Source: Rhizoclosmatium globosum (Eukaryota; Chytridiomycota; Chytridiomycetes; Chytridiales; Chytriomycetaceae). Taken from it: a DNA stretch of 64,000 nt. The notes beneath the pieces are model-generated. The model saw only the letters and a list, made by a program, of their open reading frames with translations, searched no databases and was not told the DNA's origin. The position numbers and the translations under genes were made by a program. The DNA is taken from assembly GCA_002104985.1 (NCBI GenBank), contig MCGO01000130.1:46170-110169 (forward strand), read 5' to 3'. Positions within the stretch are counted from its first letter, which is position 1. Each line of letters opens with the position of its first letter. Of the stretch, positions 1 through 64,000 are shown piece by piece.

Positions 1-211
1 TTCACTGTGGATGATGATGAATGACGCTTTTTGGAACAACGGACAAGCAAAATACTTCATGATTTTGAGGAAAAGATGAAGGGTTTCCATTTGTGTTGCA
101 GCCAATTCAGAAATGCGATTCGTAAGCCAAAGATCACCTCAGCACAAAGAAAGAGGCACAAGGCTTTACTCCATACACCATACACAGTACATACATAAAG
201 CTTAAAAAGGA

Positions 212-691
212 TCACGCCTTGTGTTCCAGATCTGCCACCAATCGCACCTGCCCCAGAACATCCTCAGTACCTTCCTCACCATCACAGTCCGCCCACTGCG
301 CCTTCCTCCTGAGCTCCGACACATCCGTCCACACGCTCACAAACACAACCAACGCAGCGACAAAACACGCCGAGGACAGACAAGTGTACACTTCAAACGG
401 GACTTGCATCAACATCGAATCGCACTCGGAATCGAATCCGCCGAAGCGAGTGCACACTGCCTTGAAGACGGCAAGAACTTGGAAGCTTGCTCCGTTCATA
501 AAGAAGAGGATCGTGGTCAGGAGGCGGGCGTGCGAGGGTGTCATTGAAGGGACCATTTTTGAATGTGTGGCTGTTTTTCGGAGAAGATTTATCGTCTGTT
601 CAGAAATTAGAGGTAACAGCTGTGCGATGCTTACGGTTGCTGATTTCACATTGTCGCCAATGGGAGTTGGACCTTCAGGTGAGTATTCCAT
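212..691 (-). CDS. small two-span membrane protein, family member 1
   Basis: 159 codons from the ATG at 691; a later start at Met46 or Met50 would match the paralogs better. Two hydrophobic segments (residues about 55-75 and 100-125) flank a short loop with two cysteines (FDSECDS). The layout matches the minus-strand proteins near 2.5-2.8 kb and 3.6-4.0 kb: a short polar N-terminus starting MTPSHA / MPLTDA / MPLSEA, a hydrophobic span followed by F(E/Q)(V/I)(L/M)A, a loop with a C-x5-6-C pattern, then a second span. I do not recognise the family. Identity to the other copies is low, so membership rests on layout and a few shared positions. Confidence 0.5.
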   Translation of the reverse strand: MEYSPEGPTPIGDNVKSATVSIAQLLPLISEQTINLLRKTATHSKMVPSMTPSHARLLTTILFFMNGASFQVLAVFKAVCTRFGGFDSECDSMLMQVPFEVYTCLSSACFVAALVVFVSVWTDVSELRRKAQWADCDGEEGTEDVLGQVRLVADLEHKA

Positions 692-1058
692 GCCATTGAG
701 TTTTGATAGATTAACATTGTTCCCTCGGCAATAGTTTCATCTTACATCGCACTCGTTAAACAAGTACTTGACACCCAATGTCCTTTATTAAAAGTTGAAT
801 ACACGATGCATTCGAATGGGACAAATCTGACGGGAGAGTGGGATGCAGTGTTGGAAGTTGTGAAGCAGTGCCGGGATGTTGTGCATGTGCAAGGGGGTGT
901 TGCAAGAGTTGGATGCAGTGTATCAATGTGGACGAGTGAATAAACAAGAATAAAGCGAAGTATACTCGTTAATGCTAAGGTGACTGTGCCATCTACGTTC
1001 ATAACGAAAACTCGACCAAACAGAAGCCCCAACAAAATCACGCAACAAACCCGATTCA
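692..1058. other. intergenic, upstream of tRNase Z
   Basis: No supported gene. A minus-strand open frame covers most of it (742-1242), but it runs through exon 1 of the tRNase Z gene and has no recognisable domain. Confidence 0.6.
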
Positions 1059-2395
1059 ATGGACATAACCTTTCTTGGCACGGCATCTGCGCAGCCATCA
1101 CCAACACGAAACCATTCATCATTGGCACTTCGGATTGAAGGAGGTTTGGTTGACTAACCAGGTTTAAAGGAAAGCTGAATTTGAACTGAACAGAAGTGTT
1201 CTTGTTTGACTGTGGCGAGGCAACGCAGCACCAACTGATCAAATTGAATTCGGATTCTTCGTTGGTTGTGCAAGATCCACTGGACTCAACTCAAGTGGGA
1301 AGCACGCCTCGACTGGCTCGCATCAATGCCATCTTTCTCACGTACGATTGCCCTATTAATTAAGCTATTACAAACTATTACATGCATCGTAGCTTATTAT
1401 TACACAGCCATCTTCACGGCGACCACTGCTTCGGCCTTCCTGGTCTCCTGTGCACAGCTGGATCCGTTGTACGACTCGATGCCGAAACAGTCCCTATTAA
1501 TCCAATCCACATTTACGGTCCAAGTGGAACTAAAAACTATGTGCGAAATGCCCTGCTTCACACAATATCGCGAGTTGGGCGGGGCTTTGTGATCCATGAA
1601 CTCCTCCTTCCTTCAGACTCACCATCAACCACAGCTCCACATATCGACGAACAACTCGGTGAAGATTACCAACCTGAAACAATCAACGATGGCGTATTCT
1701 GGAAAATACCTTCCCCCTCCCAATCCCCCTCCAAACTCTCCACCTTCTCCATAAAAGCAGCCCCAATCCCCCACACAGTCCCTACAATCGGCTACCTCCT
1801 CGCAGAACCCTCCCTCCCCGGAAAACTGCGTGCAGATCTCATAACTCCCCACCTCCTCCGCAACAAAGAAGCTCTCAACCTCAAAAACCCTCTCTCCCTC
1901 CTCGCAAAATTCAAATCAAGCAACGAACCCATCCACCTACCCGACGGAACTATCCTCCACCCCTCTGAATACACAGACCCTCCGAAACGAGGACGTCGCG
2001 TCGTGATACTTGGAGACACATCGAACGCTTTGGATTCCTCTTTCCCAGCGCTCATTGATACACTGGACCCACCTTCTATCGTCGACCTCGTCATTCACGA
2101 ATCCACAAACGCGTGTTTGAAGTCAGACATTGAATCAGGACTGACTCCCGATCAAGTCCTTCAGACGACCCAGGAGCATGGACATTCGACGCCGGACCTT
2201 GCCGCACGCTTTGCGAAGCGTGTGGGTGCGAGGAAACTTGTTTTGAATCATTTTAGTAGTCGGTATAAGGGGGATTCGTCTGTGGAAAGTCTTGGTGTTA
2301 TGGATGAAGTGCGCATGTTGGCGGTGAATGAGTTTGGGTCTGAGAATGTGGTTTGTGCAAGGGATTTTATGCAGGTGCGAGTTGTTGCGGAATAA
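1059..2395 (+). CDS. tRNase Z (ribonuclease Z), short form
   Basis: Endonuclease that removes the 3' trailer from tRNA precursors. Three exons, 1059-1143, 1194-1341 and 1408-2395, give 406 aa. Exon 1 encodes MDITFLGTASAQPSP, the usual tRNase Z opening. Exon 2 gives VFLFDCGEATQHQL. The exon 2/3 junction restores the metal-binding THLHGDH motif, which fixes the splice sites. Later landmarks are VILGDTSNA, HESTNA and the final histidine in LNHFSSRY, all expected for the metallo-beta-lactamase fold. The length fits the short (ELAC1/bacterial) class rather than the roughly 800-aa long form. Introns are 50 and 66 nt. No targeting peptide is evident. Confidence 0.92.
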
Positions 2396-2488
2396 ATTAC
2401 TTGTAAATGCGTTGCATGAAGCTGTGTTGATGATATGACACACTTCAGGTCTCTCATATGTCATTTGTTTGAGCCATTGAAAGATACA

Positions 2489-2824
2489 TCATCTCAGCTT
2501 TTCTATGCCAGATTCTCCTTTCTCCCGCAGATTCAGTTCTTGTTCTGGTGCATCCACCGATACATGCACATCAATCAAGAATCGAATAGTGCAAACTCCC
2601 GTAGCGAAAAACAATAGAGTCGCAAGGCAGAGATATCCCAATATGGGTCTTTCATTTGCACGAGTCAGTTCACAATGACCTTGATCAATACAACGCCACT
2701 GGAGCAAAGCCATAACCTCAAATACGGTGCCCATGAAGCCAAGTAGACATATAGCGAGAAAGCGTTGTTGAAGATAGGCGTTTGCATCCGTGAGTGGCAT
2801 TTGTGTTAATATCAATTTTATCAT
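2489..2824 (-). CDS. small two-span membrane protein, family member 2
   Basis: Open from an ATG at 2824, with a second candidate at 2800 (MPLTDANAYLQQRF) that aligns with the start of the copy at 3645-4001. The protein has two hydrophobic spans separated by a loop containing RCIDQGHC, then a charged tail. Closest to the 3645-4001 copy: shared blocks are YLQQRFLAICLLGF / FLYQRFSTMCLLGF and RWRC-x5-C. Function unknown. The two loop cysteines are conserved in all open copies. Confidence 0.6.
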   Translation of the reverse strand: MIKLILTQMPLTDANAYLQQRFLAICLLGFMGTVFEVMALLQWRCIDQGHCELTRANERPILGYLCLATLLFFATGVCTIRFLIDVHVSVDAPEQELNLREKGESGIEKLR

Positions 2825-3224
2825 AACGGCCAAAGCAATCAAAACACAAAAGTCAACCCCAACTGCCGCTCTAGAAAACCTTCATGACATAAAACGTGTC
2901 TTGCACTTTTTAGTCTGAAGAAATGTTGTATAAAAAGTCGGTCCCATCTCAAAGAGAACCGTGAATAACTCGGTCCTTCGGCGACTGGTCTTTGCTTCAA
3001 ATCTCCATCTTTTCCATCTTCTTGTTTTGCCCCTTTGCATAGCTTTGGCTTCTTGTAGCTGTTGTCGGGATGGTTTAAAACCAAGGTTGTAATCTAGACT
3101 GACATGCTGAATGAGAGGGAATTGCCAAAAAAAAACAAACGACTATTATTAACTGTCGCTTTATAGTATGCCATATACCCCGAACCTTTTCCACTCACAT
3201 GAACCGAGGCTCTTTGTAGTTAAT
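2825..3224. other. intergenic
   Basis: No convincing gene. An 81-codon minus-strand open frame at 2839-3084 lacks any recognisable feature. Confidence 0.5.
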
Positions 3225-3455
3225 TCGCTTGACAACACCTCAAAATCTCTCCAATGTCACATAGCATAAACACTAGCCCAAAGAAACGATAAAGCAGCAA
3301 AATAAATACAATATTTTAGCATGGAAACTCGATTCGGAAGTATCGGTTTGCATTTCCCAAAATCAAAGACCGCAACGCCAATAATCTCGAACCTCATATC
3401 CGCAAATCAAAAAGGACGTAAGATGAAGAAGCGTTGATAGAGACGCCGGAGTACA
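3225..3455 (-). pseudogene. decayed copy of the small membrane protein family
   Basis: Read on the minus strand this stretch parallels 3770-3990 base by base: the region for the first span and FEI, the loop cysteine codons and the second span are recognisable, but there are frame breaks and no continuous open frame. It lies directly between two open copies of the same family, so it is best read as a dead tandem duplicate. Confidence 0.6.
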
Positions 3456-3644
3456 TCACGGTGTAAAAGTTTAGATAACCGTTTGTTCCTCTAAATGTGG
3501 GCTGCAAGAATTTTTCCCATTGCATCTCTTTGCCATATCTCATCTCTCTTCTGGGACTCATCATTCAATTCATTCTTTTTGGATCATAGCCACGAAGCAG
3601 GTAGATTTAAAAGTATATTACAGTCTATTATGCATACAAAGACA

Positions 3645-4001
3645 TCAAACTAATTGTTGAACACAACAGACACAACCTTCCTCCTTTTTCACATTCATAT
3701 ACTTATCAAATTTGTCTCCCCTCTCATGCACCAGTTCCCTCACCGCAAGCACACTGACCAACAATTCAACATCCCTCCAATGTTGCATAGCACAAAGACC
3801 AGCCCCAAGAAACGACAAGGCAGCAAAACAAATGTATGCCAGCACAGGTACTTGGTTTGCAAGCGTCGGTTTACAATCCCCAAGATCAACACATCGCCAC
3901 CGCAGAAACGCGAGGATCTCGAACGTCATTCCTGCGAACCCGAGAAGACACATGGTGCTGAAGCGTTGGTAAAGGAAGGCGGTTGCCTCCGAGAGTGGCA
4001 T
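3645..4001 (-). CDS. small two-span membrane protein, family member 3
   Basis: 118 codons from the ATG at 4001 (MPLSEATAFLYQRF). Two hydrophobic segments flank a loop with RCVDLGDC; the tail is charged and ends with CVCC, near cysteine-rich. It is the best preserved member, with clear similarity to the gene at 2489-2824. No function can be assigned; a small integral membrane protein with a disulfide- or metal-capable loop is all the sequence shows. Confidence 0.6.
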   Translation of the reverse strand: MPLSEATAFLYQRFSTMCLLGFAGMTFEILAFLRWRCVDLGDCKPTLANQVPVLAYICFAALSFLGAGLCAMQHWRDVELLVSVLAVRELVHERGDKFDKYMNVKKEEGCVCCVQQLV

Positions 4002-4161
4002 TTTCGAAGAAAAAATTGGTCTTTTGAAACCCACGATATTGTAAGTGCGATGGGTAAAAATCCAACAAGCCCAAAATCCAAGGGAGCACTGTATCTGTTT
4101 TAAGTCTCTCTATTGACAATTCTTTGATACTCAGTGATTCCAAAGATACTGCTTAAAATGT

Positions 4162-4700
4162 TCATGGCGGTTGTACGTGTTGGGAATCAACGTAAGTTGA
4201 AAAATCTGACAAATTCTTTTTTCTTCTTCTCAAACAGAAAATGCATTCTGTAATCCTCGAAAATCTGTCAAGAGTCGAATAGCACAAGTGCCGGATGCAA
4301 GGCATAGTATTTTGCCAAATTAGAGACATATGTTCAACACTCTCCCAAATCAAAACCTCTCAATTGAAATAACACAGTTACATTGACCAACGTGCCTGAA
4401 AACAAAAAAAGAAAAAATTTCAGAAAGTGTAGACTTGGTGATGAAGACTTTGATTGAAGTCCGTGTGTAGTAGTCAAAGAATGGTTTTCAACCAGTTCCT
4501 CAACTAGCCACATCAATATCTTTATGGCAGCCGCATTTCCAAAGCAAGAATGCCAAAAACCTCAAACAGCGTGTCCGAAATTCCAAGAAAAGTAGGTGTT
4601 CTCGTAACCGAGTGTCATTTTTGCAACAATTTTTTCAGGACGTAAACTTCGCCACGAATCTCAGCATAAGATTCAGAGTGTCTTTGCACTTTCAGCGACG
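4162..4700 (-). pseudogene. remnants of one or two further small membrane protein copies
   Basis: A minus-strand open frame at 4334-4516 ends in LRGFDLGEC, matching RWRCVDLGDC of the copy at 3645-4001. Sequence around 4545-4620 matches the DNA of the same region in a further, shorter piece. Frames are interrupted and neither piece has both spans. Probably eroded tandem duplicates. Confidence 0.45.
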
Positions 4701-5040
4701 GGAAGACACTGAACAGGAATCCGACGCATACAACTCGGTGCTTCGGCTACTGTCCTGCGTTTCGGATATCCATCGCAATTTCTTGTTGGTTCATCTTCAA
4801 CTTATCATAAAAATGGACCCGCTGTTGGCCTACAAGGATTGTTCTTGAGTTGTACAATTCTTTCGTATGGATGATAGAACTGACTCATCCATCAAGCTTT
4901 TTATAATTTATTTGCATTCTGTATTTTTGTTAATTTTGAGTCAACGTGGTGGCTTTTGGATTTCAAATGGATTCATTGAAAAGAGGCAATCAAATTCCCC
5001 CAATCACAAACTCAACAAAAAACAAAAAAGTTCAAAGACA
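4701..5040. other. intergenic upstream of the dehydrogenase array
   Basis: The frame of the next gene is open back to 4867, but the extra residues are low in conserved character and the paralogs start at the equivalent of 5041, so this is read as 5' flank. Nothing else seen. Confidence 0.5.
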
Positions 5041-6021
5041 ATGGCAACCACAGTCTTCACGGCTGCCTCCACCGCAGAAGAAGTAGCAACGGCCTACCAA
5101 TCACAAGTCCAAGGCAAAACGATCCTCATAACTGGTGGAAACACTGGCTTGGGCCTCGAGACCGCAAAGCAACTCGCTGGCCATGGAGCAACTGTCATCT
5201 TCACCTCTCGTTCTGAAAAGAATGGAGAAGCCGCAGTTAAAACAATCAAGGAAGCTTACCCTTCAGCCAACGTCACATTTCTCCAAATGGATCTCGCGTC
5301 TGTCCAATCAGTCAAGGCCTTTGCTACTCAATTCCTCGCAACGTACTCAACACTGAATATCTTGATCAACAACGCCGGTGTAATGGCCTGTCCAAAGACG
5401 TTCACAACTGACGGCTTTGAAACCCAATTTGGCGTCAACCACCTTGGCCATTTCTACCTAACCCAACTCCTCCTCCCTCTCCTCCTAAAATCAGCCTCAA
5501 AAGCGTTTCCTTCTCGAATCGTCACGCTCTCCTCCGTCGGCCAATTCTTTTACGCACCACCCGAAGGAATTATGTTTGACGACTTGAACGCAGACCAGTC
5601 ATACAACTCCTGGGTTCGTTACGGCCACGCAAAGCTCGCGAACGTGTTGTTTGCAAAAGAGATCAATGCACGGTATGCCTCCAAGAACTTGATTTCTGTG
5701 GCAGTGCATCCAGGGATGGTGATTGGAACGGATTTGAAGCGGCACTTTGATTTTTGGAATGTTATTGATACGGTGTGGCAGGTTGCAACGAAGCCGGGTG
5801 CCTTGGGGGTTGTGATGGGGGAACGGAACAAGAGTATTCCAGAGGGTGCTTCGACTACCGTGCTTTGCGCTGTTGGGAGCGATATTGCTGGCGGAGGGTT
5901 TTATTATGATTGTAAGATCAGTGAAGGGGAAAAGTTGCATCCATTGGCTGGTGATGCTGATTTGGCGAAACGTTTGTGGGATGTCAGTGAGAAGCTTGTT
6001 GCTGACGCATTGAAAAAGTAG
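5041..6021 (+). CDS. short-chain dehydrogenase/reductase, retinol dehydrogenase/WWOX-like
   Basis: NAD(P)-dependent oxidoreductase of 326 aa. It has TGGNTGLG for the nucleotide-binding turn, NNAG, and the catalytic pair in YGHAK (YxxxK), with HPG before the substrate loop. No membrane anchor is evident. The start was placed at 5041 because the two downstream paralogs begin with the same FTAASTAE/FSASSTAE stretch. First and only intact member of a head-to-tail array of three; intronless. The substrate cannot be read from sequence; the nearest families reduce retinal, steroid or other lipid carbonyls. Confidence 0.88.
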   Translation: MATTVFTAASTAEEVATAYQSQVQGKTILITGGNTGLGLETAKQLAGHGATVIFTSRSEKNGEAAVKTIKEAYPSANVTFLQMDLASVQSVKAFATQFLATYSTLNILINNAGVMACPKTFTTDGFETQFGVNHLGHFYLTQLLLPLLLKSASKAFPSRIVTLSSVGQFFYAPPEGIMFDDLNADQSYNSWVRYGHAKLANVLFAKEINARYASKNLISVAVHPGMVIGTDLKRHFDFWNVIDTVWQVATKPGALGVVMGERNKSIPEGASTTVLCAVGSDIAGGGFYYDCKISEGEKLHPLAGDADLAKRLWDVSEKLVADALKK

Positions 6022-6141
6022 TCTCTATGGATTTTCCTAAATATTTATATTTTTCCTTTACATCTATGAGGCATTATTAGTAAAGTTTAACATCACGTTT
6101 TCAAAGTTTCAAGCCTGGTTGAAGAAACCAGAGACAAATCA

Positions 6142-7125
6142 ATGAGCAAAGACCGAGCCCCACCCACCTTCACTGCAGCCTCAACCGCCGAGCAAGTCGC
6201 CGATGCCTTCCAAGAAGACTGCCTCGGAAAGACAGTTATCGTTACCGGGGCAAACACGGGAATCGGGCTTGAAACCGCCAAACAACTTGCGGGCCACGGC
6301 GCCACAGTTGTCCTGACTTCTCGCTCAGAAAAGAACGGCGAAGAAGCAATTGCCTCGATCAAGAAGGTGTACCCAACTGCCAATGCCGTCTGTTACTCCC
6401 TCGATCTCTCTTCACTTAAATGAGTCAAGGCATTTGCCGATCAGTTCATCGCAAACCACTCTCAATTACACATTCTGGTTAATAATGCGGGTGTCATGGC
6501 CTGTCCAAAGTCGCTGACTGTCGATGGATTTGAAACCCAATTTGGCGTGAACCACCTTGGCCATTTCTATTTAACTCAACTGCTTCTTCCACTTCTTCTC
6601 AAGACTGGAACTGCCCAGACTCCAGCCCGTATTGTGAATCTCTCCTCCACTGCACAGCACCTTTTCGCTCCAAAGGAAGGAATCTTGTTCGATGACTTGG
6701 ACGCCTCCAAAGCATACAACCCATGGGTTCGCTATGGTCACAGCAAGCTCGCCAACGTGCTTTTCGCAAAGGAGCTTAATAATCGCTACAGATTGCAGCA
6801 CGTTATCTCCGTTTCGCTCCACCCGGGTGTGATCTTCTCATCTGACTTGTACCGCTACTCAAGCTTTTCAAGTTTGATGAATGCCGTTGCCAATATTCTC
6901 AAAAGACCCAAAGAGCTCTTGCGTAATCTAACTGAACGGAGCAAGACCATTCCTGAAGGAGCTGCTACAACTGTTCTTTGTGCTTTGGGACCTATCGAAG
7001 GAGGAGGATATTACTATGATTGCAAGATGAGTAAGGGAGAAGGCTTGCATTCTAAAGCAAATGATGCGGAATTGGCTAATAAGTTGTGGGAAGTGAGTGA
7101 GAAGCTTATCGCTGAAAAGCTTTGA
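6142..7125 (+). pseudogene. short-chain dehydrogenase paralog 2 with one in-frame TGA
   Basis: The same 327-codon frame as the upstream gene, intact except for TGA at 6421-6423. Both paralogs have TCA (Ser) there, in LKSVKAF or QSVKAF, so a single C-to-G change explains it. Both halves are otherwise clean: TGANTGIG before the stop, NNAG, YGHSK and HPG after it. Without read-through the product would be 93 aa, holding only the nucleotide-binding half. It may be a very recent pseudogene, a sequencing error, or a rare read-through gene; the sequence alone cannot decide. Confidence 0.75.
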
Positions 7126-7247
7126 TTTGACTCGCATTTATCTTTTACGTTGTTCATTTATTTTGATATACAAATCTATTAGTCTTATAAGTTAGATAGT
7201 GGAAACTGGGCGCACATTCAAAAATAAGCTGATTTCAAACCATCGAA

Positions 7248-8282
7248 ATGGGTATCACAACCTTCTCGGCCTCCTCCACGGCCGAACAAGTTGCCAAAGC
7301 CTTCCAATCCGAGCTTGAAGGAGAAGGAAAGACAATCCTAATTACAGGAGGAAACACTGGCCTGGGCCTTGAAACCGCGAAGCAACTCGCAGGCCATGGA
7401 GCCACCGTTATCCTCACTGCCAGATCAGAAACAAATGGCCAGTCTGCGATAGATGCAATCAAGAAAGTGTACCCAACTGCCAATGTTGTTTTCTACGAAT
7501 TGGATCTTGCTTCCCTTAAATCAGTCAAGGCATTTGCAGTTCAGTTCCTGGCTCACCATACTGAACTCAACATTTTGATCAATAATGTGTCAGAATCTGG
7601 CTATGCCCATCGGTTTTGTTCAATAATATATAGGAAGAGAAATCTTCTGAAAAACGTGACAATCGTGCATTGTCCTGCCCCGCCCTCCCCTGAACCTCAT
7701 AAGCCGTCGTTCAGCCTTTCTATACTCGATAAGCCCGATTTACCGCTACCGCACCGAGTTATTCTGACAAGGTATGAGCCCAGGTTTATCGCAGTATAGC
7801 AAGATAAACAGCAACTCACGAGAAAATGGCGATATGAAACAGCAGAACGAGTCCAAAGTCATCCTGTCTGATTCAAAGTACTGTCTTATTCGGAAACGTC
7901 TACGCCCCTTTCGGATTTCGAAAACAGGAGTCTAAAATGCGCTGCGCAAAACGTCATCTCCGTCTCTTTGCACCCAGGCGCCGTCAGCAGTACTGATCTC
8001 AAACGCCACATTGGAATTTCAAACATTGGTGAAATGGCTGGCCTTATTTTCCGCAGAGCTCTTGGCTCGGGAATGTTTAAGGAGAGATTCAAGAGTATTC
8101 CTGAGGGTGCTTCTACCACCGTTCTTTGTGCATTGAGCCCAGATGTTGTGAAGGGAGGTTACTATTACGATTGTAAGTTGAGTCAGGGTGAGAATATGCA
8201 CCCTAAGGCAACCGACGCTGAGATGGCAACAAAGTTGTGGGACGTGAGTGAGAAACTAATTGCGCAGAAGATTGAATCTTGA
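7248..8282 (+). pseudogene. short-chain dehydrogenase paralog 3, middle replaced
   Basis: The N-terminal third (MGITTFSASSTAEQ to ILINN, ending about 7587) and the C-terminal third (from [12 protein letters not shown] at about 7950 to the stop at 8282) align with paralogs 1 and 2. The roughly 310 nt between them in the paralogs, including the catalytic YxxxK, is replaced by about 355 nt of unrelated sequence. No enzyme can result. Confidence 0.85.
7588..7944. other. foreign segment replacing the core of dehydrogenase paralog 3
   Basis: This stretch shares nothing with the paralogs, has stops in all frames and no terminal repeats that I can see. It may be a filler left by double-strand break repair, or a fragment of a mobile element. 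No target-site duplication was found at the edges. Confidence 0.5.
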
Positions 8283-8663
8283 TGGCTATGTGTAGAGACA
8301 ACATATCGTTCGAAGTTTTTTTAAGATAATAAATAAATGGCTCCATATCCAAGAAGAAGGCGTCAACTCCTTAAGAATTCAATTTCTTAGTCTCGCACAC
8401 TTGTGTTATACTTTCGATTATTTCAAATGATGGAGAAGTTGTGTGGCTTTTGGGGGCTGTGGACTTGCATCCGCAACTTTTCGGCCATCCAACTCAGTAC
8501 AAGGTTCGCATCCTGACTGATATTGAAGGTTATGGAGATGTGCTGGCGGCTGTCTAGAATTTCTTCATTCTGACCCACGAAAAAACAACTTTCGCGGCTT
8601 TTCCCCTCAAAAACCGCTCTCCTTCTCAACCTGAACCCTAACACCTACGAAAAACAAATCAAG
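8283..8663. other. intergenic upstream of the homeobox array
   Basis: No gene seen. AT-rich, with a purine-poor stretch just before the first homeobox start. Confidence 0.5.
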
Positions 8664-9389
8664 ATGGCGACATCGAATGATGAGGATCTCATGTCGTTTC
8701 TGGATTGTCCGTTCTTTCCCGCCAATCCTGAGACTGAGAAGCAGGGCAGCTTGACACCAACCATCCCATCACCGTCATATCCAGTCTTGTATTCTTTCAA
8801 CAACCCAATTCAAGGGCAGCAGCAACAACCATATCCTTTCACTGCCTTGCCTTTCCCTCTTTTGAGTGTGCGAACATCAGGACAAACGTTTTTAGAAGCC
8901 GAACGGAGCTCTATTCTCCCGCCACCTATTCCTGACTCTGAAAGATTCTCAACGTTGCCACCCGCGCCATGGTCTCAACCCACCACTGCGTCATTATTCC
9001 CGATGTACCAAATACCCAACCCAAACTCAACCTTCCCTTCCAGTCCATCTACGGCAGTATCTTCCGCCTCGATACCATCCACTTCAACAATAATATCAAC
9101 TGTAACAGCAACAAACCGCCACAAAAGTTACGAGTCATCTGAATCAGAATCGCCACAGCTAAACCCAACGTCCCTCACAAACCCCTCCTCGAAACGCGAA
9201 TATAAACGCACGCCTCTTCCACGTGCTGCCAAGAAACGGTTAAAGGAACTGCTGGCAATCGACGCACATCCAGATAAACGGCGGGTATCAGAGATTGCTG
9301 AGGAACTAGGCATGGATACGAGGAAAATTAGGATTTGGTTTCAAAATCAGAGGAGTCAAATGAAAGCGAATGGGGAGATTAGTTCCTGA
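8664..9389 (+). CDS. homeodomain protein 1
   Basis: 241-aa predicted DNA-binding protein. The N-terminal 170 residues are Pro/Ser/Thr/Gln-rich and unstructured. A homeodomain occupies the last 60: helix 1 around KKRLKELL, helix 2 around EIAEELGM, and recognition helix IRIWFQNQRSQMK with the invariant W, F, N and R. The spacing is typical, not the three-residue-extended (TALE) class. Start ATG at 8664 after a purine-rich context. First of four co-directional homeobox genes in under 3 kb; no intron. Likely a nuclear transcription factor; targets unknown. Confidence 0.9.
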   Translation: MATSNDEDLMSFLDCPFFPANPETEKQGSLTPTIPSPSYPVLYSFNNPIQGQQQQPYPFTALPFPLLSVRTSGQTFLEAERSSILPPPIPDSERFSTLPPAPWSQPTTASLFPMYQIPNPNSTFPSSPSTAVSSASIPSTSTIISTVTATNRHKSYESSESESPQLNPTSLTNPSSKREYKRTPLPRAAKKRLKELLAIDAHPDKRRVSEIAEELGMDTRKIRIWFQNQRSQMKANGEISS

Positions 9390-9529
9390 AACGTTTTTGT
9401 TTAATTGAATAGATAATAATATTGTAAATGACGTTGTATGGCGGAGGGTGGCTGAATGCATTATCTGCTTTATCGGACCTTATTTAATTGAAGAGGATTG
9501 GGAGATGGTCTTGCGGTCATGTCTCCACG

Positions 9530-10234
9530 ATGAATCATTCTCCAATCTCTACGCGAATCTCCATCCACCCTTCTTTGCTGTATCTCAACATGCACAGTCT
9601 TCTTTCCATGCTGAACATGTCGCACACTCGATTCGCTGCTCTCCCGAAAGAAGCTCTGCATAGCCAAGTCGACTTGAGTCTTTGGCAACCAAGTCCACTG
9701 GATCAATTCGTGGGCTATCCATCACCTCTTCTCGGATTCGACCTTCAGAAGTATGAGCAATTACCTATACCACAGTTTCAACAACTTCCTCTCCCCGATA
9801 TGGGCTTCACCTTCAACACTGTCGATTCAAGCCCACTCGCACCGCCACCCACCGCTCTATCGCAACCACACACACAAATCCAGAGCCACCACTCTCTCGT
9901 GAATCCGTCTTACTTCTCCAGCTCGCCGCGCTCCCAAAACCAAAACCTACCACAAGCCGACCTTCCAATCATGCCGCATAACACCCAAGATCAAGCCACC
10001 CACCAAACAAGGGCCTCGCCCTCGCCAATCTCCCTCTGCTATTCGAAACATTACAAGCGAGTCCCTACTCCACGCACATGTAAAAAACGCCTTAAGGAAC
10101 TGTTTGCGGACGACATACACCCAAATAAAGAGCGGGTCAAAGAAATCGCGGAAGAGCTCGGTATGGATACACGGAAAGTAAGAGTTTGGTTTCAGAATCA
10201 GAGAGCACAGATGAAATTGAATGAAAGGTCGTGA
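9530..10234 (+). CDS. homeodomain protein 2
   Basis: The open frame begins further up, but the first ATG in frame is 9530, giving 234 aa. Low-complexity Pro/Gln/Ser N-terminus; C-terminal homeodomain with KKRLKELF, EIAEELGMDTRK and VRVWFQNQRAQMK. Very close to the homeodomain of the gene 5' of it, which indicates tandem duplication. By analogy with homeodomain protein 3 there may be an unrecognised short first exon upstream, so the start is uncertain. Confidence 0.87.
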   Translation: MNHSPISTRISIHPSLLYLNMHSLLSMLNMSHTRFAALPKEALHSQVDLSLWQPSPLDQFVGYPSPLLGFDLQKYEQLPIPQFQQLPLPDMGFTFNTVDSSPLAPPPTALSQPHTQIQSHHSLVNPSYFSSSPRSQNQNLPQADLPIMPHNTQDQATHQTRASPSPISLCYSKHYKRVPTPRTCKKRLKELFADDIHPNKERVKEIAEELGMDTRKVRVWFQNQRAQMKLNERS

Positions 10235-10454
10235 TTGTCTTATTTACATGTGAAGAATAGAATATAGAATAATATTAAAGTTGGAGTTTAAATATTTCGC
10301 CTCTTAAATTGGCATCTCTACGTAGCGAGTTGGTTGCGTTGTGATGAAGAGGGAGAGCTGGTTAACCCACGATTCCTCAAGTCCATCCTTCAAAATTCGT
10401 TAGCGAAAAGTTATTTCGGAGACAACAAAGACTATAACGACTATCTATACTTCC

Positions 10455-11004
10455 ATGAGCAATCCGAACCTTAACAAGGATAATTCAACGACAACCAACA
10501 TCCTCGACCAACTAACATATCTAGATGATCTAGATCAGTAAGATAAAACGACAATGTATACTGTTTTCTAATTACGAACATCTTCCAACAAGACTGTTGG
10601 CACTTCTTTGCGATGGACAGCCTGAACCTCCAAATTTAATGCTGCATCCTCATTTCCATGTGAATCTACAACAGCCTTGGGGCAATCAGCCAATCCTTCA
10701 ACATCAATTACAGCAACAGCACGCAGCATCTAACTCAGCAACAATCAATCACATTGAGGCAAATTCTCTCAAGTCTGAAAGCCCAACGCCCCTATCTCTT
10801 GGCACCTCCTCTCAATCAACCCTACCTCAAAGACACATACTTCCACGCTCCCAACGAAACATTCTTCGTAAATATTACGCCCTTGATCCGCACCCAAAGC
10901 CGCAAGCCATCGCAAGAATCGCAGATGAAGTTGGGTTAGATCGTATTAAAGTGCGAGTCTGGTTTCAGAACCAACGAACGTATCAGAATCGCATGAAGAA
11001 GTGA
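10455..11004 (+). CDS. homeodomain protein 3 (divergent)
   Basis: Two exons, 10455-10537 and 10593-11004, give 164 aa; the junction keeps the frame, and the N-terminus MSNPN...LDQLTYLDDLD resembles MATSNDEDLMSFLD of homeodomain protein 1. The homeodomain is diverged: ILRKYYALDPHP, IARIADEVGLD, and recognition helix VRVWFQNQRTYQNR, where Y replaces the usual residue after NQRT. All the invariant W/F/N/R positions remain. Expected to bind DNA with altered specificity. Confidence 0.8.
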
Positions 11005-11089
11005 ATTCATTTAATTAGTATTCCAATATTTAAAAAAAAGCAGTTGGCATTACTTTCGTTTTTCGCACACAAGTCAGATTCGATGGAGC

Positions 11090-11506
11090 ATGATACCCGC
11101 ATTATTGAAACCAAGGTTTTTTCTTTATTCTCAAACGACTGTAATACCCCTCCCAATCACATCACACTCGAACGACCACCCTCAACAACAAGCCCATTTC
11201 CCCAGCCATTTCCAACCCATACCAAAAGCAAATAACCCCGAAAACCCCTCCATACTTGAATCAGGGTCCTCTCGATCCCGGTCGTCTGCATCATACTCGC
11301 CCAGCCCATCTACTAAGCCGTACAAACGAATTCCCACACCACAGTGGTGTAAACGGCGGCTGAAGGAGCTCCTGGTTGAGAACCTGCACCCGAGTAAAGA
11401 GCGAGTCAGGGAAATTGCGGTGGAACTGGGTATGGATGTAGGGAAAGTAAGGATTTGGTTTCAAAACCAACGAGCTCAGAAGAAGTTGAGTGAGGCGAGG
11501 GCTTGA
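11090..11506 (+). CDS. homeodomain protein 4, 5' end uncertain
   Basis: The homeodomain (KRRLKELLVENLHP, EIAVELGMD, VRIWFQNQRAQKK) is intact. The N-terminus is doubtful: just upstream, at 11041, sequence matches the start of exon 2 of homeodomain protein 3 (QLALLS versus QLLALLC), but it lies in another frame (open to 11235) and there is only 35 nt between it and the previous stop, so the expected first exon is missing. Either a frameshift or a truncated duplicate with a new start at 11090. Confidence 0.7.
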   Translation: MIPALLKPRFFLYSQTTVIPLPITSHSNDHPQQQAHFPSHFQPIPKANNPENPSILESGSSRSRSSASYSPSPSTKPYKRIPTPQWCKRRLKELLVENLHPSKERVREIAVELGMDVGKVRIWFQNQRAQKKLSEARA

Positions 11507-11656
11507 TCCATCCTTTTTTATTGCGCGTAAAGGAGGAAATAATATACCAGCTTGCATTATGTTCCACTACGTGACCAGTTGGTTTGCATATTGGTGATGA
11601 AAGACTGTGAGCCCGGAGCCCCATAAAGATGATACAGACCTGTGAGCGATAATACT

Positions 11657-11736
11657 AAGTTTCAAGCTACTGTTGATCGGGTTATTAACCGCTTCTTAGT
11701 TTCAGGCTACTGTTGATCGGGTTATTGACGCTTTTT
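11657..11736. repeat. 40-bp tandem duplication, two copies
   Basis: Two adjacent units with a period of 40 bp share TTCAAGCTACTGTTGATCGG and TTCAGGCTACTGTTGATCGG and the following GGTTATT. A few bases differ between copies. Confidence 0.85.
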
Positions 11737-11973
11737 TGTGCACCAGACTATGAATTTAAACAACAACATCTTCAAGATGTTTAAGATGGAAAAGCTCATA
11801 TTCTATAGTTTCTCTCTTATTTTCTATAAATCACTACATTATTGCGGTCGCAACTTTGATTCTTTGTCAGCAAGAAGGCCGTTATACATGGAAGTTTCTG
11901 AAATCGCTCTGTGGCATCTTGGCAATCTGTGCATGCATTTGGTTGATGCAAGGAGGGCTAGCGGCAGTCCATT

Positions 11974-12001
11974 TTTAAGGGAGGCCTCCAAAAGTGCTAA
12001 A
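11974..12001 (-). repeat. inverted copy of a 28-bp promoter-like module
   Basis: Reverse complement of 13483-13510, identical over 28 bp, and centred on the perfect palindrome GGAGGCCTCC. The adjoining ATGGCGACA is also shared. The two copies face each other 1.5 kb apart. Confidence 0.8.
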
Positions 12002-13482
12002 TTTCAATTGATTTTGCTGTCGCCATTTTTGTCCGTTTTCACCACCACCACCCACCTTCTGATGCCTGCCACGTAACCAGTTTCCGCTCTCCGTCTCGAA
12101 GATTTCGATGTATCGACGTTTGAGTATGTTATAAATAGAAAACCGGGTCAAATCTAACTTGTTTTGTATTCAGTGACATCATATGAAACACTCGTTTACG
12201 CTAATCTCACAGCTGCTTCCCCATGTGTCAAACTTTCTAAACTCGATTCAATCCTGACTTCATCGAGGGGGCGTAGGGAGTGGGTTCTCATTGCCTTCCA
12301 TGTGCACAAGTTCCTTTCAACCTCCTCACGATATCGTCCAGGCTTCCATCAATGCTGAACGCATAATCAGCCATTCTATCAATGTCAACGTCTTGTCTTT
12401 GTTTGATGCATACTATTCACTGGAGGGCAAGGGACCTTGAGCAACTATTCCTTCAAGCAGTGTCCTCCTCTATCCCTTCTGGAAAGTCCTCTGAATCAAT
12501 CACCATTCCGTTGTTCAATTCTGCAATCTGCTACGATTCATTTCAGGTTGTCTCGGGGACTCTTGGCCAATGGCTACGTTATTCTGCTCAAACGCAACCA
12601 TTCAAATAAAAACTACCTGTCCACTTTTCTTGATTGTTTTGTTTCATCGCATACGACGTCTTGTGTTAAATTGCTTTGAAGGAACGCTGTTGGCTTCGTT
12701 CTTCTTCCAAACCAAAACACAAGCTTTCAACATATCTTGAAATAAAGTTCTTTGAATCAATGGGACAAGACCTCATGTTGTACAGATATCGCGCTCTGGG
12801 TTAAGCCAGAGTTTCTTTCGGACGGGTAGAGGTATTCGTTCTTGTTCAGGTGTTAAGAGTGCCAGACCATCGTTCAACCCATCATTCACATCACTATATA
12901 TCGCGGAATTTTGCGCTTTCTGATCTCTGAGAGGGAGCTTCTGTTTTTTGGACAAATATTGATTGGTCTAAAAGTATCAATTAGAACAAGTCCCGCAATT
13001 TGAATGATGCGTCGCTAAATCGACGTGAAAACTTAGATAATACCATATTCTCTTTGAATTTTAATTTGCAGGACTCCTTCGTGGATAATAGTTGAGTAAA
13101 GTAGGTTCGAAACTTCAAAATTGTGATTATATTCACGCCACGTCACCAAAAACAATACAATCGTCTCAATTCGACGTGAATAAACGCATCTGTGTGTCTT
13201 CTATGCCTCACTTTTTGAATGAGGCTGATTGGCAAAGTCGTTCTTTGGTGCCATGGGCTGGAAGGTGGTTCAAAAGGGTCAAAAATTGTTGACTTTAGAC
13301 ATCAATATTTTATTAACCATTATCAGTAAAGCTTCAAATACAGCGGAATCGCATAGAGGGGACTCATATCTCCTTCTACTGACGATTTCACGGCTTCGCT
13401 GTGGCTGGTGGGCGAGCAATCCTTGCTTGCGTGAACGTTCAATTCCTCCGGACTGCCTCACCCAAAAAATGGCGACAAAAAA

Positions 13483-13510
13483 TTTAGCACTTTTGGAGGC
13501 CTCCCTTAAA
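13483..13510 (+). promoter_or_regulatory. 28-bp module with GGAGGCCTCC palindrome, 74 bp upstream of a surface-protein gene
   Basis: Contains TTTAGCACTTTTGGAGGCCT followed by CCCTTAAA. A weaker relative (CTCCTCCTTAAATTGGG, near 16668) precedes the fourth gene of the same family, so this is probably a promoter element of that family rather than chance. Confidence 0.5.
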
Positions 13511-13583
13511 TTGGGTCAATCAAGCTGGCAATCCCTCCACCTTTAAAATCGGCACTGGCATCCAAAAATCGCTGAAATCAAGA

Positions 13584-14348
13584 ATGCACACCACGATCCT
13601 TGGCATCGCAGCCCTGGCAGCAAGTGTGATCGCGCTCAACTGCGACGTTGCCGATCCAGCCCTGAACTCGAAGTGCCCCACCACTGACATCTGCGTCCAC
13701 CCTCCGCTAGATGCACTTACTATGGTAGATCTTGGCGGCCGCTGTGTCACCAAGCCTTTGGCCTTCCCAGATGCGACAAACAAGTGCATTCTTGACAGCA
13801 CCCCCGACACCGTCTGCAGGGGCTTCCAACTCTGCCTCGGTAACCAAGGTGCCCTTGAGCAGGTCTACAACTGCAACGGTGTCTTCAACAGAGACAAGAC
13901 TGTAGCATTCAAACCTAACCCAATGCCAATTGGTTCCAACTGTGGTGATGGAGTCAGCAGTGACGTGTGTGATTCAAGCATCTGTGCGTGGCCTTACGAT
14001 TCATCCCATGCTACTTGCATCAAGAAACCAACGGTGTTGCCAACGAGTAATACTACCTGCGTTGTGAATGATTTCTGTGGAACTGAGAATCAGGGCACGT
14101 TGTGTCAAAAGTACGAGGAGAGTGGAGCTTTCTTGGAAACGATTTATTATTGTCAGCCAAGACCAACTCTGGTGACTGTGCCTGATGCTCCATCAGCCGT
14201 TTCGTCTGGCGTAGTTACCGCTACGGAGGTGTTGGCAACTGCTGGAAAGACTGTTGCTGCCACAGTTGCTACTACCACGAAGAGTGTCGCTGAAAAGGGG
14301 GTCCTTGGAGGTGTTGTTGTTGTCTTGTCTATTATGTTCGCAGCCTAG
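13584..14348 (+). CDS. cysteine-rich secreted protein, probably GPI-anchored (copy 1, intact)
   Basis: 254 aa: signal peptide (residues 1-17, ending SVIALN), a region of about 180 residues with many cysteines in recurring contexts (SKCPTTDICV, GRCVTKPL, NKCILDSTPD, RGFQLCLG, GSNCGDGVSSDVCD, VVNDFCG), a Thr/Ala linker, then a C-terminal hydrophobic segment with no charged tail, as in GPI-anchored cell-surface proteins. No enzyme motif. Copies 2-4 follow at once, all damaged. Expected on the outer surface, perhaps in adhesion or wall contact; that is inference from architecture only. Confidence 0.82.
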   Translation: MHTTILGIAALAASVIALNCDVADPALNSKCPTTDICVHPPLDALTMVDLGGRCVTKPLAFPDATNKCILDSTPDTVCRGFQLCLGNQGALEQVYNCNGVFNRDKTVAFKPNPMPIGSNCGDGVSSDVCDSSICAWPYDSSHATCIKKPTVLPTSNTTCVVNDFCGTENQGTLCQKYEESGAFLETIYYCQPRPTLVTVPDAPSAVSSGVVTATEVLATAGKTVAATVATTTKSVAEKGVLGGVVVVLSIMFAA

Positions 14349-14636
14349 TGCATAAATAGATGAATCACAAAAGGAACGAAAAGACCGAATGCTGTGAGAG
14401 ATGAAGAACGAATGAAATTGAAAGACTGAGCAATGAAGATGAATAACAGTTAGAAAGAATAAAATGGTTAGGTGACCGTGTTTTAAAATAATTCCTGAAT
14501 CTGTGTAGTTGAAGGAATAAAAGTTACGTTTAAAATTAGAAGGCGTGCTCCAATGGATTTTCTGTCGGCGTTATTTAATCTAACGCGGCAAATACCTCCA
14601 CGCTCCATGCTTTCACCCTTCAAATTGGATGGAAAA

Positions 14637-15397
14637 ATGCAATCCACAATCGTCACCATCGCAGCCCTCGCAGCAAGTGTAGCTGCCTTCAACTGTAACA
14701 TTGTCAGCATCCCCGAATTGAACTCGAAGTGTCCCGACAACGACATATGTGTCAATCATCCCCATGACGCGTTGAACCCCGCTGCTCTTGGCAGTATATG
14801 TGTCACAAAGCCATCAACCTTCCCAAACACGACAAACGATTGCATTCTTGACAGCACACCCGACGCAGTCTGCAGGGGCTTCCCACTCTGTCTTGGTGAT
14901 CAAGGTGCACTTGAGCAACTCTACTACTGCAACGGAACCTTCAACAGAGACAAAGTGCCAGTATTCAAGCCAAATCCAGTTCCGATTGGATCGAATTGTG
15001 GAGACGGAGTTAGCAGCGATTTGTGCGATGTTTCAGGCATCTGTACTTGGGCTTACGCTGCAAGCCGTGCTAATGCATCCAGAAGCCGACCGTGTTGCCA
15101 GCAAATATTACCTGTGTTGTAAACGACTTCTGTGGAGCACAGAATCAGGCCATGTTGTGTCAAAAGCACTTGAATGAGGCGGATGGAGCTTTCCTTGGGA
15201 AGATTTATTTCTGTCAGTTGAGAGGAAGTGCCAATTTCCCTCTGATTGCATCTGCCAGCGCCAGTGCTGTTACTACTGCAACTGGGGTGTTGGCTACGGC
15301 TGGGAAGACTATTCCTGTTACGGCGACGGTTACCAGCAAAGCACAGCACATTCTGCTCCGTGGTATCGTTGCTACCTTCTCTATTTTTGTACTTTAA
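14637..15397 (+). pseudogene. cysteine-rich surface protein copy 2, one frameshift
   Basis: Starts MQSTIVTIAALAASVAAFN at 14637. Near 15073 one base is missing relative to copy 1 (TAATGCATC where TAATTGCATC would keep CIQKPTVLP), after which the frame of 15092-15397 continues to the normal hydrophobic C-terminus. Everything else aligns with copy 1, so restoring one T in a TT run would repair it. May be a sequence error. Confidence 0.75.
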
Positions 15398-15586
15398 AAG
15401 ATGTAATTTGATTGGAAGGAGTAGATTATATGAATAAATTGCGATTTGTGCAAGGCTCTAACACCAATTACAAAGTAATCGTCATAACTGTAGAGCTATA
15501 GATTGAGACAAGAAATAAGAATTACAACCCAAGCCTAATGACCTCCATCAGTTAAATTTGACCCACATTCAAAAAGCCTTTCCCAA

Positions 15587-16312
15587 ATACAATCAACAGT
15601 TACCATCGCTGCCCTCGCAACCAGTGTCACCGCCCTCAGCTGCATTATTTCTACTCCGACTTCAAAGGGTACTTGCCCTGACACTGATATCTGTGTGTAC
15701 CAGCCACAAGTTGCACTTTCCACCAGTCACCATTCGCCGTGCCGAACGCCTCAAATAAATGTGTCTTTTACAACACATTTGATCACGGCTGCAAGGGCTG
15801 CCCACTTTGTCTTGGTGGGCCTCAGCGCCTCAGCAAGTCTACTCGCACGTTCTATAGAGACAAAGTGCCTGGATTCAAGGCGAACTCTGTTCCCGTTGGA
15901 ACCACTTGCGGATTCGGAGTCAGCAGCGACGTGGGTGATGACTTCAGTATCTGTAGTTGGGTGTTTGGCGGAAGTCAGGCGGTGTGCATCAAGAAGCCGC
16001 CCGCCAGTACTGCCAACGAATACTACCTGTGTTTCGAATGATTTCTGTGGACCGGAGATCCGGCCTACGTTGTGTCAACGGAATGATCGGCAGAGAACGT
16101 TCTTGGAAGTTATTTACCACTGTCAAACACAGCCAAGTGCAATGAAACCTTAGTTGCCGACTGCTGCTACGCCTAGTGTGGCTACTACTGTTGTTGAAGC
16201 TGCAAAGACTGTCGCGGCCACTGTTGTTGCCACAACAAAGAGTACCACTAGTGCCGTGGAACACGTTTTGCTTGGTGGTATTATTGTAGCCTTCTCTCTT
16301 CTCGCACTTTAA
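15587..16312 (+). pseudogene. cysteine-rich surface protein copy 3, start lost and frames broken
   Basis: The position of the start codon reads ATA (15587-15589) followed by CAATCAACAGTTACC, as in copy 2, so the start is lost. Homology to copies 1 and 2 runs through at least three frames to the hydrophobic end at 16312. Clear relics: GVSSDVGDD, CIKKPP and VEHVLLGGIIVAF. The most decayed of the four. Confidence 0.8.
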
Positions 16313-16712
16313 GAATAATACACAATCCAGACTGTGTAAATCGCCAATAAATAGACCCTTGATGTATAGTAGCTCTCTCGAAAGACAAACTCATTCCTTC
16401 TCTTTGATATTTTTGATATTATAAGGGGCTGCGACAGTATGATGGTGATTTTACGACAAAAAGGCAAACCACTGCTGCTGAGCTCTTGACTGGGTCAATC
16501 TGTGCTGACGTAAAGAGAGTTGTACTGGCTCAGTCAACTCACATAATATGACTCAGCAGCGCGTGTGGATCCTAAACTGTCAAAGCGGCAGTCCTGAACG
16601 GCAGTCCAATCAAAAGAGTTTTTTTTTCTGTTTTGCTCAATTTTCCAAGCCCAAGCGGCAATGACTCCTCCTTAAATTGGGCCCCCGAGCAATTTTCCCC
16701 AAAACAGCAACG
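16313..16712. other. intergenic between surface-protein copies 3 and 4
   Basis: No gene. Ends with a CTCCTTAAATTGGG element about 40 bp before the start of copy 4. Confidence 0.5.
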
Positions 16713-17312
16713 ATGCAGTCTTCCATTATCGCCATCGTTGCCCTTGCAGCTACAGTCTCTGCCCAATGCAACAGCGTTGCAGTTCCCAACACAAACGTCA
16801 AGTGCCCGACACTGATATTTGCTTATACCCTCCACTTGTAGCGGGGGCCCCGTCTGTATCAAGCGGTCTCTGTGTCACAAAGCCACTAGAAGTACCCGAT
16901 GCAACAAAGAAGTGCACCTATGACGCTACCTCCAACAAGCTCTGCAAAGGTTTCCAGCTCTGTTACAGTGACCTAGGAGTGCTCGAGCCACTGTACATCT
17001 GCAACGGAACGCTCAACAGAGACACAGTTCCCTCCTTCAAGGCGAATTTATGAGTTTTGTGGAACAGCATTCCACCCTGCTTTGTGTGAAAAGGATATGG
17101 TCATAGGAACCTATTTGGAAACAGTTTATGAATGTATGGTATCGCCCAGCGGCATTACGCCTCAAATGCCATCTGGTGGCGCCTCAACTACTATTGAAGC
17201 TGTGAAGACAGTCGTAGCTACAATTGTCGCTACTACAAAGGGTACCACCAGTGCCGCTGAACACAGATTGATCTGCGGTATTGTTCTTGCTTTCTCTGTC
17301 TTTATGCTTTAA
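16713..17312 (+). pseudogene. cysteine-rich surface protein copy 4, frameshift and internal deletion
   Basis: Signal peptide MQSSIIAIVALAATVSAQ from 16713. One C is missing in the CCC run at 16805-16807, shifting the frame; the later frame gives CVTKPLEVPDATKKC and RDTVPSFKANL. A block of about 130-140 nt, corresponding to GSNCGDGVSS...VVND in copy 1, is deleted at about 17050, and the reading resumes at FCGTAF in a third frame to the hydrophobic end. Confidence 0.8.
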
Positions 17313-17376
17313 GAACTTGATTGTGAATAGAGACGAATAGTCTTTTAATATCAATTATCAATAAATTGTTTTCACA

Positions 17377-18533
17377 ATGTGGACTTGGCTCTTTGGATCA
17401 GGACTGATCCCACAGGACCAGTATACGGGCAAAGTTATTGTTATAACAGGATGTGAGGCTTTTACTTTCACTGGCCGTTGTTGACTGGTTAAATTGAAGG
17501 TGACTCTGGCTTTGGGTATGGAACGGCGCTGGAGCTTGTAGCCTTGGGATTTCATGTGGCAGCTGGATGCTACACCGAAACAGGTTCGAGCACACTAGTT
17601 CCAGTCTCTAACTTACTCTGTACTAACTGGATCATCAAGGGATCCTGGATCTCACCTCCACCATCACCGCAATCCATCAAAGTACTCAAAAGGGAAACTA
17701 ACCGCCCTCCGCCTCGACGTCGCCTCCGATGAATCCGTTGCCAAGTTCACCTCCAAGTAACTGCCGGATCTTCCAACAACATCTTTGCAGTCATCAACAA
17801 CGCCGGCATATCAGTCGGTCTCCCACTCGAAGTCATTTCAATGCATGATCATAAACAAGTCATGGAAGTAAACTACTTTGGACCATTGAGAATCATTAGA
17901 TCATTCAGCCCGTTCCTACGCCGCTTCTCCCTAGCACAGAAAATGAACAACAAGAACAAGAGAGTCTATCCACGGTTTATTACTATTTCTAGTATATCTG
18001 ATCGAGGTGCACCGCCGTTGTTATCTGCTTATGCGACATCGAAACATGCTGTCAAGACGTTGACTGAGATTGCGAGGTTAGAGTTGGGACAGTTTGGGAT
18101 TCAAACGACTGTGGTTGAGCCTTATTATGCTGTAACGCCGATTGTTGTTGGAAAGAGTGCGGGCATCGAAGGAAATATGAGGAAGCAGATGAGAAGTCAA
18201 GAATGCATATTTCCTGCCGCCGCTGGAGGAAATGGAACGTGGGGAGAAGGCGATGATGACTGATTTCATGAGTCTTAAGGCGCAGGATGTGGTGAGTGTT
18301 TAGATATTCTTCAAAGTTCGTGTGTGTAAACTGATTTTCGTTCATTGGTACAGGTCAATGTGATTGTGAAAGCTGTACGTACTGCTCATGTGGAAAACTA
18401 TTATTTGGTGGGATTCATGGCGCATGTGATTGTAGGACTGTATCGCGTTCTTCCTCAGTGGTTGATTGATCGCATTTTGCTCGCAAGCTACAAGGATATT
18501 GGATTCCATGCGAACAAGGATAAATACCTGTGA
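17377..18533 (+). pseudogene. short-chain dehydrogenase, RDH/17beta-HSD6-like, frame-disrupted
   Basis: Exons 17377-17452, 17500-17583, from 17640, and a last exon ending 18533. It encodes GKVIVITGCDSGFGYGTA, INNAGI, SAYATSKHAVK (catalytic YxxxK) and the C-terminal block of the microsomal retinol/hydroxysteroid dehydrogenases. At least three single-base frame changes break it: after QKG (about 17697), at TSK/VTAG (about 17757) and before MMTDFMSLK (about 18220). The first two would be repaired by adding one base to an A run and a G run. Distinct from the array at 5-8 kb. Either decayed or misread. Confidence 0.7.
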
Positions 18534-18728
18534 CAGTGTCCTTGTGTGGTTCAACAAATAAACATGGTTTGTTTGATGGCTCATACACATAATTAATCTA
18601 TCGAATGCTATCCCACGGTTACCAAGAAGCAAGCATTAAATAGTGTGCAGGTGTGTTACTAGGTAGTTAGTTGAGTGAAGCAGAGAGAGATTGGCCATTT
18701 TGTCCGTCCCTTTTCACTCACAATCAAC

Positions 18729-19584
18729 ATGGTTCGCACACACCCACCACGATCCATCCCTGCCCATCCAACCATCCACCACCGCAAACGACTCGTCCAC
18801 TGTCTCGCACGCATCAAACCACCACCGAATGAAGTGTCGTAATGAACCTGGAACGTGCGATTGGGCTTTGATGGACCTTGTTTTGGCGGAGGGACGGGCA
18901 TCTGCTTCGCTGTTTCCTCCCGTTCTGACACAGACAAACCTGTCAACTTGCTCGAAAGTGCGGATTCGGAGCTGTGGATTGGATTGGATTGGAGGAGAGA
19001 CTGAGAAGGAGGCTGAAGGGAGGGCTTACCTTGACAACAGCAACCAACCAACCAACCAACCTACCCACCTCAATCAATACCAATCAATCAATCAACGACA
19101 TAGAGGCTAACCTCAAATAACCTCCAAAATAGGCTGACAACGCTGTTACCTTGAGAACCCGCAAGTTCCTCACCAACCGTCTCCTTTCCCGCAAGCAGAT
19201 GATTGTCGACGTGATCCACCCAGGCCGTCCAAACGTCTCCCACAAGGAGCTCGGCGAGAAGTTGGCCAAGTTGTACGGATCCACCGAGGAGTGTGTCTTC
19301 ACCTTCGGCTTCAGAACCGCTTTCGGAGGAGGCAAGTCCACTGGATTCGCCTTGATCTACGACTCTCTTGAGGAGGCCAAGAAGGTTGAGCCAAAGTACC
19401 GTTTGATCAGACACGGTATCGGTGCCAAGGGAATCATCTCTTCCAAGCAGAGAAAGGAGAGAAAGAACAGAGCCAAGAAGTTCCGTGGAACCAAGAAGGC
19501 CAAGGTTTGTTTTTCTCTACTTTTTTTTCTCTTTGATTTTCTAAACGCTCTTTTTTTCAGGCTGCCACTGCTGGAAAGAAATAA
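18729..19584 (+). CDS. RPS24: 40S ribosomal protein eS24
   Basis: Exons 18729-18731 (the ATG alone), 19133-19504 and 19561-19584 give 132 aa. The protein, [12 protein letters not shown] then [14 protein letters not shown] sequence (here [11 protein letters not shown]), [20 protein letters not shown] and a basic tail, is eS24 of the small ribosomal subunit. The only ATG that can precede ADNAV and stand before a GT is 18729, preceded by a pyrimidine-rich leader. The first intron is 401 nt, eight times longer than the usual intron here, with donor GTTCGC and branch CTAAC. The last intron has donor GTTTGT. The first exon is the least certain part. Confidence 0.9.
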
Positions 19585-19798
19585 ACGCCTTAACCCGATC
19601 GAATACTTTCATCAACTTGTGTTTTCTGGATGTTGCGGTGATTCGGTGGATGACGGGAGCTTTACACAGTTTTTGTTTTTTTGTTTTATGTCAGTCATCG
19701 CGGCTGAAGGAGGATACATTTGTTTGGAAGTACTTTTGTTTGGTGGAAAGGTGGTGTAATACATTTTGGAGTTTCGTGCTCCAGTACTTCAACGCTTT

Positions 19799-22700
19799 TT
19801 ATACATCTGTGTGCTTACTTTTATTCCTCCTTCTCCTTAAAAAATCATAGCGACTTGTCAGCTTCCCGACTGGCATCCAATCCAACAACATCCCCTTCCG
19901 AAATATGCTTAAACTTACTTCCACACCAACGCCACAACAACCACAGCTTTCGGTGGCGTCTCCGTCGACCCAATCGACCCAGTACTACTCCTCCTCGCCC
20001 CCTTCGACAACCGCGTAGACCGAACAAGCGCCTCCAACTCTTCCTGCGCTTTCGCATCTCATCAATAGCATCCCCACTCCGACCCGTCTCAGAATTCCCT
20101 AACGCTTTCAAAACAATCGAATCAATGCTCTCTGCAATCGACTTTTTGCGGGGACTCCGTGTACCACCCCCTGTAGCGCCGGTGACTCCGTACCACCCCC
20201 ATTTGGCGGTGTCGTCGACGTTGTGGAATCCACGCGTGTAATTACTTTGGTAGTGCAGCTGCACTTCCCCTTCCCTCCGTAGAATGGATTGATGACGTGG
20301 TACCGTCGTCTGCGAGTCGTGATGCAGGGGACGTGGAGGCGCTGAGCTTTTTTGAGAGGATTTCGAGCGGTGCGGCTGTGGTGATGATGGTTCTTTCGGG
20401 ATTCGGCGCTGTTCATGCTTTCGCTGCGGGGGCGGACTTGTGGGGTAAGATGTGGGATGATACGGGTCTTTGTTGGGTTTGTATGGGTGTGTCGGATATT
20501 GTTGCGGGTGGAGTGGACTGTCGTCGAGTGAGGTGATTCGGGATGTTGTGGGGGTGTGGAGGAGGGTTGATGTTCTTCAAAGATTGGGGTGATGCGGGGA
20601 GAGGTGGTAGTTGTTTCTTTTCAGTGGGTAGACCTGCTGAGGAGATCGCATTGCCCTAGTGGATGTTTGGCGACGGCATCGCAGAAATACCCCGATCCTT
20701 GCTGTTGCTGGGTTTCCTAGGCTTTCAGACCGGATCTCACTGAAACAGGTATAGATGCGCAATTGACATTTGATCCGGAGATGCAGTCCTGTGAGAGTTG
20801 GAGAATCCGCATGAAACTGCCGTTTGGCTGAAACACTTCGAGGATGTGCGTATTCGGGGTTTTCGAGAGCAAACAAATGTTCCTTGTACAATGTCATGAC
20901 TTGCAAAAGCCTGTTTGTAACGCTCTTGTAAGCATCTTGGTTATCCCTATCCGCAAAACAGTTAAAAACCTTCATCCCAAACCAAATCACAAACTCACGC
21001 ATCAATCAAATGCGCCTCCGTCATATCAATCAACAAATACTGCTGCGTATGCAACGCCTCAATCGCAGCCTGCAACTCCGCGTTCGTCTGACTAGCCAAA
21101 TGCGCACTCTCATACCCAGCAATACACTCATTCACACCCTTTACTTTCTCTTCAAACAGCTTATCCCGCTCATCTTCCGTCAAATCCTCCACATTGAGTC
21201 GGTTCTCCGGCCTCTGGAAGTTTTTCAGTTTCATGCGCATCCATTTACTGAAATCTTGTTTCCGCTTTGTGGTGGCCATGTGGGTGCGGTTTACGAGTTC
21301 GTTTGTGTGCGAGCGCATCATGTTTTGGTCGGCTTCTGTTACGAGGGGGTTTGCTTTTCGGGGGGTTCCGAGGAGGGATTTGTCGATTATGAGGGGGAAG
21401 AGGGAGGTTGAGTATGTTTTGGCTGTTGTATGAGTGTTTAGTTCCTAATGTATTGTATAAAATTCAACTCAACTCTGATCAAGCCCATCCAAGTTTGGAG
21501 CGAGTGCTGTGATGGTAGCTCGGATACTGTATGCTCCATCTTTCAAAAACGGAGTCGTCTCTTTGCTAAACTTGAGTTTGGATCGATTCAATTTGGCCTT
21601 GATGCTTTCGTCAAAGAAAAGAATCTCGTAATCTGATTCAGGTAACTCGACACGCTCTAAAGTAAACTGGACAAAGTTTTGAGTTTCCACGATATGCGTG
21701 AGATACGCCTATAAACTCAGCTTTAGCAAAAAAAAAACAGTCAAGAAAGTTGAGATTCACCCTTGTCTCCCGATCCGCGCTTGCCAAAAAATCAGCTTTT
21801 CGGAACCAATCTTCAGGCATCAAATCCAGTCCAACAATATTCGCAGCTTCACTGGACGATCCACCACCATCCTGCTCTTTAGCCAGTCGCAACTTCTCAG
21901 GCATAACTAGAAACTGTCGATACGACTTCAAGAGTGATGTGAACACTTTGAAAACGAATATTGAATCTTCTTTTCATTGAAGAACGTGATACACGGGCTT
22001 CCTTCGATGAGCGGAAGACAAGATGTGTGAATTATTGCTTTACAATCTGTCATACATTGTAAGTGACAAGAACACTCGAATTAAGCAAAAAAAAATAACT
22101 CACACTGGCACTTCAATGCACTTGCAGTAGTCTCACCCTCCCGTCCCAATGGATCCAAACATAACCGACAAACAAGAGAATCCTCTGGCCGATCATTCGA
22201 GTCTCCCTTCCAGGCATAAATGCTTCCCCGAATTTAAAGCTGCTTTAGAGATACAGTTGATTTGAAGAAGCTGCTGTCGCTGTTGGCGAATCCCCGCTCT
22301 TTTGAGAAAGGATGATTCACTCCCTGTAGGTGATTTGAGCGGCTGCACTGCAGAAAGACTGCCTCGTTTCGTGGGCGATGTGACGTGAGCCAGGTTTCCG
22401 ATTGATTTGCTTGTTCGAGCGAGAGAGTTAAGATGGATCCGCGTCTGAATGTGTTATGGGGTGTAGTGTTTTGGTTCGATGTGTTTGAAGGACGGCCAGT
22501 TGTTGCAGGTAACTCGGCTGATTCTGATTCATTGTATTCTTCGGCGACGGTGTTTTGTGGGGAGAAGAGGAGATCGTCGTTTGATGAGAGAGTTGTAGCA
22601 GTGGAAGGATCAAAGTGAATAAGCGTAAATGCATGACCTTCCGTTAGAGTTGGTTTGGGTTGGTTTCCATGATGCCGACCTTTGAACGTGGACTGAATGG

Positions 22701-25493
22701 ACGGGATTGAGGAGGTCGAGACATTGAAATTTGACTTTCAACTATTGACGGAGCACTTTGTTAATGGACGGATCGTAATATGTTGTGGGCCCAGTTGTAA
22801 CACTTGAAGTGATAGATGGTGCATAGTTTACAGGTACGCGTCGAGATCCAGAGGTATTGTTTGAGCTTACGGGCTTACAACAGTTGGGTCCTCAAACTGC
22901 TTTGGCGGATTTTCCGAATTGATTGCATTCGCAGCTCGCAAAATGCTGCTTCCGCTCTAATTCAAGATATTTAGCATTGCAAACAATTTCAGTCACAGAC
23001 AACGTACCTTATCCTCTCCCTTTCGCAACTCTTCACCAAACCTCCGTAAATCATCATCCACACTTCCGACACCGCTGGCAGAAGCTCCCGGAAGTGGACT
23101 AAGAGGAGGCGGTGATGACTGAACCGGTTCACTGGACACCCCAACACTGGCACCTTCATCCATTGACAATGTCTTCAAAACAACACCTTTCCCACGTAAT
23201 ACAGGTATCCCAAACCGAAACTTAATCCCCTGCCTAATATTATCCAAACTTCCTCGACTTCCACTAGGAATCTCTGGATGTGATTGTGCGACGGGAAGTG
23301 GTGGTACAGGTTCGGTATTGGTTGGTGATATGCTATCATGGCTTTGTAACAGCGATTTTGTACTCTGCCGACGCGAGAGCACAGATTCATCGTCTTCGCC
23401 TTCATCCATTCCGTCGGCATCGTCTTTCGCTGTTGCATCGGCTTCAACTTGTGCAAGCCATCGACGCGAGACGTTTGTACGAGGGACGAGTTTTCCGAGG
23501 GGATAGGCGGTTCGTGTTTGGAGTGGGATGCCTTTTGGTATTGGTTCTTGGTGTGTTTGTGGGTGTTTGTGCTTTTGGGAGGAAGGAGGGAGGGAGTGGT
23601 GGTGCGCCGGTGTATTTGAGGAGACGAGCTATGAGTTTTCGGCGGTCACGAGGTGGGATTTGGGGTGGTGGATTGTCTGAGTCGAGAGTGTTTGTGTCGA
23701 GGTCAACTATGCAGAGCTGGTTTTGAAACACATCAGAAGGTATTCACAAGTTGATATCGCTTACATCCGTCTTCCAATCAGCATCGAGTTCATCAGCTTT
23801 ATAGTAATACTCTTTATGCACACCGATAATAAATGGCATTGTTGCTTGAAGGATTTTGATTCCTTCTGCAGGGAGAATTGGCACATAATGATGTTGCCAT
23901 GTGAATGGATAAAGAAGAAGCACGATTGATTCGCAGGCGAGAGTGAGCATCGAGTAGTGTGAAGAGAGGAAGAGAATCCTCTTCTCAGTCATGGCATGTT
24001 CAAATATGGACACAATGTTTGATACAGAGAGCGTGCGAAAGAGAGGATATAGCGAGAACTACTGATGGATTTAGTGGTTCGTTTGGAATATCAAGGCATA
24101 GTTTTACATTCTGCAATGCTTGAATGCTGTTCACAGGTGGTCGCGAACAGAATAAATTATATCGACCGACAGCGATCTTGACTTCTACACGTCCCGGAGG
24201 AGGTAACGGAACTTCATACAAGAAGTTGGTGAGAAGCCTTTGACCGTTTATCAGCCACTTGAATCAGACATTAAATTCTTACCTCTCCAAAGGAATATTC
24301 AACTTATTGCCAGCTCCAAGAATCTCGTCCAAACTCCCGCTCCCGCTATTACCCCCATTCTCATTCTCAACCCCTTTCACAATCCTCACAACAGCTTTCA
24401 ACCAGTCCCCAAAAACATCATAAAACGGCCACCGTCCCACAAGCCCCACACATCGCGGTACATAGACGTTCTCCATATCAACAGGCATCACTTTTTCCAT
24501 CCCCTGAATCAGTTCGCGATACAAGGCACATTTCTCTTCGCATCAGACCGGATATCTTCGCGTTCGTCAGGAGATATATCGGGGAACTGGTTTGAATTTA
24601 CTTTGAGGATACGTTCCTGGTTGTCTGCGAGTTGTGATTGGAGGTACTGTAGGTACTCGAGGTCTGTTGTTGCCTGTATCCAAACTGTAAGAGCTTAAAT
24701 CTAGAATACGGATAGTACGTACGATACACTCTTGCCTCCATTCGTCAATGATTTCTTCGAGTTGCGAAGCGACGGGCTCTTGAATCCTTTCGTAGAATGT
24801 GAGACATACACCGAAAGACTTGTCGCCTTGTTCTGACGAGACTACAAAGGAGTGACAGGTTGATTCGGGTGGTGTATCTGGTTCATGGCGAAATTGAAGG
24901 CCGTTTGGGAAGCAGAACTACGCGTGTTTGATCATTGAGAGATTGTGTGAAAACAAGGGGAGATATATTACCATGTGAACATTCTCAGGAAACCGTTCTC
25001 GATCACTCCAATCTTTCTCCGGAAATCTTTGCAATATTTTAGATGAGTACTTGTATTCTAGAGGATGCGTTCTCTTCATTTTCGATTGCGCTGGAGTCAT
25101 TGCACCTGGATCTTGTTCAATATTGGATACATCGGATGGGTGGCGACTACGCGATGATGGATGTAATAAACCTCCAAAGAATCGCGCGGCCGAGTTTGAT
25201 CTTCGCAGCTCACTCTGTTCATTACGAAGGTTTAAATCCCACCTCCCTCTCTTCCCAGGCCAAAACTACTTTCTCACATTTTTAGGTTTGAGTCTCGCAG
25301 CAAGAAGAGAGAGTGGCGTGTCTGAGTCCCCGCCGTCGTCAGACTCGTACTGAACAGATGGTTTTGGTTTCGCGAATGGCTTTGGGTGCGGCTTTTCAAA
25401 TGTCTCTGATCGGAGAAGTTCGACGTGCGTGGATCCGTCTGGTGGGAAGCCTGCGACGAAAAAGTAGTCACATAGGCGGATGGGGAGTGTCAT
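19799..25493 (-). CDS. DENN-domain protein (Rab GEF) with C1-like zinc finger; C-terminal exons uncertain
   Basis: Guanine-nucleotide exchange factor family for Rab GTPases. Exons from the start include 25278-25493, 24972-25214 and 24723-24917, then one starting 24673. uDENN: MTLPIRLCDYFFVAGFPPDG, FCFPNGLQFRHEP, RWPFYDVFGDWLKAV. cDENN: FEHAMTEKRILFLSSH and YPFTWQHHYVPILP, PFIIGVH. A linker of about 400 residues, rich in Ser/Pro, carries CRLC-x14-CQYC-x5-HTSC, a zinc-finger pattern like half of a C1 domain. dDENN: FRKADFLASADRETRAYLTH and VETQNFVQFTLERVE. After that come a helical segment (LNVEDLTEDERDKLFEEK) and a Pro/Ser-rich end with ambiguous frame; the last exon may be 19799-19835. At least one frameshift (23.4-23.6 kb) is needed, and another is possible near 24539. 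Lies convergent with eS24. Confidence 0.85.
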
Positions 25494-25690
25494 ATGGTGT
25501 GGGGTTGTCAATCTCTGCTGGCTTTTTGACAGCCTTTTTATTCTTGACTATTTGAAACTATGCATATAAAATACAATACATATCTAACGCTTTCCCAAAT
25601 ATTTAGACAGACTACCTTTGGGCAAAGTCGGAAACATACAGACTTAGTACAGATTTATTGACAAACAATACATTTCAATTATAAACAACT

Positions 25691-27043
25691 TTAGGAATAG
25701 TAATCATCAAAACCTGGTGGAGGCATTTCATCATTATCAGGTCCGCTTCTATAATATTCTAGTTGTTACTACAGCGCATCAGAATTAAATAAACTCACCT
25801 GAACCCTCCTCTACCACCTCTCCCGCCACCACGTCCTCCAAATCCACCTCTTGGTACACCACCACCGGCGAATCCACCTCCTCCCATTCCACCATCCCCA
25901 AACGGACTTCCGATTCCACCTCCAAAACCACCGCGTCCACTTGGACCGTTGTACCCAGGACCATATCCAGGGGCAGGACCGAACGGACCAATTGGCTTTG
26001 TTATATCATAATTAAGTTATTCGCACGCGAAACATCACAAGGCTTACATCAAAACGTGCATTTGGAGGGACAGCACCAGGTGGTAAATATCCACCGGCTC
26101 CAGGACCCCCATAAATCGGCCCACTACTACCACTGCCGCTACCACCTCCACCAAAGATTGGATGACCAGGCCCAACGAACATTCCCCCACCTCCAATACC
26201 ACCAAGTCCGCCACGCGGTGGAATCAAACCTGGAGCTGCTGCAAACGGATCCAAATCAAGGTCTCCAGTTCCGTATCCACCCCTACACCACCCATAGGAA
26301 AAGGACGAGAAGGACCACCACGCAAGGAAGGGTCAGGGACACCACCGACCCATCCACCATCACGTCCACCTTCCCGTTCATAATCCCGTAAATCCCTTCG
26401 ATCTTGTTCGTTTCTAGATGCTGTAGTTTCAGAGGGAGGTTGGTACCCATCCTTATTCAAGTTGGGTGCGACTTTATCCACGACACGGGTCTTGAATGTG
26501 TACAGCACTTCTTCGAGGGTTCGTTCTTTGTCTTTAAGGAGTGGGAGGATAGGGTTCTCGTCTGCAGGAAGAGTTGGAGTTTCAGCAAGGGCTGACTGCG
26601 GGACAGTGAGGGTGACAGGGAAGGTTGCTGTTACGATATCCGGGATAGTGTATTCGAGAGAGTGAACCGAGCCATCCTGCACCCAACAAAGGTAAGATAA
26701 TAAGCCAGGACTTGACAGCCAAACTAACCTCTACCGCCACACAATGCACCATCAACTTTGTCGCGACAACAACGCCCTTCAAAACAAACGAAAGCGACGA
26801 CCGATCGTGTTTGTATTGAAGCGAGTAGGATTCAGGCGTCAAAGGCCACGGACTTTCAAGCTGGTTTTCTGGTGTTTCAGGGACTTGTTTGAAGCCGAGA
26901 TTGGTCAAGTGCGAATGGAGAAGCGCAAAGAGAAGGTCCGGTGCCGCATTTAAAGTGACGGTTGGCGTTCCAGGGTTCGGGTTCGGGTTCGAGGGGAGAA
27001 TGCGGAGGAGCGTGCTCGATATTAGGCTGGTTTGTGTGCTCAT
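25691..27043 (-). CDS. proteasome inhibitor PI31 (PSMF1-type), one frameshift
   Basis: Binds the 20S proteasome through its C-terminus and modulates its activity or assembly. Exons: 26729-27043, 26048-26676, 25799-25995 and 25691-25745. The N-terminal FP domain (about 165 aa) is followed by GDLDLDPF, a Gly/Pro-rich tail, GGGGMFVGPGHPIFG, PPNARFDPIGPFG, and the terminal PDNDEMPPPGFDDYYS, all diagnostic of PI31. The exon lengths sum to 1196 nt, one short of a multiple of 3, and the break lies in the G run at about 26280 (VGVDTE must become GGYGTG). Adding one G gives 398 aa. An intron there would remove the conserved GDLDLDPF, so a lost base is the better reading. Confidence 0.88.
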
Positions 27044-27203
27044 TTCTGCTGTTTGAAATCATGGATGGAACGCGCGTTTACTACTTCTATTAATTATCAT
27101 TTATTTATCTTGTTTCTTGGATCTTTGGTAATTGAACTTGAACGAAAGATCCCCAACAGCGGTAAAGCTAGACACAACAGCTTTCCCCTTTGCCAACAAA
27201 AAG

Positions 27204-28995
27204 ATGCTTCCACAAATGCTCCTTCTAATACTTGCATCTTTGGTTACTCAAATCGATGCCACACTTGGTAAAGTCCCTCCAACTGGTAAGTGGCGACTGC
27301 ATCTGCTGGTTGAAGTTAAATCGCTGACAACTCCAAAGGAAACCTTATTCAGAACCCTGATTTCTCAAGTGTCCCTCTCGCACCTTGCCAAACACTCACG
27401 GACATCACTGGCTCAGGCTACTGCATCTACGACAGCACAACAAATGCAAAGTACATCAGTCCCTGGAAAGTCCTTCCTTGTTCCGAAGTACCCGTTACAG
27501 GCGGCTGTCAAGAAGGTTACTACGAGATAGATGTAGCTTACTTTGCGGGAGCCAGAAACAATATCGATCTCAATCCAAATATGCCTGGAGGCATCTATCA
27601 GGAAATCAATCTGCCAAGCAATCCAACCTACTCTACGCTTACGCTTTCATTCGATATGAATTACAACCAAAAATGTGGAACGGTCGCACCACTGCAAACT
27701 GTTACTGTCGAAGTTTCCGATGCGAACAATGTTGTTTATACTTCGCAACGTTTCGTTGCAAACGGAGGAACCTGGATCACTCAAACACTGACAATGGGGA
27801 AAATATGTGGCCAAACTCGCGTCAAATTCGTTTCGACTGTGCCTGGACTTCATGCGGAGCCCTCATCACGAATGTATTCCTTGTCGGTTCTGGATCCGGA
27901 GGAACCTGCGTGGAGCAACAATCAGCTACAGCCTGATCTCCCAAGACTTTGCAGTCGCAAATGCAAACACTGGGTCCGGCACATATTCATTCACCATGGA
28001 AACCGTTCCCTCTGACCCAGTAAACTATATCGTCTCTGGAATCACCCTCAACGGATTCCCCAGCATCACAGCCATATACGTTGCCCTCAACACATTCAGA
28101 TTCACTGGAATCGACGCCTCCTGCGCCGCATACACAACGTACACAGTAACAGCAACAATGTGTCCTGCTCTAACACAAAACACAGCAACATCCCTCGGAA
28201 CTGTCAACCAAACCCATCCCTCATCACATCCTCCTTCTCAATCGTCTCCTCCCAAACCAAATTTCCCCTGTATGCCCTAACCACAACTCCATCAACAATC
28301 CCAACCGACCTCACAGCATCCATCACAGACATAACATCCACACCGCCATCCCCAAAACTCTTTGCAACAGACACATGGCTAATAACCCTCCAATCCCCAA
28401 CCCTCACACCCCTCCGCCGCGGAATCGCAGTCACAAGGTAACCTTCTCAGACACCAGCTCCGGAATATCACACTCGCACCTCATGCTTCACGGATGTCGT
28501 TCCGTGCCTGGAACACACGCGTTTAAGTTCACAGCGGGCGTGCTTCCACTTCGTGTGACGAGTTACGCGAGTCCGCCTGGGAGTGGGTGACGCCTGCGAG
28601 GCAGGATTGTGGGGATGGGTGGTGCTTGCGGGGAAGAGTGGGGTTGTGTATACTATTTCGGTTCGGTTGTGTTTACGGGGGATGGGAGTGGTGGGTTGCC
28701 GGTGAAGAGGGGTGTGGATGAGGGTCTGTTTCGGTAGATGTGCAGGTGTGGGATAGGGAAATGGCTTTTGGAATGGTGAATGGGACTGTTCAGGGAGAGG
28801 TCAGAGGTGGTAGTGAATAATGGTATGGGTCTTGGAAGTATTGGTTTGATTTGTGCAGGGTTTGGATTGCTGTTGGCAGTGGTTGGATTGGTCGTGCTTG
28901 CGCGAAAACTGTATGTTCGAAAAACGAGGGCAGATGTTGGACGGGATTTAGAGACTCGAACAGATGATTGGTTGCAGTGCAATAAAAGTGGATGA
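27204..28995 (+). pseudogene. DUF642-like type I membrane protein, frame-broken
   Basis: Exon 1 (27204-27285) encodes a signal peptide MLPQMLLLILASLVTQIDA; after an intron to 27338 comes GNLIQNPDFSSVP, SPWKVLPCSEVPVTGG, YEIDVAYFAG, PGGIYQEINLP, LSFDMNYN and TSCGALITNVFLVG, the galactose-binding-like DUF642 fold of secreted wall proteins. A membrane-spanning end (GSIGLICAGFGLLLAVVGL then a basic stop-transfer) is at 28830-28920. In between, the reading moves through all frames: bases are missing near 27846 and 28211, and more indels lie beyond 28590. Probably one secreted, single-pass receptor-like protein of about 580 aa, either decayed or misassembled. Confidence 0.65.
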
Positions 28996-29167
28996 TACTT
29001 TAAGATTTCATGTATGCTAGACTTCCTACTTCGGAAGCTGCCTATCCAACAGAGGTTGAATTAGTTCAACAAAAGCACTTACGAGTACCATTCCGACCCT
29101 CCCCAACATATCTAAGTGATTTATCCAACCTATTTATTGCGGCTATTTGGGATTTATTTCAAGCAAC

Positions 29168-30474
29168 TTAAAGCTTCGATTGCACTTGACCCTCGACATC
29201 ATCACTTTCCTCTCCGATATCCTTGAAAAGAGCAGTCGACAAGTATCGCTCTGCTGTATCTGCAACAATTACCAGAATATTGCTTCCTTGTGGGCGCGTC
29301 TGGCCACTTCAAGTGCACTTGCAAAGAAGCTCCACCACTGCCAACCAATAGGCATTTAGATTACATCCATGAAGAAACAATAATAAACACACAACCTAAT
29401 ACCAACAAAAATCCCTTCCTTCTTTGCCAAAAGCTTTGAAGTTGCAATCGCGTCTTCGTCAGTGACAGTAACTAACTCGTCATAGCAGTTGCGGTCAAGA
29501 ACTTCAGGGATAAAATCAGGCGTCCATCCTTGGATCATATGTGGTTGCCATGGAGCACCAGAGAGGAGAGCGGCTTTTGCAGGTTCGCAGCAACGATTTT
29601 ACATTCTGGGCGAGCGACACGGAGCATGGCTTAGAGTGAAAGTTAGAGCGACGATGAGGGGTACAAAGGATACATACATGAAACTCCAGTAGGGTTCCAC
29701 CAGTTCCCCAACCAGCTACAAAGTAGTCGAGACGGTGACCGTAAAGTCTTGCAGGATTTCAGAGGCAGTAGTGGAGCGATGGAAAGCTGGGTTGGCAGGG
29801 TTTGCGAATTGACGCGTAAGAACCATCCTAGTGAGTGTCAAGTTAATTCAATTGTTGCAGATATGTGGTTCAATAAGAGGCGATGAAGGGGGAGATGGCA
29901 CACAATCGCGTCATTCTGGAGATGGAATGGAATAATCCATACCATTCTTCTTGCAAGCTCTTCAGCCTTAGCAACCATTCCACTTCCCTTCAATTCCTTT
30001 GGAGTCAATACGACTTTGGCACCAAGGAACTTCATCAATCTACGACGTTCGATTGAGAAGGTTTCGACCATTGTCGCCACGAATGGGTAGCCCTTCGCGG
30101 CACAGACCATGCGAGGCGATGCTTTGATGCATTTAAAGCTTAGTTTTGTGTGGAAGAAAGGCGTCAAGTAAAAGGGGGCAGGTTACCCCGTGTTTCCCGA
30201 TGTCGCTTCACGACGGTCTGGCCTGGCTTCAGAACACCGCGTCGCTCGGCATCTTCGATCACTGCGAGGGCAAGTCGGTCTTTGACCGAGGCCTTTTGAA
30301 TGGGCGTGCGTGCGTGCGTGAATTAGGGAAAAACAGCTGTCAAGTTCGGCTGACAAACCATCGGATTCTGGCTTTCGAGCTTCACAAACATGTTGATTCC
30401 TGGTGGGCAAGTCGGTTGATGCGCACAATCGGCGTGCGTCCAATCACACTGAGAATCGAGTCGTGCATCGGCAT
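29168..30474 (-). pseudogene. decayed cysteine synthase, dispersed copy
   Basis: Reads on the minus strand from MPMHDSILSVIGRTPIVRIN through [18 protein letters not shown] (PLP lysine), [53 protein letters not shown] sequence and ERYLSTALF, then a stop at 29168. It is closest to the synthases of the 46-50 kb cluster and keeps introns in the same positions. Frames are broken many times, among them a missing C before GINMF, a 2-nt loss before MVCAAKG, a rearranged stretch at 29.7-29.95 kb, and indels at the C-terminus. Confidence 0.8.
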
Positions 30475-30687
30475 TCGTTGTCTTCTTTTTCTCCTTATCT
30501 GATAAAATAACCCACGTTTATTCAGTTTTTGGGATTATAAGAATTCTCCATGTAGGTATATCATCTTGAAAGAGAGCTGACGATCAGTCCGTCCCGTCAA
30601 ATGCTCAACAGCATCCCAATAAACCTCCAAATATTCTTTTCATCTCTATCCGATCAACTCATACCCCTCCTAGCTTGTGCTCCCAAT

Positions 30688-31958
30688 TCACGTCGTACCT
30701 GTATGCTCATTCGCATTACCCTCGCAACACTTCACAAATAGATTCCGAAGTAACCTGAACAATTCCCTTGAAATCGGGGCAAGTATTTGTGTTTCAGGCC
30801 TCTCTGCTGAATAGGGTACTAACACTCCAGATACTCCATCCTGTACAAACTCGTTCATTGGAGCATAGTCTGTAGTAACAACCACAGACGAAAGTGCCCT
30901 CGCTTCGTTTATATAGTGACCATATCCTTCTGTTGATGACACACAGATATGCACTCCTTTCCATGCTGAAGTTTGCGATGTGTTCAAAAGGGACGTAGGG
31001 TAGAATGATGATATTTGATGGTGTGAAGAACGGCCGCTTGTATGCTTTTCCGACGATAGTAAGTGTTGGCCATGTTGGATTGCGCATCCAGCATTGAACT
31101 AGTTCGTTGGTGTGTTTGCGGTGGGAGTGGCCGTGTGAATGAAAGAATGTATTGTAGTCTTTACGCGTATTATTACGTATATCTAGCGACTCGATTGATT
31201 CTAGAGGATCGGAGTTGAGTGGGATGTGAATAAGATGGTGTGTTGGTGTGTTATTGTGGTGGAGGTATGCCTTGATGGCTTTATAAGTAATTCGCGTTTT
31301 ACACAGTATTTTATATGCGACGGGAAAGTACCAGACCTGACCGGAATGGATTTGTTCCTGTTTGACTAGGTTGAGCATTCCCCCTCGCCACTCACACTGA
31401 CATACCTGATTTGGAAGCCAAATATTCCTTACACGCGGTGCCAACTTAAAAAACGCATTTACAGGAAACTCTCCATGAAGATACGTTGAATTTGGACATC
31501 GCTCCGCTTTCAACTCATACATTTCGTAAGGCAAGTCCCGAACCAATCTCGCGTTTCCGTACTGGATATAGTTCACAAAATCCGAGCAATGTCCCTTTAA
31601 GTGCATATTCAGTATACTTCAAATGAATGATGAAGGCACAGCATACCATCGACCGCCGCCTTGGTCAATCGAGATTTCAAGTGGATACATTGATTCAAGT
31701 ACTCATCGCGTCGGAATTCGGTGCCCGACCCGCGTGATTGGAATGCATCTCCTTCGACGCAAAGTCGTTGAAGTTCGTTGGATGTAAAGGTGCCTGAGGG
31801 GGTGTAATATCTGTTCCTTCGAATGTTGACGTGTCGCTGTCATTAGATATTTTCGCTTCTTCGAATGACAGCTGAGTGAGAAGTATCGCGGCAGTACTGA
31901 ATAGACTGAACAGGCCTATGAAGCAGAGGCGAAAGTGCTGGCGGGATTGTTTCATCAT
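30688..31958 (-). CDS. Golgi-type glycosyltransferase (GT4-like), frame uncertain
   Basis: A type II anchor (residues 1-30, CFIGLFSLFSTAAILLTQLS) is followed by a stem and a catalytic domain. Conserved signs are LCKTRITYKAIKAYL, then SSTEGYGHYINEARA and MNEFVQDGVSGVLV, the nucleotide-sugar-binding end of family 1/4 transferases (the E-x7-E motif lies in EGYGHYINE). Intron 31358-31405 joins LPNQ to EQIHSGQVW. Two frame changes remain, near 31650-31700 and at about 30975 (between FEHIANF and SAWKGVH). The donor sugar is unknown. Likely lumenal. Confidence 0.65.
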
Positions 31959-32036
31959 AGCAGTCAGTGGCAGTGAACGCGAACCCCGCAAAATCAAAAT
32001 AAACACTAATAAACAAGGAAATTTATTGATGTCCTC

Positions 32037-32883
32037 TCATCCACCAAACTTTTCTCGATGAGCCTGCAATTTCGCCTTCATAGCTCTCTCCTTCTCCAAC
32101 TTTGCCTTTCGTCGTTCATTTCTCTTCCGTTTCCGCATGATAGCCACGTCTTGTTTCTTTCTCATGTTTTCTTGCATAACTGCTTCAAAGCGTTCTCGGA
32201 GCTCGTTGTTGAATTCTTCGTCGTCGCCTTGGTGCCAGACTAAATCTTCCTCGCGAACGGATTTCAAGCGCTGTTTGGCTTCGTTTTTGATGAGTTGTTC
32301 AGCTGTGATGGAGTCCTCGGAATCTTCTTCATCGGAGCTTCGTCAGATTTTGGTTCTTCTTTTATCAAACTTTTCGTGTTTTGAAGACTGTTTTTGGATT
32401 CAAGAGGTTCCTTTTCACGAGGTATTTGGAGATCGTTTCCAGTTTTCTCTTCTGATGGTCGTTTTGTTTGTTGATTGTTGCATGATTCCATATTTCCAGA
32501 TACGATTGTTCGTCGTTATCGTCTTCAATATCTTTCTTGTTCGGCTCCATTTGGTTATTGATTCTCTTCTGTCACTTCTTTACTCAGTTGCTCCTCCTTT
32601 GATAAAATATTGATTGAATCATCCAAAACAGGCACATTATCGTTTTGCACGACTGCAGAAGGCTTTGGCCATCGTGGCGCATCACCACGAATAATATGGA
32701 CGGCTTTGAGGATTCTTTCTTGATTGAGATTGACTCTAAGTTTGTGTTCGAGTAGACGTAGAACAGCGACGTGACGATCAATAGAATCGCCGTGATGAAG
32801 AGTCTGATGCGACGCTTGTGTCGTAGATTCGGTGGTGCTACTTGAGTGATAGGTTTTGGGAGGTCAAATGGCATTCGAATCAT
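32037..32883 (-). CDS. unrecognised single-span protein with basic coiled-coil end, frame-broken
   Basis: Starts MIRMPFDLPKPITQ at 32883, with one membrane span (IRLFITAILLIVTSLFYV, residues 25-44), then RLLEHKLRVNLNQERILKA in a shifted frame, an acidic middle (KKDIEDDNDEQS) and a highly charged helical end (REEDLVWHQGDDEEFNNELR then KRKRNERRKAKLEKERAM). The parts lie in three frames. It may be one gene with two or three lost bases, or two genes with the second starting at 32550. I do not recognise either part. Confidence 0.4.
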
Positions 32884-33093
32884 AATTGTCAGTTAAATTA
32901 TTAAAAAGCAAATCCTATGTACTCTTCTCTTCAATCATAATAAAAATTGACAAATTACTGGGCTTCTTTTATCAAGCAAGGCGTCGTGTTCGTATAAGCA
33001 TTCTGTTGGAAAGTTCGATTAAGATTTACACTCTATTCCTGACTGCGTCTTTCTATCACCACGCCAGCTCTAGCAAGAAGCAACATACGAAAA

Positions 33094-34513
33094 ATGTCAT
33101 CGTCCTCTGTTCCACCATCACCCAAGACTCAATCAATAAGCGCGCTGTCTTCAACACAAGCACCATCACCGCGAACCTCTCAATCAAACAAAAAGGTTCC
33201 GTCGAAAGTATGGGAACAGCTGAAACACTATCAAGAAACCTTATTTGTAAGCGCTTATTGCGTCTGTAACCCCTATCTGAAACCAATATGCAGACTTACC
33301 GTTAACCCCACCTGACTCTCGAACAGTCGTCCAAACACCAGATCAACATGAAATGCCACACTACGTTCCAATCACGCTACAAACTCCTGATGAAGTCAAA
33401 CTTGCAGCGTACTACATCCCGCACATTTCAGATGGGAAGCTGAGTCCCCACACGTTACTCTATTGCCACGGGAACGCAGGGAATATTGGGCAGCGATTAC
33501 CGATTGCCAAAATTCTTCACCTCGGATGTAAATTGAATGTTTTTATGTTGGAGTATCGGGGCTTCGGGAGGAGTGAAGGGAGGGCTGATGAGAAGGGGTT
33601 GAAGATTGATTCACAGGTAAGTGATTCCGAAAGCCGTGGAGTTTTTCTAACGAATGGAGTTATTAGACAGCTTTGGATTGGATATTCGCCAAAGAAGAGT
33701 TGAGGCACACGAAAGTTATTCTTTACGGTTTGTACGCCATACCATATCGCAACGATGGAGACTTTAATGGATCTTACTTAAAGGCCAATCAATGGGTGGA
33801 GCTGTGGTAATAGACTTGGCATCTAGAAATCCTGGAAAAATAACTGCCGTGATTGTCGAGAACACGTTTTTAAGTCTGGCAAGTATGCTCTCACAGAATC
33901 TCTCAACCTCATACTTTCTTAATAGCCGAAATTAATGCCACACGTATCTCCACTGCTTCGAATGGCTTCATTTCTCCTCCACCAAATCTGGGACTCCGAA
34001 ACAGCAATCACCCAAATCGACATTGAAGTTCCCATTCTTCTTCTCTCCGGCGGGAAAGACGATGTAATACCTCAACAACATATGCTCGGGCTATTGAAAA
34101 CTGTTCGAGAAGCACGATACACTGCATTCACAAAAGGGTTAGGTTTCGATGCTGGAAATAGTGGAAACGATCCAACCCCTGGACGTCTTATTCGACGACA
34201 ATCAGATTCAATGATCGACGTTGAAGAGTCTACTCGCGGGTCAAATTCAAGTCTTCACGAAAAAAAGGCTGTACGACCAAGTCTTCTACTCAACTCGGGT
34301 CGAGGCAAGAAAGGGCTCGTTCAATTACTTTTAAAACGGAACGCACATAAGCCGAATCCAGTTGATGTTGAGCTTGCAACAAATGCTGGAAGGAGCGTGA
34401 AAAATGTTTACGGAGTTTATTGGGCAGAGTTTCCGAATGGTGGGCATGGATCGACTTGTACTGAGAGTGGGTACTTTGAAGCGATTCAAAACTTTTTGCG
34501 GGCTGTTCTTTAA
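33094..34513 (+). CDS. alpha/beta hydrolase, Bem46/ABHD13-like
   Basis: Exons 33094-33246, 33294-33616, 33667-33727, 33784-33878 and 33926-34513. Catalytic triad: the nucleophile in GQSMGG (split across exons 3/4), Asp in GGKDDVIP, His in NGGHG. YCHGNAGNIGQR is the oxyanion region. Compared with Bem46, about 110 charged residues are inserted before the His. The fourth intron begins GCAAGT (GC-AG type). The exon 1/2 join is one base out of frame, so either a base is missing at LF/YLPLTPPDS or the first exon is different. Probably membrane-associated; substrate unknown. Confidence 0.82.
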
Positions 34514-34561
34514 ATATACGCATGAAACGAGTGTTTATTGTACCTATAACCCTTTCTCTCC

Positions 34562-35725
34562 TTATGCGTCTTCTTCCTCTTGCAATCGATCCATACTTAA
34601 AATCTGAGAGGGTCGTGGATACACTTTCTTCTTATCCATAGACGTTTTTCGTGGACTGAGACGGTCATCTTTGTTTTGAGGCTTGCCAGTTAATGACGAC
34701 TTATTCCGAAATATCAAGCCAGCCTTGACGAAACTGATCACTTCTGATGTATTCCAATGATGTGATGCACACTAGCACGAATCAGTAAACGGAAGCTCGA
34801 GAGTGGTTGGCGGCAACTGACCTGAAACCCACAGAAGCATGCATATACAATACTCAGGCTCCAATTTTGATTGTAATATGTTCTCCATGTAGTTTGCTGA
34901 TTGCAAGTCACTGGCACAAACACCGTCCCATTTGTAAAGCCTAAGTATTTCATTTTTAGCGACACATCCATCAAAATGGCACACTCAACTATCTCCAAAG
35001 CAAGTGTTTTGCGTTGGGATGTTGAATTCGGAGTAACAACACGCAGTAAGGTATGTGTACATATTCGACTGCTTCAATACAAAAAACAACGAAACTAGAA
35101 GTGTGTTGAAAAATCCAGCGACCAGGAACTAAATTTAGCTGTTAATCCTAGTATGAGAAGGTGAAACTATACCCCAAACACAATCCACGCGTTTCCGACC
35201 TCTGTAGCCTTTGCTACAAGAGGAAGCTTCCCCTTTCGATACAGAATGAATATAATACTTTCTAAAAGTTGAAGTCCCATGACGCCTGTCCCAGCCGCGC
35301 CATTAACGGATCCATCTGCCGAAGAATAAACTTGAACGAGTACGATCCCAGAAACCAGAAATACAAAGGATAGAACCTTTTCTCATTACTCTTCATCAAA
35401 ATCCCAATCGCTGGCGATTAAATCGAGTACTCACCGCCTGTGCAACATACACGAAAAACAAAACATTCGGCTTCATATGCCACGCATCAAACATCCCAAT
35501 AAGCCTCAACCCCTCTTTATATATCCACGATCGCTCGAATAAATCCGTCTTTGAGGTTGTCCCGCTGGTTATTCCTTGAAGCATGCCAGCAGGATCACCT
35601 CTCCGTCGAAGCCCAGTATTGGGTGCCGCGAGTCGATTTGGGATTAAACCTGGTGTGATGGATTGTTGTGATGAGCCGAGAGATATCTGTTTTAGAGACG
35701 CGGGAACTGATGGGCTCTTATTCAT
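34562..35725 (-). CDS. multi-pass membrane protein, unrecognised
   Basis: Starts MNKSPSVPASLKQISLGSS at 35725, with an arginine-rich N-terminus, then hydrophobic spans (NVLFFVYVAQAV, LSFVFLVSGIVLVQVYSS, LQLLESIIFILYRKG, VGNAWIVFG, and YCICMLLWVSG near 34830) and a soluble basic tail ending DRLQEEEDA at 34562. Several introns are needed and the exon between about 35150 and 34950 is not resolved. About four spans. No family recognised. Its start codon is only 24 bp from that of the DUF726 gene on the other strand. Confidence 0.6.
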
Positions 35726-35749
35726 TTTGAACAAGAATTGTCAAGGGGA
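35726..35749. promoter_or_regulatory. 24-bp spacer between two divergent start codons
   Basis: Only 24 bp lie between the ATG of the membrane protein (minus strand) and that of the DUF726 gene (plus). Both promoters must therefore sit inside the partner's 5' transcript or coding sequence. Confidence 0.6.
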
Positions 35750-37291
35750 ATGGGTGCTGGAGCTTCCACCACAACTGTCGCTGCGAAAACTACGTCGGAA
35801 ACAACGGGATACTGTTCTTGGTGCTTTTCGAGGATTCCGAGAACGGCGAAACCTGTAAACCTGAGAACTGAGTTTCAGCTGATTCGATGTCCACAACGAG
35901 AGTGTGAACGACTTGTGAGGTTTGTCCCAGAATCAAGTTCTGCTAACATATCTGACAGATGAAAATAGGAAGTGTAAAGCGCAGACATGTCCTCATTACG
36001 CTTGTTCTGACACATACACCATCACGTCGCATACCAACACGCAAATTTCACGGTCAGACCACTTCTGTGCACTTCATTTACGCGTCATTGGGTCATTCGA
36101 AAAAGCCGTTGGGTTCACGAGGATGTCAAGCCTGTTGGAATACAAATCCCTCCACACAAATGGGCTTGGAAATGCAGGGGTACTAGAAACTGTTGTCGAT
36201 GCTGTGCAACTAGTTTCTGGTTCGAGGGGTATCGGCGAAGTTCTTGAGATTGCAATGGATGTTGTGTCGAGTTTCTCGATTGAAGGTCTGTTTGGGAACC
36301 AACCCAGTGCATTGATTGGAATCGGCAGTGAGAGATACACCTGCACTCCCGTTGGAATGCCCCTAGCTTCTCCAGCTAGCGCCGTCGCATCGTACGTGAT
36401 ATACAAATCCATGCCAATATTCCGAGAAAAAGGCTTCGTCCTTGGTACTACACCCCTCCTTCACCATAATCTTCATTTAAACTTGTTCAAATCACAGAAC
36501 GTCTAGGAAACCCATCCCTCCCAACCCTCCTCACAATCGATGGATTCCTCCACACGCCTCAAGACTCCCAAATCTGGTCGAAACTAGTTGATAACGCGTT
36601 TCCAGGACATACGTGGATAAGCCTTCAATGGGACGCGAGTACCACTCTTAACGACCCGTCTTTTCTTGAAATCACAAGTTTACTCACAAACCCAGTTGAA
36701 AAGATTCCTGGAATGTTCGTAACAGCGGGTATGGCTGGTCTCGCCGCTTTTCAAGGTGCGCGTGGAAACTGTGAGAGGACTGCATATTTGGTTGCGGACG
36801 CGATTATGCGTTTGGGTGGGGGACAGAGGGTTGTGTTGATGGGGCATTCTTTGGGTGCTTGTTTGGTTTATCATGTGCTTTCTGTGGTTTCTGAGTCGAT
36901 GCGAGTGAAAAGAGGGAAGCGAAGGGATTCTAAAGTTGGGTTTGGGGAGGACGAGGGAAGTGTGGGCGAACGGAAGATTGAGAGTGCTATTTTGTTGGGA
37001 AGCGCGTGTCCGCATAAAAGGATAGGTGATGGAAGAGATGGATGGGTTGATGCTTCAGAGGCGGTGTCACGAAATATCATCAACTTATTTTCTGTCAAAG
37101 ATGAAGTCTTGAATGCACTGGGGAAAATAAATGGGGTTGCATGTGCTGGAGCACGAGCGATTGAATGGAATCGCATGAGTAACGGTAGATCAACTAAGCG
37201 CGAGAAAATAATCAACGTTCAGTGTGATGAAGTGTGTGGACATTTCGATTGGAAACCAAGTGTCGCTAGTGCCCGCCTCTTTGCCTGCTGA
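35750..37291 (+). CDS. DUF726 (TMCO4/Mil1-type) alpha/beta hydrolase
   Basis: Exons 35750-35919, 35969-36444 and 36498-37291 give 479 aa. N-terminus MGAGASTTT fits an N-myristoylation signal (Gly2, Ser6). Cys pairs (CSWCFSRIPR, then KCKAQTCPHYACSD) suggest zinc binding. The hydrolase part contains TLLTIDGFL, PGHTWISLQWDAS, GHSLGA (nucleophile serine), ILLGSACP and NIINLFSVKDEVL, the order seen in DUF726 proteins such as human TMCO4 and yeast Mil1. The hydrophobic patch at residues 130-200 may insert in a membrane. Splice sites were chosen because they alone preserve frame. Function in fungi is poorly known; yeast Mil1 interacts with AP-1 adaptor components. Confidence 0.87.
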
Positions 37292-37424
37292 GTATGCAAC
37301 CAATAAAAAAATAAGTATAGCAGAATTCATTTTCCAAATTTCATCAAAACTATATTACAACTATGAATCCAACTAAATCTAATACCAAAATGAAACTCCA
37401 AAAAAGAGTTAATGATTCTTACAA

Positions 37425-38630
37425 CTAATCTGACCGATTACTGCTATTACGTGTCCCACTGGACGCATTAACGCTATTATCGCTACTCTCATTATTACTT
37501 CCATCCCCACCACTACTCCCATCAGCACCACTGCTCCCATTACTCTCCGAATCATCTTCTCCAGACCCTTTCCCGCTTTTATCATTCTCTCGCATCTCTG
37601 ATGAGAACGTGAACCGCGAATGGTGATGGTGGTGGTGATGACCATGTCCAATACTAGTCCCCGTGATGGAATTAGATCGAGCAGTGCGATTTGTACTTGC
37701 ATTCGAGCGGGAGTAGTGATGATGCCCGTTTACAGACCGTCCATTGACAGAGTTGGACCGGACACTTGTGGAAACGGAGCTGGAGCGACCGCCGCCACCG
37801 CCAGTGGAGCTGCCGGAAGGACTGTACCCGCCAGCCTTCCCGTTTCCATTGACGGAGTGGCCGTTTACGCTTGACCCTCCATTGGTAGATCCGTTCGAGA
37901 AGAGCGTGTCGTCCGAGTTTGTGGACATTGGCGATTCCGTGTTGTTGCGCTTGATCCGTTCAAGTCGCTCTAACCGCATCGAGACGCCATTAGGCACAGT
38001 AAGTAGCATCTGGTTCTCCGGCCCATTTTCCTGCAAGATATGTTTCCGTTTCGTCGTAAAATACGTAGACGGCAAAGGCAGACTCAACGACTCCTTAATC
38101 GGCAAGGGAATCTCGATAGCAACCGATTCCTCCACATGTCGGTATTTGTCCGGGATGTAATGTGCCCCAAACCATTCACAATGCCCCGCCTTTTTCATAC
38201 CCTTCAACATCAATTCATCGAGCTCGTCTTTCCGGCCCCCGAGGGTCTGGAGGACAACGACTCTGTTGATTTGCTCACACACGAATTTTATGGCAACCTT
38301 GTTCTTGAGGTCCCAGTGTGTTCTGTATGTCCCTTTTATGATCCAGTCGAGGAGAGCAGAGGGGGACCTGCCGGTGAAGGAAGCGAAACCAGGTGCTGTT
38401 TTCCTCCCGCCGCCGAAAGGGAGCGGGGCTGAGGCGGCGAAGCAGAGACCGGCGAGGGCGTAGACGAGTCTTTCGCGGGAAGCTTTTGTCGCTGAAAAGA
38501 TTGAGTCGATGTGAGCAATTGATTCAGCGGATCGGCGGTCGAGGTTTAAAGGCGGGGCGTCGGCGGTGATGACGCATCGGAGTTTGAAAGTTGGGTGTGC
38601 GATCAATTGGACGTGTGTTGGAAGTTGCAT
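37425..38630 (-). CDS. unrecognised protein with Ser/Gly/Asn/His-rich C-terminus
   Basis: The first ATG in the long frame is at 38630 (MQLPTHVQLIAHP), giving 401 aa; the frame is open further 5' without an ATG. The N-terminal 240 residues look folded (FKLRCVITADAPPLNLDRR, FVCEQINRVVVLQTLGGRKDE, GHCEWFGAHYIPDKYRH). The C-terminal 160 are low-complexity, with SVNGHSVNG-like repeats and a run of seven histidines. Single exon, no membrane segment. I do not recognise the folded part. Confidence 0.6.
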   Translation of the reverse strand: MQLPTHVQLIAHPTFKLRCVITADAPPLNLDRRSAESIAHIDSIFSATKASRERLVYALAGLCFAASAPLPFGGGRKTAPGFASFTGRSPSALLDWIIKGTYRTHWDLKNKVAIKFVCEQINRVVVLQTLGGRKDELDELMLKGMKKAGHCEWFGAHYIPDKYRHVEESVAIEIPLPIKESLSLPLPSTYFTTKRKHILQENGPENQMLLTVPNGVSMRLERLERIKRNNTESPMSTNSDDTLFSNGSTNGGSSVNGHSVNGNGKAGGYSPSGSSTGGGGGRSSSVSTSVRSNSVNGRSVNGHHHYSRSNASTNRTARSNSITGTSIGHGHHHHHHHSRFTFSSEMRENDKSGKGSGEDDSESNGSSGADGSSGGDGSNNESSDNSVNASSGTRNSSNRSD

Positions 38631-39232
38631 TGTTGTTTGTTGGGGCACTGTTATTAGGTTTGGTGTTTGTGTTTTAGTTTGATGGTTTGTTGTTGGAGGC
38701 AACTTTCAATAGTGGCGACCATCAAGGGGGTGACGTATCAAACTCTCAACCTATCCCCTTCCCTGACCCCGTCACCACATAGCACCACCGCCACCCACCA
38801 TAGAGAGAGAGCGAACTTACTTGTGACGGATATAGACTCAGCACAGCCGTTGTTTCTTTGATACTTTTCGATTTTTGAAAATACGAGGCGGTCCCTGCAA
38901 AAACTGGATTGGTGAAATTTTTTCGATCCCCCACTTTTCAGATCGGGAGAAGGACGATTCGGTGGTGAACAAACAGGCGAAGCACAGGCGAAGCATGAGA
39001 TTGGATCGAAAACAATAGTCGGTTAGGGTTTGAGCCAGTTCATTCAACAAATCAGTTTACAAATACAGTTTTTGGTATCAAGAACATATCACATTACCGG
39101 GTACGAAATTTGCAATTACGAAAAGGTTTGTTTTTAGAGTTTACGGAAATAAGCAAATGGGTGTGTGTTGCCTTCACCTTTCACTTTATACGACAGATAG
39201 AAACAATGAAACAAATACAGAACCAAAAAAGA
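38631..39232. other. intergenic
   Basis: 5' flank of the minus-strand gene at 37425-38630 and 3' flank of Urc4. Nothing else seen. Confidence 0.55.
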
Positions 39233-40762
39233 CTAAAACACTGTTCCATCACTGATAATCTCAATCGGTGGGCCTTTGGTATCAGGTCTCAATTTGGCAG
39301 CCACTTCTCTTCCCAGCTTCCAGGTTCCCGCTTCAAGGACTTTAACAAGTGGAAGTTCATCTTTACTCATTCCCAACGCTTTCTGGACACGCTCTCCCAC
39401 AAGATCCAACAGTGCCACCGTAAGTCCACGCCACTCGACGACAGCATCATCAAACACTTCAAATCGTGGAACTCCTGCAGTTTTCGCATTCGCAAGACCC
39501 CGTTCGAGTGTCTCCTTCTTGAGAGTAATGACGTTCATATCTAGTTCTTTCTCGTTAGTACCTACAAAGATAATACACCACAAAACGTACCAACAAAAAG
39601 ACCACCGTTCCTATACTCTGCCAACCCCGTCATTACATCCAACCCTTCAAATTTGACTCCAACCAACGAAAACGGCTCCATAAGTGAGTACGTGAGCCAC
39701 TGACTCAATTTATGGAACGCAACAACATGCAAATTCTGAAGATGCGCGTCTTTCGGGATCCCTTCAATTCTCACAGATTCCTTTTGGAAGATTGAGTGAA
39801 TCGCTTGAGAAGGCCACACATCCCCAAGAGAGATTCCGTCCAGAGTTGTACGTGTTGCAGGCCAGACACCTGAGAGACCATCCATTACAACTGACCAGAG
39901 TACAGACACGTCAACAGATTTAGTTTGACCCGATTGTTTCGCGTGGGAGAGGACGTAGTCGAGCATGTTTCCGGGTCTGTAGTCGTTGTTTTGCTTGTTG
40001 TAAAAGAAGTGAGCTGTTTCGGGGGACGTGAGGACTGTGCCGAGACGTGTAAGGAGGGATAAGCGGCCAATGTCTCCTTCGAGGGGGTTTTCGGGGGATA
40101 CTTGGAATGCAGTGTGGAGGTCTTTTAGGGAGAGAGTGGATAGCTTCGCGGCATCGACTCTGAGTGGATTGGAAGGGTCGAGGGAGAATGCACCGTCGAG
40201 GAACCAGGCGAGTGAAGCAAGAGCCAGGCCTTCGGATCTAATTGAATTTGTCTTAGTATTCTAGTGCAGTAAATACGAAGACCAAACAAACAAACCGTCC
40301 AAGCACAGTCCCGTCCCTTTCAAACTTGTACTTCCACTTTGCCCCAGCCCCTGCATCAAGAAGCACCGAAACCACAAACAAATCAAGGACACGTCGCACC
40401 TATTTAAATGCGGTATTAATTCTTTTAATTAACGAGTTTAAACGCACCTTCTCATTCGCATCCACCTTTGAATCCACATTCGAATCCACACTTGAACCAC
40501 CACCCAAAAACAGATACTTTTCCACGCGCTTTTCCGAGGCCGAGTCAAAGTGGCGCCATCTTGAATGGAAGGGAATCGCGGATGGCGCGGGATAGTCTCT
40601 TCGGATGAGACCGAGGACCTGGTTGACAACCTCGTCAATTGCACTCAAGTCAACGCTGAAGTGCTTCAAGTGCGAGGCGTGTTTGAGGAGCAGCGATGTT
40701 GTTTGGCGGACGGAGGGAAGACTGCGGAGAGAGGAGGGAAGTGTGTTTGGTGGTGGTGGCAT
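39233..40762 (-). CDS. URC4: uracil catabolism protein 4 (DUF1688)
   Basis: Exons 40448-40762, 40296-40399, 39591-40237 and 39233-39561 give 464 aa. Landmarks: FHSRWRHFD near residue 65, SVLLDAGAGAKWKYKFERDG, GRSEGLALASLAWFLDGAFS, RPGNMLDYV, GVWPATRT-LDG, and the ending AEYRNGGLFVGT...PPIEIISDGTVF. This matches DUF1688, the Urc4 family of the fungal pyrimidine-ring degradation pathway (with Urc1). Urc4 is needed for growth on uracil as nitrogen source in yeast with this pathway; its chemistry is not settled. All exon joins keep frame. Confidence 0.88.
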
Positions 40763-40814
40763 CTTTTGCGAGCTTTAATTTGGTGTCTTTGGATGTATTC
40801 CCTCTTTTAATTAT

Positions 40815-41659
40815 CTAGATATTATTCCCTCTTTTTCTTGTGATTTTGGTCATTTCACCATCTGATGTCCTTTGGTACTCCAATCCACACTCATCAACTA
40901 CTGCTACTTCCCAGTCAGCCAATTCACCCCAAAAATATGCAACATCTAAGGTGGAGTCACGAAGATAACGAATGACTTCCAAACGCACATTTTTGACAGT
41001 CACATTAATGGAATCATCTCAACAATAGGCTGCACAATACTAAACTCATTGTAAGTAGTCGTCCAGATATCATGGTATATTAAGTGCAAACACCGTAAAC
41101 GATTGAACTTTGGAGAGCAATACAACGGTAATGTTTCATGAGTCCAAGTACTTACGACAAGCGAAACCGGATTCAACTTCTCGAGACACTCCCTGAAGAT
41201 AATATCTTTGCGTTGAAGCCTTATACGAGCAACGGTCACTGATACGACGTTTTTCTCACATTGGATTAGGTGATAGGTCCACTTGCACAAGTCATCCACA
41301 CTGTTTACTCTCAAAGTGACGTTCCTTGTCGCGAATCTGCTCAATGCAGAGTAGAAGTCATCGGGGTACACGACCGAAGACGATTCAAATGCCAAGTGCA
41401 TGGAACCACCAAATTGATTGCACAGGGCTATCAAAGCATGCATGGCTGGATTTATGGTTATCCATATACTGTTTTTTGAGATCATTGGATGGATATCTGG
41501 CCAGACAGAATGTGGTCCTGCTGCTTGGAGGACTTTTCCCGCTTTGAACACTGTGTCTGCGTAAGTATTCAGTTTCGGTATTGCTCGACAGAATCGCATC
41601 ATGGATTTAGCATCGAGATAGCTTATGATGTTCATTGAGCTGTTTTGTTGGGTTACCAT
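40815..41659 (-). CDS. F-box-like protein, possibly broken
   Basis: Paralog of the gene at 52734-53624: YLDAKSMMRFCRAIPKLNTYA aligns with YLDAIALMRFCRAVPRLNHYA, the F-box-like N-terminus, and later blocks (SIWITINP / TIWITNDI; LIALCNQFGGSMHL / LIELCNQFDGCMDL) also align. Start at 41659. The first open frame stops at 41000; the C-terminal homology (NVRLEVIRYLRDS...WEVAVV) continues in the next frame to 40815. About 40 residues present in the paralog are missing at this junction, so it is either shortened by deletion or a pseudogene. Confidence 0.55.
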
Positions 41660-41668
41660 TAAATTCAA

Positions 41669-42026
41669 CTGAAGAATGCGGCCAGATCTTATTAATGTTG
41701 AAATAGTATAATCTGACTGCGTAAATTAATATGGTCTTTGGGTTTTTCATAGCAGCGTCATCTGAATTTTAATCAGTTACCCCTTCGTCCAAGAGAGATA
41801 ACTGATGCTTCATCAAGCTAAAAATGGGAAACAAGGGCGAATCATTTGTGGGTAGAAAAGACACTGCCGGAAAGGTCAGCGAATTGAATTCAAGGTTAGG
41901 GTTTTCGTATCACCGCGTGCTTTGACAAAAGAACCAATGTGCAAAATTGGTTTACCCCAGAAAACAAACTAAGCATTCGCCTTCCGCATTCACCCAGCGT
42001 GAGATACTGCAGAATTACAGCGACAA
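41669..42026. other. intergenic upstream of the cysteine synthase cluster
   Basis: Divergent 5' region between the F-box-like gene and cysteine synthase A. Nothing else recognised. Confidence 0.5.
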
Positions 42027-43300
42027 ATGGGGTGCATTCAGTCAGTCAACGAGCGTCCAGATGCTTCAAAAGTAGTTCCCTTGAACACACTTGTCACTTC
42101 GCAACCATTACAAACAACGCCTCTCTTGCATGAAAACATTCTCTCTGCAATCGGAAACACTCCAATTGGTACAGTGCCACACCCTTTCTCAAGCTTACCT
42201 ACCTTCCCTTACACACTCAACATCGGAAATATCCCGATCCAATCATAATTCACCGTCTCCACCAACCAACTTCCAACCAAATAACTAACTATAAACCCCA
42301 TCAAACTAGTTCGTCTCACGCGCCTTGCTCCACCCGACGTCAAAGTCTATGTCAAGATCGAGTCACTAAACCCAGGAGGTTCCGTCAAAGACCGCATCGT
42401 AACCGCCATGCTCGACGACGCCGAACGTCGCGGAGTCTTGAAACCAGGCATGACCGTCATTGAATCCACAAGTGGAAACACAGGGTATGTACCTCAAAAC
42501 ACCACACCAACCCCCCCTCTCAACACATTCCAATAATTTTTTCTCCCCATCCCAACGACACAAACAGAGTCGCCCTCGCAATGGCATGCGCCTCAAAAGG
42601 GTACCCCTTCGTCGCCGTAATGTCCACCGGAAACTCAATCGAACGCCGCAGAATCATGAAATTCCTCGGCGCCAGAATCGTGCTCACGCCAAAACACCTT
42701 GGCTCGTCGGGGCGTACGCGGTTTGCCGAGAAGCTTGCCGAGAAGCATGGCTGGTGGATCGCGGGGCAGTTTGAGAACCCGGCGAACCCGCAGGCGCATC
42801 GGGATACGACTGGGCCTGAGATTTTGAGGGCTTTTGAGGGGGAGAGGTTGGATTATTTTGTTAGTGGGTTTGGGTCTGGGGGTACGCTTACGGGGGTGTC
42901 GAGTGTTTTGAAGAAGGGGAGGCCAGGGGTGCATGTTATTGCTGCGGAGCCGGAGCATTGTCCGATGTTGAGTCAGGGGAAGGCTGGGCCGCATGATATT
43001 CCTGGATGGACGCCTGATTTTATTCCTCCGATTTTGGATACGACTTGTTATGAGGATGTTATTGGGGTTTCGGATCTTGCGGCCAAGGAGACTTCGAGAG
43101 CGCTTGCGCAGAAGGAGGGAATTTTGTGTGGACCTAGTGCTGGAGCTACTGTGTGGGCTGCGTTGGAGGTTGCAAAGAAGGCGGAGAAGGGTTCAGTCAT
43201 TTTGGCAATGATTCCTGACTCTTGTGAACGATACTTGAGTACGGGTCTTTTCGCAGATATTACTATTGACACGGATATCGAGTACACGGAGGATTTGTAG
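42027..43300 (+). CDS. cysteine synthase A with candidate N-terminal acylation
   Basis: PLP enzyme expected to make cysteine from O-acetylserine and sulfide. Exons 42027-42168, 42310-42484 and 42568-43300 give 349 aa. It opens [15 protein letters not shown], a myristoylation-type signal (Gly2, Ser6) with Cys3 as a palmitoylation candidate, then a 38-residue extension before the catalytic domain ([10 protein letters not shown]). PLP lysine in GSVKDR, TSGNTG for the substrate, and GSGGT for the phosphate, where the usual sequence is GTGGT. The active-site region [12 protein letters not shown] differs from [12 protein letters not shown] in the cluster's other copies. Probably the most diverged copy, and perhaps at a membrane. 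Co-directional with the next four genes. Confidence 0.87.
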
Positions 43301-43466
43301 TTGTCCAGAAAACAAGTTAATAGGATTTCAAGTTATGATTATGGGACCCAAATCTAATAATTATGTCATTCAGTTTTTTCATATCGCTTCTTCATCGACG
43401 CTTCGTGTAGCAGACTAGTTATACATCCCTTTCTTTCTTTTTTTCTTTTCTTGACGAACAACCAAT

Positions 43467-44876
43467 ATGAGTGAAAAGGTGTGTCTGGCTATCCCCAGGA
43501 CCTTCTAAGCTAACGTTACCGAGTCGAAGAATCCAAGAGTATACTTTGAAATGACTGCGGGCGGCAAGCCCATCGGACGTATCACAATGGAGGTTCGTTC
43601 ATCGCCCACACGTTAATTGATCCACGAACAAAGAAACTCACGCTCCACAAACCATACAGCTCCGTGCCGATGTCGTTCCAAAAACTGCGGAAAACTTTCG
43701 CGCGCTTTGCACACACGAGAAGGGTTTTGGGTTCAAGGGATCATCGTTCCACAGAGTGATTCCTGGGTTCATGTGTCAGGGAGGAGACTTTACGAACCAC
43801 AATGGAACTGGTATGTCTGAGATTAGATATTTCGTGCAAATGGTGTTCCTTCGCAACAAAGGAACGGATTAGTGCATATGCCTCCCACCAACATCCAATC
43901 TGCCAAAAACACGCACATCAATTCTAACATTATATTAAACAGGTGGAAAGAGTATCTACGGCGCTAAATTCGCCGACGAGAACTTCCAGTTAAAACACAC
44001 TGGTCCAGGAATCCTCTCCATGGCCAACGCCGGCAAAAACACCAACGGCTCCCAATTCTTCATTTGCACTGAAAAAACTCCACACTTGAACGGAAAACAC
44101 GTTGTCTTTGGAACCGTTGTCGAGGGTATGGCTGTCGTCCGCAAGATCGAGTCCTGGGGATCTTCCTCTGGTGCTACGCGACAGAAGATTGTTATTGCTT
44201 CGTGCGGAGAAATTAAGGAGGAGGTGAAGAAGCGAAAGGCTGAAGAGGAGGAGGAGGTTGAAGGTGATGAGAAGGTTTCGCCAAACAAGAAAGCAAAGGC
44301 TGAGGAAGGTGCTGCTGTACCAGCCAAGAAGAGCGATAAACCACAAGTGTTTTTCGAAATGAGCGCTGGTGGAAAGCCTTTGGGTCGTATTGTGATGGAG
44401 TTGCGTGCAGATGTTGTTCCAAAGACTGCAGAGAACTTCCGTGCGCTTTGTACTCATGAGAAGGGCTTTGGGTTCAAGGGATCGTCGTTCCATCGTGTTA
44501 TTCCTGACTTTATGTGTCAGGGAGGTGACTTCACGAGACATAATGGAACTGGTGGAAAGTCTATTTATGGGGAGAAGTTTAACGACGAGAACTTTAAGCT
44601 TAAGGTAAGGTTTTCGTTATTTGACGTTCATAACCAACTGACAAGCATCTGTAGCACACTGGTCCAGGTATCTTGTCTATGGCCAACGCCGGCAAGAACA
44701 CAAACGGATCTCAATTCTTTATCTGTACAACTAAAACCGACTTTTTGGATGGAAAGCATGTAGTGTTTGGATCTGTGGTCAAGGGAATGGACATTGTTCG
44801 CAAGATTGAAAGCTTTGGATCTGAGAGTGGAAAGACCAAGGTTAAGATTGTTATCACAGATTGCGGTGAAATCTAA
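43467..44876 (+). CDS. double-domain cyclophilin (peptidyl-prolyl isomerase)
   Basis: Exons 43467-43478, 43524-43592, 43660-43810, 43943-44604 and 44655-44876 give 371 aa. Two complete cyclophilin domains: residues about 5-165 and 205-371. Each has [14 protein letters not shown] (catalytic Arg, Phe, Gln), [20 protein letters not shown] and GKHVVFG. The residue that is Trp121 in cyclophilin A (cyclosporin contact) is His in domain 1 (KTPHLNGKH) and Phe in domain 2 (KTDFLDGKH). The linker [15 protein letters not shown] and NKKAKAEE is charged and may be a nuclear signal. Sits between cysteine synthases A and B. The domains are about 80% alike by eye, so the duplication is fairly recent. Confidence 0.92.
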
Positions 44877-44948
44877 ACTCTCATTTATCATAAAAATGAA
44901 GTGGTGAATAATCCATCTCCTCTTGTTTCTTTCCACCAATAACATCCA

Positions 44949-46067
44949 ATGCCACTCTACAACAACGTGCTTGAGCTCGTAGGCAACACGCCAATTGTAA
45001 AGGCAAGTTAAGCCACGATCAGGCAGTTCCTTAAGCTAACACTGCCAAGTAAAGATCAACAAGCTGAATCCCGAAGGTGTCGAAATGTATGTCAAGATCG
45101 AGTCCTCGAATCCGGCTGGTTCCGTCAAAGACCGAATCGCAGTTGGAATGGTCCTCGACGCTGAAACCCGAGGCCTTTTGAAACCAGGCGCTACTTTGAT
45201 TGAATCAACGGCCGGAAACACTGGGTACCTTTCTATCTTCTACTTCTGCACCTGTGCTGCCCTAAACATGCTCATAACAACTAAGTCGTTTGATCTTTTA
45301 GTATCGCACTTGCCATGGTCGCTGCCCAACGTGGTTACAAGTTCATTGCGGTTCTCTCCGAATCAGCTTCCCTCGAACGCATCAAGATCCTCAAATTCCT
45401 CGGTGCAAAGGTTCTCCTGACCCCGAAAACTATGCCTGCTACTGGACGTAACAAAATGGCTGAAGACGTTGCAGCTCAGAACGGTTGGTTTGTGTGCAGA
45501 CAGGCGGATAATCCTGCAAACCCAAGAACGCACTTCAACACAACCGCTGTTGAAATTCAACGGGATTTTGAAGGAAAACAGCTGGATTATTTTGTCTCTG
45601 GGTATGGAACTGGAGGGACAATCAGTGGAACTGCAAATGCGCTGAAACAGGAGAGACCCAACCTTCATGTCGTGATTTGTGAACCTGCAAAAGCACCGAT
45701 TCTCTCAACGGGGAAATGGGAACATCACGGTATTCCTGGATGGACTCCCGATTTCGTTCCTCCCAATTTGGACACAAAAGTGTTTGACCAAATTGTTGGA
45801 GTTTCAGACGAAGAAGCTCATGAAACTTGTCTCGCGTTGGCCAGGAGTGAAGGAATCATGGTTGGTATCTCAGCAGGTGCCACATTTGCGTCTGCATTAA
45901 AGGTTGCCAAGAATGCCCCGAAAGGATCTTGTTTCTTGGTGATGCTCCCTGACTCAGCTGAACGATACATGTCTACCGCATTGTTTGGAAATATCTCTGC
46001 CGAAACGGATAATGTTGAAGGATACCATGAATGGATGCAAGCAAATTACGTTCCAAAGGAAGCATAA
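44949..46067 (+). CDS. cysteine synthase B
   Basis: Exons 44949-45002, 45055-45224 and 45302-46067 give 329 aa. Intron 1 begins GCAAGT (GC-AG), with the join set by [17 protein letters not shown] lysine in GSVKDR. The substrate loop is STAGNTG, not the usual TSGNTG. GTGGT and SAGAT are normal. The segment [13 protein letters not shown] differs from the [10 protein letters not shown] of the copies downstream. Starts 72 bp after the cyclophilin stop. Cytosolic by absence of a leader. Confidence 0.9.
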
Positions 46068-46219
46068 ATAATAAAGACATTCGCATAACCTCTCGCATTG
46101 CAATCCTGACTCTTGCTGACCAACGGTATCATTAGTCTACCTCCCGTGCAGATGTCGCAATCGACCCCTCTCTATCTCCACAAACTCCCACAAACATCCC
46201 AAAAAACTGTCTCCCAAAA

Positions 46220-48519
46220 ATGCCACAGCTCCACGATAACATTCTCTCGCTGGTTGGCAACACACCAATCGTAAAGATCAACCGCCTTGCTCCAGAGGGC
46301 ATTCACTTGTACGTCAAGCTTGAATCCCAGAACCCACTTCAGTCCGTCAAGGACCGTCTTGCCCTCGCAGTTATCGAAGATGCTGAGCGTCGTGGTGTTT
46401 TGAAGCCTGGCCAGACTGTTGTTGAAGCTACGTCTGGAAACACGGGGTTGGTGCTCTTTTCTTGGCGTACCGTGAAACTATGAACTGATCTAATATGTTC
46501 CAGAATTGCTCTTGCCATGGTTTGCGCTGCCAAAGGATATCCATTCGTTGCAGTTATGGTCGAAACATTCAGTGTCGAGCGCAGAAAGAGTAAGTTCAGT
46601 TGTATCTAAAGTGCCACAACTTATCAAATCAAATCAGTCATGAAGTTCCTCGGTGCAAAAGTTGTCTTGACTCCAAAGGAACTGAAAGGAAGTGGAATGG
46701 TCGCTAAAGCCGAACAACTCGCCAAAGAACACGGATGGTTCCAAACAAAGCAGTTCGCAAACCCAGCCAACCCCGAATACCACCGTCAAACAACTGGTCC
46801 TGAAATCGTTTCTGACTTTGTCGGACAGAAGCTCGATTATATTGTTACTGGATGGGGAACGGGTGGTACCCTGACTGGTGTTTCTTCCTTTGTCAAGGTT
46901 GCTCGTCCAGATGTCAAGATTATTGCGGCAGAACCTGCGAAGGCTCCTTTGTTGTCTGGAGGTTCTTTCACTGGTCACTTTATCCAGGGATGGACTCCCG
47001 ACTTTATTCCTGAAGTTTTGAACCGTAACGCTTACGATGAGCTTGTTCCAGTAGCTGACGAGGATGCTATTGCCTCTTCTAAGCTCTTGGCCAAGAAGGA
47101 GGGTATTTTCGTTGGAATCAGGTATGCAACACTAATTTTTAAATCAAAATCGGTTATCCTGAACAAATGACGTCTTTAGTGCTGGAGCTACTTTCGCAGC
47201 AGCCCTCGATGTTGCAAAGCGTGCACCAAAGGGATCCCACATTCTCGTCATGCTGCCAGACACAGCAGAGCGATACCTCTCAACTCCTTTGTTCGCAGAC
47301 ATCAGTGTCGAAAGCGACGTTATTGAGCCTGCTGTTGCCTCAACCACCGAGGTATCTGCACCCTCACCCGAGAAGGTTGTCAAAACTGTCACGACAACTA
47401 AGACGAAAACTGTGACAAAGGTCTCTCCAAACTCGTCTACAACTGTTGTCAACAGCACCGTTAGTACTGCTGTTATCCCAGCTACTCCTCGATTCCCAAT
47501 TCATCAGTCTGTCTTGTCGTTGATTGGACGTACCCCTGTTGTCAAGATTAATCGCCTTGCACCTGAGGGAGTCAATATTTACGTCAAGTTGGAGTCTTTC
47601 AACCCACTGTCGTCTGTGAAGGACCGTCTCGCACTTGCTGTGATTGAAGACGCTGAACGTCGTGGGCTTTTGAAGCCAGGACAGACCGTTGTTGAGGCGA
47701 CTTCCGGAAACACTGGGTACGTCTTTTTAATCACTCAATACTTTAAAATATATTAACTCAAAGTAACCCACCAGAATCGCTCTTGCCATGGTCTGTGCAG
47801 TCAAAGGCTACCCATTTGTTGCCACCATGGTCGAAACCTTCAGTGTCGAGCGAAGAAAGATCATGAAGTTCCTCGGAGCCAAAGTTGTTCTCACCCCTAA
47901 GGAACTCAAGGGAAGTGGAATGGTTGCCAAAGCCGAAGAACTCGCAAAGGAGCACGGTTGGTTCCAGACCAAGCAATTCGCGAACCCAGCCAACCCAGAG
48001 TTCCATCGTCAAACTACTGGTTCTGAGATCTTGAAGGACTTTGCAGGGAAGAGACTTGATTACATTGTTGCTGGGTGGGGTACTGGAGGTACTTTGACTG
48101 GTGTTTCCGCGGCTGTGAAGGCTGCTAGACCTGATGTGAAGGTTGTTGCTGCTGAACCTGCTAAGGCCGCGTTGTTGGCTGGTGGATCATTCACTGGACA
48201 CTTTATTCAAGGATGGGCTCCAGACTTTATTCCAGAGGTGTTGGACCGTAACTCGTATGATTCCTTGGTTTCTGTCAAGGACGAAGATGCGATTGCTACT
48301 TCTAAGCTTTTGGCTCAGAAGGAGGGTGTTTTCGTTGGAATCTCGAGTGGAGCTACTTTTGCTGCGGCTCTGGAGGTTGCCAAGACTGCCGCTCCTGGAT
48401 CCAACATTCTTGTCATGTTGCCAGATACTGCTGAGCGTTACCTTTCCACTCCTCTCTTTGCTGACATTTCCCCAGAGAGTGATGTGATTGAGCCAGCTGC
48501 ACCAACTGCAGAGGAGTAA
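46220..48519 (+). CDS. tandem double cysteine synthase (two full domains in one chain)
   Basis: Exons 46220-46446, 46504-46589, 46638-47121, 47180-47716 and 47775-48519 sum to 2079 nt, 692 aa, with every join in frame. Domain 1 (about 1-325) and domain 2 (about 372-692) each contain the PLP lysine (SVKDR), TSGNTG, GTGGT and S(A/S)GAT. They are joined by a linker of about 45 residues rich in Thr, Val, Ser and Lys ([17 protein letters not shown]). No stop, poly(A) signal or start codon separates the halves: exon 4 runs through domain 1's C-terminus, the linker and domain 2's N-terminus. Cysteine synthases are normally homodimers, so the fusion may act as an intramolecular dimer. Both active sites look competent. 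Confidence 0.9.
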
Positions 48520-48694
48520 AATCCTCAGCTTTCCTTAACTTTGTTGTACAGTTTTATTAGAAAATAAATAGTGAATGCATAGCTAATTACCATGTGTGAT
48601 TTCTGCATGAAGAAGGATTGAGTGTGGTTGGAATCAGACACTGAACAAATGACGCGATTGACGAAATTGATAACCACAACTTTCCTCAAATCAA

Positions 48695-49772
48695 ATGCCA
48701 ATCCACGACAGCGTTCTCTCCGTTGTTGGAGACACACCAGTTGGCAAGTTGATGCATTCACCTTTTAACAGTATGACTGACATTCTCTGATCAGTCAAGA
48801 TCAACCGACTTGCCCCAGAAGGCGTCAACCTTTACGTCAAGCTTGAAGCGCAGAACCCTGGAGGTAACGCACCCTCTGTAACCTTAATCTTTCTTAATCT
48901 TTCTTAATCTAATCTAATCTAATCTAATCTATTAAACCAATAAACCAGGCTCCGTCAAAGACCGACTCGCCCTCGGAGTCATCGAAGACGCCGAGCGCCG
49001 CGGCCTTCTCAAACCAGGCCAAACAGTCATCGAAGCAACCTCGGGAAACACCGGAATCGCACTCGCAATGGTCTGCGCCGCAAAGGGCTACCCCTTCGTT
49101 GCGGTCATGGTCGAAACCTTCTCAATCGAACGCAGGAAAATTATGAAGTTTTACGGCGCGAAAGTCGTTTTGACGCCGAAGGAACTCAAGGGGAGTGGCA
49201 TGGTGGCAAAGGCGGAGCAGCTGGCGATGGAGAACGGGTGGTTCCAGACGAAACAGTTTGCTAACCCCGCGAATCCCGCTTATCACAGACAGACGACTGC
49301 TCCGGAGATTTTGAGGGACTTTGCCGGGAAGAGACTGGATTATATTGTGGCGGGGTGGGGGACTGGAGGCACCATGTCGGGAATTAGTCAGGTGATCCGT
49401 GTGGCTCGTCCAGAGACTAAGATTATTGCGGCTGAGCCTGCCAAGGCTCCTCTTCTTTCTGGTGGTGCTTTCTCGCCACATGGAATTCAGGGTTGGGCTC
49501 CAGACTTTATCCCTGAGGTTCTTGACAGAAACTCCTACGATGAGATTATCCACGTTGACGACCAGGATGCCATCGCTACTTCCAAGTTGCTTGCAAAGTC
49601 TGAGGGTATCTTCACGGGAATCTCCGGGGGTGCTTCCTTCAACGCTGGTTTGAAGTTGGCCAAGACAGCTCCTAAGGGAAGCCACATTCTCGTGATTCTT
49701 GCCGACACCGGAGAGCGCTACTTGAGCACAGCTTTGTTTGCTGATATTAGTCCTGATGCCGATGAAATTTAA
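48695..49772 (+). CDS. cysteine synthase D
   Basis: Exons 48695-48743, 48795-48863 and 48949-49772 give 313 aa. Intron 1 again begins GCAAGT (GC-AG); the join makes [15 protein letters not shown]. Intron 2 holds a TAATC microsatellite. PLP lysine GSVKDR, TSGNTG, GTGGT and SGGAS are intact, and the sequence resembles the domains of the double enzyme ([19 protein letters not shown]). It lacks the intron after GNTG that the others have. Ends 41 bp from the convergent Cache sensor gene. Confidence 0.92.
48883..48931 (+). repeat. TAATC/CTTAATCTTT microsatellite inside a cysteine synthase intron
   Basis: Two CTTAATCTTT units and one more run into four tandem TAATC units. Lies within intron 2 of cysteine synthase D. 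Confidence 0.85.
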
Positions 49773-49813
49773 AAAAAAAACAGATTGATGGCTTTAATAA
49801 AGATACTTTTTTT

Positions 49814-51643
49814 TCAAGTACTACTTTTTGGTGTTAAAAGAGGAGCTGCCGATTCTCGAGGAGCAACAGATTCTCGAACTCCTTGCGCACTTGAACTTCG
49901 TTTCTCCTCCTTCGACACTCCAGAAAAGTGTGACAACTCATAATTCTCCCTGATCGCAATTGCGAACTTCTCGACCATTCCAAAAAACGTGACATGGATT
50001 TCACCCAGCTCTGAAACGAAGCTGGTTTTCCCTGTAAAAGCCAGTTAGAGCAAGCCATACACTTTTGGTTTGTGATAGCTACTACGCACCATAACCGCCC
50101 TTATCCTTAATCGCCTTAAACTGAAACTGCGTCGCCAGCTCCAAATATGTCGCAAGCCGTATCATCGGCCTCGTGATCTGGAAATACGTGAACACAACAC
50201 CTCCAAGCACCGTCACGACAAACAACGCAACGCCAATCACAATGATCGCTGTTAAATTCGAATTGAGCGTTGAATTCAAGTGATCGATTACAGTATCGTA
50301 GTCTCCTTGGTAATCCTGTTTCAACGCGCCGTTCACAATTACCATGGGTGGAGTGCGGCCTGTTGTTGCGAGTTGGACGTATAGGTTTCCGATTTGGTAG
50401 GAGGCGGAGGGACCGAGGCTTGCGTAGTCTTGTCCTGGTTGGAGGAGCTTTGAAAAGTATGTTGAAATTTGAGCGAGGATGGGCGTTGTGCAGTTTGAGA
50501 GGTGTTTCAAAGTGTTGGCGGTCGCGTTTCCTAACGTCTCGTTGAATGAGGAGACTGTCATTAGACCTGACGCGGACATTATAAACTATAGAAAAACGTA
50601 TTTAGAGATGCTGCTCCAAAAAAAATAAATTGATTGGGAATAATACGATACCATAAACGAGTTCGGCGTCGGTTTATACGCCGACACATACGCCGCCAAA
50701 TTCATATACGTGAAATCAATCGCAACCACCCCAGCAAACGTCCCATCCGCCGCCCAAATCGCCAAATCCGCCGTAACCCCCGTATAATTCGAATTGATTA
50801 TAAAATGCGGATCCGTCCACTGAACAACCGCACCCTCCTCCTGCTTACCAAACCGCCGCGCCTGCGTATACCAAATCCTCGTTGTGAAATCAAACGGGAA
50901 ATAATCCATCGGCGCAGACGTGTCGATTGCGTCCCATCTCCGGAAGTCGAGCTGCTTGAACCGGACGAGGATGTTTTTTGTGGTTTGGCGGAGGAGGAGG
51001 GTTGGGTTTGTGGTTGTTGGAGGGAAGAGGAGGGCGCAGAGGGTGCAGTTTGGGAATGTGTTTCCGTTGTAGAGGAGGCCGACGCGGTTGGGGGTGTCGC
51101 CGCGGACGACTAGGAAGCGGCTGTCGGACATTCCTATGTAGATTGCGTCGATTTTTTGGGGGCGTTGTTCCTATGTTCGAGGTTGTTATTCTTCTTGGGC
51201 GGTGAAGCAATGGAAGGGGTGTTTTTTTTTTTACAATGAGACGGAAGTAGCCGTATACGGAGTCTATGCTGAATGGATCGACTACATTATTTTGAACTGC
51301 GAGGTTGAAATTCGTAATCGTGTCTTCAATGTAGGTGAGCCATGAATTGACGGCGGAAACAGCAAGTTGATTCGCGTCAAATTGTATCTTTTGGACGAGT
51401 GATTCAGAAATAGAGCGACCAGTATCGACGCATAATTGATTTGAATCTCTAGTATTTCGGACGGAGAGGAGGAGTGGAACGAGGAGGACCACTAAGGCCT
51501 GATGAAGGTTAGAGAATAGTATGAGACGACGAACATGAACTTACAACAACAAGCGTTTGTATAACCACCAAGAGTAGGATTGAGATTGAGCACGGAGGCC
51601 GGTGAACTTTGACAGTTCCTTGAGTAGTACCTTCTGATGTCAT
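49814..51643 (-). CDS. Cache-HAMP sensor without output domain
   Basis: Exons 51545-51643, 51235-51498, 50652-51170, 50090-50585 and 49814-50031 give 531 aa. Two transmembrane segments (SISILLLVVIQTLVV/ALVVLLVPLLLS and LTAIIVIGVALFVVTVLGGVV) bracket a large extracellular region of double-Cache type (CVDTGRSISESLVQKIQFDAN; then AIWAADGTFAGVVAIDFTYMNL). A HAMP-like stretch follows (RPMIRLATYLELATQ, then GEIHVTFFGMVEKFA), and the protein ends in TPKSST with no kinase, cyclase or phosphatase domain. The stop is 41 bp from the convergent synthase gene. Either a stand-alone signalling adaptor or a receptor whose catalytic exons were lost. Confidence 0.85.
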
Positions 51644-51771
51644 TCTTAGTGATTTTCACGCATGAACAAAGGTAAATCTTTCCAAGTTCTCTAAAGCTCC
51701 AATGAATTACAAATAAAATATTCAGCGGTATGGTACGGATTGAATTTCAGAGTTGTGATGAATTTCTTGCT

Positions 51772-52706
51772 TTATTCATCCACTTTTCGAGCAATTATCT
51801 CTATCGTGGTGCCGAAATGGTACCTTTTCACAGACTCAATGTGCAATCCTTTGATATTCCTGATAATAGTCTCCAAATCTCTGTTCCACCAACATCCCCA
51901 TCTGTTCGCATGTGATTGAGCCGTCTTGTCGAGCGCATCATTAATCCAAGAACTAATAAACTCAATTGGGTGAACAGAGCGACCGTGTTCAAGAAGAATG
52001 AGTTGGCCATTTGGTTTACACAGTTTGAGCATATTTTCGAGGGATTGAGTAGGGTTGTGGTATGAGCAGAGACCGAATGTATCCAGGACAGTATCAAACT
52101 TGGATTCGAGTGTGGGCGGGATGATGGGAGTTGGATTAGAAGTGGAAGGAGGTTGATGCGGAGACAAGTCAAGCAGAGAAAACTTTGTTGGAGGGAGGTC
52201 CTTGTATGTTTTGAAAGTATCAAAAGCACGTTCGAGCATGTGAGGTGAAGCGTCTGTGAGAGTGAGAGCTTGAATGTTGTCCTTGTTTTCAGCAATAAAG
52301 CGCAGATTTCTTCCCGTTCCCGCAGCTGTTTCAATGACATTTCCCTATTTCCGAGTATATTATTTTAAGCTACCGGTTCTTCCGAGTACTCTTCGATGCC
52401 AACCTTCAACTTTGCCGCAACACTTCTCCGTCGTCGATCGAGGCCCATGAACCACTCGTCCCAGCCAATGTCCGAATCGTACGAATCGGCAATTGACGAG
52501 TAGACTTCGGGCGTCGATGCGAACTTTGCCGAGACGCGCTGGCGAAGCGGGTCTTTGATTGACGGATCGGGCGACGGGAGCGACGACAGGCGGAACACGT
52601 GGAACCCGAGATACGCCGACGAGACAAACGCAAACACGGACCCGAGGACAAGTGGCGGCGTTGCGCGGAGGGGGAAGCGGTGTTGGTGTTGTCCAGGGAG
52701 AACCAT
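51772..52706 (-). CDS. Oms1-like methyltransferase
   Basis: Exons 52404-52706 and 51772-52343 (the first base of exon 2 could be 52344; with 52344 the frame is exact) give 291 aa. A hydrophobic N-terminus (residues about 17-35) precedes SYDSDIGWDEWFMGLDRRR, then SAM motif I (ETAAGTGRNL, with Gly-x-Gly), the acidic SKFDTVLDTFGLCSYH, and LILLEHGRS. Similar to yeast Oms1, an inner-membrane mitochondrial methyltransferase-like protein known as a multicopy suppressor of oxa1 defects. Substrate unknown. Head to head with the F-box-like gene, start codons 27 bp apart. Confidence 0.87.
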
Positions 52707-52733
52707 TGGTTTTTGTGCAAAAGAAGTAAATAA

Positions 52734-53624
52734 ATGGATGCGTTGCCTCATGAACTCCTCCATGCTTTTGCTTGCTACTTGGATGCCATAGCATTGATGC
52801 GCTTCTGTAGAGCTGTACCGCGATTGAACCACTATGCTTCAACCATCTTCAATGCTGCCCAGAAACTGCAATTGCGGCCAAACAAGACCTGGCCAAATAT
52901 TATGCTTACGATAAAGAAAGAAACTATATGGATCACAAACGACATTGACGTAAAAGCGCTGATTGAGCTGTGCAATCAGTTTGACGGTTGCATGGATCTG
53001 GAGTACGCCACCAAGCCTGATGAAGATCCAATACAGCGATACAGCGATTTGGCGACAAAAAAGATATACCTGAAGGTGTACAGTGCCAATGACTTGGAGT
53101 TGTGGACGGACAAACTCGAGTGCGCCAAGAAGCAAATTACGACACTTACACTGGACATTGATGAATTGGATCTAACTATGGACAATGACAGTGAGAGAGT
53201 CGTTGGGACTCTTGAGATTTCAAAGCCAAAGACCCTTCGTGTTTGCGGATGGACGCATCGAGCCTTATTCGCGTACACTCAAGCCAACGTATCGTCATTA
53301 CAATCTTTGATCTTGGGGTATGAAGATGGCTACTATGAGCATTTGGTTGAGCCTAATTTGTTCGAGATTGTGAGCACGTTTCCTTCATTGAGACTGTTGC
53401 ACTTTGAGAATACTAGAAGTGACAAACATTTTGACGTACTGAAAAATCTACCTGATTTAAAGATTGAAACAGTAATCGTGGAAGATATTTTTTCAGAGAC
53501 GGAAGTGGGTGAAATTTTGGACGTTATTAGGCAATTTGAAGGTTGGGAATATCGTTTATCAAACGATCCAAAACGTCACAAAGTTAAAATCATTCATTTA
53601 AAAAAAGAAATAAATGGAAATTAG
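52734..53624 (+). CDS. F-box-like protein
   Basis: 296 aa, single exon. An F-box-like start (LPHELLHAFACYLDAIALMRFCRAV) is followed by a leucine-rich-repeat-like body (SLQSLILGYEDG, FPSLRLLHFENT, LPDLKIETVIVED). Expected to recruit a substrate to an SCF ubiquitin ligase, by family analogy only. It is the paralog of the damaged gene at 40815-41659, 11 kb away on the opposite strand. Confidence 0.8.
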   Translation: MDALPHELLHAFACYLDAIALMRFCRAVPRLNHYASTIFNAAQKLQLRPNKTWPNIMLTIKKETIWITNDIDVKALIELCNQFDGCMDLEYATKPDEDPIQRYSDLATKKIYLKVYSANDLELWTDKLECAKKQITTLTLDIDELDLTMDNDSERVVGTLEISKPKTLRVCGWTHRALFAYTQANVSSLQSLILGYEDGYYEHLVEPNLFEIVSTFPSLRLLHFENTRSDKHFDVLKNLPDLKIETVIVEDIFSETEVGEILDVIRQFEGWEYRLSNDPKRHKVKIIHLKKEINGN

Positions 53625-53749
53625 CAGTGGGACAAAGCAGAGCTGGCGGGACTTCCTACGGGAGACATTTTGTGCATTGAACTCAATAACGATACAGATT
53701 ACAATCCCATCACATGGAAATCATTCCACAAATCACTCCAAAAACCATT

Positions 53750-54115
53750 ATGCAAATCGATATCTTCAATCTTTTCGCTGTGTTCTCGATTGCCGTCTCT
53801 GCGGCAAATATAGTTCCAGTTGCTGTGGGAGGTGCTTGTGGGGGCTCCATCCAAAACGCCCCTATTTGCGACACAAACTTGGACTGTGTTTCTACGTCAG
53901 GTGCACCAGGATCAGCTGGAATCTGTTCACTTAAAGTGAGCGACGTCGGAGGACCGTGTCAACAGCCACTTCAATATTCTGCCGTGTGTAAAGCGGGACT
54001 CGTTTGTGTGCTGCCACCCTATCCGATTATGCCTGGCGCTTCAGGGACTTGTCAGATCGAGATTTGTAGTTCCAGGACAAGTACGACGACGGCTGCTGCT
54101 TCGACGGGTGGTTAG
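53750..54115 (+). CDS. secreted cysteine-rich protein, anchor cut off by an in-frame TAG
   Basis: ATG 53750; the leader MQIDIFNLFAVFSIAVSA, then a cysteine-rich region (GACGGSIQNAPICDTNLDC, CKAGLVC, GTCQIEIC) and a Thr/Ala linker. TAG at 54113-54115 ends the frame. The same frame then stays open to 54229 and encodes a Thr-rich linker and a hydrophobic end (LAGIVVSFGILALPTLLL), a GPI-signal-like C-terminus. With the stop read as sense, the product would be 159 aa and anchored; as it stands, it is a 121-aa secreted protein. Confidence 0.75.
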   Translation: MQIDIFNLFAVFSIAVSAANIVPVAVGGACGGSIQNAPICDTNLDCVSTSGAPGSAGICSLKVSDVGGPCQQPLQYSAVCKAGLVCVLPPYPIMPGASGTCQIEICSSRTSTTTAAASTGG

Positions 54116-54403
54116 CCTGCTCCGATTACGAAACCGGCCACATCGACAACGACTTGGAAGCAAAGCGCTTCTCTCGCAGGAATTGTTGTGTCGTTTGGGA
54201 TTCTTGCTTTACCCACTCTTTTATTGTGAAAAACAGATTAATAAAAATGTCCGAAAAGTATCCAGTCAGTTTGAATCACTCACCCCACCCCCCTTGCCGA
54301 AACTAGAATTTGACCCGTCAGGTTCAGTACAGATCATATCTATCCTTCCCATCATGAACACTACTTTTATACTCTTCGAAAGATCCACACTCTACCCAAA
54401 ACG

Positions 54404-54916
54404 ATGCACCTGGTGCCTATTCTCCTCATAACCTCTGTCATCCAAGTCCTTGCCGCACCCGCCAACGCACGGGACGACGCAACCGAAACAGTCACACTCA
54501 ACACAGCCAACACAGCCATTCCCGCGGCAACAGCAACACTCGCACTTGACCCCCAAAACACAGCCACATCCCAACAACAACCGCAACTCTTCTCCGCAAA
54601 CGTCGCTGCCTCGCCATCGCCCGCCCCGAGTCCCGTTGTTGCGCTTGCCGGACAGGCGGACACAGACACGTCGTCGTCGACGTCGACGTATTCGGTTGAT
54701 CCGTTGACGGCGGTTTCGGCGGGTGTTGTGATTGCGCAGGGGTTGTTGGGGATTGTGGTGACGGTGGGCAGTGCTGTGAGTGCGGCGAGTTCGTCTGCGG
54801 CGCCGGCGACGGGGAGTGCGAAGGCGGCGGGATCGCAGTTTAGTGGTGCGATGGGAGGGGTTGGTGGTGGGTGGGAGGTTGTGGTTGGGGTTGTTGCGTT
54901 GGTGTTGGTGCTCTGA
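54404..54916 (+). CDS. Ala/Ser/Thr-rich secreted protein, probably GPI-anchored
   Basis: 170 aa. Signal peptide (MHLVPILLITSVIQVLAAPA), an Ala/Thr/Ser/Gln-rich body without cysteines, a hydrophobic patch (AVSAGVVIAQGLLGIVVTVGSAVSA) and a very hydrophobic C-terminus (WEVVVGVVALVLVL) typical of a GPI attachment signal. Low-complexity surface protein; nothing more can be inferred. Codon choice shifts from C-rich to G-rich third positions midway, as in other low-complexity genes here. Confidence 0.7.
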   Translation: MHLVPILLITSVIQVLAAPANARDDATETVTLNTANTAIPAATATLALDPQNTATSQQQPQLFSANVAASPSPAPSPVVALAGQADTDTSSSTSTYSVDPLTAVSAGVVIAQGLLGIVVTVGSAVSAASSSAAPATGSAKAAGSQFSGAMGGVGGGWEVVVGVVALVLVL

Positions 54917-55208
54917 TTACGCGGAGGTTGTTTGATTGATTGATCATGGAGGGTTGGATGTGATGTGTTTGGGAGGTTTTTATTACTTCATGTTGAATGT
55001 ATGGTTGCATTAAATATCATTATTGGTTCACCCTTGCTTTGTGGGAGTGCTATTGGACTCGTTCGTTGCTCTCATGATCTTATCCACGTTCAGACTACAA
55101 TCGGGAGTAGAACTAGCCAAGACTTGAAGACATAGATATGGGGATTTACATAGCGTCGACAAAAAAGAGCCTGGAACTTCAGACCGAGTTGGCCACTGAT
55201 AATCAATA

Positions 55209-58200
55209 ATGGGAGGCGGATGTTCAAAAGGTAAGGCTCTCCCTCGGCTTAAGCTGCGATCCATTAACCACCTTCTTTCGAACCGCCTCTTCTCGGGGAT
55301 CCAGTCTCACCTGCCAGTGTGGTACCCGAGTCACTAGTCAACAAAGGTTTGTCACGAAAACAGAGCCACGTCTCCGCCCCTCTTGTCTCACCAATCACCT
55401 GTTCTTACCTCGCTCTCGTAGCATCGCCGAAAGACCTGGACAAAAACGCGTCGGGGAAGCTTCTTGGATCGCTGCCGGCGTTCTTTGACAACAACAAATT
55501 GATTAATAGACGTGTGGACGTCTTGCCGCTCGAAAATATCCCAACATTGCCGCCGTTGGAGTTGCAGGTTGGATCGGATCTTCGACGGGATATAGAGGAT
55601 GTTGCGGCTGTTGGTGTTGATGGTGTTGCTGACTTGAAGAATGTGAGTTTCTCGATTCATTCGGGTACATGAGTTCAAGCTATTTTCATTTTAAGCAGAC
55701 ACGCAATCAGATTTCAGATGGTATTGATGTGAGTAATCATGTTTGATTCAATGCGTTGTTGATTCCCAATTTAGCAGATCCAGTCAACAGCTCTGCTACA
55801 AATTGACAAGTTTAAAAATGATACAATGAGTACAGTTGTCTCCAGTGTTGACGAAGCCAGTAGAAATGTGCTGCAAAATGGGGAAAGTGCTGTGAAGACT
55901 GTTCAAGAGCTATCGGCTCAACTTGACTCAACTAAATCAGCATTGACAAGTCTTGCAGAAACTGGCTCAACTATAAGAGAGATGATGCAGGATGCGGAAA
56001 CCCTTAACAGCCTCAAGCAAAAGGCTGTGGAGGCAGTACATACCGTTGGGGGGCAGTTGGGTGAAACTCTGAAAACGAAAATATCAGAGAGTGCATTTGG
56101 ATCTGCTGTGTCTGCTGCTGGCCAGTTGGGACTTCTTGTTGGTGATACCTTGAAATCAACAACGGCAATAGCCTCTGAACTCAACACAACTGCAACATCG
56201 ATTATTGCTTCTATTAGTGATCAAGCCAGCACACTACCATTAGATGCTATAATTGGTTTGTTGTATCTTACTGAGAATACTTCATAACACTTAACACCAA
56301 ACAGAAGAAATGCTGCCACCAAAACCCACTCTCAGTAAATGGATTGATGAAAACCACCCATCCACGTTCATAGACTTCAAAGACTCATCTTTCAGAATGG
56401 TTTCCTCACTTTCAGGAAAAGCTGAATCAGAAATGGCAGCATTGTTCTCAAAGCTTGACGATTCGAAAGAAACACTATCAAGTTTCAAAACAGCTTTTGA
56501 TTCTGCAATTGAGACTGGGATTCAGCTTGGGGGTGCAGTTGGAGATGTTGCAAAAGTTGCAAGTGGAGCAGTGTCAAGCATGAAGGATATTGCCGATAAG
56601 CTGGTTCAATCAGTTGACGCAATAGCCAATGTCCATCCCATTGTCAAAGTATCTTGGATGATTGTGTCTGCTGGATATAAGGTATCACTCTATAGAATCT
56701 TTAATGGACACTGACTCTCAAAAAATAAACAGCTTGCAAAAGACGTAAATGAAACAGGGCAAGGATTCAAAGATCTTGCAAAAGACTACGGAGACGTTTT
56801 GCCAAAACTTCAGCTGTATTTAGAGATGGACATAACTGCAATTGAAAATGATATGACTAAATGCACACTCCTTGGAAATAGTGTGAAAGAGTTGTTAGCC
56901 TGTACAAATGAGCTTGTTGTGATCTATTTGAAACACAGCAAGGAAAGCAATTCAGCAAAAGGTAATGACCTGTGCACTGTTGAATTCTATTGACATAAAT
57001 TAGGCCTCAGCTCAAAACTTGGAAAAGCCTGGAACATTGGAACTGACAAGAAGACTCTTGAGGAACTCAAACAACGCTTACAGAGGACCCAGGAAGAGCT
57101 TCAGACACACTTGGCAATGGTGACAGGAGCAGTAATTCTTGAAACAAAATCTGTTGTAGATAGAATGGAAAATAAGCAGGATGCATATCATGACGACATT
57201 GCCAAAAGACTTGAAAGTGTTAAAAATGCCTTGATTGCAAAAAATGTTGTTCCAACAAAAACAGATGATGAGATATTGTAAGTACAGTACATACACATAA
57301 GTAAATTGACACACCAATCAGATTAGAGTTGGTAGCATATTTAAAGCCTGTCAAGTATAATCCTGAAGCGCGTCAGCTTTGTGGCAGAAAGTGGATTACG
57401 TCCAGAGTAGCTAGCTGGTTCCAAGGCACTGATCAAGACAATGGCAATGCAGACAGTGATTCTGACACTGAGGACTCATCTGAGAAAGAGCGGCAAATTT
57501 TTTGGTTGATAGCAAATCCAGGATGTGGGAAGTCAACTATGACAGAAATGATTGTGAAAAGACTTAAGACTGAGGAGCATGCATACTTAGCAGTCTTCTA
57601 TTTTGCACACATGACAAGAAACAGTCCATTTCAGTGTATTCAGTCTATTGCATATCAGGTTAACTCTCTTCATTTGTAGTCCTCTCTTAACCTATTCTAC
57701 TAACAGCTGGCCCTCCAAGATACTGATGTTAGGAGAGCAATGCTTGCTGCTTGTGATAGCAACAAGGAATGGTTTCAGTGTGCAGATTCTGAGCCTGCTT
57801 TATATGAGCTGTTTCATACACTGATTGTAAAGCCTCTGGGATGCAAACCCACAATTATATGTTTAGATGCTCTTGATGAATGTTATTCAGCAACAAGAGC
57901 GGAGTTTGCTGCTATAATTGCAAGTATCCATATTCCCAAAACTATAAGATTTTATGTGACCAGCAGGCCAGGAATCCCCGATCTCCGTAAAAGTCTCAGC
58001 CGCTCAACTCAATTTCAGTTCCATGAAGATGACCCAAAAAATCATGCTGACCTGAAAAAATTTGCACAAATGAGATTTGAGTTCTACGAATGTTTAAAGG
58101 CAAACTCTAAAGTGTCTTCTTGGACTCAGGAGCTGGTGGATAAGTCCAAGGGAAACTTTTTGACCTTAACTCTTGCATTTGCAACACTGGATACTCCAAC

Positions 58201-61200
58201 ATCACCAAAATCATCTCGTGAATTTGAAAAACGGTTTCTTGCGATAGTGAAAAATGACTTGAGCAATGATAGTCTGTATGAACAAGTGCTTGACAAAATT
58301 CTGGATGCACCTCATGATGAAATTGTGAAACATGTCCTCAACTTGCTTGCTATGTTGGTTGCACTCAGAGTTCCAATGACTGTGAAATGTTTGGCGATTC
58401 TGGCAGACTTGGATGATTTTGTTGTTGAGGCTCAACTCTCTTGGATTCTTCCACTATTCAAAAGTCGTGAAGATCCAGTCACAAGTCCAATTGAGTTCAA
58501 ACACAAAACAGTCTATGACTACTTAACTTCTGATAAAAATGCCGTTTACAAGTTCTTGAATATCGCTGCAGCTAATATAGAAGTTGCAAAGAAAGCTGTT
58601 GAAATTTTAACTCAATGCCATGTTGATTGCCCTATCAGGGAATTATATGCAGTGTTCATGGGCTATCATCCCTACCCTTCTTCCGTCAAATGCATTTCTG
58701 AGGATATTCCACTATCTCTTGTTGAATATTCATTCACATGGATCAATCATTTGGAGGGACAATTTGATATCAATGACAATCACTTTCTTGGAGTCTTTAG
58801 AACATTTGTCAGTAGTTATGGAGCAGCTACCCTTGTTACTGCATTTAAAAAGCGAATCAACTGGCTGATTAAGCTAGTTTTATTTTCAGGCAACGGACAA
58901 CAAATATTAATTGATGCGGATGATGCAAAGTGCTTTGAAGATGCCCTTATTTTTGAGGCGGCTGCCTTGGGCCAGACTGACATATGTGATCATCTACTTG
59001 CGTTTGGTAAAGCAGATCCAATGACTAAGGGTTACTGCAATAGAACAACCCTTCATGCTGCTGTTCGATCAGGGATCCTGGATACTGTTAAGGTTTTTTT
59101 GAAGTATCTTGGTTGTGTTGATCCATTTTTTGAATGGAAAGATGAAGATGGCAGAACCCCTTTTGTTTATGCTGAAATGTTTGGAAAGAAAGACATAGTT
59201 TTTCTTCTCAGTGCAGCAAGAAGACGTCAATACTTTGAACCATTCAAATCATCTATTAAAATGGTAAGGGTATCACTGAATATACTACTTTTTTAAACTT
59301 GAATAGGATGGCCTCTTTGTTCGTGCCTGGAACAATCATCTTGACGTTGAAAAAGACTTTGACTTGAAGTCACTAACAAAGGCAAACCATCAAGATGCTG
59401 GCCGAACAATTTTGCACTATTGTTGTGAGCAAGGTCATGTCAAAACTGTAGAGCTTCTTCTTCAGAAAGGAGCAAATATTGAGGAAATTGATGACTTTGA
59501 ATGGACACCCTACATGTTGCAACAGATAATGGTCATGAACAAGTGGTCAACATTCTTCTTCAGCATGGTGCCTTGACTGATTGTAAGACAAACAAATGCT
59601 GGCAACCATTACATTTTGCTGCACGAAATGGATTCACTAGTGTTGCTGAACTACTTTTAGCTCAAGGTGCTCTTGTGGATTCACAAAATGACATGAAACA
59701 AACAGCACTCCATGTAGCAGCACAATATGGTAAAATAGGCATTATAGCTCTACTACTTCAAAAATCAGCTGAAAAAGAAGCCCGTGACAAGACAAATCAG
59801 ACCCCATTGCATTTAGCAACCTGGTATGGCCATAAAGAAGCTGTTGAATTATTGATTCAACATGGTGCATGTGTGTCAGCAAGGAGAAATGAAAACTGGA
59901 CACCACTTCATTATGCAGCACGAAATGGTCACAAGGAAGTTGCAGAAAGTCTTATCCTGGCAGGGGCAAACCTTCATGCAGTGAATGATGACAATAGAAT
60001 GCCCATCCATATTGCAGCAAGTAAAGGAAATACTCATTTAGTTGAGCTATTACTTTCAAAAGGTGCTTCCCAGGATGCTGTTGATGAAAGAAATCAAACA
60101 TTATTACATTTGGCTGCTAACCATGAATGTGTTGACGTTGTCAAGTTGCTTCTTTCCAAAGGTGCTAGAGTTGATGCACTCACATTTTGTGATGACACAC
60201 CATTGCATTTTTCAGCACAAAATGTACGAAGTGATTGTTGTGAGCTTTTGATCAATAGGGGGGCAGATATTCATGCTCTAAATGCAGAATGCTTCACTCC
60301 CCTTCACTTTTCTGCAATTAGTGGAAGCGTTGAAAATGCAGAGCTGCTTTTATCAAAAGGAGCAAGTGTTGATGCAAGGACAAAGGATGATTTTACACCA
60401 CTTCATTTTGCTGCTGATAATGGATGCACAGATATTATTCAAGTCTTACTCAAGCATGGAGCAGATGTGAATGCTGTATCAAAAGATAAAGAAACACCTC
60501 TGCATATGGCTGCCAAATATGGATCTCAGAGTACCTGCCAGTTTTTGCTTACAAATTTAGCCTTGTTGGATGCAGAAACTGTTCTGAGGGAAACACCGCT
60601 TCATTATGCTGCCAAATTTGGATCTATTGATGTGGTTCACTTGTTCATAAAAGCTGGTGCTATTTTAGACTTGCAAGCAATTGATAGATCAACACCACTT
60701 CTAACAGCAATCAAATATGGTTCAACAGAATGTGCAGAAGTCTTGCTCAAAAACAAAGCCAACATTAATGTTGAAAATACAGATCATATGACACCACTTC
60801 ACTTGGCAATGATCAATGAGAGTAAAGCAGATGTTGAGCTGCTTTTGCAATATGGTGCAAACTGTGAAGTCCGAACAAAGGATCAATGGACACCACTTCA
60901 TTGTGCGTGTGTATCAGGCAATTTGGAGATGGTCGATATCTTGCTGAACCATGGAGCTGAGCTTGAAGCTCAAACTGTTGAGGGCTGGACACCATTGATC
61001 TGTAGTTCAATGGCTGGAAACTTGGATGTGTGTGAAATGTTGATTGGAATGGATGCATCAATTGAGGCTACAGACTGTAACAAGCGCAATCTACCCACTG
61101 GGCTGCTGAAAAGGGTTTTATAGATATTCTGGATCTGTTTCTGCAGAGTGGAGCTAATCCAAATAGTCGAACAAATGAGCTTTGGACTCCCTTACATTAT

Positions 61201-62643
61201 AGTGCAATTAATGGATTTCTTGATGTTTGTGAGCTCTTAATTGAGAATTCTGCACATATTGATGCACTTACAATGGATAAATGGTCTGCACTTCACTATG
61301 CTTGTATGAACGGCAACACAGACCTTGTAAATTATCTTCTTTCAAAGGATGCTTCATATGAGCTCTGCACAAATGAAGGTTTGACTGCACTGCATATTGC
61401 AACTTCAAATTTGAGCAATGAAGTAGTGGAAATACTTAGTTGTATTGGAGCAAATCTAAATGCAAAGTCACATCTGGGATGGACGCCACTGCACTTTGCT
61501 GTTGAAACTGGATTTATTGACATTGTTGAATTATTGATAATGCACAAAGCAAAATTGGATGTCATGACAAATGACAATGAAACTTTGTTGCATATTGCTG
61601 CAAAATCAGGATCAGTTAATGTGGCAAATCTATTATTGCAACGTGGAGTTCAATTACATGCTGTCACAACAAATGGAAACTCAGCACTCCACATAGCAGC
61701 CCAAAATTCTAACATTGACTTTGCAAAGCTCTTATTTTCAAGGGAGTTCGAGCCAATATTGTCAATAATGATAATATGACACCTCTTCATTTTGCATCCT
61801 TGCAAGGAAGTGTTGAAATGTTTGAGTTACTTTGCAGTAAAGGAGCTAAACTTCATGCTGTCAACGCTGATGGATGGAATTGTTTGCACTGTTCTGCTAT
61901 GAAAAACAAGGTTGATATAGCTGAAATACTATTGAAAAAGAGAGCAGTAATTGATGCTAAGTCAAAAGAAGCTGAAACTCCTCTTCATATAGCAGCAAAG
62001 AATAATTCAAAAGATGTCGCCCAATTGTTAATTTCAAAGGGTGCCAGTATTTCATCACTTACATATACAATGAAACTCCTCTTCATTTTACATGCCAGTA
62101 TGACTCTGTTGATGTGGCTTTGGCATTATTAAAAAAGGGAGCATCAGAATCTTTTAATCAGAATGGATTTACACACTGCATATAGCTTCTAAATTTGGTG
62201 CCTATAAGACTGCCAAATATTACTTACAAACAACTTCAATCCTTCTGTTCACACTAGGGATACATTGGAAACACCCTTGCATTTTGCAGTGAAGCAAGGA
62301 TCATTGCCTATAGTAAGTCTTTTGTTGGATTCTGGGGCAAATATAGATGCAAGAAGCAAAGACAGAAAAACACCACTTCATTATGCACAACAGTTCTGTA
62401 TTCCTGAAATGAAAGCTCTCTTGTCAAGTCATGGTGCAAGCAACATTGAGATTAGCAATGAGGTAAAATAATAGTGATTACTGTATTATCCTTCTAACAA
62501 TACATAAAAAGAAATCCCCAAATAGTGCTTCTCTTTCTGAAATTGAGACTGAACATTCTTGTGAAGACAATAGAGCAAAGAAAAAAAGTCTAAAGGAGGA
62601 CTTACAGGACTATTTGCACTTCTTCAATTCAAAAAGCTGCTAA
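55209..62643 (+). CDS. NACHT-ankyrin NLR-like protein with acylation-type N-terminus
   Basis: Exons: 55209-55230, 55305-55642, 55696-55728, 55775-56255, 56305-56681, 56733-56961, 57004-57277, 57322-57658, 57707-59263 and 59307-62462, then one from 62512. All joins up to 59307 are in frame. Residues 1-7 are MGGGCSK (Gly2 and Ser6 for myristoylation, Cys5 for palmitoylation). Residues about 110-590 are helical. NACHT-type ATPase: P-loop NPGCGKST (about 650), Walker B TIICLDALDEC (about 750), arginine sensor TSRPGIPDLR. A helical spacer precedes about 30 ankyrin repeats (TPLHxAAxxGHxEVVELLL). Frames break at 59508, 61094, 61742, about 62070 and 62173, usually one base in a run. Over 2,200 aa. 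Codon use is A/T-rich. Confidence 0.87.
59364..62440 (+). repeat. ankyrin repeat array, about 30 units of 33 residues
   Basis: 99-bp-period repeats, each TPLHxAAxxG then (V/I)xLLLxxGA. Copies are diverged at the DNA level. At least five single-base frame changes fall inside, four of which are missing bases in C or G runs where the repeat consensus shows what was lost. Confidence 0.9.
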
Positions 62644-63963
62644 AAAGTCACGAAAATACAGCACATTTTCCTCTGAGACTAAATATATGATGTTGACACC
62701 ATGAGTTCAGAAAGGAGTGACCAACTTCAATCACTCAAAAAGCAGTTCAGATAATCTTGGAAGGCTTAAGTCTATTAAGTTTGATTCTAGTGCAAGGAAG
62801 TCTGAACACCGTGCATCTGTAGCATCAACAGTGAAGTTTTCAAGACTGAAAAATAGACCTTCTATTGTTAGCACTATTGGTGGACGCTCATATGTAGACA
62901 GACGCTCATCTGTCAACTCAAAAATCTATAAGTCATACAATTCTTTGAGCTAAGCATGTATGGTGGTCGCTCTATTTATACATTACAAAATGAGCCATCA
63001 TTATCAAAGTTTTCTATCAATGATAATACAAGGCTATCATTTTTATCTATTGGCACTGTCAACAAAGTTCAGGCAACAGATTCAGATCATAATTCTCAGT
63101 TATCTCTTGAAGAATCCAAACCCACGTCAATTGCAAAATATAGTTTACATACTAACCCTGCATCAAAGTCTTCAATAGGTTGGGATAGAAGTAGAAGCAA
63201 GATGAATTTGTTGGCAAATCCTTCTTCCACAACATCTGTTAAATTTAACTTGAGGAACAACCAATCATCACTTTCAAGCATTCAATCAAAAGGGAAACTG
63301 AATCTACATAATAATCCTGCATCAATGTCATCTGTTAGATTCAATTTACAACATAATCCATCCTCTGCTGCAACATTGGATGTTCCTCGAGCAAACAGAT
63401 TAGTATCTTCAGGTGACTTTCCACACAAGCTTTCACAACACGACTTTGATATTGGAACAAGGCTTGAAGATTCTGTGATGGACTTGGTGAGACCATTTTT
63501 GGTTAAAATTTTGCTAATCTTGATAGAATTCACTGAAGGGATCTCTTTTATGACTTCAAGAGATGATCTTACAAGTTGTGTTTCTCCCAACTGTGAACAA
63601 AATAGCACAGCCAATAACCACAAAACACACTCTGAATCTGAAGAAAACTGTTCTAAATTATGTAGACAACAAGGTAGTTACATTTACATGTACTGAAACT
63701 GAACCATGATAGCCTTTACTTCAAATGAAACTGTTGAAAGAAACAAAGTCAGCTTTGAAGATGATCTTAGCAATGTAGTTTTGAGTAATGCTGAGGAGAA
63801 CAAAATCCGACTGTCTTCTGAACATCTTACTGATGAAAACATGAAAGTTTTGATTCCAGATACCTCTATTGAGCATATGAAAGTAGCAACTCTCAACGTT
63901 GCCTTGAAGAAACAGACAAAAGCAATTCTAACACAAAAATATTGGATTGCAGCCTTAAATTAG
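62644..63963 (+). CDS. Ser/Asn-rich tail of the NACHT-ankyrin gene, frames broken
   Basis: Downstream frames (62717-62953, 62956-63696, 63706-63963) are rich in Ser, Asn, Lys and Arg, have the same A/T-rich codon use and follow one another with little gap, so they are best read as the continuing tail. The window ends here, so the true end is not visible. A stop at 62643 or at 63963 could instead be real. Confidence 0.45.
63139..63384 (+). repeat. short protein repeat in the tail: N-L-x-x-N-P-x-S-x-x-S-V-x-F
   Basis: Five consecutive copies: YSLHTNPASKSSIG, MNLLANPSSTTSVKF, NLRNNQSSLSSIQ, NLHNNPASMSSVRF and NLQHNPSSAATLDV. A weaker copy, YTLQNEPSLSKFSI, is at 62977. Spacing is 14-18 residues. 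Confidence 0.8.
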
Positions 63964-64000
63964 AAGCAATTTTTGATTCAGAGAAATATCTGCACCATTG

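Follow-up and report, generated by a model that had tools for sequence, protein, structure and literature searches.

The window (the whole stretch of DNA analysed) covers the last 64 kb of contig C36, which is 110,169 bases long and belongs to a genome of 56.9 Mb in 420 contigs. The gene described here is located on the + strand at the right edge of the window, and the contig ends inside it. The N-terminal half is represented by ten exons (55209-59263) and nine GT-AG introns of 42-75 nt, which give 3,567 nt without a stop codon; the spliced product of 1,189 aa is stop-free in all three copies of the gene. The following features were annotated:

55209-55230, + strand: exon 1, 22 nt, encoding MGGGCSK and the first base of codon 8; identical in the three copies
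55231-55304, + strand: intron 1, 74 nt, GTAAGG...CAG
55305-55346, + strand: exon 2, 42 nt, linker; the frame is kept if it is skipped
55347-55421, + strand: likely intron 2, 75 nt
55422-55642, + strand: exon 3; among the exons upstream of exon 5, only exon 1 has an in-frame Met
55699-55728, + strand: exon 4, 30 nt; an acceptor 3 nt earlier is possible
55778-56255, + strand: exon 5, long helical rod
56305-56681, + strand: exon 6, second helical domain, with the motif HPIVKVSW common to the paralogs and C2-type basidiomycete NLRs
56733-56961, + strand: exon 7, continuation of the second helical domain
57004-57277, + strand: exon 8, helical linker (helix assigned by eye)
57322-57658, + strand: exon 9, start of the NACHT-type ATPase, Walker A NPGCGKST
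57707-59263, + strand: exon 10, the remaining ATPase (LDALDEC, TSRPG), the next region and the first ankyrin repeats
59307-62462, + strand: exon 11, ankyrin array; open in the C47 version, 1,054 aa
62512-64000, + strand: start of the serine-rich tail; the window copy has frame breaks here, and the gene passes the contig end

Three copies of the gene were found in the genome, namely, in the window and on contigs C47 and C416; their identity to each other in the first 2.6 kb is ~97%. The window and C416 are aligned over 16 kb, of which ~7.3 kb lies upstream of the gene, and C47 joins the alignment from window position 52,727; the three probably represent haplotypes of a single locus. The preliminary description had placed the end of the gene at 63963, which does not hold, since the contig ends within the gene and frame breaks occur in both the ankyrin exon and the tail of the window copy. 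The reading of C47, in which the ankyrin exon is joined with four more exons assigned by eye, comprises 3,392 aa, with a stop ~2.1 kb past the point that corresponds to the truncation of the window copy.

The layout is, to judge from profile matches, NLR-like, with a NACHT-class ATPase and C-terminal ankyrin repeats. The ATPase matches NPHP3_N (PF24883), which we take to be a relative of NACHT, at residues 611-757 (94.9 bits, cut-off 24.8), and the Walker motifs are present in the spliced product. The match to NB-ARC is below the cut-off (15.6 bits against 23.5), and an NB-ARC ATPase of the RPS5 type was accordingly rejected. Thirty-one PF00023 stretches were found in the open ankyrin exon of C47, the window pieces match as well, and an Ank_2 match at residues 1086-1172 lies ahead of the main array. 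No TPR repeats were detected with Pfam profiles in the window pieces, the N-terminal half or the C47 ankyrin exon, and no LRR match is listed for the window pieces and the C47 ankyrin exon. In the C47 reading, the tail comprises 1,149 aa, is rich in serine and contains a loose repeat L-x-x-N-P-[AS]-S-x-x-S.

Two helical parts precede the ATPase. The open frame of exon 5 (55775-56284) is modelled from the single sequence as helices of ~100 and 48 residues (pLDDT 71.3, pTM 0.36), and matches to this rod in the same genome are limited to the three copies of the gene. For residues 96-550, the mean helical moment is above that of all 200 shuffles, with the single best window reached by 10 of the 200. 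Exons 6-8 contain the second helical domain, for which no Pfam match over the cut-off was found, Goodbye (PF17109) and NACHT_N (PF17100) included. The NACHT ATPase, the roughly thirty ankyrin repeats, the repetitive tail and, as far as the model goes, the long helical region named in the preliminary description are thus borne out.

The spliced reading begins with MGGGCSK, as described earlier, and fits the myristoylation rule M-G-x-x-x-S/T, in the form quoted in the available part of PMC11467418, with a Cys nearby. Exon 1 is predicted to encode a signal for N-myristoylation of Gly2 and S-acylation of Cys5. The gene of N-myristoyltransferase (NMT) is present in the genome (199.4 bits). The motif is only seven residues long and depends on a single choice of splice site.

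The second helical domain of the paralog on C63 was used for a search of the same genome (E<=0.1), and matches were found on 11 contigs, namely, C63, C57, C260, C397, C381, C108, C248, C268 and those of the three copies of the gene. The versions on C63, C57 and C260 are near-identical, and those on C397, C381 and C108 are closely similar. The eight paralog loci, representing perhaps six genes, were read upstream by eye without transcripts. Their starts appear to be MLG (five loci), MLT (two) and MVK (one), and the helical domain begins near the start. The MG start is kept in the three copies of the gene and apparently lacking in all eight paralog loci. Given the short distance from the paralog starts to the helical domain and the lack of MG, the acyl start and rod appear peculiar to this gene, for which a single gain would be a simpler account than several losses. 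Five paralog loci contain ATGTTGGGAG followed by GTGAGG, that is, a 10-nt first exon of the same phase as read by eye, and C63 contains ATGGTGAAAG followed by GTGAGC, likewise giving a 10-nt first exon in that phase. A first intron of this kind is apparently absent from C57 and C260, and in C63 an unspliced start at a later position is also possible. The NACHT_N match of the C63 paralog is 16.3 bits at a cut-off of 30.

Protein databases were searched by scoring only the candidates that share most short words, within a length range. No orthologue elsewhere was detected: the N-terminal half gave two distant proteins at E<=0.001 among 7,992 candidates, and the first 620 residues of the longer C47 reading gave no relative among 7,983 scored candidates. 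The ATPase half has 27 relatives among 7,993 scored, the best of which is from Quaeritorhiza haematococci, a chytrid. The myristoylation pattern of PROSITE was found at the annotated start of none of the 29 database relatives, though the annotation of these starts may be in error.

The window, C63 and C108 versions of the second helical domain were combined into a profile. Among the 29 proteins, it recognized at E<=0.001 only P0001 of Botryobasidium (E 3e-11) and P0022 of Leucogyrophana (E 1.4e-4), both of which contain a C2 domain near the N-terminus (29.4 and 41.1 bits, respectively). No C2 was seen by eye in the first 330 residues of eight other relatives, and the link of the second helical domain with C2 is suggestive. 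Like the gene described here, these basidiomycete NLRs contain the homologous helical domain before the NPHP3_N ATPase and another module ahead of it; unlike it, they have C2 in that place, whereas in this gene a rod and a predicted double acyl start occupy it, and no C2 match is present in the 1,189-aa N-terminal half. The repeats also differ: TPR in P0001, WD40 in P0022 and ankyrin in this gene. C2 domains commonly bind membranes, and the acyl start may therefore fill the same slot as the C2 module. Neither Goodbye (PF17109) nor NACHT_N (PF17100) matches P0001. By its place, the second helical domain would correspond to the published Goodbye-like one; the C2 Goodbye-like double-domain architecture is described as specific to Agaricomycetes in the available part of PMC9815663.

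Similar to the fungal NACHT/ankyrin NLRs (PMC4986451, PMC12258605), the protein has a tripartite layout with an NPHP3_N/NACHT ATPase and an ankyrin array; the acyl start, the long helical rod and the very long tail distinguish it from them. The genome contains 66 NPHP3_N matches, a number that includes haplotype copies and split exons and not all of which need be NLRs. The profile is broad, giving matches in nine of 14 prokaryotic control genomes and exceeding the cut-off in five. Dozens of such matches in a probably flagellated fungus are notable, since the accessible text of PMC4986451 reports no NLRs in chytrids and that of PMC12258605 as few as one per species of Chytridiomycota.

Plant CNLs have an NB-ARC ATPase and LRR. 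Their N-terminal domain is unrelated to that of this gene, and the likeness to RPS5 proposed earlier is retained for the anchor only, the ATPase not being NB-ARC and the repeats being ankyrin and not LRR. What RPS5, PML5 and this gene have in common is an NLR whose N-terminus carries Gly2 and a Cys close to it, and mutants of the acylated residues of RPS5 and PML5 induce no cell death, as stated in the part of PMC11467418 at hand. The resemblance to the acylated plant CNLs would be convergence.

The ATPase of NPHP3 presumably belongs to PF24883, as the family name implies. According to the accessible portion of PMC6678300, NPHP3 has an N-myristoylated start, a helical stretch, an ATPase and C-terminal repeats, a layout like that of the protein described here, in which the myristoylation is predicted; NPHP3 differs in being a ciliary protein with TPR repeats, which here are replaced by ankyrin. 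The earlier suggestion that an acyl start on such a protein is undescribed is too strong in view of NPHP3. For fungi, no NLR or NACHT protein joined with myristoylation was found in open-licence full text, which covers few subscription journals, and the words 'myristoyl' and 'palmitoyl' have no occurrences in the main text of the NLR literature searched. Lipid anchors are thus known in plant receptors and a human cilium protein, and none was found reported for a fungal NLR-like protein.

The reading that the gene encodes a NACHT-type STAND switch with N-myristoylated Gly2 and S-acylated Cys5, held at a membrane from the start and having an immune-type role, is considered moderately probable. 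N-myristoyltransferase of the cell would modify Gly2, Cys5 would be S-acylated, and the protein would be on a membrane from the outset. The long helical rod would join the lipid end to the helical signalling domain, the ATPase switch and the ankyrin sensor. Binding of a ligand or a modified self-protein by the ankyrin repeats would release the ATPase, which would exchange nucleotide and oligomerise, so that the helical domains would meet at the membrane. The gene structure, the domains, the selection, the presence of the transferase gene and the lack of an acyl start in the paralog loci read are shown by sequence; we infer both lipid attachments, the membrane address, the oligomerisation and the immune-type role.

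Flagellar delivery through UNC119, as opposed to anchoring at the plasma membrane, is a serious alternative. The protein would then be cargo of the NPHP3 kind, the myristoylated start being bound by UNC119 and released by ARL3 in the flagellum, and would act at the membrane or base of the zoospore flagellum and not as an immune receptor of the plasma membrane. NPHP3 gives its name to the ATPase family and has a similar layout of lipid, helical stretch, ATPase and repeats, and its N-myristoylation and coiled coil are needed for entry into cilia via UNC119B and ARL3 (PMC6678300, available part); the same text describes two Chlamydomonas proteins with predicted dual acylation, which accumulate in the cilia of BBSome mutants. 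Genes of the UNC119, PDE6-delta and radial-spoke types are present in the genome: the UNC119-type piece scores 63.9 bits against 33.3 for PDE6-delta, the PDE6-delta-type piece 79.1 against 35.9, and the best of the radial-spoke matches 140.6 bits. On account of the radial-spoke and UNC119-type matches and the database relatives, the source fungus is probably flagellate. However, orthology to NPHP3 is not supported, because the repeats are ankyrin and not TPR and the broad NPHP3_N profile has its 66 matches here and others in the prokaryotic controls. The adjoining helical domain is that of fungal NLRs, and the nearby Cys would favour stable trapping in a membrane. Flagellar cargo of this kind is, on these grounds, rather unlikely.

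It is also conceivable that the exon-1 start is unused, or that its motif is lost by splicing, and that the gene encodes an ordinary soluble fungal NLR starting elsewhere. All models joining every ATG at 54917-55424 with every donor and acceptor entering the exon-3 frame were compared (84 models), so further ATGs can be spliced into the frame, with weaker donors. Among the best 25 of the 84, sorted by donor, the donor at 55231 is the only one with five of the six consensus bases; four of its six models in that set start with MGGGCSK, and the other two join an internal ATG (MFK) in poor context to the same donor. An upstream reading frame of 23 codons that overlaps the MGGGCSK start also speaks for another start. 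Against this, the start codon is flanked by A at -3 and G at +4, the sequence GTAAGG follows after 22 nt, exons 2-4 contain no in-frame Met, and the tiny phase-1 first exon in six of the eight paralog loci supports the exon-1 model. A degenerate DNA pattern of the start has three matches in 56.9 Mb, all in copies of this gene, and the reversed control has none. Exons 1-4 vary weakly less than introns 1-4 among the copies (variable columns 4/315 against 10/254, p 0.055; pairwise p for the first four exons 0.025, 1.0 and 0.040). A start elsewhere is accordingly regarded as improbable.

The 22-nt first exon (55209-55230, then GTAAGG) of the preliminary description was found, and the intron 55231-55304 gives a stop-free reading in all three copies. 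The 55230/55305 junction is supported by sequence, and a second early intron (55347-55421) is likely. This intron lies within an open frame that spans 55268-55672, and exon 2 can be skipped in frame; confidence in the start is for these reasons higher than in the residues past position 7.

Compared with C47, which shows no gap in the ankyrin exon, the window copy shows six one-base gaps in that exon and C416 six that break the frame. No gap is common to two copies, five of the six in the window copy are in homopolymers, and the contig end is 1.5 kb from the ankyrin exon of that copy; these gaps therefore look like uncorrected sequencing error. Further gaps are present in the tail, where C47 also departs from the other copies in places. 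The dN/dS between copies is 0.12-0.15 for the N-terminal half and 0.05-0.11 for exons 9-10; for exons 1-5 it is 0.37, 0.27 and 0.12 in three comparisons with few changes, which points to less even constraint. By dN/dS among the three copies, the whole protein is under purifying selection, its N-terminal part less clearly. A pseudogene with genuine frame breaks and no protein made, for which the six gaps each in the window copy and C416 would speak, is highly improbable and was rejected on the ground that the breaks are private to each copy, as are their homopolymeric positions and the contig end in the window copy, the open ankyrin exon of C47 and the purifying selection at odds with it. On the sequence evidence, this is a real gene, and its N-terminal reading stands after testing.

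A broader proposal, which we hold as speculative and unlikely in its entirety, is that this is the first lipid-anchored fungal NLR, in which a tiny exon made a soluble NLR dually acylated on a helical tether, replacing the C2 module, and that UNC119 carries it to the flagellar membrane of the zoospore, where it would act as a sensor. Were this so, plants and fungi would have evolved constitutive membrane anchoring of NLR-like switches separately; C2 in mushrooms and fatty acids here would bring one and the same helical domain to membranes; and a single ATPase family would connect immune-type with ciliary functions.

Three contigs of the R. globosum assembly, namely, C36 (which ends in the window), C47 and C416, represent near-identical versions of a single region, each containing one copy of the MGGGCSK gene, the NLR-like NACHT-ankyrin gene at the right edge of the window. 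The alignment of C47 to the window ends at position 52,727, and none was found upstream of this position. The existence of three such versions points either to haplotypes, more than two in number, that were left unmerged in the assembly, or to a duplication of recent date.

The following other genes of the window were tentatively assigned by eye:
8574-10234, two adjoining genes with homeobox-like C-termini
13488-16153, three adjacent, mutually related cysteine-rich proteins, probably secreted
42464-49772, several tandem genes for candidate cysteine-synthase-type enzymes
For the first of the three cysteine-rich proteins, no Pfam match was detected at E<=0.1.

The NACHT-type ATPase profile NPHP3_N (PF24883) is matched at 66 places in the genome, including haplotype copies and split exons, far above the NLR numbers published for chytrids: none according to PMC4986451, and as few as one per species in Chytridiomycota (PMC12258605). 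Further NLR genes of this genome contain a TIR domain N-terminal to the NPHP3_N ATPase; particularly, locus L006 has a match to the Pfam profile TIR_2 (35 bits, cut-off 28) ahead of the ATPase, and a similar layout was recognized by eye in locus L002 and the chytrid protein P0003.

An upstream reading frame of 23 codons (55138-55209) is located just 5' of the MGGGCSK gene, and is open in all three copies compared. Its TAA stop codon overlaps the start codon of the gene (TAATG), an arrangement that could provide reinitiation control.
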